A stretch of DNA of 35,950 bases, from assembly GCA_026398065.1 (NCBI GenBank), contig JAPLTR010000259.1:1-35950 (forward strand), in the 5' to 3' direction. The DNA is from Verrucomicrobiota bacterium (GTDB lineage: Bacteria; Verrucomicrobiota; Verrucomicrobiia; Opitutales; Opitutaceae). Positions 1 to 35,950 of the stretch are shown here, piece after piece (within the stretch, counting starts at the first letter, position 1; each line of letters begins with the position of its first letter). A program made the position numbers and the translations under genes. The notes beneath the pieces are model-generated. The model made no database searches and was not told the origin of the DNA. It was given only the letters and a program-made list of their open reading frames with translations.

Positions 1-48
1 TATTCGGCGCCAACCGGCCGCCGTCGCCGGTTCCCTCCCGCCCGCCGC

Positions 49-1002
49 CTACGCGAGCGCCGCGCGGCAGTAGTCCACGCACTTCGCGACTTCCTTCACC
101 GCGTCCGAGCCCTCCGGGATCTTGTACTCCAGCTCGATGTTGGCGGGGAAGGTCCACTTTTCCTTTCGCATCAGCCGCAGGATCTCCCGGATCGGCGTCT
201 CGCCCTGGCCCCAGGGGAGGTTGCCGCCGGCGGCGGTGCGGTCCTTCAGGTGCAGGTTGAGGATGCGGTCGTGATACTTTTCGAGCACGGGGATCGGCGA
301 CTTGCCCGACGTGCCGGCGACGTAGTGGCCCACGTCGAAATTGAAGGCGACGTATTTGCTGTAGTCGAGCAGCGGGTCCGGCTGGTCCACCGAGGGAAAA
401 TTGGTCGTGTGGTTGTGAAACCCGACGCGGATGCGGTGCTTCTCGGCAAACGGCGCGAGCCGCTTGATCTGCGCCTCCGAACGCTCGGTGGTGATGCCCT
501 CGCACCCGAGCGCCTTCGCGACGAGGAAGTTGAACTCCACCTCCTCGTCCGACGGGCCGAACGCGATCTTGTGGATGTGGATGTTGATCCCGGCGTCGTT
601 GTAGAGTTTCCGAAGCGCGCGGCATTTCGCGAGCTGCTCCTCGCGCTGGGCGTCGGTGTAGCGGGCCACGGGCGGGGCGTCGGTTTTCTTCGCCTTCCCC
701 GCGCCGGCCGGGGCGACGGCGAAGCCCGCGTAGGCCTGGATCGGCGCACCCATCAGCTCCACCTCGCTGAGCCCGTCGGTGACGAGCGCGGCCAGCAGTT
801 CCTCGGCGCTCGTGAGCGCGCTGCGATAGCTGTAGCTGATCGCGCCGATGCGCACCCCGCCGAAGACGGAGTTGGGCTTGCCCGCGGCGGACGCGGCCGC
901 GCGGCCCTCACGGGGCAGCAGCGTGCAGGCGGCGAGCGCGGCCGCCTGGCCGAGAAACGCGCGGCGGGTGGTCAGGGCGGGTGAAAGCGGCGGAATCTTC
1001 AT
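49..1002 (-). CDS. Tat-exported sugar phosphate isomerase/epimerase (xylose isomerase-like TIM barrel)
   Basis: 317 residues. The start at 1002 gives a twin-arginine signal (TTRRAFLGQ, residues 11-19) followed by a hydrophobic stretch, so the protein is probably exported folded. The rest matches the AP-endonuclease-2/xylose-isomerase-like TIM barrel: HNH near the middle, then NFDVGHY, NLHLKDR and the final IELEY strand, which carry the usual metal-binding Asp, His and Glu. The family isomerises or epimerises sugars, and some members act on 3-keto-glycosides; the substrate here is unknown. The start is preceded by a C/T-rich tract (CCCCTCCC). The open frame continues far upstream, but only this start gives a signal peptide. 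It is divergent from the hydrolase at 1150 across 147 bp. The fold is secure, the reaction is not. Confidence 0.88.
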   Translation of the reverse strand: MKIPPLSPALTTRRAFLGQAAALAACTLLPREGRAAASAAGKPNSVFGGVRIGAISYSYRSALTSAEELLAALVTDGLSEVELMGAPIQAYAGFAVAPAGAGKAKKTDAPPVARYTDAQREEQLAKCRALRKLYNDAGINIHIHKIAFGPSDEEVEFNFLVAKALGCEGITTERSEAQIKRLAPFAEKHRIRVGFHNHTTNFPSVDQPDPLLDYSKYVAFNFDVGHYVAGTSGKSPIPVLEKYHDRILNLHLKDRTAAGGNLPWGQGETPIREILRLMRKEKWTFPANIELEYKIPEGSDAVKEVAKCVDYCRAALA

Positions 1003-1149
1003 GGGAGGGGACGCGGAGGGTGAACGGGGAAAAGCGGGGCGGGCGGAGGCGGGGCACACGCTGGCAGGCCGCGCGAAAAAGGGAAGCCCCGCCGCGCGCC
1101 CCGGGGATTTCGCCTGTCCCTCGCCGCGGACTTTCGCCAAGGTGCGCCC

Positions 1150-2049
1150 ATGACCCTGAAGCCGTGGCTCCTCCCCCTGCTGCTCGCCCTGCCCTCGTTC
1201 GCCATCGCGGCGCCCACCCTGGAGGAGACCTACGCGGCCCAGGGCCGCCTCCTTCTCGCGCCGTTCGCCTCCGCGCCCTTTCCGCATCCGGCCCGCGCCG
1301 ACGGCCATACGTATCAGAAAAAGACCTACCCAGCGAACGAGCACTACACGGACAGCACCGTGGCGCTTTTCATTCCGAAGGGGTTTCGCGAGAGCGCCCA
1401 CATCGACTTCGTCGTGCACTTCCACGGCTGGCACAACAGCGTCGCCGGCACCCTCGGCACCTTCCGCCTGATCGAGCAGCTCGTCGCCAGCGGCAAGAAC
1501 GCCGTGCTCGTCGTGCCCGAGGGGCCGCGCAACGCCCCCGACTCCTTCGGCGGCAAGCTCGAGGACCCCGACGGCTTCAAGCGCTTCATGGCCGAGATCG
1601 TCGCCACGCTCCGCGAGCGCGCGGGGTTTCAGACGAAGGAGTTTTCCCCCGGCCGCATCATCCTCTCGGGCCACAGCGGCGGCTATCACGTGATCGCGGG
1701 CATCCTCGACCGCGGCGGCCTCGCCAAAAACGCCGACGAGGTCTGGCTCTTCGACGCCCTCTACGGCCAGACCGACTCCTATCTCGCGTGGGCGGACCGC
1801 ACGCACGGCCGCCTCCTCAATATCTACACAGACAACGGCGGCACGAAGGCCGAGTCGGAAAAACTCCGCGCGCGGCTGACGGCCCGCGGCACCCCGCTGC
1901 TCGCCGTCGAGGAAACCGCCCTCGCGCCCGCCGCGCTGAAGACCAGTCCGTTCGTCTTCATCCACACCGACCTCGGCCACAACGACGTCGTGGCCAAGCG
2001 CGACCAGTTCGCGCTCTTCCTCAAAACCAGCGGCCTCGCCGACCGCTGA
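1150..2049 (+). CDS. Secreted alpha/beta hydrolase (esterase-like)
   Basis: 299 residues. A hydrophobic N-terminal signal peptide ends near residue 20 (AIA-AP). The hydrolase core shows the HFHGWH oxyanion region around 90-95 and a nucleophile elbow GHSGGY with Ser176. A late Asp (FIHTDLGHND) and His in the same segment could complete the triad. The product is probably a periplasmic or secreted carboxylester hydrolase of unknown substrate. The neighbours (isomerase, pectin lyase) suggest removal of acyl groups from plant polysaccharide, which is an inference. A weak AAGGTG lies about ten bases before the ATG; this is one of the few genes here with a purine-rich leader. Confidence 0.85.
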   Translation: MTLKPWLLPLLLALPSFAIAAPTLEETYAAQGRLLLAPFASAPFPHPARADGHTYQKKTYPANEHYTDSTVALFIPKGFRESAHIDFVVHFHGWHNSVAGTLGTFRLIEQLVASGKNAVLVVPEGPRNAPDSFGGKLEDPDGFKRFMAEIVATLRERAGFQTKEFSPGRIILSGHSGGYHVIAGILDRGGLAKNADEVWLFDALYGQTDSYLAWADRTHGRLLNIYTDNGGTKAESEKLRARLTARGTPLLAVEETALAPAALKTSPFVFIHTDLGHNDVVAKRDQFALFLKTSGLADR

Positions 2050-2067
2050 GGGCTCGCCCGGCCCGGC

Positions 2068-2301
2068 TCAGGCCACCGGAGCCGACGCCGCCACCATCGC
2101 GTCCGCGTACGCGAACCGCCAGCGGACCTCGCGTTGCAACGCGCTCTCCGTGATGACCACCGTGTTGCTCTTCACGTAGCCCGGCCCGCGCGCGAGGTCG
2201 GGGATCATCTCTCCCTTCGTCTGCACGATGGTCGAGGTGAACCACGTCGGCGCCATCGGCGCGTGGGCCGCATAAAAATCTCGGAGGGGAATGTTGGTCA
2301 T
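2068..2301 (-). CDS. Small uncharacterised protein (77 aa)
   Basis: 77 residues with no signal peptide or membrane segment. The N-terminus (MTNIPLRDFYAAHAPMAP) and C-terminus (WRFAYADAMVAAS) recall a family of small, often phage-associated proteins with a D-x-F/Y-A-A-x-A start and a Y-x-x-A-D-A-M end. The resemblance is from memory and weak. The ATG follows a C/T-rich tract (CCCTTTGCTTTCC), like many starts in this window. The gene converges on the hydrolase gene with an 18 bp gap. No function can be assigned. It could still be a chance frame, although its amino acid composition looks protein-like. Confidence 0.55.
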   Translation of the reverse strand: MTNIPLRDFYAAHAPMAPTWFTSTIVQTKGEMIPDLARGPGYVKSNTVVITESALQREVRWRFAYADAMVAASAPVA

Positions 2302-2497
2302 AGATGGAAAGCAAAGGGCCCGCCGACCTGTTCGTTACCCCAACATCGGCGCCCCTCGACTACGGCGTCATTCTAGTCCGCCGCGCCACCGGTACGCAAG
2401 CGGCGTCGCGCGCCCCGGCCCCGCCGCCCTCCGCCGACTGTCCGTTTGCAGTCCCGTTGCGCGCCCTCATCCTCCGCGTACCCTGTCCCTCCACCCT

Positions 2498-4879
2498 ATG
2501 AGCTTTCCCGTCTTCTTCGCTCAGCGCCGCGCCCCCGCCCTCGCGTGGCTCGCGGCCCTCGCTTTCTCCACCGCCTTCTCCCCGGCGCTGCCCGCCGCCG
2601 ACGCGGTCGCCGCCCCCGTCGTCGCCACGCCCTCCGTCACCGCGCCGGTGACCGTGCAGGACGACGGCCCGACCTTCACGCTCGCCAACGGCATCGTCAC
2701 CGCGCGCATCAACAAGAAGAACGGCGACCTCGAGGCGCTGATCTACCGCGGCCTCGACACCATGGGCCACGACCAGGGCCGCGCCGGCTATTGGGAGCAG
2801 GATCCCTCCGCCGCCGCCAAGGTCGGCGGGCTCTCGCAGTCCGTCACCATCGACCCCGCGACCAACGGCGGCGAGCGCGCCGAGGTGTCCATCAAGGGCG
2901 TGACCAAGGGCGATCCCACCGCCGGCCTCACCCCCGGCTCCCCGGGCGCGCCCCCCGGCGGCACGATCAACTGCGACCTCGAGGTCCGCTACACACTCGG
3001 CCGCGGCGAGAGCGGCGTGCACGTGTACGCGATCTTCTCGCACCCCGCCGCCTACGGCCCGCTCAATGTCCCCGAGAGCCGCTACATCACGAAGCTCAAC
3101 CAGACCTTCGACTGGATCTCGGTCGATGCCGACCGCCACATGCTCCAGTGCGCGCCCACCGACTGTGGCACCGGCGTCGTCGTCCACGCCAAGGAACAGC
3201 GCATCATGTCGAAGGGTGTCTATAAAAATTCCGTGGAGCACAAATACAGCTACACCGCCGTCCAATATAAAGTCCCCGCCTTCGGCTGGTCGAGCACCCG
3301 CGACCGCATCGGCGTCTGGTTCATCAACCCCACCATCGAATACCTCAGCGGCGGCGCCACGAAACAGGAGCTCGTCTGCCACTTCGGCGACAACGGCAAC
3401 CCCGACCCCATCATCCTCAATTACTGGCGCGGCACCCACTTTGGCGGCGGCGCCTCGGCCAGCATCGCCGCCGGCGAAACCTGGAGCAAGGTCGTCGGCC
3501 CGATGTTCGTGTACGTCAACTCCCTCGACCGCGCCCAGACGCCGACGCCCGCCGATCTCGCCACCCTCGCCGCCACCGCCGGCAATCCCACCGTGCCGCC
3601 CGCGTGGACCGCCAACGCCACGGCGCTCTGGCAGGACGCGCTCGCGCAGGCCAGGAAGGAAACCGCCCGCTGGCCCTACGACTGGGTCCGGGGCGTCGAC
3701 TACCCGCACCGCGCCGAGCGCGGCACCGTGACCGGCCGCCTCGTCCTCGACGATCCCTCGGCCGCGACGACACAGCTCCCGCACCTCACCGTGGGCCTCG
3801 CCCATCCCGACGCCCCCGGCAGCGCCGGCGCCCAGGGCAACGCCTTTGTCACGCTCGCCAGCCTGACGCCGCCCGCCCCGCCGTCCGACGCAGTCGGCGC
3901 ACCGGGTACACCCGCCCCCGGCGGCCCGCCCGGCGCCGGCCGCGGACGGGGTGGCCGCGGCGGCGGTTTCTTCGCCCGCCCCACCGACTGGGTGCACGAC
4001 GCGAAACACTACCAGTTTTGGACTGACGGCACCGCGGACGGCCGCTTCACGATCGCGAATGTCCGCCCCGGTACCTACACCTTGCACGCGTTTGCCGACG
4101 GCGTGCTCGGCGAGTTTGCCCGCGCCGACATCACGGTCGCCGCCGGCCAGTCCCTCGACCTCGGCCAGCTCACCTGGAAACCCGTGCGCTACGGCCGGCA
4201 GCTTTGGGAGATCGGCTACCCCGACCGCACCGGCGGAAAATTCTACAAGGGCGACGGCGCCAACTACTGGCTCTGGGGCTGGGGCCTCCGCTACCCGCTG
4301 CTCTTCCCACAGGATATCACCTACACCGTCGGCCAGAGCGACTATCGCAAGGACTGGTTTTTCCAGCACACCCCGCGCAGCGAATCCACCGCTTGGCTCA
4401 ACCCCGACGCGAAGGACCCGGCCCACCAGCGCTTCGGCTGGATGAAGGCGGAGTCGCTCGACACCTATCCGCAGTCCAACCAGAGCGGCCCGTGGCGGAT
4501 CTACGGCCGCGGCCGCGCCTGCACGTGGACGGTGAAGTTCACCCTCGCCGAACCCGCGCGCGGCCTCGCCGCCCTGCGCCTCGCCCTCGCCGGTGCCGAC
4601 ACGCAGCAGCTCGCCATCGCCGTCAACGGCCAGCCCCTCGGCGACCTCCGCCCCCTGAGCACCAACGCGCTCCGCTACAATACCAACAAGAGCGTGTGGC
4701 AGGAGCAGACCCTGAAGTTCGACGCCGCCGTCTTGAAAGCCGGCGAAAACCGCCTCGAGCTCACCGTCCCCGCCGGCGATCTCACGTCCGGCGTGGTGTA
4801 CGACTACCTCCGCCTCGAAGTGGACCCCGCCGCCACCTTCACCCCGCCCCCGGCCACGCCGCCTGTCACGCAAGAGTGA
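2498..4879 (+). CDS. Secreted rhamnogalacturonan lyase, polysaccharide lyase family 4 type
   Basis: 793 residues. The signal peptide ends near 34 (LPAADA). Residues about 55-420 resemble the PL4 beta-sandwich catalytic domain (LANGIVTARINKKNGDLEAL). A Gly/Pro-rich linker around 465-490 leads into a fibronectin-like domain (GRFTIANVRPGTYTLHAF, about 510-540). The C-terminus is the jelly-roll domain seen in PL4 lyases (GRQLWEIGYPDRTG onward). PL4 enzymes cleave rhamnogalacturonan I by beta-elimination using a Lys/His pair. Candidates are Lys239 with His295 or His314, but I could not settle which. The ATG follows CCCTCCACCCT; the upstream in-frame extension lacks a signal and was not chosen. A terminator-like hairpin follows the stop. 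Confidence 0.87.
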   Translation: MSFPVFFAQRRAPALAWLAALAFSTAFSPALPAADAVAAPVVATPSVTAPVTVQDDGPTFTLANGIVTARINKKNGDLEALIYRGLDTMGHDQGRAGYWEQDPSAAAKVGGLSQSVTIDPATNGGERAEVSIKGVTKGDPTAGLTPGSPGAPPGGTINCDLEVRYTLGRGESGVHVYAIFSHPAAYGPLNVPESRYITKLNQTFDWISVDADRHMLQCAPTDCGTGVVVHAKEQRIMSKGVYKNSVEHKYSYTAVQYKVPAFGWSSTRDRIGVWFINPTIEYLSGGATKQELVCHFGDNGNPDPIILNYWRGTHFGGGASASIAAGETWSKVVGPMFVYVNSLDRAQTPTPADLATLAATAGNPTVPPAWTANATALWQDALAQARKETARWPYDWVRGVDYPHRAERGTVTGRLVLDDPSAATTQLPHLTVGLAHPDAPGSAGAQGNAFVTLASLTPPAPPSDAVGAPGTPAPGGPPGAGRGRGGRGGGFFARPTDWVHDAKHYQFWTDGTADGRFTIANVRPGTYTLHAFADGVLGEFARADITVAAGQSLDLGQLTWKPVRYGRQLWEIGYPDRTGGKFYKGDGANYWLWGWGLRYPLLFPQDITYTVGQSDYRKDWFFQHTPRSESTAWLNPDAKDPAHQRFGWMKAESLDTYPQSNQSGPWRIYGRGRACTWTVKFTLAEPARGLAALRLALAGADTQQLAIAVNGQPLGDLRPLSTNALRYNTNKSVWQEQTLKFDAAVLKAGENRLELTVPAGDLTSGVVYDYLRLEVDPAATFTPPPATPPVTQE

Positions 4880-4899
4880 GGTGGGATCTACCTGGGAGC

Positions 4900-4920
4900 G
4901 CGGGCGGCCCGCCCGCTTTT
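4900..4920 (+). terminator. Terminator-like hairpin after the PL4 lyase gene
   Basis: GCGGGC (4900-4905) pairs with GCCCGC (4911-4916) around a five-base loop and is followed by TTTT. It lies 20 bp after the lyase stop, so it may end that transcript. The T run is short. The flanking text (TGGGAGCGCGGGC) also looks like a dispersed repeat common in related genomes, so the hairpin may be a mobile palindrome serving as a terminator. Confidence 0.45.
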
Positions 4921-4942
4921 GCCAAAACAGGCGACCGAATTT

Positions 4943-5011
4943 ACAGGAGGAAACGGAGAGCACGGAGCACGGCACCAAGCCGGAGTCTCGGTTTGCTCTG
5001 TTTCCTCCTGT
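4943..5011. repeat. Inverted repeat, 16-bp arms
   Basis: ACAGGAGGAAACGGAG at 4943-4958 pairs with CTCTGTTTCCTCCTGT at 4996-5011, with one mismatch and a 37-base middle. The arm contains AGGAGG but no coding frame follows it. It looks like a small non-autonomous palindromic element. No second copy is present in this window. Confidence 0.6.
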
Positions 5012-5075
5012 TCAAAGACCCGGAACCGCAATGAGGTTGGATTCACTTGGATTCGGCCGGATCGTCCGTCGCCAG

Positions 5076-5100
5076 GTAGGGCGTCCGTCTTGCGGACGCC
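5076..5100 (+). repeat. REP-like element A, single arm
   Basis: GTAGG followed by the hairpin GGCGTCCG-TCTTG-CGGACGCC (8-bp stem, 5-base loop). The same arm occurs at 6333 and, with small changes, at 9164, where it is paired with an inverted second arm. Here the second arm is missing, so this is a solo or decayed copy. Confidence 0.7.
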
Positions 5101-5282
5101 GTTGAGGCACGTCCCGCGTAGGCCGATATTTCCCGGGCCCACACCCCGGACTGAAACGCCTGACCTCGCACGCTCCGCTCGCGCGGGATTCATCCTGTCC
5201 AAGCCCCGCCCGCCCCGCTACGGATATTCCCCTCCCCACTCCGCCCTTCCTTCCGCGCCCCTCCCGTTTTCCTTTCCCCCCG

Positions 5283-6326
5283 ATGCCCACCACCCGTCGC
5301 CGGTTTCTCGCCACGCTTGCCACGATCACCCTCGCGCCCCGCCTCCGCGCCGCCGCCGAACCCGAGCCCGTGATCGTCGGCGAGGGCGCGTACCGCTACC
5401 GCTTCAACGACCGCTGGGCGCAGCTCCCCGCGCACCTCGCCTGGGGGCTCACCCACGGCGTGGTCGTCGACCGCCGGCGCCACGTGCACGTCTTCCACAC
5501 CTCCCGCAAGGAGGCCAAAAGCAGGGACTGCGTGGTCGTCTTCGACGCCGCGGGCCGCTTCGTCCGGTCCTGGGGCGAACAGTTCTTCGGCGGGGCCCAC
5601 GGGTTCGACCTCGTCGTCGAGGACGGCCGCGAGATCCTCTACCTCACCGATCTCCAGAAGGGCCTCTTCAAGATGACGCTCGACGGCGAACTGCTCTGGC
5701 ACGTCGAGAAGCCCGAGTGGTACAAGTCCCACCCCGAGGTCACCGCCTACCGCCCGTCCAACGTCGCGGTCGCACCCAACGGCGACGTGTATTTCGCCGA
5801 CGGCTACGGCTCGTATTATATCCACCACTACACGAAGGACGGCCGCTACGTCCGCACCTTTGGCGGGCCGGGTGAGGCGGCCGGCCGCACGCAGCACCCG
5901 CACGGGCTGTTTGTGGACCGCCGCGGGCCGGAGCCGCTGCTCGTGGTCGCCGAAAACGACCCCAAGGGCGAGAAACCCGGCCGCCTGCAGGCCTTCAGCC
6001 TCGACGGCGAGCACCGCCGCTTCCTCCCCACGCCCGTGCGCTCCCCCCGCCATTTCGACCAGCTCGGGAAACTCGCCGCCATCCCGGACCTCGACGCCCG
6101 CGTGACGCTCGTGGACGAAAACTACCGGACGGTGGCCAACCTCGGCGACGGCTGGACGACCAAGACGGAGGTGCGCACCCTGCGCACCAAGCCCAGCGAC
6201 CAGTTTACGCCGGGCAAATTCGTCTGCCCCCACGACGCCGCCTTCGACGCGGACGGCAGCCTCTTCATCGCCGAATGGGTTAACTACGGCCGGATCGTGA
6301 AGCTGGAGAAGCTGGCCGCCGAGTGA
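5283..6326 (+). CDS. Tat-exported NHL-type beta-propeller protein
   Basis: 347 residues. The N-terminus carries a twin-arginine signal (TTRRRFLATLAT, from residue 3) and a likely cleavage site after RAAAEP. The body is a series of propeller blades: GLTHGVVVDRRRHVHVF, GFDLVVEDGREILYLTD, PSNVAVAPNGDVYFADG, HPHGLFVD and CPHDAAFDADGSLFIAEW. This pattern is typical of six-bladed NHL/SMP-30-like propellers, which bind metals, sugars or act as lactonases. No specific catalytic set is evident. The ATG follows CCTTTCCCCCCG. It stands alone between two repeat-bearing spacers. Function is unknown; a role in extracytoplasmic sugar metabolism is a guess from context. Confidence 0.85.
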   Translation: MPTTRRRFLATLATITLAPRLRAAAEPEPVIVGEGAYRYRFNDRWAQLPAHLAWGLTHGVVVDRRRHVHVFHTSRKEAKSRDCVVVFDAAGRFVRSWGEQFFGGAHGFDLVVEDGREILYLTDLQKGLFKMTLDGELLWHVEKPEWYKSHPEVTAYRPSNVAVAPNGDVYFADGYGSYYIHHYTKDGRYVRTFGGPGEAAGRTQHPHGLFVDRRGPEPLLVVAENDPKGEKPGRLQAFSLDGEHRRFLPTPVRSPRHFDQLGKLAAIPDLDARVTLVDENYRTVANLGDGWTTKTEVRTLRTKPSDQFTPGKFVCPHDAAFDADGSLFIAEWVNYGRIVKLEKLAAE

Positions 6327-6332
6327 TCACCG

Positions 6333-6403
6333 GTAGGGCGTCCGTCTTGCGGACGCCTTCCGTGCCGCGAACCCCCGAAGGCGTCTGCAAGACAGGCGCC
6401 CCA
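6333..6403. repeat. REP-like element A, two-arm copy
   Basis: The left arm (GTAGGGCGTCCGTCTTGCGG...) and the right arm (...GTCTGCAAGACAGGCGCCCCAC, read inverted) form a 71-bp imperfect inverted repeat, and each arm is itself a hairpin. The length and layout match the copy at 9164-9233. It begins seven bases after a stop codon and could also act as a transcription stop or mRNA-stabilising structure. Confidence 0.75.
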
Positions 6404-6633
6404 CGAAGCCGGAACGGTGCAGTTGAATTGAGGTCGCCGTTCACGTCGCAGCGCTCGTCGTGACGAATGAAATCGGTGGTCGACGGCATCGTTCCCGCTG
6501 CAAGCGCTTCGAAAAGCGCTCCTCCTGTCGCGCGAGCGAGCTCGCGGCCTAAGCGCAGGACAAACCGCAAATGCGCTATATCAAACTTGCTCCAGGGATC
6601 GATTTCCCCAGAGTGACGCCGCCCTGAACCCCG

Positions 6634-6657
6634 GCATTTCGCGACACCGCGAAATGC
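6634..6657 (+). promoter_or_regulatory. Perfect hairpin in the leader of the 6686 gene
   Basis: GCATTTCGCG and CGCGAAATGC form a perfect 10-bp stem with an ACAC loop, 28 bp before the ATG at 6686. There is no T run, so a simple terminator is unlikely. It could be a DNA operator or an RNA leader structure. There is no second copy in the window. Confidence 0.4.
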
Positions 6658-6685
6658 GTCGCACAGCCTCACCCATCCCCTCCCG

Positions 6686-7225
6686 ATGCTCCGACGAATC
6701 TGCATTATTCTCGCAGTGACCCTCTGTGGTGCGACCAACGCCGCGCCCCGATACGCCCGGGACCTGCCCGCTCAGCCGATGCCGCTGACGATTGTCACCA
6801 ACCCCCAGGACGGCTTTTCCGTCGCCGGCCATTTCGCGGGCACGTATCAGGTTCACCCGGGCTATATCGAGGTGGCCTTAACGGCCGCCTCCGTCCAGCT
6901 GCTCGGCACGCCCAGCCACCAGCGCGGACGGGTGATCACCGACGTCCGGATCGGCCTCGCGGAGCCCACCGAGGGAGGAAAATGGAAGCCCTCGTCGCTC
7001 GTGACGCTCGCGACCCCGGAGCAGGTGATGAAGGTGGGCGACGCGCAGCCCCTGAGCCCGGCCCCCGTGCGGATTCCCGTCGCCGCGACGCTGGACCTCT
7101 CGAAGCGGTGGCTCGTGGTGGAAATCGCCAGCACCTATCTGGACCCGGCGGACGCCAACAAAACCAAGTCGGGCACCTGCTACGCCCACAGCAAGTTCAA
7201 CCTCTTCGCCGCTGCCGCGCGCTGA
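6686..7225 (+). CDS. Exported protein of unknown function (179 aa)
   Basis: 179 residues with a clear signal peptide: MLRR, then a hydrophobic stretch to about residue 20 (TNA-AP). The mature part looks beta-rich and has no cysteine cluster or recognisable motif apart from one late cysteine (SGTCYAHSKF). I do not recognise the family. The ATG is preceded by CCCATCCCCTCCCG, the leader type common here, and by a perfect hairpin. It stands alone, so its neighbours give no hint. It is probably periplasmic. Confidence 0.75.
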   Translation: MLRRICIILAVTLCGATNAAPRYARDLPAQPMPLTIVTNPQDGFSVAGHFAGTYQVHPGYIEVALTAASVQLLGTPSHQRGRVITDVRIGLAEPTEGGKWKPSSLVTLATPEQVMKVGDAQPLSPAPVRIPVAATLDLSKRWLVVEIASTYLDPADANKTKSGTCYAHSKFNLFAAAAR

Positions 7226-7509
7226 GAGCAGACAGTGAGATCAGCCGGTGGAGGGGAACCTGGCTCAACGCGACGCGCAGCGGGCGCAACGTGCAACGTT
7301 TGCCCCCGATCTTCCGGAGTAGATCCGGGACTTGATCAAAGCTGAATCGCTGTACCAAAACCCCAACGCCACACCTGATCCGGCAGCTTAGCCATTAGGA
7401 CAACCAACGAGCCACGACCCTAACCTCCCTGGCCTCTGATCCCAAGCGATGCAGGCCCTCCTCAGGATTGCCCTCCCGCGTCGCTTGCCTGAAATACCGC
7501 GCAGAACCC
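7226..7509. other. Spacer, no feature recognised
   Basis: About 280 bp with lower GC than the genes around it. I see no coding frame, palindrome or repeat of note. Together with the DUF3024 gene that follows, its composition differs from the neighbouring housekeeping-like and carbohydrate genes, which could mean a foreign insertion. Confidence 0.4.
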
Positions 7510-7857
7510 GTGGCACTACCCTTTCCTCAACTGCAAGAATGTCTGGCCGCCGTGGGCGCCTTGATCGAAAAGCGCCGGCCAAGGCCGGAGATCCGCGACA
7601 AACTGGACTACCGCGCGGACATCACCGGGTCATGCGTAACGCTTCTATCGGTCCGGCCGAGCTACCAGAACAAGGCCAAGAAGACCGAACACCCGGTGGC
7701 CCGGGCCCGGTGGGTGGGAACGCAGCGCGAATGGCGGCTGTATTGGATGCGGGCCGATCTGAAGTGGCACCGGTATCAGCCCTTACCCTCCGCGCCAACC
7801 ATCGCAGAAATCTTCGACGAAGTGCAGCGCGATCCCTACGGGTGCTTTTTCGGATAA
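7510..7857 (+). CDS. DUF3024 family protein
   Basis: 115 residues from a GTG start. The C-terminal half has the signature of the DUF3024 family: EHPVARARWV, WRLYWMRADLKWHRYQP and the ending DPYGCFFG. The function of the family is unknown. It is small, probably cytosolic, and often found on accessory DNA. The GTG at 7510 begins the family-like VALPFPQL; a TTG at 7468 would add 14 residues and cannot be excluded. Neither has a ribosome site. A short hairpin with six T follows the stop. Base composition is lower in GC than that of its neighbours. Confidence 0.82.
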   Translation: MALPFPQLQECLAAVGALIEKRRPRPEIRDKLDYRADITGSCVTLLSVRPSYQNKAKKTEHPVARARWVGTQREWRLYWMRADLKWHRYQPLPSAPTIAEIFDEVQRDPYGCFFG

Positions 7858-7867
7858 GACGGGAAGT

Positions 7868-7884
7868 AAGCGGCCCGCTTTTTT
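7868..7884 (+). terminator. Possible intrinsic terminator after the DUF3024 gene
   Basis: AAGCG-GCC-CGCTT followed by TTTT (six T in all) lies ten bases after the stop at 7857. The stem is only five pairs, so the call is tentative, but the position and T run fit. Confidence 0.45.
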
Positions 7885-7929
7885 GCTGCCTTTCCGGTTC
7901 GATCCGTTCTTGAACCTTCCGCCCCCTCA

Positions 7930-9153
7930 ATGAAAACCCCGACTCGATTCCCCGCGGCCTCGCTCCTCGCCGGTGCGCTGGCGCTCACGCTCTCCACCCT
8001 CCCCTCCCCGGTCATCGGGGCCGATGCCCCGGCCCCGGCAGCGGCCTCAACGCCCCCCGCGACCAAGGCGCCCGCGCGGCCGCCGGCGCCGACGCGGTCG
8101 CCGACCGCGCCGGGCACGCCGCCGCTCACCGCGGTCGGTGCGAAGGCCGGGGAGCTGCGGAGCGTGCCGGGGATGAATCCGCCGGTGAACGCCGACGGCG
8201 ACTTTCTGATCGGGCCGGACTATCTGCCGGCGCCGGAACTGACGGTCGTCCCCGGCGTGCCGCAGGGGAAGGTCCTGCAGTTCAGCATGGACTCGAAGGA
8301 CAGTAAATTTTTCAACCCCGGCATCGCCCGCGAGGTGTTTGGCACCGTCGATCCGCAGAACCCGAAGACGCTCATCGTCGAGACCCACCCGATCGACTAC
8401 AGGCGGACGATCACCGTGTATGTCCCCGCCCAATACGTGCCGGGAACGGCGGCGCCGTTCATCGTCACGCACGACGGTCCGGCGCTGGGCAAGCCCGACC
8501 AGAGCCTGCCGCGCGTGCTCGACAACCTGATCGCGCAGCGGCGCGTGCCGGCGATGATCGCGATCATGGTCGCCCACGGCGGCGGCGATGCGCAGGGCCA
8601 CGAGCGCGGCCGCGAATACGACACGATGTCCGGCAAGTTCGCCGAGTTCATCGAGGCCGAAGTGCTGCCGCTCGTGGAGAAAAACGCCGGCGTGAAACTC
8701 ACCCAGGACCCCGAGGGCCGCGCGACCATGGGCAACAGCTCCGGCGGCTCCGCGGCGCTCATCATGGCGTGGTATCACCCGGAGTGGTACCATCGCGTGA
8801 TCACGTACTCGGGCACCTTTGTGAACCAGCAGTGGCCCTTCGATCCGGCGACGCCCGGCGGCGCGTGGGAGTTTCACGCGACGCTGATCCCGCAGAGTCC
8901 GAAGAAACCGATCCGCCTCTGGATGGAGGTCGGCGACCGCGACAACTACAACCCTAACGTGATGCGCGACGGCATGCACGACTGGGTCGAGGCCAACAAT
9001 CGGATGGCGACCGCCCTCAAGGCCAAGGGTTATCACTACCAGTATGTCTTTGCCGTGAACGCCGGCCACAGCGACCGCAACGTCCGCAACCAGACCCTCG
9101 CCCACGCCCTGGAGTGGGCCTGGCAGGGATACCCGGTCGCGAAGGGGCCGTGA
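7930..9153 (+). CDS. Secreted esterase, enterochelin esterase/feruloyl esterase (CE1-like) type
   Basis: 407 residues. The signal peptide ends near 30 (VIG-AD), then there is a Pro/Ala-rich linker (about 33-68). The hydrolase core runs from about 150: HDGPALG (181-187), nucleophile elbow GNSSGG (268-273, Ser270), acidic region EVGDRDN (333-339), and VNAGH with His380 near the end. This is the layout of the Esterase D/CE1 group, whose members cut feruloyl, acetyl or siderophore esters. Plant-wall de-esterification fits the surroundings but is inferred. The ATG follows CCGCCCCCTCA. The last 70 bp of the gene recur, 90% identical, at 9245-9315. Confidence 0.87.
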   Translation: MKTPTRFPAASLLAGALALTLSTLPSPVIGADAPAPAAASTPPATKAPARPPAPTRSPTAPGTPPLTAVGAKAGELRSVPGMNPPVNADGDFLIGPDYLPAPELTVVPGVPQGKVLQFSMDSKDSKFFNPGIAREVFGTVDPQNPKTLIVETHPIDYRRTITVYVPAQYVPGTAAPFIVTHDGPALGKPDQSLPRVLDNLIAQRRVPAMIAIMVAHGGGDAQGHERGREYDTMSGKFAEFIEAEVLPLVEKNAGVKLTQDPEGRATMGNSSGGSAALIMAWYHPEWYHRVITYSGTFVNQQWPFDPATPGGAWEFHATLIPQSPKKPIRLWMEVGDRDNYNPNVMRDGMHDWVEANNRMATALKAKGYHYQYVFAVNAGHSDRNVRNQTLAHALEWAWQGYPVAKGP

Positions 9154-9163
9154 GCCCGACCCT

Positions 9164-9233
9164 GTAGGGCGTCTGGCTTGCAGACGCCTCCGTGCGACCG
9201 CCCCGGAAGGCGTCCGCAAGACGGACGCCCTAC
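9164..9233. repeat. REP-like element A, complete two-arm copy
   Basis: A 70-bp inverted repeat with ends GTAGGGCGTC and GACGCCCTAC. Each arm is a hairpin (GGCGTCTGGCTTGCAGACGCC-type on the left, GGCGTCCGCAAGACGGACGCC-type on the right, each given here in spirit; see the arms at 9168-9187 and 9209-9228). It begins ten bases after the esterase stop and ends twelve bases before the duplicated esterase tail. Confidence 0.78.
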
Positions 9234-9244
9234 ACGGCATGGAC

Positions 9245-9315
9245 GTCTTCGCCGTGAACGCCGGTCACGGCGACCGTGCCGTCCGCAACCAGACCCTCGC
9301 CCACGCCCTGGATTG
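9245..9315 (+). pseudogene. Duplicated 3' tail of an esterase gene (remnant)
   Basis: These 71 bp match 9046-9116 of the upstream esterase at 64 of 71 positions by hand count. They encode VFAVNAGHGDRAVRNQTL, including the catalytic-His motif, then lose similarity. There is no nucleophile or start, so it cannot make an enzyme. It is the end of a second esterase copy left after a tandem duplication and deletion, or a fragment carried with the repeat between the two. The reading continues out of frame toward the next gene. Confidence 0.75.
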
Positions 9316-9347
9316 CGGGCGCCGGGGCGGCGGGCAGGCTCGCGGCC

Positions 9348-10220
9348 ATGCGTTGCTGGCCAATCCTGCGCTGGGTGTTCTGGCTGCCGGTGGTGTCGGC
9401 GCTGTGGGCCGCCGACCCGATCCCCGCGGGCCGCGGCCGGATCGAGGTGCCGTTCGCCGGGGCGCCGCTCACCCTCCACACGTACAAGCCGGACAACTAC
9501 ACGGACGGCCCGCTGCTGGTGGTGTTTCACGGCATCGTGCGCAACGCCGACCAGTACCGCGATTTCGCGATCCCGCTGGCCGAGCGCTTCGGCGTGATCC
9601 TCGTCGCGCCGGAACTCGACGAGGGCCGGTTTCCGGACGAGTGGTACCAGCGCGGCGGCGTGCTCGGCGACGACGGCAAGGCACGGCCGCAGGCGGAGTG
9701 GCAGTTCAATGTGGTGCCCGCGATCGTCGCCGCGGTGCGCGCGAGGGAGGTGCGTCCGGCGCTGCCGTACTACCTGATCGGTCACTCGGCGGGCGCGCAG
9801 TTTCTCGTGCGGCTGGCGGCGTTTTTGCCCGGCGACGCGCGGCGGATCGTCGCGGGCAACGCGGGCTCGCTGCTGTTTCCCAACCGCGACCACGCGTTCG
9901 GCTACGGCCTCGGCGGCCTGCCGGCGGAATTAAGCGACGACGCGATGCTCCAGCGCTATTTCGCCGCGCCGCTCACGCTCTATCTCGGCATGGCCGACAC
10001 GACGCCGAAGAAGCGCTTCGACGCCAGCGAGGCCGGGATGAAACAGGGCCCGCACCGGCTGGCGCGTAACCGTGCGTGCTTCGCGCTCGCGGAGAAGATG
10101 GCGAAGGAGCGCGGCTGGCCCTTTAACTGGCGCAAGGTGGAAACCCCCGGCATCGAGCACGACGCCGCGAGGATGTTCGCCGCGAAGGAAGTCGAGGACG
10201 CGCTCTTCGGTCCGAAGTAG
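9348..10220 (+). CDS. Secreted alpha/beta hydrolase (polyhydroxybutyrate depolymerase/esterase-like)
   Basis: 290 residues. The ATG at 9348 gives a signal peptide with Arg residues and a hydrophobic core ending at ALWA-AD; the longer frame from 9276 reads through the esterase remnant and was rejected. The core shows VVFHGIVRNADQY (oxyanion region, 58-70), a nucleophile elbow GHSAGAQF with Ser147, and a late GIEHDAARMF segment whose His is the likely third triad member. The family covers secreted esterases and PHB depolymerase-like enzymes; the substrate is unknown. It is not closely similar to the esterase at 7930 apart from the general fold. Confidence 0.85.
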   Translation: MRCWPILRWVFWLPVVSALWAADPIPAGRGRIEVPFAGAPLTLHTYKPDNYTDGPLLVVFHGIVRNADQYRDFAIPLAERFGVILVAPELDEGRFPDEWYQRGGVLGDDGKARPQAEWQFNVVPAIVAAVRAREVRPALPYYLIGHSAGAQFLVRLAAFLPGDARRIVAGNAGSLLFPNRDHAFGYGLGGLPAELSDDAMLQRYFAAPLTLYLGMADTTPKKRFDASEAGMKQGPHRLARNRACFALAEKMAKERGWPFNWRKVETPGIEHDAARMFAAKEVEDALFGPK

Positions 10221-10268
10221 ACCGAAGGCGGCGCGGCAAGGTCATCGCCGCTAGCTCCGGGGACTGAC

Positions 10269-10335
10269 GTAGGTCGGGGTTTATCCCCGACAGGTTTTTC
10301 CGAACGAACCATGTCGGGCGTAAAGCCCGACCTAC
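10269..10335. repeat. REP-like element B, two-arm palindrome
   Basis: A 67-bp inverted repeat with ends GTAGGTCGGGG and GCCCGACCTAC. Each arm is a hairpin: GTCGGGG-TTTAT-CCCCGAC on the left and GTCGGGC-GTAAA-GCCCGAC on the right. It has the same design as element A but a different sequence. It sits 48 bp after the hydrolase stop and 69 bp from the end of the oppositely oriented Gfo/Idh gene, so it may terminate transcripts from both sides. Confidence 0.75.
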
Positions 10336-10404
10336 ACTACGCGCAGCCGCGGTTTCCCACAAAACCGAATCCCCACCTGTCGCTGGCACGGCACTCGATG
10401 CCGC

Positions 10405-11678
10405 TCAGGCCAGCGACCAGGGTGCGCGCATGGCGCGGCGGCGGAGGCGGTTGGCCATGGCGTCGCCGATGAACTCCTCCTTCACGGGGTCCCAGCGCAC
10501 TTTGCGGCCGAGGGCCATCGCGATGGTGCCGAGGTTGCACACCGTGGTCGTGCGGTGCGCGGTCTCGGCGTCGGCGATCGTGCCGCGGCGGGTGCGGATG
10601 GCGGAGAAGAAGTTGTCGTAGTGGTTGTCGCTCGACGGAAACTCCAGGCGTTTCCCGGCGGTCTGCATTTCGCGCAGCAGGTTCGGGTCGGAGGCGCTCA
10701 TCTTCGCGTAGCCGATGTCGAGCCAGCCGCGTTCGCCGATGAAGCGGGCGGAGTTGTTGCCGCTGCCGTCGTGGCTGGTGTGGCAGCGCATCGTCATCCC
10801 GTTCGCATAGCGAAACGTGACGTCGATGGCCGTCGCCGTGGTGAACAGGCCGCTGCTCGGATAGTCGCCGTGGCCCTCGGCCTCAACGGGTCCGCTGCCG
10901 TCCATGTCGAGCGCCCACTGGCCGATGTCGAGGCAGTGCGCGCCGAGGTTGGTGATCTGGCCCGAGGCGTTGGCCGCGATGAAGCGGAAGTTGTAGTGGC
11001 CACGGGCTCCGGCTGCCAGGTCGCGCCCACGTGGCGGTTGTTGGGCCCGATGGGGCACTCGATGCGCTCCAGCCGGCCGAGCCCGCCGGTGCGCACGAAG
11101 GCGACGAGGTCGTGAAACCGCTTCATCGAGCGCTGCCAGGTGCCATGCTGCACGACGCGCCGGTATTTCTTCGCGGCAGCCACGAGCGCGCGGCCCTCCG
11201 CGATCGTGAGGGTCAGGGGTTTCTCAATATAGATGTCCTTGCCGTGGCGCATCGCGTCGATGCCGTTGATCGCGTGCCAGTGGTCGGGCGTGCAGATGTA
11301 CACGGCGTCGATGTCGGGGCGGCGGTTGAGCTCGCGGAAATCGGCGTAGGCCTTGCAGTCGTTGCCGCCGTAGGTGCGGTTGACGCGGGCCGCGGCGGAC
11401 TCGCGCCGCTCGCGGTCGACGTCGCAGATGCCGAGGATGCGCACGGAGTCGGCGTAGCCGAGGAGCGTGTCGAGGTGGCCGGTGGCGATGTTGCCGGCGC
11501 CGATCACGCCGATGGTGAGCTTGTTGCTCGGGGCGGTCTGGCCGAAAAGGCGCGACGGCAGGACCAGCGGCGCGGCGGCGGCGGCCGTCGCCACGGAGAG
11601 GCGGCCGACAAACTCGCGGCGGGTGACGGCGGGGGCGGGCGACGACGGAACGGTTCCGGCCTGGGGTGTAGGTGTCAT
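10405..11678 (-). pseudogene. Tat-exported Gfo/Idh/MocA oxidoreductase, broken by frame change and internal deletion
   Basis: The first part (11678 down to about 11008) has a twin-arginine signal (VTRREFVGRLS), the Rossmann motif LTIGVIGAGNIA, CTPDHWHA and the EKPLTLT motif, up to WQPEPV. The second part (about 11000 to 10405) continues in another frame with HYNFRFIAANASGQITNLGAH and reaches a normal C-terminus (MRAPWSLA). Relatives I recall have about 20-25 residues between these points (a GLDWDLWLGPAP-type stretch), and here they are absent. The break is therefore a deletion of 3n+1 bases rather than a one-base error. The family oxidises sugars with a bound nicotinamide cofactor. An ATG at 11708 that overlaps the upstream stop (ATGA) is an alternative start. 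Confidence 0.8.
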
Positions 11679-11704
11679 AGTGATACGGGGGGGGCCGCGC
11701 GGTT

Positions 11705-12271
11705 TCATGAAGCGGCGAGAAATTCGAGGGCGCGCGCCGCGGCATCGCGGACGACGGCGGGCTCGGCGGGGTTGTCCTTGAGGGCGGTGAGCGCGGGCGA
11801 GGCGGCGCGGTCACCGCGGGCGGCGAGGCTGCCGATGAGGCCGGCCTTGGCGTCGCCGGTGAGGGCGCCGAGCGCGTCGCGGAGCACGGCATCGACCTCG
11901 GGCCCGGGAATCGCCTCGAGCGCGTAGCGCGCCGCATCAGCCGTCTTCGGGTCGCGCAGCAGGGGCGTCAGCGCGGCCGCGCTTTTGGCGGAGCCGACGA
12001 GCGCGAGCAGCTCGCAGAGAAACGCGCGGCCCGCCGCGGTGCAGTCGCGTGCGGCCAGTGCCGCGAGGAGCTGCGCCTCCAGTTTGGCGTGGCCCGCCGG
12101 CGCGGTCTGGACGACCTGCTGGTTGACGCTCCAGGCGAGGCTGCGGTCGGCCCCGTAGTCGAGGCTACCGCAGACTTCCCAGGGATCGGGGGTCATCGCG
12201 ACGCCCTTGGCGTAGGATTTCGGGACCGGCGTGGAAGCGGGAACGGGGGCGGACGGGAGCGGGGAGGCCAT
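11705..12271 (-). CDS. HEAT-repeat protein, short form
   Basis: 188 residues from the ATG at 12271, chosen because it follows a CCCCGCTCCCGCCC leader like other starts here; ATG 12337 is a possible longer start. After a Pro-rich N-terminus (residues 1-18) come helical repeats: LEAQLLAALAA, LCELLALVG, AALTPLLRDP, ARYALEAIPG, VLRDALGALTG, GLIGSLAARGD and ALTALKDNP. This is the HEAT pattern found in larger Opitutaceae proteins of the PVC type; the product here stops after about four repeats. It probably acts as a binding scaffold. It lies 26 bp upstream of, and probably cotranscribed with, the broken Gfo/Idh gene. Confidence 0.65.
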   Translation of the reverse strand: MASPLPSAPVPASTPVPKSYAKGVAMTPDPWEVCGSLDYGADRSLAWSVNQQVVQTAPAGHAKLEAQLLAALAARDCTAAGRAFLCELLALVGSAKSAAALTPLLRDPKTADAARYALEAIPGPEVDAVLRDALGALTGDAKAGLIGSLAARGDRAASPALTALKDNPAEPAVVRDAAARALEFLAAS

Positions 12272-12379
12272 GGGCGGGAGCGGGGTTGCGGACGTTGCGG
12301 GCACGGCGCGACCGGGCGGCGTGCCCACACCCAGCATGCACCGATTTTCCCCGGCGCGCTCGGCGTTAATTGAAAAATG

Positions 12380-12464
12380 TTGCGCAGCCGCTGGCGGGCG
12401 CCCGCAGCGCGGCTGCGCCTCGCCCGGCAAAAGATGCCCACCCGCCACGCAGAAATTGCGCAGC
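12380..12464. promoter_or_regulatory. Divergent control region with repeated TTGCGCAGC
   Basis: TTGCGCAGC occurs at 12380-12388 and 12456-12464, both preceded by an A-rich stretch, between the HEAT gene (minus) and the ferredoxin gene (plus). ATGTTGC (12378-12384) also has an inverted partner GCAACAT near 12504. The spacing and A-rich flanks could mark a regulator site for the ferredoxin operon. In GC-rich DNA two 9-base matches can occur by chance. Confidence 0.25.
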
Positions 12465-12515
12465 GAAAACCAAAACATGCGGCGCAGCCCGCGCGGCCGT
12501 GTGGCAACATGCGGC

Positions 12516-12749
12516 ATGGCCTCTCTTTCCGACCGTATCCCCGAAAACGCCCCCGGTGCCTACTACGTGGACACCACGTGCATCGACTGCGACCAATGCC
12601 GCGTCCTCGCGGCCGATTTCTTCGCCCGCCAGGCTGAGACCGGACTTTCCGTTGTCACCCGGCAGCCCGCCACCCCCGAGGAGATCGCCCTCGTCGAGGA
12701 GGCGATGTCGTCCTGCGCCACCTCCTCCATCGGCAACGATGGGGCTTGA
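12516..12749 (+). CDS. Ferredoxin, single [4Fe-4S] type
   Basis: 77 residues. Four cysteines fit a single [4Fe-4S] cluster: C22, C25 and C28 in TCIDCDQC, and C67 in SSCATSSIGND. The usual Pro after the fourth Cys is Ala. The start MASLSDRIPENAPGAYYVD matches the family's N-terminus. It lies three bases before the oxidoreductase alpha gene and is its likely electron partner, accepting electrons from oxidative decarboxylation of a 2-oxoacid (or donating them in the reverse direction). It is cytosolic. A longer open frame upstream has no ferredoxin features. Confidence 0.9.
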   Translation: MASLSDRIPENAPGAYYVDTTCIDCDQCRVLAADFFARQAETGLSVVTRQPATPEEIALVEEAMSSCATSSIGNDGA

Positions 12750-12752
12750 GCC

Positions 12753-14555
12753 ATGGACGACCTCATCATCGGCATGGCTGGGTCGGGCGGCGACGGCATC
12801 GTCTCCGCCGGCGAGTCGCTCATCGGCGCCGCGGCGAAGGAGGGCTACTTCGCCATCTTGACCAAGAGCTTCGGCTCCCAGATCCGCGGTGGTGAGTCGT
12901 CCTGCCGGCTGCGTCTCGCCACGACGCCCGTGCTGAACCCGGGCGGCGCCCTCGATGTCGCGGTCGCGCTCAACTGGGAGGATTTTCTGAAATTCGGCGG
13001 CGAGCTGCCCGTCAACGGCGACACCGTCGTGATCTACGAGGAAAAGACCAAGGTCGCGCCCACCGCCCTTCCGCTCGGCGATGTCCAGCCCGCCGTGGTG
13101 CTCTGTGTGCCGATGGAGGCGATGGCGATGAAGTCCGCCGGGACGCTCCTCGCCAAAAACAATGTCGTGCTCGGCCTCCTCGCCGGATGGTTCGGGCTCG
13201 CGCAGGAAAGCATCCTCGCCGGCATCCGGAAGAAATTCGCCCGCAAGGGCGAGGCCGTGCTGCAGGGCAACGAGCGGGCGTTTGCCGCCGGCCTCGAATA
13301 CGCCGCGCAGCATCCCATCAGCCCCGACTACCGGTTCGCCCCCGCGGCGCGCGGCGTCGCGGGCGGCAAGCGCGTGATCGCGGATGGCAACGAGCTTTGC
13401 GCGCAGGCGGCGCTCTTCGCCGGCTGCAAGTTCTTCGGCGGCTATCCCATCACGCCCGCCACCGAGATCATGCAGCATCTCCAGCGCGACATCTGGAAGC
13501 ACGGGGGCTCGCTCCTCCAGGCCGAGGATGAGATCGCCGGGATCGGCGCCGCCGTCGGCGCGTCGTTCGCCGGCAAGAAGTCGATGACCGCCACCTCCGG
13601 CCCGGGCTTTTCCCTGAAAGCCGAAATGCTCGGCCTCGCGAGCGTGACCGAACTCCCGCTCGTGTGCGTCAACGTCCAGCGCGGTGGCCCCTCCACGGGC
13701 ATGCCCACCAAGCGCGAGCAGTCGGACCTGTTCGCCGCGGTCTTTTCCGCGCACGGCGACAGCGTGCGGCCCGTGCTCGCCCCGGTGAGCGTGGCCGACA
13801 TGTTTCCGATGACGGTCGAGGCGTTCAATATCGCCGAACAGTATCAGACACCCGTGATCCTCCTCTCGGATCAGGAGCTGGCGCAGCGCAAGGAGGTCAT
13901 CGCCCCCGTCGACACCTCCGGGCTGCGCATCATCGACCGCCTCGCGCCCAACGCCGCGGAGCTCGAGCACTACACGCGTTTCCAGTTCACCTCCTCGGGC
14001 ATCAGCCCGCTCAGCCATCCCGGCATGGCGGGCGGCAACTACCTCGCCGCCGGCATCGAGCACAACGAGCACGGCGCGCCCACCGCGAGCGGCGAGATGC
14101 ACGCGCAGATGAACGACAAGCGGCTCAACAAGCTCCAGCCGCTGCACGACCGCCGCGACCTCTTCGTCACGGTCGGCGACGCCGATGCGACGCTCGGCCT
14201 GATCAGCTGGGGCAGCGTGGCCGGCATCGCGCTCGAGTCGCTCGAACTCGCGCGCGCCGAGGGCCTCAAGGTCCGCCTCCTCATCCCCAAGCTCATCTAT
14301 CCGGTGGCCGAGCAGGTCTATGCGGAGTTCTTCGCCAACCTCGCCCGCTGCCTCGTCGTCGAGCAGTCCCACCAGGGCCAGCTCCACCGCCTCATCCGCA
14401 TGTGGGTGGACACGCCGAAGGTCTTCACCGCGCTCGCGAAGAGCGGCGCCAATCCCATCGCCCCCGTCGACATCGTCACCGCCCTGCGCGCGATGGCCGG
14501 CGCGCCCCATCCGCTCTCGCGCCACGCCCACACCGACTTTCTGAATCCCCTATGA
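12753..14555 (+). CDS. korA: 2-oxoacid:ferredoxin oxidoreductase, fused gamma-alpha subunit
   Basis: 600 residues. Residues 1-190 are the gamma domain (GMAGSGGDGIVSAG, SFGSQIRGGESS). From about 205 comes the alpha (pyrimidine-binding) domain with GGYPITPATEIM (229-240), QAEDEIAGIGAAVGAS and TSGPGFSLKAEM (281-292). This fused layout is typical of 2-oxoglutarate or related 2-oxoacid oxidoreductases (KorA). The enzyme oxidatively decarboxylates a 2-oxoacid to an acyl-CoA and reduces ferredoxin. Its stop overlaps the start of the beta subunit (ATGA), so translation is coupled. The exact 2-oxoacid cannot be read from sequence; 2-oxoglutarate is most likely. Confidence 0.9.
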   Translation: MDDLIIGMAGSGGDGIVSAGESLIGAAAKEGYFAILTKSFGSQIRGGESSCRLRLATTPVLNPGGALDVAVALNWEDFLKFGGELPVNGDTVVIYEEKTKVAPTALPLGDVQPAVVLCVPMEAMAMKSAGTLLAKNNVVLGLLAGWFGLAQESILAGIRKKFARKGEAVLQGNERAFAAGLEYAAQHPISPDYRFAPAARGVAGGKRVIADGNELCAQAALFAGCKFFGGYPITPATEIMQHLQRDIWKHGGSLLQAEDEIAGIGAAVGASFAGKKSMTATSGPGFSLKAEMLGLASVTELPLVCVNVQRGGPSTGMPTKREQSDLFAAVFSAHGDSVRPVLAPVSVADMFPMTVEAFNIAEQYQTPVILLSDQELAQRKEVIAPVDTSGLRIIDRLAPNAAELEHYTRFQFTSSGISPLSHPGMAGGNYLAAGIEHNEHGAPTASGEMHAQMNDKRLNKLQPLHDRRDLFVTVGDADATLGLISWGSVAGIALESLELARAEGLKVRLLIPKLIYPVAEQVYAEFFANLARCLVVEQSHQGQLHRLIRMWVDTPKVFTALAKSGANPIAPVDIVTALRAMAGAPHPLSRHAHTDFLNPL

Positions 14556-15436
14556 TCACGCCCCACACCACCGGCACCGGCGTCGTCCCGCCCGCGGCGG
14601 CCCCCGCCCTGACCTCGAAGGATTTTCGCAGCGACCTGAAACCCATCTGGTGCCCGGGCTGCGGCGACTACGGCGTGCTCACGGCGCTCTATCGCGCGCT
14701 CGCCGCCATCGGGCGGCCGCCGCACGAGATCGCGTTTGTCTCCGGCATCGGCTGCTCGAGCCGCATCCCCGGCTACACGACCGCCTACGGCTTCAACACC
14801 GTGCACGGCCGCGCGCTGCCGATCGCGCAGGGCATCAAGATGGCCAACCCCGAGCTGCTCGTGGTGGTGGCGGGTGGCGACGGCGACGGCTTTTCCATCG
14901 GTGGCGGCCACGTGCCCCACGCGATCCGGCGCAATCCCGACCTCACGTACATCGTGATGGACAACCAGATTTACGGCCTCACCAAGGGCCAGGTCTCGCC
15001 GACCTCCGCGCGCGGCACCAAGAGCCCGACCTCCGTGTACGGCAGCATGGAGGAACCGGTGAACCCGCTCCTCTACGTGCTCGCCTACGGCGCGGGCTTC
15101 GTCGCGCAGGGCGTGCCGGCCGACATGGAGGGCCTCACGAAAATGATCGAGGAGGCGATCCGCTTCCCTGGCTTCGCGTTCGTCAACATCCAGTCGCCCT
15201 GCATCAGCTTCGGCGACCCGGAAAACCAGATGAAGGCGCAGAAGGCGAAGCTCCGCAAACTCGAGGCCGAGGGCCACGATCCCTCCAACCGGATCCGCGC
15301 GATGGAGCTGGCCCAGGAATACGGCCGCACCCTCTACACCGGGGTATTCTACCGCAACCCCAACCCGGCGCCCACCTACGACAGCCAGATCCGCGCCCTG
15401 CAAAAGCAGCAGATGGAGCCGCCGCCGGTGGGCTGA
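14552..15436 (+). CDS. korB: 2-oxoacid:ferredoxin oxidoreductase, beta (TPP-binding) subunit
   Basis: 294 residues. It has the WCPGCGDYGVL motif (CPGCG at 34-38), GIGCSSRIPGY (66-75), and the thiamine diphosphate/Mg motif GDGDGFSIGGGH (109-120) with DNQIYGLTKGQ (137-147). These are the hallmarks of the beta subunit that binds TPP and works with the upstream alpha subunit and ferredoxin. A separate [4Fe-4S] subunit is not encoded nearby. The start overlaps the alpha stop by four bases. It converges on the sialidase-type gene with a 19 bp gap. Confidence 0.9.
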   Translation: MITPHTTGTGVVPPAAAPALTSKDFRSDLKPIWCPGCGDYGVLTALYRALAAIGRPPHEIAFVSGIGCSSRIPGYTTAYGFNTVHGRALPIAQGIKMANPELLVVVAGGDGDGFSIGGGHVPHAIRRNPDLTYIVMDNQIYGLTKGQVSPTSARGTKSPTSVYGSMEEPVNPLLYVLAYGAGFVAQGVPADMEGLTKMIEEAIRFPGFAFVNIQSPCISFGDPENQMKAQKAKLRKLEAEGHDPSNRIRAMELAQEYGRTLYTGVFYRNPNPAPTYDSQIRALQKQQMEPPPVG

Positions 15437-15455
15437 GGCGGCAGGGGAAGAAGCT

Positions 15456-16868
15456 TCAGGCCGGCTTGGTCGCGATCGTCACGTAGCGCCCGTGGATGTC
15501 GCGGTGCATGCCCTTGCTCCATGAGCCGAGATCGTAGGTGACGTAAATGCGGTTGTCGGTCGGCGTCTCCTCGACGGCCATGTAGTGCGTCGTCATCACC
15601 CCGGAGGTCATCCGGACGACATTGCTCCACGTCTCGCCGTGGTCGCGGCTGATCGCGAGGTAGTTGCCGTTCCAGGGATGGCGCGGATCGACCCAGCAAC
15701 CCTTCTGCGGGATGCGCACCCCAAAGGCCGCGACGAGCAAGCCGCTCCGCAGTTCGATCAGATCGGGGTCGACCACGGCGCCGCGCAGTTCGTCGGGATT
15801 GGCTTCGTCGAGCAGGCCTTTGCGCCCGCGGATGCGGCGAAACATGTCCACCCAGAGTTCCGTGCGGTTGATGTCGAGGTTCGCGAACACGCGCGGGCGC
15901 GCGGGCGTCCATGTCAGGCCGGTGTCGTCGGACACGGCCTCATAGAGCTCGCGGCCGGTGCGCATGAAGCAGATCAGGCGGCCGGCCTTCGGCCCCTGGC
16001 TCACGCGCGCGAGCACGGGCTCGCCCGGGCCTTCGGTGCCCACCGTGGGAGCCACCGCGACGGTCGAGACGAGTTTCCAATGCCGGCCGCGGTCGCTGGA
16101 GCGCGCGAGGAGCACGCGGGACTTGATCATGCGGGGCTCGTAGGTGCTCGGCGTGGAATCGCCCTCCAGCCAGCCGTAGTAGGTCGTGAGCAGGTCGCCG
16201 CTCGGCAGCTCGATGATCCGCCGGTGGAGCCGCTGGGCCTCGTGCGGCCGGCCGCCATCGTCCTTCGAGGGATAGATCGCGCCGGGCAGGTCGAACGGCA
16301 CATCGATCGGCCCCTGCACCGTGCGCCAGTCGTCGGACGACGTGTAGAGCTGGCCCGACGCCTCGCCGGGCTTCGCGCCCTTGGTGATGTAGGTGTCGAG
16401 GGCGAGGATGGTGCCGTCGCGCAACTGCACGATGCCCCCCTCGAGGTTGACCCCGTTCTCGCCGGGCGCGAGCGGCAGGCGCGTCCACGTCTCGCCGCCA
16501 TCGCGCGAGATCACCGTGCCGAGGGCATAGGGATAGTGCATGCGCGGGGTGTCCGCCGGCTTCTCCGGCAACTGCCCCTGCACGAGGATCGCGCCCGACT
16601 TCATGACCAGCATCGAGGGCTGCAACCCGCCCGCGAGCACCAGCCGCTCCGGGGTGAACTCCAGCCGCAGGCGCCCGTCCGCCTCCACCATCACCGGGAG
16701 ATTGGGCACGAACTTCCTCGGCTCCGTCGTCGCGCCCGCGGGCGAGGGCGCCGGTGGTTTGGCCGCGCCCGCCGCGCCCTCCGCCGCCCCGAGGCCGGCG
16801 CCCGCGAGGGGCAGCGCGGCCGAGAGAGTCGCGGTCCGTTTCAGAAAGCTGCGGCGGGTGGTATTCAT
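15456..16868 (-). CDS. Tat-exported sialidase-family BNR-repeat protein
   Basis: 470 residues. It has a twin-arginine signal (TTRRSFLKRTATL) and then a six-bladed propeller with Asp-box (BNR) repeats: SRDGGETW, SSDRGRHW, SDDTGLTW and SRDHGETW. This is the sialidase/neuraminidase superfamily, but most verrucomicrobial members act on other sugars or are not characterised, and I did not identify the full Arg triad. It lies 18 bp behind the TonB-dependent receptor, so the two form one operon in which the receptor may import what this protein releases or binds. The start lacks the usual C/T leader, which fits a downstream operon gene. Confidence 0.85.
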   Translation of the reverse strand: MNTTRRSFLKRTATLSAALPLAGAGLGAAEGAAGAAKPPAPSPAGATTEPRKFVPNLPVMVEADGRLRLEFTPERLVLAGGLQPSMLVMKSGAILVQGQLPEKPADTPRMHYPYALGTVISRDGGETWTRLPLAPGENGVNLEGGIVQLRDGTILALDTYITKGAKPGEASGQLYTSSDDWRTVQGPIDVPFDLPGAIYPSKDDGGRPHEAQRLHRRIIELPSGDLLTTYYGWLEGDSTPSTYEPRMIKSRVLLARSSDRGRHWKLVSTVAVAPTVGTEGPGEPVLARVSQGPKAGRLICFMRTGRELYEAVSDDTGLTWTPARPRVFANLDINRTELWVDMFRRIRGRKGLLDEANPDELRGAVVDPDLIELRSGLLVAAFGVRIPQKGCWVDPRHPWNGNYLAISRDHGETWSNVVRMTSGVMTTHYMAVEETPTDNRIYVTYDLGSWSKGMHRDIHGRYVTIATKPA

Positions 16869-16886
16869 TTTTAAATTACAGGACGG

Positions 16887-19184
16887 TCACAACTTGAAGG
16901 CGGCGGAGAACTGCACGTTGCGCGGGAGGCTGGGATCGATCGCGAAGGCGTGCTGGAAGCCGACCGCGAAGAACTCGTTGAAGAGATTGTTCACCGTGAG
17001 CTTGAACGTCAGGCGCTTGGTCGCCTTGTAGTCGATGAAGAGCGAGGCCATGGTGCCGTCCTTCAGCTTGATGTAGGGCAGGCCGCCCGGCGAGCCGTTG
17101 GTCGGGAGCGCCGAGCCGTCGGGCAGGAGGAAATTCGGCGCCGCGGTCGTGCCACCGCCCGCGATGCGGTTGAAGAACCGGTTGACCCCGCCGCCGATCG
17201 CGAAGCGCTTCAGCGCGTCCGACTGGAATTCGTAGCGCGTGAACAGATTCCACGACCCGGTGTTGGTGACGGGGAGGTTGCCGTTGCCGTAGCCGTCCTT
17301 GACCGTGTGTTTGTCGTAGCCGGCCACGAGCTGCCACTGGCGCAGGGGGCGCAGGGTGAGCGTCAGGTCCGCGCCGCGCGTGATCTGCTTGCCGATGAGG
17401 ACGACGTAGTTTTGCCCGGTGATGGGCGAGGCCGTGCCGGCCGAAACGCCGACATTGGTGAGCTGGTTGTCGAAGAAGCCGAGCGTCGCGGAGAAGCGGC
17501 CCTGCCAGAGGTCCGTCTTGACGCCGACCTCCTTGAGCTTGCCGTCCTGCGGCGGCGTGATCGTGCCGTCGATGAGGCGGCTGGTCTGGACCACGATCGT
17601 GCTCGATTCGATGCCGTAGAGGACGACCTCCTTCGTGAGATTGAACACGGCACCCACGCGGTGGAGCAGGCGGTTCTGCCGCTGGATGCTCGTCGCGGTC
17701 AGCGTGGCGGGCGTGGGGATGGTGACGTTCTCGGTCTCGTTGTATTGGTTGAACTGCGACAGGCTCGCCGTGAGTGTGAGCCGCTCGGGGAGGATCTCGG
17801 CCTTCTGCTGGTAAAACGCGTTGGTCTGCTGCGAGAGCGTCTTGGTGCCGCGGGTGCCGGGGGTCGGGAGGATGGGATAGTAGCCGGCTTCCTGGCGGAC
17901 GACGATGCGGTCCATCATGGGATTGTCGAAGGGCACGGCCAGCACCGACGCACTCACGGCGCGGCCGACGCCGCGCGCGGCGTTGTCGGTGCCGAAGGTC
18001 GGGTCGCTCGGGAAGTAGTTGGGATACGTCGTCGTGTCGTTGATCAGCGCGCCGAAGAACGACTCCAGCTTGCGGCCGAAGACCGTGTACTTGCCGATCA
18101 CGGCGAAATCGCCGACGTAGATTTTCTGGCCGAGGCGGTTCCAGCGCGCGGCGAAACGCGTCTCGCGGTTCTTCCAGTCGACCTGGTTGCCGAGCATCAC
18201 ACCCTGGCTGTAGCTGTTGCGGTTGAAGGTGCCGCGAGCCTGGAGGTCCCAGCCGGGAAAGAGCCGCTGGAGCACCTGCGAGCGGATGTTCTGGTCGACG
18301 CGCTTCACGCGCATGTTGGCCGGCTGGTAGTCCTCGTCGCGGCCGGCGCCAGCAAAGGGCAGGCCGTCGGGCGTGAGGAAATTATTCCGGTGCGGGATCA
18401 TCTTCGTGATCTGATAGGAGCCGTTCAGGCGCACCGTGGTCTCGGGCCGCCGCATCTCGAAGGCGAGGTAGGCGACGTCGCGGTCGTTGTCGGAATTCTT
18501 GAAAAACGTCTTCCCGTCCTGATGCGCCCCGTCGAAGCGGTAGGCGAACTTCGAGGCGCCGACCTGCCCGATCGGGCCGGTCACGTCGACCTCGCCGCGG
18601 AGCAGGCCGTACTGGTCGGCGGTCACGCGGAGGGTGCCGCTGCGCACGTGCTGCGGGACGCGGGTGTTTTTCTGGATCATGCCGCCCAGGGAGGACTGGA
18701 GGCCGTAGAGCACCGCGGTGGGGCCGCGCACCACCGTGATCGAGTCCGTCATCGACGAGTCAAAGGTCGGGCCCTGCGCCTGGCCGTCGCCGGAGCCGTC
18801 GGTGAGCATGTTGACGCGGGTGCCGCGCACCATCGCGGTGTCGCCCTGGAAGACGTTGCCGACGCCCGTGTAGTTGAGCACGTCGGAGAGATTGCCGCTG
18901 CCGAGGTCGTCGATCATGTCGCGCGTGATCACGGTGACCGACTGCGGGATCTCCATGATCTTCTCGTCGGTCTTCAGCGCATTGGCGGTGTTGCCGAGAT
19001 TGTAGCCCTTGTCCTGCGTCATCACGACCTCGAAGGCCGACATGAGCAGCGGCTCCTCCTCGGGGGGCTTGGCGGTGGCGGAGGGGGCCGGGGCGGTCTG
19101 GGCCGGGAGCGAAACCGAGGCGAGCAATAGCGCGAAGCCGACAACTCCGCGCGAAACAGTCAGGAACGACAGGCAGTGTTTCAT
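16887..19184 (-). CDS. TonB-dependent outer-membrane receptor
   Basis: 765 residues. The ATG at 19184 gives a signal peptide ending at SLPAQ-TAPA and follows TTTTCCCCTCACC; the frame upstream lacks a signal. A short linker leads into the plug domain: EIPQSVTVITRDMIDDL (about 75-91), VRGTRVN, SMTDSITVVRGPTAVLYG. A long beta-barrel follows, ending NVQFSAAFKL with the terminal aromatic residue pattern needed for outer-membrane assembly. The plug resembles siderophore-type receptors, a group which in Opitutaceae is widely used for carbohydrates. The sialidase-type gene behind it argues for a glycan or sugar ligand. Two GTATACAC sites in the upstream spacer may regulate it. Confidence 0.92.
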   Translation of the reverse strand: MKHCLSFLTVSRGVVGFALLLASVSLPAQTAPAPSATAKPPEEEPLLMSAFEVVMTQDKGYNLGNTANALKTDEKIMEIPQSVTVITRDMIDDLGSGNLSDVLNYTGVGNVFQGDTAMVRGTRVNMLTDGSGDGQAQGPTFDSSMTDSITVVRGPTAVLYGLQSSLGGMIQKNTRVPQHVRSGTLRVTADQYGLLRGEVDVTGPIGQVGASKFAYRFDGAHQDGKTFFKNSDNDRDVAYLAFEMRRPETTVRLNGSYQITKMIPHRNNFLTPDGLPFAGAGRDEDYQPANMRVKRVDQNIRSQVLQRLFPGWDLQARGTFNRNSYSQGVMLGNQVDWKNRETRFAARWNRLGQKIYVGDFAVIGKYTVFGRKLESFFGALINDTTTYPNYFPSDPTFGTDNAARGVGRAVSASVLAVPFDNPMMDRIVVRQEAGYYPILPTPGTRGTKTLSQQTNAFYQQKAEILPERLTLTASLSQFNQYNETENVTIPTPATLTATSIQRQNRLLHRVGAVFNLTKEVVLYGIESSTIVVQTSRLIDGTITPPQDGKLKEVGVKTDLWQGRFSATLGFFDNQLTNVGVSAGTASPITGQNYVVLIGKQITRGADLTLTLRPLRQWQLVAGYDKHTVKDGYGNGNLPVTNTGSWNLFTRYEFQSDALKRFAIGGGVNRFFNRIAGGGTTAAPNFLLPDGSALPTNGSPGGLPYIKLKDGTMASLFIDYKATKRLTFKLTVNNLFNEFFAVGFQHAFAIDPSLPRNVQFSAAFKL

Positions 19185-19223
19185 GGTGAGGGGAAAATCT
19201 CGGGCAAGGGGGGACCGTGATTT

Positions 19224-19231
19224 GTATACAC
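19224..19231 (-). promoter_or_regulatory. Operator-like site GTATACAC, proximal
   Basis: On the minus strand this reads TATCCAAGTGTATACAAAT and lies 40 bp before the receptor start, inside an AT-rich patch. It shares TA-CC-GTGTATAC with the site at 19427. GTATAC-centred palindromes are typical of GntR-family regulators (FadR/UxuR type), which is the suggested but unproven binding family. Confidence 0.4.
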
Positions 19232-19426
19232 TTGGATATCTTGTGATTTTAAGCGTCAACCCAAATCGTCCGGGTCGGGGAAAATTGGCCGGGCGACGGT
19301 CCAGCGGCATTTCAGGCAATGCCCCCGCGCGCCCCCGTCAACCGCGCGCGCCTTCGCCCCGCGCCGGCCGCCGCCGGACTCCTTGCCTGGACCGGGAGCG
19401 GACGCAGACTCCAAGTCAAAATACCT

Positions 19427-19434
19427 GTGTATAC
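19427..19434 (-). promoter_or_regulatory. Operator-like site GTATACAC, distal
   Basis: Plus-strand reading ATACCTGTGTATACCTATTT. It shares the GTGTATAC core and upstream TA-CC with the proximal site, 203 bp away. Two sites at this distance could allow DNA looping or two promoters for the receptor gene. Confidence 0.35.
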
Positions 19435-19510
19435 CTATTTGCGAATTCTGACCGGGCGGCGCGACGCTCCCGCCCACGTGCGTTCTGCCCTGGTCCGCCA
19501 GCCGCCCGAG

Positions 19511-21118
19511 CTACTTCGCCCGATAGAGCCCCAGCTCGGCAGAGGTGAAATCGCACTGCGCGCGGGGCGCGTCGGCATTCTTCACCCGGAGCGTGTTGAC
19601 GCCAAACTTCAGCGCGCCGACCGGCACGGTGAAAAACACCACGTGGTCCGCCTTCGGTGCCGTGGCGTTCTTCGCCATCGGCGGGAAGAGTTCGGTCTCT
19701 CCAGGGCGGGCGGGCTCCAGGGCCACGCCGTTGACCCACGCCTCGATGTGCCGCCCGGCGCTCGCGACCCTGGTCTCGAAGCGGAGCGCGGCCCGCTGGA
19801 AACCGCCGGGCAGCGCGTCGGCCACAAAGACCTGGAAGGTCGTTTCATCCCTCGCCGGGAAGATCTTCCCGAACATCGTGTTCGCCGTCGGATAGGTCGT
19901 GTAGTCCTTGTCCGCGGGCAGGAGCCGCGCGGGGTCCTTGCAGCGGACGAGCAGTTCGGACCTGAGCTCCTCCAGCTCGCGCGGCGGGATGCAGTAGGTG
20001 TTGAAAAAGCTCACGCCATCGGCGCCGCGCTCGAGAAAGCTCAGGGTCGCCGCCCGGTAGGTCGGGGCCGTGACGTAGCGGCGCTCGTCGGCGTTGTGCC
20101 CCATGCCGGCCAGCTGGAGGTGCACGAAATTCAGCTCGCCAAACACGCGGGCCCGCCCGGGCGCGGCAACGAAGCCTTCGAGTCCCACGTCGGCGGTCTG
20201 GATGTAGCTCGACGAGACCACGAGGTCGTCGATCCAGCCCGCCGCCTTCCAGGCGAGCACATCCGCGCCGATGGCGGCGGTGGCCCCGACCGTGTGGAGC
20301 GTCCGGATCCCAAGGCGGAGGTGCTGGTGGCGGGCAGCCCCGACGCGGTCGAGCATCTCGCGGATGCGCCGGACGTGCGCGGTCATCACCGCCCGGCCCT
20401 CGGCGAGATCGCGGTCGTGAAAGAACCGCGGCGCACGCTGAAAATCGAGCTCCACGCCGTCGACGTCGTAGCCCGTGCAGATCTCCTCCAGCACCGCGAA
20501 ATAGAAATCGCGCACCTCCGGTATCAAATAATTGAGTACGCGCGCCGTGTCGGACAGGGCGTAGGGCTTCGGGTCGTCGCCGAGCCGCCACGCGGGATGC
20601 GCGCGCCAGAAATTGTTGTGCGTCGGAAACTCCTCCTGGTGGACGTAGTGGTTGTCGTTCATCCGGAAGCTCACGATGAAGCGCTTCTTCAGGGCCCGGG
20701 TGGCCGCCAGCGCCTCCCGCAGCGGGTCGCCGCCGGCCTGGAGGTTGGCCACCATCTTCCGCCAGGCGGGATAGGCCGCCGCGTCCCGCGGAAACTTGTC
20801 GGGCTCCCGCCAAGTGAGGTCCACTTTCGAGGGAAAATTATAAAACCGCCAGCCGCTCGCGCAGCAGACCACCGTGTCCACGTCGGTGCCGGCGAGCGGA
20901 CCGAACTGGCGGGCGAGCGTGGACGGGGTGGTGACGCCCAGCAGTTCCGTGTAGTAACGGCAGCCCATCCCCTCCACCCTGGCCGCGGTGACGGTGGGGG
21001 TCTGGCTGGTCGAAAATCCGTCAGCCGCGGGCACCCGCCCGACCGCCGCGGCCCAGACAATCCCTCCGACCGCGAGGTGGCGGCGCAGGAGGCGGGGAAG
21101 GCGGATAGCAGGGTGCAT
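19511..21118 (-). CDS. Exported TIM-barrel protein, putative glycoside hydrolase
   Basis: 535 residues. The N-terminus is a signal peptide ([22 protein letters not shown]). The central part reads like a glycosidase barrel: [13 protein letters not shown] (147-159), [12 protein letters not shown] (217-228, with Glu223 and Asp225 at a strand end), HLRLGIRTL and [15 protein letters not shown]. The last 120 residues form a beta-sandwich-like domain ([19 protein letters not shown]). The barrel resembles uncharacterised glycosyl hydrolase-like families (GHL type), but I cannot name one. It lies downstream of a 45-residue membrane protein gene (44 bp gap) and upstream of the receptor. The substrate is unknown. 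Confidence 0.75.
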
Positions 21119-21162
21119 CGGCAGGGTCGGTCCGGGCAGGAGACGCGCCCCGCGCGAAGAAA

Positions 21163-21300
21163 TTACCCGGAGATGGCCCGGGCGACGATCAGCACAACGA
21201 CAAGGAGCACGGCGCCGACGACCACGGCGATCGCGAGGCCGTTGGTCTTGTGCTCCTCGGCCTCACGCTGGACGTCATGGCGGTGGGTGCGGCGAGACAT
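21163..21300 (-). CDS. Small single-pass membrane protein (45 aa)
   Basis: 45 residues: a basic and acidic N-terminus ([20 protein letters not shown]) followed by one long hydrophobic helix (about residues 21-42, [16 protein letters not shown]...) and a short tail. The composition and topology are typical of a small inner-membrane protein with its N-terminus in the cytoplasm. It ends 44 bp before the exported TIM-barrel gene and may share its transcript. The frame is short, but a Lys/Arg/Glu-rich head joined to a clean 22-residue membrane segment is unlikely by chance. Function is unknown. Confidence 0.7.
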
Positions 21301-21510
21301 GGGCCCACGGTAGCACACTTTGCGGCTGTCGTCTGCGCATCCTTTGTCCCATCGCGCGCAAAAGGGGCGCGGCGGCGGACTGATGCACCGCAGCAGGCCC
21401 GTTACCGATTCGCCGGGCGGACGTCTACGTTGTCGCGCCGCGTGCCGGGATGCCTTTGGATGGTTCGACCCGCCGGTTCACGCTCCGCTTCCGCTTACCA
21501 CCCCTCCGCC

Positions 21511-24255
21511 ATGAACTTCCCCCGTACCCTCCGCCTGCTCGTCCTCGCCCTGGGCGCCCTGCCCTGCGCGGCGCCCGCCCTCGACCTGCATGTTTCTCCC
21601 TCGGGCAACGACGCTTGGTCGGGCCGGCTCGCGCAGCCCAACGCCGCGAAGAGCGACGGCCCTCTCGCCTCGCTCGACGGCGCACGGCTCGCGGTGAAAA
21701 AACTCCCCCGCCCGCTCGCCGAACCGGTGCATGTGATCTTTGCCGCGGGCACCTACCGCCTCGCCCGGGCGGTGGCCTTCGACGCCGCCGACTCCGGCGA
21801 AGACGGCCGCCCGGTTTCGTACGAGGCCGCCCCCGGCGCCGACGTCGTGATCTCCGGCGGGCAAACACTGCCGCGCTTCACGGCCGCGAAGGACGGGCGC
21901 TGGGAACTGAACGTCGATGTCGCCACCGGCGCCGGGCGTTTCGAACAGCTCTGGGTCGGCGACCGCCGCGCCATGCGCGCCCGCTCCGTCAACCAGGGCT
22001 ACCACTTCCTCCGCAACCTTGAGGAGGAAAAGCGCGTGACCTCCGCGCCGGGTGGCGAGGCTTACGAGCAGACTCTCCGCCTCGCGCCCGCGGACCTCGC
22101 CGCCTTCCGCGGCGCCTCGCCGGCCGACACGAAGGACGTCGTCATCGCGCTCTACCACAAATGGGACAACACCCGGCGGCGCGTGGAGTCCGTCGACCCC
22201 GACCGCGGCCTCCTCGTCATCCGCGGTGGCGCGGTCAAGCCCCACAACACCCTCGATCACAACACCGGCTTCATCCTCGAAAATCTCCCCGCCTTCCTCG
22301 ACGAGCCCGGCGAGTGGTTTCTCTCCCGCGAGGGCCGGCTTACCTACCTGCCCCGCCCGGGCGAGTCGATCGCCCAGACCACGGCGACCGCGCCGGTCGC
22401 GGAAAAATTCCTCACGCTCACCGGCGACGCGACGCGCCCCGTGCAGTTCCTCCGCTTCGCCGGTCTGAAGTTCCGCCACGCGAAGGGTGTCGCGTCCACC
22501 GCGACCTTCGAGGCCAACCAGGCGGCCGTCCGCAGCGTCGACGGCGTCGTCACGCTCGCGCATGCGCAGAAGGTCAGCTTCGCGGGCTGCGAGGTCGCGC
22601 ACTTTGGCAGCTACGGTTTCTCGCTGCAGCAGGGTTGCCGCGAGGTGGCGGTCGAGCAGTGCCTCATCACCGACATGGGCGCCGGCGGCCTCAAGGTCGG
22701 CACGCTGAACGACGAGCCGAAGCCCGAAAACCACGTGAGCCACAATCGCGTTTACAACAATATCATTCGGGACGGCGGCCTGATCTACCCCTGCGCCGTC
22801 GGCCTCTGGATCGGATCCTCCTCCGACAACGAGGTCACGCACAACGAAATCTCCGACCTCTACTATTCCGCGATCTCCGTCGGCTGGCGCTGGGGCTACG
22901 CGCCGAGCAACGCCAAGCGCAACCGGATCGAACGAAACCACCTCCACCACCTCGGCCAGGGTCTCCTGAGCGACATGGGCGGCGTCTACACCCTCGGCCC
23001 TTCCGAGGGCACGAGCGTCAGCCACAATCTCATCCACGATGTGACGTGTTTCAGCTATGGCGGCTGGGGACTCTACACCGACGAGGGCAGCACGGGCATC
23101 GTGATGGAGGGCAACGTCACCTACAACACGACCGACGGCGGCTTCCATCAGCACTACGGCAAGGAGAACATCATTCGAAACAACATCTTCGCCTTCTCCA
23201 GCGAGGTGCAGGTGAAGCGCACGCGCGCCGAGGAGCACCGCTCGTTCACGTTTGAGCAGAACCTGGTCGTGTTCGACCGCGGCGAACTGCTCGGGGGCAA
23301 CTGGGCCGGCACGACGGCCAACGTGCTCCTCCAGCGCAACCTCTACTGGGATTATTCGGGCCGACCCCTGGCCTTCACCGCCAAGAAGCTCTCCTTCGCC
23401 GCGTGGCAGCAAACCGGTCAGGACACGGGCTCGGTCGTCGCCGATCCGCTTTTCGAAAACGCGGCGGCACACGACTTCCGCCTCAAGCCCGGCTCTCCCG
23501 CCCTCGCGCTCGGCTTTAAGCCCATCGACGTCTCGACGATGGGCGTCACCGGCGACGCGGCGTGGCGGAAACTCGCGGCGACCTTTGACCGGCCGCCCGC
23601 CCTGCCGCGCCCCGCCAAGCCGGTCGCCCCCGCGCTGAACATCCGCGAGACCTTCGAGGGCCGCATCAGCAACGTGAAGTTCCCCTTCCCCCACGCGCAG
23701 GGCTCGTTGAGCGAGCGCAAGCCCGGGCAGCCTTCGCCCGGCGACTCGCTCAACCTCACCGGCACGCAGAAATCCGAAGGCCGGCAAAGCCTGCTCTTCC
23801 TCGACGCCCCGGGCCTGCCGGCGACGCATTTTCCGATGCTCACGTTTCACCCCAACCACCAGACGGGGACCTCGACCGTGAGCTTCGATCTCTACCTGGA
23901 GCCGAAGGCGGTCTTCGTCCACGAATGGCGCGACCGGGCCACGCCGTACCAGGCGGGCCCGTCGTTCCGCATCAAGGACGGCAAGCTCAGCGGCGTGAAG
24001 GACCTCGCGGGCGACATCCCGCTCCAGCGCTGGGTGCATTTCGAGCTCGTCGCCGAACTGGGCGCCGCGAGCCCGGGCCGCTGGCTGCTCCGCGTCACGC
24101 CCGCCGGCCAGGCCACGCAGGAATACAAGAACCTCCCCTTCCGCAGCGCGGCAATGAAGACCCTCGACTGGGTGGGCTTCATCAGCGCGGCCAACGAGAA
24201 AACCGAGTTTTATTTGGACAACCTCGCGATCACGACGACGGACCCGAACCGGTGA
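21511..24255 (+). CDS. Secreted right-handed beta-helix protein, GH141-like
   Basis: 914 residues. The signal peptide ends near 22 (APA-LD). The N-terminus [14 protein letters not shown] is the usual opening of large beta-helix glycosidases. Parallel beta-helix repeats run from about 300 to 620, with typical short coils such as [44 protein letters not shown] and [11 protein letters not shown]. The last 200 residues form a concanavalin-like jelly roll ([23 protein letters not shown]). The arrangement resembles GH141, whose described members are fucosidases or xylanases acting on pectin or xylan. The assignment is by architecture from memory, not by catalytic residues. The ATG follows CCACCCCTCCGCC; upstream in-frame extension lacks a signal. 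Confidence 0.82.
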
Positions 24256-24394
24256 CCCCGGGCGTATTCGGCGCCGAGCCCGCACAGCCCCAGCGCGCCG
24301 GATATCCATATCCCCGAGAAGCCGGGCTCATTTCCCCGCACCTGCGCGGTGGCCGCGCTTGACTCCGGGGCCCGGCCCGGTGGCGTTCAAGCTG

Positions 24395-25261
24395 ATGAAA
24401 CCCACCCCGCTTCGCACCCTCCTCTCTCTCGTCGCCCTGCTGGCGGCCGGCTCCGTGGCCCGGGCCGCCAACGAACTGCCCGCCGACTGTTTCGAAAACG
24501 GTTTCGCCATCGGCGTGCAGGCCTACACCTTCAAGGAATACTCCGCCTTCGAAGCCATCGCCAAGGCCAAGCAGGCGGGCGCAAAACTCATCGAGTTTTA
24601 TCCCGGCCAGAAGCTCCGCCCCGATTCGCCCAAGGGCGAGGTGCTCAGCCACACGATGAGCGACGAACTCGTCAAGGCCGTGAAGGCCGAATGCGCGAAG
24701 GCCGGCATCCGCCCCGTCAACTACGGGGTCGTCGCCGCCAAGAGCGCCGCCGATGTCCGCGCCATCATGGAGTTTGCCCGCAAGCTGGAGCTGTACTCGG
24801 TCTGCACCGAATCCACCGAGCAGGTCGTCGAGTGGGAGAAGGCCGCGAAGGAATTCGATATCCGCGTGGCGTTCCACGAGCACGGCGGCTCGATGTCCAA
24901 GCCTGCCTACAAGGTCTGGCATCCCCTCTACATCCTCGGCGTGGTGGAGAGCCGCGACCAGCGCCTCGGCGCCTGCGCCGACATCGGCCACTGGTGCACC
25001 TCCGGCCTCGTGCCAGTCGAGTGCATGCGCATCCTGAAGGGCCGCATCATCAGCATGCATTTCAAGGACAAGGCCGCCAACGGGGCCGCCCCCGTCGTCG
25101 TCGCCGGCAAGGGCGTGGTCGACACCGCCGCCTGCCTCACGGAACTCAAGGCCCAGAAATTCACCGGCCACATCTCCATCGAGCACGAAAACGACTGGAA
25201 GGACAACGTTCCCCAGGTCCGCGAAGACGTGGAGTACATCAAAGCCCACGGGAAAAAGTAA
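24395..25261 (+). CDS. Exported sugar phosphate isomerase/epimerase (xylose isomerase-like TIM barrel)
   Basis: 288 residues. The ATG at 24395 gives a Sec signal peptide (MKPTPLRTLLSLVALLAAGS...ARA-AN); an ATG-less extension to 24359 is less likely. The barrel shows AKLIEFYPG, VAFHEHGG, GACADIGHW, ISMHFKDK and the final ISIEHEND, which carry the usual metal-binding Glu, His, Asp and Glu. It is the second exported member of this family in the window, and differs from the one at 49 in using Sec rather than Tat. It follows the beta-helix gene by 139 bp and may share its regulation. The substrate is unknown; 3-keto-glycosides are a reasonable possibility. Confidence 0.87.
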   Translation: MKPTPLRTLLSLVALLAAGSVARAANELPADCFENGFAIGVQAYTFKEYSAFEAIAKAKQAGAKLIEFYPGQKLRPDSPKGEVLSHTMSDELVKAVKAECAKAGIRPVNYGVVAAKSAADVRAIMEFARKLELYSVCTESTEQVVEWEKAAKEFDIRVAFHEHGGSMSKPAYKVWHPLYILGVVESRDQRLGACADIGHWCTSGLVPVECMRILKGRIISMHFKDKAANGAAPVVVAGKGVVDTAACLTELKAQKFTGHISIEHENDWKDNVPQVREDVEYIKAHGKK

Positions 25262-25342
25262 GCGGCGACAAACGCAGCCGAATCCGTCCCCCGCATCGCG
25301 CAACCCGCTTCAGCGGAGCCCGAGGACGTCTGCCCTCCGTAG

Positions 25343-25939
25343 TCAGGAAAAGGTTTCAAGCCGCTTGCGCCAGACGGCGGCAAGCGGCTGCCAGTCGAGC
25401 ATATCACCAGCCCGCAGGGCGGAAAAATAGGTCGGCTCGTCGGCTGCCGTCGTCGGGACTAGGTCGACGGGCGGAAGTTCAAGACGACGGAGGAGTTCGC
25501 GCAGGAGGAGGCGGGTCACCCGACCGTTAAAATCCCGGAAGGGGTGGATGGTCAGAAGACGCCCTTCGGCGAACGCCAGGGTTTCGAGCAGCAGATCGTC
25601 CGTGAGCGCGCCGAGCCTCGCGTCGAGGTCGTCGGCGTACAGGCGGACGAGCAGGGCGATCTCGTGCGGCGGTGGCGGTTCGTGGGCCCCCACCTGCACG
25701 GGCACCGTCCGCCATTGTCCCGCCCATGCAGGCACGAGGTCGCCGGCGATGGCCGCGTGCAACTCGCCGATAAAATCGCCGTCCAGGGCCCGGGCGTGGA
25801 AATCGCCCGCGGCGATCCGCTGTTCGACGCCCAGCACCCGCTCAGCCAGCAGCGGCGCGAGCTGCGCGTAGGTCAGGAGGCCGCGCGTCGTTTCGACAGT
25901 ACGGGTGGCGTGGCCTGGAGGTGTCGTGCTTTCAGCCAT
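25343..25939 (-). CDS. Fic family protein (probable toxin of a class I Fic module)
   Basis: 198 residues. The Fic motif is IHPFRDFNGRVTR (131-143). The canonical form is HPFx(D/E)GNGRxxR, so His132, Asp136, Asn138, Gly139, Arg140 and Arg143 are kept while the Gly before Asn is Phe137. The helix before it (ELHAAIAGDLVPAWAGQWRT) and the beta flap (VQVGAHEPPPP) also fit. Fic enzymes transfer AMP or other phosphate-linked groups to protein targets. There is no inhibitory SxxxE(G/N) motif within the protein itself, so inhibition would come from a partner. The start overlaps the end of the small gene upstream by 67 bp, which is a common toxin-antitoxin arrangement. Confidence 0.87.
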   Translation of the reverse strand: MAESTTPPGHATRTVETTRGLLTYAQLAPLLAERVLGVEQRIAAGDFHARALDGDFIGELHAAIAGDLVPAWAGQWRTVPVQVGAHEPPPPHEIALLVRLYADDLDARLGALTDDLLLETLAFAEGRLLTIHPFRDFNGRVTRLLLRELLRRLELPPVDLVPTTAADEPTYFSALRAGDMLDWQPLAAVWRKRLETFS

Positions 25940-26082
25940 GATTCATCCACCGGCTCTTTCTCGAAGGCCATCGACAACGCGACCTGCCGGGGCACGCGCT
26001 GCCACCGCACGTCGAGCCGCGCGGCTTCCGGCAGTTGGCGCCAGCGGTGGACGATGTCGATCCAGTTCACGACGACCACCAT
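25873..26082 (-). CDS. Small antitoxin-like partner of Fic (VbhA-like role proposed)
   Basis: 69 residues from the ATG at 26082. The frame overlaps the Fic start by 67 bp. Residues 31-46 read PRQVALSMAFEKEPVD. Ser37-x-x-x-Glu41 matches the class I Fic inhibitory motif (S/T)xxxE(G/N), with Lys42 in place of Gly/Asn. In known class I antitoxins this Glu blocks the ATP gamma-phosphate site of Fic. The N-terminus (WIDIVHRWRQLPEAARLDV) looks helical and could hold the partner. I have no database match, so the antitoxin role rests on the motif and position. A TTG at 26106 would extend it by eight residues. Confidence 0.65.
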   Translation of the reverse strand: MVVVVNWIDIVHRWRQLPEAARLDVRWQRVPRQVALSMAFEKEPVDESWLKARHLQATPPVLSKRRAAS

Positions 26083-26245
26083 GGCGTTTGAATTGAGTCC
26101 GTGCAAGCGAGGTCTTGCTGACGCGCGGACATGGGTTTCGCAGTAGTCCCGGACGCTCGCCGAGCCGAATACCGATAGCCCCTAGCTTCAGCCTGCCGAC
26201 CAACCGTTGCGCTAACAACCGAGCAATCGACCCAAACAACAGGAT

Positions 26246-26797
26246 CTACACCCCCGGACCAAACGCCCGCTGAAACAGCGGCGGGACGACGCGCTCCAGT
26301 TCCGCGACCACGGTCGTGGCCACATCGAACGCCGGCGCGCCCCGGTCGAACTTCGACTGGAGATCATAGGCCATCACCTCGAGGGGATTCGTGCGGTAGC
26401 CGCCGCTGAGCAAGTGGCCGAGCGCATACGCCGTGATGAATCGCTCGGGGCCGAGGTGCTGCCACTGGACCACGTGCACGAGTTCGTGGAAGTGCAGCGA
26501 CTCGTCGTCCTCGTAGCCCGCGCGCACAAAGAAGGACGACAGGTAGGTGATGCCCGCCGCATCCATCCGCTCAAATTCGGTGAAGCCCTCCAGCCCGAGC
26601 GCCATCAACGGCGGCGTGGGCACGTGCTCCACCACGATCACGTGGGCGGAGGCCAGCAGCGACCCCGAGTAATACGAGCCCAGCCGCGCGAAGCCGCAGT
26701 CAGCGACCGGACGCGCTTTGCCCGCGTGGGCGGCCAGCACGTGGTCGATCCACGCGCGCACCATCGGCAGTCGTTGCTGGAGGGCTTGGAAGCTCAT
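26246..26797 (-). CDS. Putative zinc metallopeptidase-like protein (HELVH)
   Basis: 183 residues from the ATG at 26797, which follows a C-rich leader (CCACCCGCCCACCCC). It contains HFHELVHVVQW with the zinc motif HELVH (104-108) and, 32 residues on, NPLEVMAYDLQ with Glu140, a likely third ligand as in gluzincin-type or DUF4157-like proteins. There is no signal peptide, so it appears cytosolic. The motif and spacing support a zinc site, but I do not recognise the family. It lies 163 bp upstream of the Fic module on the same strand; a functional link is possible but not shown. Confidence 0.72.
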   Translation of the reverse strand: MSFQALQQRLPMVRAWIDHVLAAHAGKARPVADCGFARLGSYYSGSLLASAHVIVVEHVPTPPLMALGLEGFTEFERMDAAGITYLSSFFVRAGYEDDESLHFHELVHVVQWQHLGPERFITAYALGHLLSGGYRTNPLEVMAYDLQSKFDRGAPAFDVATTVVAELERVVPPLFQRAFGPGV

Positions 26798-26981
26798 GGG
26801 GTGGGCGGGTGGCCGAGTGGAAACGGGCGGCTCGTCACTGACAACCGCGATCCCCCCCTGCCCGGTCCAGACGACCGCGGGCCGGACGGCGTGTTCCCCG
26901 CCGCCGCGCAATCGCCCCGGCGCTTCGTCGTCGCGTCGCTGTGTCCCGGCGTCGCTGTGTCGCGACGGGGCGGGAAGAGAT

Positions 26982-28208
26982 TCAGCGCGGGGGGCCGGCC
27001 TCGGCGAGCGCGGCTTTCAGTTCGCGCAGATAGGCCCCTTCGGGATCGCCGCGCGTCGGCATCAGATAACCGCCCTCGCCGATCTCGTTCCACGCGTAGA
27101 GCAGCGCGAGGCGCTCGGCGGTGATTTCGTTGGGATGGGTGTTCATCCACGCGAGGAGGTCGCGCACGTGCTGTCCGAACAGCGCGGGCGTGCGTCCCGT
27201 ATAATAAAAACTTCCGCGCTCGGCGGTTTCCCACGGACGACGGTCCCAGCCGACGATCCCAACGGGAATGTGGCGTTGCTCGGCCGTGCCTTTCCACGTG
27301 ACGCGGTGGTTCTCCATCACCTGCGTGAAGGCAAACTCCTTCCAGCCCTTCATGTAGCCGCCCGCCGCATTGTAGCGGGTGCTCACCGCAAACGGCGGCG
27401 GGAGATTCACGCCGCAGCCGGCAAACGTCACCCCCGGCAATCCCGCGGCCCGCGCCGCCGCCTCGACCGCGGCCATGCCCTCCGGGAGCGCGTCCTTGGG
27501 ATTGAAGAGGATGATCAGGGGCTTGCCGCCCACCGTGACCGCGAGCGGATGGCGCAGGTACGGCAGCCAGTCCTCGGCCGCCTCGCGCCAACGTGCGAGC
27601 GTGGTGAGTTGGTAGGAATCGTGGTTGGCAATGAGGAGGCAGAACTGCAGCCGCTCGCGGTTGGGCGCCGCGAGAAACAGGCGCAGCCCCGTGTGCTTCG
27701 GATCCTCGGCCACGGCCTGCGGCGTCGGCCGGAAATACCAGCAGAAGGCCCAGAACGCGAGGCCGTGGTCCGCCGCGAGGTCGATCTGCCGCCGCATGAT
27801 CTCGGGCTGGTCGGCGCGCCAGCCCCAGAGCGGCTCACGGTCGGCGTACTGCTCGGCCAACGCCTTGGTCAGGTGGGTGGGTGCGCCCTTCGCCCAGGGC
27901 TGCGCCGGATCGCCGTCCGCCTTGTTGCGGCCGGACCAGCCGTCGAAGAAATAGGCCCCCAGTTTTACCGGCGGCTCGGCGGGCGCGGCACGGACCACGC
28001 CCAGCAGTGCGGCGGCGGCGAGCATCAGAGGAAGGCCGCAGGCGATCGCGCCCGAACGGTGGAGAACGGATCTGAACGGATCTGGTTTGCATTGGAGGAG
28101 GGGTAAAATCGGTGGCTCGTGCGGCAGGTCGCTCACCCGCGCCACCCGCGGCACGACAAGCTGTAGCCCACGCCACTCCCATGACGACGCAGATAGGCTC
28201 CGGACCAC
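26982..28208 (-). CDS. GH99-like (WbsX-type) glycosidase-like protein, start region disturbed
   Basis: 408 residues in the longest frame. The body matches glycoside hydrolase family 99-like/WbsX proteins: VKLGAYFFDGWSG, GLAFWAFCWYFRPTP, KPLIILFNPKD, QVMENHRVTW and LLYAWNEIGEGGYLMP. Such proteins are endo-mannosidase relatives linked to glycan processing. The frame is intact to 28208, but the first 60 residues do not look like a signal. A natural start, ATG at 28092, is one frame off because a 10-bp sequence is tandemly duplicated at 28064-28083. With one copy the product would begin MQTRSVLHRS and carry a good signal peptide. As it stands, translation may begin at 28208, 28025 or not at all. 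Confidence 0.75.
   Translation of the reverse strand: MVRSLSASSWEWRGLQLVVPRVARVSDLPHEPPILPLLQCKPDPFRSVLHRSGAIACGLPLMLAAAALLGVVRAAPAEPPVKLGAYFFDGWSGRNKADGDPAQPWAKGAPTHLTKALAEQYADREPLWGWRADQPEIMRRQIDLAADHGLAFWAFCWYFRPTPQAVAEDPKHTGLRLFLAAPNRERLQFCLLIANHDSYQLTTLARWREAAEDWLPYLRHPLAVTVGGKPLIILFNPKDALPEGMAAVEAAARAAGLPGVTFAGCGVNLPPPFAVSTRYNAAGGYMKGWKEFAFTQVMENHRVTWKGTAEQRHIPVGIVGWDRRPWETAERGSFYYTGRTPALFGQHVRDLLAWMNTHPNEITAERLALLYAWNEIGEGGYLMPTRGDPEGAYLRELKAALAEAGPPR
28064..28083. repeat. Perfect 10-bp tandem repeat at a gene start
   Basis: GAACGGATCT occurs twice in direct succession (28064-28073, 28074-28083). It lies between the likely ATG at 28092 and the signal-peptide codons of the GH99-like gene. 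Because ten is not a multiple of three, the copy number decides whether that ATG is in frame. One or four copies would be in frame; the present two are not. Confidence 0.85.
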
Positions 28209-28383
28209 GTCCGGGGCGGAAGTATTAGGGTTCGCGCACGCTCCGGTGAACGCAGCTATCCACCCGCCGCCGGCCCCATAAGGGAGCGACCGCGGTGCCG
28301 TGAGATTCTCTACATTGGGCGCCGTCGCGCGGCTCCGACCCCGCGCCGCCGTATCCGCGTCACCCGCGCGGCGTCATGACGGG

Positions 28384-30462
28384 GTGAACCCCTCGTCGCG
28401 CTTCCTCTGTCTGATCGCCGCCGCCGTCGCCCTGCTGGCCGGTCCCGTTCGCGCCGCCCTTCCCTCCGCCGGCCTCGCCGGACACTGGCGCTTTGACACC
28501 GTGACCGGAGACCGCATCGCCGACCGCTCACCCAGCGGCAATGCCCTCGTGCTGGAGCAGCCCGCCTTTCACGCCGAACTCGGCGCGACGCGCAGCCTGG
28601 ACTGCGATGGCTTCGAGGTCGGCGGCCGGCTCGACGAGCGCACGCCCCTGCAGTTCGCCGAAGGACTGACCCTCGCGATCTGGGTCTACCCCGTCCGAGC
28701 CCGCGGCCACGAGCCGCTCAGTGGGCGGCCCAATCCCACCCCCAGTTGGACCACACCGGTCACCGGACTCTACCTCTCCGATGCGCGCCCGGTCTTCGGG
28801 CTGTTTGGGAACGGCAAGAAACTGCTCCTGGAGGGCCCGGAACTGCCGCTCCGCAGCTGGTCCCTCGTCACCGTCACCCTCGACGGCCGGCAGGCGACGC
28901 TGTGGATCAACGGCGCCAAAGTCGCCGAGGCTGCGCAGGCGTTCGCGGTGCCACCCGCCGGCGGGCAACCCTGGCTGTTCGGCCGCTCACAGAGCCAGTA
29001 TTTTCGCGGCCGGCTCGGCGAAACCCTCCTCTGGTCGCGCGCGCTCACCTCCGCCGAGATCGCCGCCGTGCACACCGAAACGGCCGCCGGCTATCCCCGT
29101 TCCGCCGCCGCCACGCCGTGGCACGACCGCTTCGTCGCGGTCGAGTCACCCGGCACCCGCGCCACCGGCACCTGGCGCTCCCGACCCACGCGCACCCTGG
29201 CGGGTCTCGAAGGCTACACCCACCCCACGCCTCCGCCCACCGACCGCTGGGGCGGTCGCACCGACCGGCCCGCGCTGAAGGCCAGCGGCTTCTTCCGCAC
29301 CGAACAACTCGGCGACCGGTGGTGGCTGGTCACCCCCGAGGGCCATCTCTACTGGAACGTCGGCGTGAACTCCGTCCGCGGGCCCCGCCAGACGCCGCCC
29401 GTCGCGCCCGAAGCCTTCGCCGTCACCGCCACCCGCGAACTGCGCGAACTCGGTTTCAACGGCCTCGGCAACGGCGGTTCGCCCGCGCTCCAGACGACCC
29501 CGCAGGCGCTCCCGTGGTCCGTCCGCCTCAACTTTCTCGCGAGCTTCGCGCAGGCGAACAAGCAGACCTACGCCACCAGCGGGCACACCGGCTTCACCGA
29601 GCAGTGCATCCCCGTGTTTCACCCCGATTTCCCCGCGTGGGCGCGGAAACACGCCGCCGCGCTCGCCGCCACCGTCGACGATCCATCGGTAATTGGCATC
29701 TTCACCGACAACGAACTGCAGTGCCCGATCGACCTGCTCGACCGCCACCTGCGTCTGTCCGCGGAGGATCCCTACCTCCGCCACGGGCGCGCCGCCGCGC
29801 TCGCGTGGCTGGCCGCCCGCGGCCGACCCGCCGATCCGGCACAGCTTACGCAGAAGGACCGCTGCCAGTTCATCGCGCACGTCTTCGCCACCTACACGCA
29901 CCTCGTCCACGACGCCATCCGTGCCGTCGACACCCACCACCTCATCCTCGGCCCCCGCTTCAACGAGCACCGCGGCCAGTTTGAAAACCCGTGGTTCTGG
30001 CCCGCCGTCGGCCCGTGGATCGACGTCGCCGCGGTCAACTACTACGTCCTCTGGGGCCCGCAGACGGAGGACATCCGGGCGTGGAGCGCCGCCCTGCAAC
30101 GGCCCGTGATGCTCACCGAATGGTATTCAAAAGCCCAGGACGCACCCGGCCTCGCCAACACCAACGGCGCCGGCTGGCTCGTCCGCACGCAGACCGACCG
30201 CGCCCGCTACTACCAGCATTTCTCCCTCGCCGCCTTCGAGACGCCCGCGCTGGTCGGCTTTCACTACTTCAAGTACATGGATGACGGCTCCGACTCGGTC
30301 GCCCTCGATTCCGCCGGCGGGGCCAACAAGGGCCTCTACCACGCCGACGGCACCCCGTGGACCGAACTCATCGAGGCCGCCCGCGCCACCAACCGCGCGG
30401 TCTATCCGCTCATCGACCTCTTCGACGCCCGCCGCAAGAGCACGCCCGCCGTGGCACGTTGA
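28384..30462 (+). CDS. Secreted LamG plus clan GH-A glycosidase (agarase-like)
   Basis: 692 residues from GTG 28384, chosen because it gives a compact signal peptide (SSRFLCLIAAAVALLAGPVRA). GTG 28300 is a longer alternative with a weak AGGGAG before it. Residues about 35-235 form a LamG/concanavalin domain (AGHWRFDT, FAEGLTLAIWVYP, LWINGAKVAEA, GETLLWSRALTSAEI). From about 300 comes a clan GH-A type barrel: WWLVTPEGHLYWNVGVNS, acid/base candidate Glu444 in FTDNELQ and nucleophile candidate Glu579 in VMLTEWYSKAQD. The barrel recalls agarase-type families (GH50/GH86-like), but the substrate cannot be read. It converges on the DUF1080 gene with a 115 bp gap. Confidence 0.82.
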   Translation: MNPSSRFLCLIAAAVALLAGPVRAALPSAGLAGHWRFDTVTGDRIADRSPSGNALVLEQPAFHAELGATRSLDCDGFEVGGRLDERTPLQFAEGLTLAIWVYPVRARGHEPLSGRPNPTPSWTTPVTGLYLSDARPVFGLFGNGKKLLLEGPELPLRSWSLVTVTLDGRQATLWINGAKVAEAAQAFAVPPAGGQPWLFGRSQSQYFRGRLGETLLWSRALTSAEIAAVHTETAAGYPRSAAATPWHDRFVAVESPGTRATGTWRSRPTRTLAGLEGYTHPTPPPTDRWGGRTDRPALKASGFFRTEQLGDRWWLVTPEGHLYWNVGVNSVRGPRQTPPVAPEAFAVTATRELRELGFNGLGNGGSPALQTTPQALPWSVRLNFLASFAQANKQTYATSGHTGFTEQCIPVFHPDFPAWARKHAAALAATVDDPSVIGIFTDNELQCPIDLLDRHLRLSAEDPYLRHGRAAALAWLAARGRPADPAQLTQKDRCQFIAHVFATYTHLVHDAIRAVDTHHLILGPRFNEHRGQFENPWFWPAVGPWIDVAAVNYYVLWGPQTEDIRAWSAALQRPVMLTEWYSKAQDAPGLANTNGAGWLVRTQTDRARYYQHFSLAAFETPALVGFHYFKYMDDGSDSVALDSAGGANKGLYHADGTPWTELIEAARATNRAVYPLIDLFDARRKSTPAVAR

Positions 30463-30527
30463 GCTAAACGAAAGTCTACCCTCAGTCACGCGGGCGCTCA
30501 TTCAGGAGGCCGGCCGGCCAGCCAGGC

Positions 30528-30543
30528 CGCCTGCTCGCAGGCG
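30528..30543. terminator. Hairpin between convergent genes
   Basis: CGCCTGC-TC-GCAGGCG is a perfect 7-bp stem with a two-base gap, in the spacer between the glycosidase (plus) and DUF1080 (minus) genes. A GGCCGGCCGGCC run precedes it. No T run follows on either strand, so it could be a weak bidirectional stop or just a GC palindrome. Confidence 0.3.
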
Positions 30544-30577
30544 CTTCGTCCGCCCGCCCGCCGCCTCCGTCAGCCGC

Positions 30578-31915
30578 TCAGAGCTGCTTGATCAGCACGT
30601 CCTTGAACTCGACCGGGTCGTTGTGCCCGGCGAAGCCGAAGAAGCCGCTCTTCCGGTCCTTGCCCGGGTGCGCCGAGTTGGCCATCACCTTGGTCATGTC
30701 CACGGTGGCAACATCGCCGTCAAGGATGACCGTGCCGTTGAGCTCCACCTTGATGCGCGAGCCCTGGACGGTGACCTCCTCGAAGTTCCACTCGCCGATC
30801 GGGTGCTGGTAACCGCGCGCCGCCGCGATCATGCCGTAGACCGAGCCATGCGCCTGGCGCGGGTCGATCTTCCCCTTCACCTTCTCGTAATTGTCGTCGA
30901 GGATCTGGGATTCGGTCATGCCGTCATAGGCGGTGTTCCCCTTGCCGGGGTAGCGGATCGCGAGGCCGTTGTTGCCGCCGGGCGGCAGCTTGAACATCAC
31001 ACGCGCCTGAAAGTCCGCGAGTTCCTTGTTCCAGTAGATCGTGCCACCCTTCTTCTCCTGCCAGACGATCACACCGTCCTTCACCTTCACTGCGTCGAGC
31101 GGACCGGCCCAGCCGTCCATGTTTTTTCCATTAAAGATCGGCTGGTAGCCCTCGGCGCCCTTCGCCGCGAGGAGGCGTGACGCCTCCTCGGAACCGATTT
31201 CACGAATGGCAATGTTTTTCCACGTCGTGCCGCCGTCATGCGTCTGGAGCTCGATCGGACCGCGCACCGGGATCGGGCGGCGCTGCTGCGCCGGGAGCTT
31301 GGCATCGTAATAGTTTTCAAGGAGCGCGTGGTCGACGACCAGCTTGCCATTGAGCCACACGCTCACGCGGCTGCCGATCATGACGATGCGAAACCGGTTC
31401 CACTGCCCCGCGGGCTGGTCGGCCTTCACGAGCGGGTCGCGGCCGGGCGAGGTCTTCGCATTGTTCCAGAGGCCGCCCGAACCCTTGGCCGAGCCGTTGT
31501 TGTTGGGATCTTTCATCGCCGGGTCCCAGATCTGCACCTGCGGCACGCCGCGCAGATAGATGCCCGAGTCCGTCGCCGGCTTGATCTTCCACTCGGCGAG
31601 CAGCTCGAAATTGCCGTAGTCCTTTTCCGTCGTGAGATAGGCGCCCTTGCCGTCATTGACGAGTTCGCCGCCGACGACGGTCCAGTGGGGTTTGCCGTCG
31701 TCCGTCTTGAGCTTGGCGTTCCACTTGGCGATCAGCGCCGCGCGCTCCGCCTCGGGGAGCTCGAGCAGCTTGCGGTGGTCGTAGGTGTCGCCGCCGCGCC
31801 ACCCGGAGAGATCCTTGCCATTGAACAACGCCGTGAACCCCGCCGGCGGCTCTTCCGCACGCACGTGGCTGAGCACCACCAACGACAACACCAGGGCAAA
31901 TCGCGATAGGGACAT
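30578..31915 (-). CDS. Exported two-domain DUF1080 protein (3-keto-disaccharide hydrolase family)
   Basis: 445 residues. The ATG at 31915 gives a signal peptide (MSLSRFALVLSLVVLSHVRA-EE) and follows CCCTTCT. Two DUF1080 jelly-roll domains follow in tandem: FTALFNGKDLSGW (about 26) to WKNIAIREIG (about 235), and YQPIFNGKNMDGW (about 255) to FKDVLIKQL at the end. Members are related to concanavalin-like lectin folds, and several cleave 3-keto-glycosides or 3-keto-disaccharides after oxidation by Gfo/Idh enzymes. The duplication of the domain is visible in the sequence. It is divergent from the sugar cluster at 32159 and may share operators with it. Confidence 0.9.
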   Translation of the reverse strand: MSLSRFALVLSLVVLSHVRAEEPPAGFTALFNGKDLSGWRGGDTYDHRKLLELPEAERAALIAKWNAKLKTDDGKPHWTVVGGELVNDGKGAYLTTEKDYGNFELLAEWKIKPATDSGIYLRGVPQVQIWDPAMKDPNNNGSAKGSGGLWNNAKTSPGRDPLVKADQPAGQWNRFRIVMIGSRVSVWLNGKLVVDHALLENYYDAKLPAQQRRPIPVRGPIELQTHDGGTTWKNIAIREIGSEEASRLLAAKGAEGYQPIFNGKNMDGWAGPLDAVKVKDGVIVWQEKKGGTIYWNKELADFQARVMFKLPPGGNNGLAIRYPGKGNTAYDGMTESQILDDNYEKVKGKIDPRQAHGSVYGMIAAARGYQHPIGEWNFEEVTVQGSRIKVELNGTVILDGDVATVDMTKVMANSAHPGKDRKSGFFGFAGHNDPVEFKDVLIKQL

Positions 31916-31989
31916 AGAAGGGACCAGCCACCCGGGTTCGCCGGCGGGGCGCCGCACGGGAGTGTGCGGGGTCCGGCGGCAGGAACCCT

Positions 31990-32005
31990 GTAACTGATGG
32001 GTTAC
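31990..32005. promoter_or_regulatory. Operator-like palindrome GTAAC-N6-GTTAC
   Basis: GTAAC (31990-31994), six bases, GTTAC (32001-32005), in the divergent spacer between the DUF1080 gene and the sugar cluster. A second site with the same spacing is at 32139. It lies 75 bp upstream of the DUF1080 start. The layout suits a dimeric LacI- or GntR-type regulator; no regulator gene is in the window. Confidence 0.45.
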
Positions 32006-32138
32006 CCTCCCGGCCCGCCCGCCGCTTTTCAACCGAATTTTTTATTCGCCCCCGCGCCGCCGCTGGCGGACTCTCCCCGCCCTGCGTCCGGCGGGGGCCG
32101 CCCGTGAAAAATTCCCCTTGTCGCCCACCCCTTTGTTA

Positions 32139-32154
32139 ATAACTATCCGGTTAC
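32139..32154. promoter_or_regulatory. Operator-like site ATAAC-N6-GTTAC next to a start codon
   Basis: ATAAC (32139-32143), six bases, GTTAC (32150-32154), ending four bases before the ATG at 32159. It overlaps a second palindrome GTTAATAAC (32135-32143). A protein bound here would cover the start region of the cluster's first gene, so a repressor is plausible. Confidence 0.45.
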
Positions 32155-32158
32155 ATCT

Positions 32159-33217
32159 ATGTCAGCGCCCCTCCCGCTTCAGTCCGCCCGGTCCCCGCTG
32201 CCCTGCCCGCCGGAAGCCATCGACGATTTCATCGCTCGCCCCACCCCGCGCCTCGTCGCGGCGCTCGCGCGCGCGCCCGGGCCCTTTCTCGTGCTCGGCG
32301 CCGGCGGCAAGATCGGGCTCCACCTCGCCATCATGCTCCGCCGCGGCCTCGACCAGCTCGGCCGCACCGACCGCGTCATCGCCGTCTCGCGCTTCAGCAC
32401 CCTGCGGGACCGTGCGGACTTCGACTCCCGCGGCATCGAGTCCGTCGCCTGTGATCTCACCGACCCCGCCGGCCTCGCCGCGCTGCCCGACGCCCCCACC
32501 GTGTTCTTCCTCGCCGGCGTGAAGTTCGGCACCGCCTCGGCCCCCGGCCTCCTCCACGCGCTGAATGTCGAGATGCCGCGCCGCGTCGCCAGCCGCTTCC
32601 GCCATTCGCGCATTGTCGCGTTTTCCTCGGGCTGCGTCTATCCGTTCGTCCCCGTCGACTCCGGCGGCGCCACCGAGCAGACTCCGCCGGAGCCCATCGG
32701 CGACTACGCCGCGTCGTGCCTCGCCCGCGAACAGGCCTTCGCCGCCGCCGCCGCGCAGCAGGGCAATCCCGTCGCCCTCATCCGCCTCAACTACTCCGTC
32801 GAGTTCCGCTACGGCCTCCTGGTCGATATCGCGCAACGCGTCCTCGCCCGCGAGCCCATCGACGTCACCATGGGCCATGTCAACGTCATCTGGCAGACCG
32901 ACGCCGTCGCGCACAGCATCCAGGCCCTCGAAGTCGCCGGGTCGCCCGCCGTCCCGATCAACGTCACGGGTCCCGACACTCTCTCCGTGCGCGACCTTGC
33001 CCACCGCTTCGGCGCGATCGCCGGCGTGCCTGTGACGATCACCGGCACCGAGGCCGGCACCGCCTGGCTCAACAACGCCGCCCGTTCCCATCGGCTCTTC
33101 GGCCCTCCGCTCACCTCCGTCGAGACCATGATGCCCTGGATCGTCGAATGGCTGCGCTCCGGCGGCGAGACCTGGGGCAAACCCACCGGCTTCGAACGCC
33201 GCGACGGCCGCTACTGA
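32159..33217 (+). CDS. NAD-dependent epimerase/dehydratase-like SDR protein lacking the catalytic Lys
   Basis: 352 residues, extended SDR fold. The nucleotide-binding motif is GAGGKIG (47-53, GxxGxxG) after a longer than usual N-terminus. AFSSGCVYPF (154-163) holds the usual Ser. The YxxxK pair is Tyr183 in GDYAASCLARE, but the Lys position is Cys187. Relatives I recall share YAxSC, so this is probably a family trait and not a mutation. Loss of the Lys suggests altered chemistry, cofactor binding only, or a non-redox role. It is the first gene of a four-gene cluster (gap of 28 bp to the next) and starts just after an operator-like site. Confidence 0.83.
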   Translation: MSAPLPLQSARSPLPCPPEAIDDFIARPTPRLVAALARAPGPFLVLGAGGKIGLHLAIMLRRGLDQLGRTDRVIAVSRFSTLRDRADFDSRGIESVACDLTDPAGLAALPDAPTVFFLAGVKFGTASAPGLLHALNVEMPRRVASRFRHSRIVAFSSGCVYPFVPVDSGGATEQTPPEPIGDYAASCLAREQAFAAAAAQQGNPVALIRLNYSVEFRYGLLVDIAQRVLAREPIDVTMGHVNVIWQTDAVAHSIQALEVAGSPAVPINVTGPDTLSVRDLAHRFGAIAGVPVTITGTEAGTAWLNNAARSHRLFGPPLTSVETMMPWIVEWLRSGGETWGKPTGFERRDGRY

Positions 33218-33245
33218 TTTTTCCACGTCCTCCCGTCCCTCCTCA

Positions 33246-34286
33246 ATGCCGCTCGACCTTCGCTCCCACCTGCGCGCCGGCCAGGTCATCCCCGCCCTCC
33301 CGCTCGCCCTCGGTAAAAACCGTCGCTGGGACGAAGCCCGCCAGCGCGCCGTCGTCCGCTACTATGTCGACGCGGGTTCTGGCGGTCTCGCCGTCGGGGT
33401 GCACTCGACGCAGTTCGCCATCCGCGAACCCAAGATCGGCCTGTACGAACCCGTCCTCCGTCTGGCCGCGGAGACCGCCGCCGCGTGGCTCGCCCCGAAG
33501 CCCCGGCCGTTCGTCCTGATCGCCGGCCTCTGCGGCCGCACGCCGCAGGCCCGCGCCGAGGCCCGCACCGCCCGCCGTCTCGGCTACCACGCCGGCCTCC
33601 TCAGCCTCGGTGCCTGGGCCGGCGAGTCGGAAAAGAAGATCCTCGCGCACTGCCGCGCCGTCGCCCGCGAGATCCCGCTCGTCGGTTTCTACCTGCAGAA
33701 CGCCGTCGGCGGCCGCGTTTTCACCTACGATTTCTGGCGCGCTTTCGCCGACATCCCCGAGCTCGTCGCCATCAAGATCGCGCCGTTCAACCGCTACCGC
33801 ACCCTCGACGTTGTGCGCGCCGTCCTCACCTCCGGCCGCGACGACGTCGCGCTCTACACGGGCAACGACGACAACATCCTCGCCGACCTCCTCACGCCCT
33901 TCACCTTCGCCGGCCGCACCCGTCACATCGACGGCGGCCTCCTCGGCCAGTGGGGCGTCTGGACGCAAGCCGCCGTGAAGCTCTTCGCCGACGTGAAGCG
34001 CGCCCGCGCCAGGCCCCGCCTCGACGCCGCCTGGCTCGACCGCAACGCCGCGCTCACCGACATGAACGCCGCCGTCTTCGACGCCGCGAACAACTTCGCC
34101 GGCTGTCTCCCCGGCATCCACGAGGTCCTCCGCCGCCAAGGCATCCTCGCGACCACCGCCTGCCTCGACCCGCACGAAAAACTCTCCCCCGGCCAGGCCG
34201 CCGAGCTCACCCGGGTGGCCAAGGCCTACCCGTGGCTCGTCGATGACGATTTCGTTGCAGTCAACGTCCACCGTTGGCTCGCTTGA
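33246..34286 (+). CDS. Dihydrodipicolinate synthase/N-acetylneuraminate lyase (DapA) family aldolase
   Basis: 346 residues, a TIM barrel of the class I aldolase family. Tyr149 in LVGFYLQNAV and Lys177 in LVAIKIAPFNRY match the catalytic Tyr and Schiff-base Lys and are 28 residues apart, the same spacing as Tyr133/Lys161 in E. coli DapA. Members make or break bonds between pyruvate and aldehydes or sugars. The neighbouring NagA- and NagB-like genes suggest it acts on a sugar acid or amino sugar, but the Gly-rich substrate loop (AGSGGLAVGV) is not diagnostic. It follows CCTCCCGTCCCTCCTCA. It is longer at the C-terminus than DapA (about 290), with an extra helical part. Confidence 0.85.
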   Translation: MPLDLRSHLRAGQVIPALPLALGKNRRWDEARQRAVVRYYVDAGSGGLAVGVHSTQFAIREPKIGLYEPVLRLAAETAAAWLAPKPRPFVLIAGLCGRTPQARAEARTARRLGYHAGLLSLGAWAGESEKKILAHCRAVAREIPLVGFYLQNAVGGRVFTYDFWRAFADIPELVAIKIAPFNRYRTLDVVRAVLTSGRDDVALYTGNDDNILADLLTPFTFAGRTRHIDGGLLGQWGVWTQAAVKLFADVKRARARPRLDAAWLDRNAALTDMNAAVFDAANNFAGCLPGIHEVLRRQGILATTACLDPHEKLSPGQAAELTRVAKAYPWLVDDDFVAVNVHRWLA

Positions 34287-34323
34287 GGGCTCTCCAGCCC
34301 TCTCGTCTTCTTCGTACCCCTGC

Positions 34324-35253
34324 ATGTCCCCCAGCGGCCTTTTCGATTTTCAAGTCAACGGTTTCGGCGGTGTCGACTTCCAGCGCGACGACCTCACGGT
34401 CGCACAGTTGGACCGTGCCGTCGCCGCCCTGCGCCGCCACCGCACGGCGGGCATCCTGACCACTCTCATCACCGACGAGGTCGACGCCCTCGCGCGCCGC
34501 TTCGCTGCGTTCGAAAAGCTCTGCGCCGCCTCCCCGGCCTCCGCGTTGGCGATTCTCGGCTACCATCTCGAGGGCCCGTGGCTCAGCCCCGAGCCCGGCT
34601 ACCGGGGCGCCCACTCGCCCGCTCCGATGCACGCGCCCTCGCTCGCCGAGTGGAACCGACTCCAGTCCGCCGCCAACGGCCGCATCCGCCTCGTCACGCT
34701 CGCGCCCGAATGGCCCGGCAGCGCCGAGGTCATCGCCGCGATCACCCGTTCCGGCGTCCAGGTTTCCCTCGGGCACACAAACGCCACCGAGGCCCAGCTC
34801 GACGAGGCGATCCGCGCCGGCGCGCGGTTCTGCACCCACGTCGGCAATGGCACGCCCCTCGAGCTGCACCGCCACTCCAGCATCGTTCAACGTCTCCTGG
34901 CCCGCGACGAGCTGACCGCCTGCCTCATCCCCGACGGCGTGCACCTGCCACGGTACACGTTGCAGAACTTCTACCGCGCCAAGCCTCCCGGCCGCGTCCT
35001 CTTCACCACCGACGCCATGGCCGGCGCCGGCGCGCCCAACGGACGCTACACCATCGGCCACCACGAGGTGGAGATCGGCGCCGACCGCATCGCCCGCCAG
35101 CCCGGCGGCGCCGGTTTCGCCGGCTCGACGCTCACGCCCGACGAGGGCCTGAAAAACGTGGTGGATTGGCTCGGCATCCCGCCGGCCGCCGCCCATACTC
35201 TGTGGTCCGCTGCTGCCGCCGCCGCCTTCGGCGTCACCCTCCCCCCGCTCTGA
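34324..35253 (+). CDS. NagA-like N-acetylglucosamine-6-phosphate deacetylase lacking the beta-sandwich domain
   Basis: 309 residues against about 380 for NagA. The protein starts directly at the first barrel strand (LFDFQVNGFGGVDFQ, with Gln in place of the HxH motif, as in E. coli NagA). It keeps HLEGPW (Glu83), LGHTNA (His151), THVGN (His172), DGVHLP (His207) and FTTDAM (Asp230), which match the metal ligands and catalytic Asp of NagA. Both halves of the small beta-sandwich domain, normally N- and C-terminal, are missing. It is probably an amidohydrolase acting on an N-acetyl sugar. The ATG follows CGTACCCCTGC; an upstream frame overlaps the DapA-like gene. Confidence 0.83.
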   Translation: MSPSGLFDFQVNGFGGVDFQRDDLTVAQLDRAVAALRRHRTAGILTTLITDEVDALARRFAAFEKLCAASPASALAILGYHLEGPWLSPEPGYRGAHSPAPMHAPSLAEWNRLQSAANGRIRLVTLAPEWPGSAEVIAAITRSGVQVSLGHTNATEAQLDEAIRAGARFCTHVGNGTPLELHRHSSIVQRLLARDELTACLIPDGVHLPRYTLQNFYRAKPPGRVLFTTDAMAGAGAPNGRYTIGHHEVEIGADRIARQPGGAGFAGSTLTPDEGLKNVVDWLGIPPAAAHTLWSAAAAAAFGVTLPPL

Positions 35254-35282
35254 TTTTCCGAACTCCGATCTCCGATTTAGCC

Positions 35283-35950
35283 ATGCCCGTCACCGCTCCG
35301 TATTACTCCACGTCCGGCCGTCTCGCCCTTGAAGTCCACGCCGACCGCCCGGCCCTCGGTCGCGCCGCCGCGCGCGCCGTCGCCGCCCACCTTCACGGCG
35401 TCATCGCCCGGCAGGGCGAGGCCCGCGTGATCTTCGCCTGCGCGCCGTCGCAGGACGAGTTTCTCGCCGCCCTCGTTGACCCCGCCCAGTGCGGGCTCGC
35501 CCTCGACTGGTCGCGCGTCACGGCGTTCCACATGGACGACTACGTCGGCCTGACCGCTGCGCACACCCAGAGTTTCCGCCACTATCTCCAGGAGCACTTC
35601 CTTCGTCATGTGAAGATCGGCCGCTTCCATCCGCTCCCCGCCGAGGAGAAGGACGCCGCCGCGGTCGCCGCCCGCTACTCCGCCCTCCTCCGCGAGAAGC
35701 CGATCGACCTCATCTGCATGGGCATTGGCGAAAACGGCCACATCGCCTTCAACGATCCGCCCGTCGCCGACTTCGCCGACCCGGCGCTCGTGAAGGTGGT
35801 CGAGCTCGACCTCACGTGCCGCCAGCAGCAGGTCAACGACGGCTGCTTCCCCACCCTCGCCGACGTCCCGCTCCACGCCTTCACGCTCACCGTTTCGGTC
35901 TTCCGGCAGGCCCGCCGCCTCAGCATCCACGTCCCCGGCCCCCGCAAGGC
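35283..35950 (+). CDS. NagB-like glucosamine-6-phosphate deaminase family protein, 3' end outside the window
   Basis: 222 residues visible, running off the window edge in frame. The core shows TAFHMDDYVGL (80-90) and ICMGIGENGHIAFNDPP (144-160). Compared with E. coli NagB, Asp141 is Asn151 and Glu148 is Asp158, while His143 is kept (His153). The phosphate loop PTGGTP is replaced by CAPSQDEF (53-60). These changes suggest a related but distinct substrate or mechanism; relatives I recall share them. It is the last visible gene of the cluster, 29 bp after the NagA-like gene. Its true 3' end and any further genes cannot be seen. Confidence 0.87.
   Translation, partial: MPVTAPYYSTSGRLALEVHADRPALGRAAARAVAAHLHGVIARQGEARVIFACAPSQDEFLAALVDPAQCGLALDWSRVTAFHMDDYVGLTAAHTQSFRHYLQEHFLRHVKIGRFHPLPAEEKDAAAVAARYSALLREKPIDLICMGIGENGHIAFNDPPVADFADPALVKVVELDLTCRQQQVNDGCFPTLADVPLHAFTLTVSVFRQARRLSIHVPGPRK

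Follow-up and report, generated by a model that had tools for sequence, protein, structure and literature searches.

A predicted six-gene operon in an Opitutaceae-like bacterium joins an SDR–aldolase pair to NagA- and NagB-like genes

Four genes at the end of the window (i.e., the whole 35,950-nucleotide stretch of DNA analysed here, from contig JAPLTR010000259.1), encoding an SDR, a DapA-like protein (DAP), a NagA-like protein (NagA′), and a NagB-like protein (NagB′), look like the opening of a predicted six-gene operon that runs on into a Gfo/Idh oxidoreductase gene and a xylose-isomerase-like gene (TIM protein). With a probability of roughly 0.55, we read it as a catabolic operon in which two conserved modules have been merged in an Opitutaceae-like host, serving the amino-sugar or sugar-acid breakdown proposed below.

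The first-pass annotation had described four genes of the same direction with gaps of 28–37 bp, and the coordinates indeed place all four on the plus strand, separated by 28, 37, and 29 bp (Table 1). When the contig was followed past position 35,950, the gene row continued on the same strand with the Gfo/Idh and xylose-isomerase-like genes. Although the NagA′ frame opens at 34243, its start was set at 34324 because the homologue in locus L037, from the same genus, starts there. NagB′ is interrupted by 8 Ns (35951–35958), after which it resumes and ends near 36088. This interruption is a scaffold gap, and the notion of a broken NagB in the window was rejected; the full-length NagB′ homologue in L037 contains no such gap. 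The departures from the classical models that had been claimed for the four proteins are likewise all present (i.e., Cys187 instead of Lys in the SDR, the 346 aa of DAP, the missing N-terminal strands of NagA′, and D141N/E148D in NagB′) and are fixed traits of whole families. Full-length relatives exist for every protein, and the two halves of the row recur as pairs in many genomes, which places the gene row beyond chance. An Rfam scan of the window gave no match at the gathering score, and a repeat search of 32000–35950 yielded nothing beyond short, imperfect GC-rich matches.

Table 1. Positions of the genes and residues discussed, numbered along the contig (the window ends at 35950).
Feature	Position	Strand	Remarks
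SDR, Epimerase-family extended SDR, 352 aa	32159..33217	+	PF01370, 1.9e-12; first gene of the predicted operon
SDR Lys122 in KFGT	32522..32524	+	Invariant; may replace the missing Lys
SDR motif Y183-A-A-S-C187	32705..32719	+	Cys at the YxxxK Lys position
DAP, DapA/NanA-fold class I aldolase-like protein, 346 aa	33246..34286	+	AF2 fold
DAP Tyr149	33690..33692	+	Profile-aligned with the DHDPS active-site Tyr; 137/139
DAP Lys177	33774..33776	+	Profile-aligned with the DHDPS Schiff-base Lys; 139/139
NagA′, short NagA-like deacetylase, barrel only	34324..35253	+	TIGR00221, 176.5 bits (frame from 34243)
NagB′, NagB-like isomerising deaminase	35283..35950, on to ~36088	+	PF01182, 3.2e-17
NagB′ motif N-G-H-I-A-F-N-D	35733..35756	+	Asp141 and Glu148 replaced by Asn and Asp, respectively; His143 unchanged; 42/42
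Gfo/Idh oxidoreductase	36101-37093	+	Outside the window, behind NagB′
TIM protein, xylose-isomerase-like	37115-38005	+	Outside the window, behind Gfo/Idh
TetR and M20 (deacylase) genes	Behind the TIM protein	Opposite	Outside the window

Gene order was compared over 139 DAP loci, comprising 52 loci from the same phylum, 77 of 80 named loci (L090–L169, the best 80 of at least 597 matches), and 10 plasmid loci picked from 19 plasmid records at ≥51% identity. Three further full-length plasmid records correspond to E. coli nanA. Duplicates (L109, L121, and L128) and a 34% match (L088) were left out, and the 139 DAP sequences all differ from one another. The phyla of L090–L169 were assigned by hand, many of these loci being metagenome bins, and two stay without a phylum; neighbours were counted from ORFs that we picked ourselves, with the help of motif patterns and tblastn. 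The conserved order of the four families that the first-pass annotation had envisaged across Verrucomicrobiota and Planctomycetota was not borne out: the full order occurs in 3 of the 139 loci (G000, G160, and L091), and the 11 Planctomycetota loci all lack it. NagA′ was found at most 6 kb from DAP in seven loci, all Opitutaceae-like, and NagB′ in five, and on these counts we rejected NagA and NagB as the enzymes defining the SDR-DAP family's pathway. Three relatives (L092, L093, and L113) carry SDR-DAP-Gfo/Idh-TIM with nothing in the NagA′/NagB′ slot, and a fourth (L090) has NagA but lacks NagB. The rarity of the full order, together with the relatives' operon lacking NagA′/NagB′, thus points to a lineage-specific merger rather than a conserved pathway block. 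What is conserved are two separate pairs, SDR-DAP and NagA′/NagB′, and the few Opitutaceae-like genomes that join them, together with the relatives' operons without the latter, count against a single joint pathway, as each module may have a substrate of its own.

With ~309 aa versus 382 in E. coli NagA, NagA′ lacks the N-terminal strands and its aligned C-terminus ends early, so that the beta-sandwich of classical NagA is missing; its TIGR00221 score stays below the curated cut-off of 225.65. Nevertheless, the metal and substrate residues of NagA, as listed in the consulted part of PMC12409433, are retained in all 43 sequences (E131, H143, H195, H216, N219, H251, and D273). The anion-site Arg227 is present in 42 of the 43; together with Asn219 and His251, it belongs to the residues that the excerpts of PMC6016474 and PMC12409433 link to the substrate or to its 6-phosphate. 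According to the excerpt of PMC6016474, the M. smegmatis structure shows this conserved Arg facing away from the ligand, a contact with the phosphate being proposed by analogy, whereas the M. marinum enzyme lost its activity when the residue was mutated. Loss of the beta-sandwich need not alter the substrate of NagA′.

NagB′ retains D72, H143, and K208 (E. coli numbering) in all 42 sequences. We take Asp72, Asp141, His143, and Glu148 to be the catalytic residues of NagB. The solved NagB structures 2ri0 and 2bkv (the latter presumably B. subtilis NagB) also have Asn at the Asp141 position, so the D141N change of NagB′ alone is not unusual. The full-length homologue in L037 scores 112.4 bits against TIGR00502, below the curated 236.9. 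In the TGGTP loop, which with Arg172 we assume to form the phosphate site of NagB, T41 is kept in 30 and G42 in 28 of the 42 sequences, G43 in none, and T44S and P45Q are found in all. The Arg172 column holds Gln in 42/42 sequences aligned with mafft and Gly in the HMMER alignment of the L037 protein, and Arg in none. The clues on phosphorylation are therefore split, as NagA′ keeps its anion site while the phosphate site of NagB′ is partly altered. Compared to E. coli nagBAC, the same two enzyme families are adjacent and the NagA metal and substrate residues as well as Asp72, His143, and Lys208 of NagB are kept. The differences are the absent beta-sandwich of NagA′, the D141N, E148D, G43/P45, and Arg172-column changes of NagB′, the joining of both genes to SDR-DAP-Gfo/Idh-TIM, and a scaffold without ROK or PfkB motifs.

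These retained residues bear on a tenable though somewhat doubtful alternative, namely that NagA′/NagB′ are a divergent GlcNAc-6-P deacetylase and GlcN-6-P deaminase, with SDR-DAP being unrelated and co-located by local rearrangement. It is favoured by the full set of tested catalytic residues and the anion-site Arg in NagA′, and by D72, H143, and K208 in NagB′. As Thr41 and Gly42 are also present in the majority of NagB′ proteins, this alternative gains weight and a non-phosphorylated route loses some. Relatives' SDR-DAP operons without NagA′/NagB′ fit it as well. The pairing of NagA′ with NagB′, which speaks for the merged modules, recurs at a distance of at most 600 bp in at least 41 genomes (three of 41 such pairs fall below the NagA cut-off, the genome lists having been cut by eye at about 118 and 140 bits). 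In favour of the GlcNAc-6-P alternative, among the matches listed DAP is absent from 33 of the 61 genomes with both genes, and in the other 28 the pair is near DAP in four. On the other hand, NagA′ is commoner in genomes with DAP (38/51 vs. 53/189 among the matches listed, a comparison that includes shared ancestry), and Gly43, Pro45, and the Arg172 column are lost in every NagB′ with letters there. Moreover, this genome already encodes a more classical-looking NagB (C739, at 36% identity) as well as another NagB′ on C817, which leaves a plain duplicate with less purpose. The first-pass annotation had seen no kinase or phosphotransferase gene; this held for ROK- and PfkB-type kinase motifs, the types searched for, none of which turned up in frames of at least 200 aa in the window and the rest of the scaffold. 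Sugar-kinase motifs occur within four genes of NagB′/NagA′ in 3 of 40 loci. In one locus (L194) a ROK kinase between NagB′ and NagA′ favours the GlcNAc-6-P alternative, its best model being ROK glucokinase at 173.8 bits, below the cut-off of 260.35. In favour of the merged catabolic operon, organic-anion-type MFS genes lie near NagB′/NagA′ in five of the 40 loci, adjoining the pair in four, and the one that was scanned has a D-galactonate transporter as top model (267.8 bits, below the cut-off of 395). Gfo/Idh genes with the same DTSH motif were found by motif scan near NagB′/NagA′ in six of the 40 loci, and three of the six proteins join the cluster of the operon's Gfo/Idh.

Returning to the merged catabolic operon, the joining of the two modules probably indicates breakdown of an unusual amino sugar. 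The proposal of such a pathway in the first-pass annotation stands as far as the one-strand gene row, the atypical Nag relatives, and the added Gfo/Idh and xylose-isomerase-like genes are concerned, but loses the support of a conserved four-gene order. The best reading of the substrate is an N-acetylated amino sugar or amino-sugar acid, handled with a 2-keto-3-deoxy-acid-type aldolase. NagA′ would take the N-acetyl group off an amino sugar with an anionic C6 group (phosphate or carboxylate), and NagB′ would remove the amino group of that sugar. The SDR and DAP would jointly process a sugar acid, with DAP forming a Schiff base via Lys177 and cleaving a C–C bond of a 2-keto-3-deoxy-type acid to release pyruvate. 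Gfo/Idh and the TIM protein may contribute redox and isomerisation steps, and TetR may sense the substrate.

The SDR-DAP pair itself is widespread, since an SDR orthologue lies within 1 kb of DAP on the same strand in 126 of the 139 loci, across nine phyla. Of the 13 loci that lack a nearby SDR, two encode one on the opposite strand at a distance of 2–4 kb, and another (L122) has a record that begins 154 bases before DAP, leaving the upstream side unseen. Within 6 kb of DAP, deamination and deacylation genes speak for the catabolic reading, with L-serine dehydratase in 22 loci and M20 in 37 (117 and 102 of the 139 being without them, respectively), and Gfo/Idh genes with the DTSH motif are near DAP in 15. 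In several Paenibacillus the M20 and L-serine dehydratase genes are inside the SDR-DAP operon, several opened records show sugar or sugar-acid transporters and dehydratase-type genes nearby, and in alphaproteobacteria an ABC transporter (NMT1 type by eye) is near the pair. Contexts that vary this widely between phyla indicate no single substrate. Of the ten plasmid records, nine annotate DAP as 'dihydrodipicolinate synthase family protein' and one as 'hypothetical protein', while the SDR is called 'NAD-dependent epimerase/dehydratase' or 'NAD(P)-dependent oxidoreductase'. None of these names tells much about the reaction. Within open-access full text, we found no assigned substrate for SDR-DAP and no paper joining the DAP family, an epimerase, and Verrucomicrobia. 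The consulted part of PMC9608346 lists a 'dihydrodipicolinate synthase family protein' and a 'serine ammonia-lyase' as drought-response genes with distant locus numbers; given these separate loci, the co-listing was of no help as a clue to SDR-DAP.

A broader reading, which we hold only tentatively and consider unlikely, would make SDR-DAP, with an SDR that uses Lys122, the core of an undescribed, largely non-phosphorylated amino-sugar-acid or hexosaminuronate pathway of at least nine phyla with interchangeable modules, i.e., M20 and L-serine dehydratase in Paenibacillus and some Verrucomicrobiota, and NagA′/NagB′ in Opitutaceae. There, NagA′/NagB′ would act on a 2-acetamido-2-deoxyuronate, whose carboxylate replaces the phosphate, before DAP cleaves a 2-keto-3-deoxy acid. 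The merged catabolic operon described above also has a published precedent. According to excerpts of PMC9537276, the ong pathway for oxidised chitin deacetylates and deaminates GlcNAc1A to KDG (2-keto-3-deoxygluconate) without phosphorylation, and thus shares the logic of deacetylation and deamination followed by 2-keto-3-deoxy-acid metabolism. The enzymes given in those excerpts differ, with OngB being a D-aminoacylase, OngC a fold-type III PLP deaminase, and KdgK a kinase, as opposed to NagA′/NagB′ or M20/SdaAB-SdaAA plus a DapA-type aldolase here.

DAP, at 346 aa by its coordinates, is longer than E. coli DapA (292 aa) and NanA (297 aa), and matches no Pfam or NCBIfam model at 1e-3. Its profile found nothing among solved structures at 1e-10 and weak DHDPS/NanA matches at looser limits. 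However, its AF2 model (pLDDT 92.4) reaches a TM of ~0.7 to NanA/DHDPS, with NanA, L-2-keto-3-deoxyarabonate dehydratase, and DHDPS as top fold matches. Tyr149 and Lys177 align with DHDPS residues that we take to be the active-site Tyr and the Schiff-base Lys, respectively, and this pair, together with the predicted TIM barrel, fits the DapA/NanA superfamily. DAP departs from that superfamily (DHDPS, N-acetylneuraminate lyase, and L-2-keto-3-deoxyarabonate dehydratase) by its longer chain, by ~20–24% identity to most best matches, and by a V-H-S/T-T-Q-F stretch (VHSTQF or a close variant, with H53 and T55 conserved in 139/139 and Q56 in 137/139 sequences) instead of the GTTGE-type motif. N-acetylneuraminate lyases are among its best solved relatives, both by sequence and by fold, which would suit a sialic-acid-type pathway with DAP as the lyase, the SDR as N-acetylmannosamine epimerase, and NagA′/NagB′ as finishing enzymes. 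Such a pathway is nevertheless highly unlikely, as L-2-keto-3-deoxyarabonate dehydratase and DHDPS match nearly equally at such low identity, and as DAP has another stretch in place of the DapA/NanA motif and accompanies L-serine dehydratase and M20 genes in several phyla. Inspection of its surroundings by eye also showed no NanE- or NanK-like gene.

The SDR combines the Rossmann fold and Tyr of standard extended SDRs with the loss of the YxxxK Lys, position 187 being C in 113, A in 6, T in 4, V in 3, S in 1, and K in none of 127 sequences. A redox role is thus not assured. We propose from the alignment that Lys122, present in all 127 SDRs with a residue at that column (128 aligned), may stand in for it. 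The AF2 model (pLDDT 92.8) has TerB, an extended SDR of terfestatin biosynthesis, as top fold match; TerB is also the best sequence match (22–23% identity), but keeps the YxxxK Lys. Although TerB is a reductase of terphenyl biosynthesis and DapA-family chemistry is reversible, a biosynthetic role analogous to that of DapA and its partner, with DAP joining pyruvate to an aldehyde and the SDR reducing what is formed, is the least probable reading, given that opened loci often have uptake systems, deaminases, deacylases, and catabolic-type regulators, and that DAP is patchily present (orthologues of ≥50% identity in 51 of 240 genomes of the own phylum). No DAP relative was found in viral contigs.

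Taken beyond this host, SDR-DAP represents a tight SDR–aldolase linkage in at least nine bacterial phyla, and its SDR could reveal catalysis without the usual Lys. NagA′/NagB′ are easily mistaken for plain GlcNAc metabolism in environmental genomes, despite the partly altered phosphate site of NagB′, and assigning either pair would improve many pathway reconstructions.

The SDR, DAP, NagA-like (NagA′) and NagB-like (NagB′) genes run in one direction with the gaps of 28–37 bp that the first-pass annotation had described. The window is closed by an 8-N gap inside nagB, past which the remainder of this gene is readable, and following the contig beyond position 35950 revealed that the row continues with the nagB end, a Gfo/Idh gene and a gene for an AP_endonuc_2/xylose-isomerase-like (TIM) protein, all on the same strand. 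The four genes are therefore predicted to open a six-gene operon ending with these two. Frames of at least 200 aa were scanned for ROK and PfkB kinase motifs over the whole scaffold (57,825 bases, from genome G000; the window covers its first 35,950), and none was found, in agreement with the earlier remark that no kinase was visible. Judged by the named genomes whose DAPs match best, the bacterium is Opitutaceae-like.

Genes of the predicted operon and its surroundings on the G000 scaffold
Gene product	Position	Strand	Remark
BNR-repeat sialidase (putative)	15456-16868	-	secreted-looking; translation judged by eye
WbsX-type protein (PF14307)	26982-28208	-	beside operon
LamG-type protein (PF13385)	28300-30462	+	beside operon
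3-keto-disaccharide hydrolase (PF06439, two matched stretches)	30578-32032	-	divergent, directly upstream of operon
SDR	32159-33217	+	first of four window genes
DAP	33246-34286	+	second gene, 28 bp after SDR
NagA′	34324-35253	+	third gene, 37 bp after DAP
NagB′	35283 to ~36088	+	29 bp after NagA′; runs beyond window
Gfo/Idh protein	36101-37093	+	after nagB; start resembles signal peptide
TIM protein	37115-38005	+	after Gfo/Idh
TetR regulator and M20 deacylase	38262-40365	-	behind TIM gene
Nucleoside-symporter-type MFS, then another Gfo/Idh		+	beyond TetR/M20 genes

The WbsX-type and LamG-type genes give a setting as in a polysaccharide-use region. The putative sialidase matters only if the reading of DAP as an N-acetylneuraminate lyase is revived. 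Elsewhere in G000, the short contig C817 carries a second NagB′ (positions 24-668; L089, L002; ~50% identity) and a Gfo/Idh-type gene (by cluster), and C739 a more classical-looking NagB (36% identity).

DAP orthologues of at least 50% identity were present in 51 of 240 genomes sampled from the phylum (a 52nd genome, matching at 34%, was kept outside this count), and 19 plasmid records, ten of which were examined at locus level, carry the family at 51% identity or more. From the scan of named genomes, the best 80 loci of at least 597 stretches were taken. After removal of duplicates, 139 DAP loci (two without phylum assignment) spanned Verrucomicrobiota, Planctomycetota, Bacillota, Pseudomonadota, Actinomycetota, Gemmatimonadota, Acidobacteriota, TA06 and Sumerlaeota, and in 126 of them an SDR orthologue lay within 1 kb of DAP on the same strand.

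Among the 127 SDRs having a residue at the position of the YxxxK lysine, this was Cys (113), Ala (6), Thr (4), Val (3) or Ser (1), and Lys in none (0/127); Tyr183, Lys51 and Lys122 (KFGT) were invariant (127/127). Lys177 (139/139 DAPs) and Tyr149 (137/139) fall on the Lys and Tyr of DHDPS in a profile alignment, and V-H-S/T-T-Q-F stands where DapA and NanA have their motif. Both predicted folds were confident: the SDR model (pLDDT 92.8) was closest to TerB, and the DAP model (pLDDT 92.4) to NanA, L-2-keto-3-deoxyarabonate dehydratase and DHDPS (TM ~0.7, identity mostly 20–24%).

Within 6 kb of DAP, the 139 loci contained TetR (41), M20 deacylases (37), L-serine dehydratase (22; i.e., 11/17 Bacillota, 10/86 Verrucomicrobiota and 1/5 Actinomycetota loci), Gfo/Idh of the operon's type (15), the TIM protein (8), a 2-hydroxyacid-dehydrogenase-type protein (7), NagA′ (7) or NagB′ (5), so that any given partner is absent from most loci. 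Paenibacillus and Cohnella loci that have L-serine dehydratase usually run SDR, DAP, SdaAB, SdaAA, often with M20 added (and, in L135, TIM and Gfo/Idh proteins); the L160 Sda proteins and the L047 alpha chain exceed curated L-serine ammonia-lyase cut-offs. The Bradyrhizobium, Tistrella and Sulfitobacter pairs are accompanied by TetR, an acetyltransferase and an ABC transporter that looks, by eye, to be of NMT1 type; in seven such loci (L154, L161, L164, L166, L167, L170, L171) a GNAT acetyltransferase gene separates SDR from DAP, and the split pair is placed within the transporter operon with TetR. Further neighbours in Streptomyces, Glaciihabitans, Nitratireductor and Mesobacillus are transporters of sugar or tricarboxylate type, Gfo/Idh, TIM proteins, hydroxyacid dehydrogenases or a mandelate-racemase protein. 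Together, these contexts look more like a breakdown route for sugar-acid or amino-acid-like compounds than like lysine synthesis.

A conserved ~440-aa protein, possibly an operon regulator, was seen near SDR-DAP in 12 Paenibacillus/Cohnella loci (L120-L160); by eye, its middle part resembles GGDEF and its end a helix-turn-helix, and the one scanned gave only a weak NCBIfam match (22.4 bits). Five Opitutaceae-like loci (L041, L043, L045, L097, L099) have two adjoining amidohydrolase-like genes divergent from SDR-DAP, accompanied in some by what looks, by eye, like a DegT-type aminotransferase. Scans of two amidohydrolase-like fragments gave a match to PF04909 (4.6e-6) for one and no match for the other.

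All seven loci with NagA′ within 6 kb of DAP are Opitutaceae-like. Three loci show the full order SDR-DAP-NagA′-NagB′: G000, G160 from the same genus, and L091. In L038 and L039, 0.7–4 kb separate the two pairs and NagA′ lies on the other strand, L090 carries NagA but no NagB, and in L099 NagA lies ~4 kb downstream. Three loci with 76–78% identical DAPs (L092, L093, L113) read SDR-DAP-Gfo/Idh-TIM, with no NagA′/NagB′ between. The NagA′/NagB′ pair thus acts like a cassette that one lineage has gained or lost. NagA′ occurs in 38/51 genomes with DAP vs. 53/189 others (Fisher p ~3e-9, shared ancestry not removed), and 33 of the 61 genomes having both NagA′ and NagB′ lack DAP. Near both modules there is a Gfo/Idh that shares the DTSH motif (6/40 NagB′/NagA′ loci, 15/139 DAP loci), which connects them independently of their merger. 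The first-pass observation was right and careful and its interpretation half right: the unusual amino-sugar theme stands, and the conserved four-gene pathway does not.

In the same 240 genomes, NagA and NagB were matched at 1e-20 in 149 and 183, respectively, in two score groups, the higher comprising the short NagA with its matching NagB and the lower the longer or more classical relatives. The short NagA lies within 600 bp of its NagB in at least 41 genomes. NagA′ retains E131, H143, H195, H216, N219, H251 and D273 (43/43) and R227 (42/43). NagB′ (E. coli numbering) keeps D72, H143 and K208 and has D141 replaced by Asn, E148 by Asp, T44 by Ser and P45 by Gln (all 42/42); the R172 column is without Arg in 42/42, although the exact residue opposite varies with the alignment, and of the phosphate-loop positions G43 is kept in 0/42, T41 in 30/42 and G42 in 28/42. 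Published work on mycobacterial NagA shows a requirement for an anionic group at C6 (GlcNAc-6-sulfate being accepted, GlcNAc not), and replacing the conserved Arg in the M. marinum enzyme abolished its activity (PMC6016474). NagA′ therefore probably still binds an anion, and its beta-sandwich loss says little on substrate; any specificity change may sit in NagB′.

We propose that NagA′ and NagB′ would remove the acetyl and amino groups, respectively, from an amino sugar bearing an anionic group at C6, and that SDR-DAP would handle a sugar acid, DAP acting through a Schiff base on an acid of the 2-keto-3-deoxy type. What is demonstrated of this scheme is the gene order, the families, the conserved residues and the predicted folds. 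Among described systems, the ong pathway comes closest in its logic: it converts GlcNAc1A to KDG by deacetylation and deamination without phosphorylation (PMC9537276). An organic-anion-type MFS near NagB′/NagA′ in 5/40 loci (one of the five scanned) favours an acidic substrate. Nevertheless, kinase motifs near NagB′/NagA′ in 3/40 loci (ROK in L194, ribokinase-type in L182 and L189) keep a phosphorylated route alive. SDR apart, no single transporter or partner is common to the SDR-DAP loci, which counts against the scheme, as would the two modules serving different substrates, which they may.

The SDR-DAP pair itself is the more valuable finding, and the substrate of the ABC transporter that accompanies it in Bradyrhizobium, Tistrella and Sulfitobacter would name its pathway.
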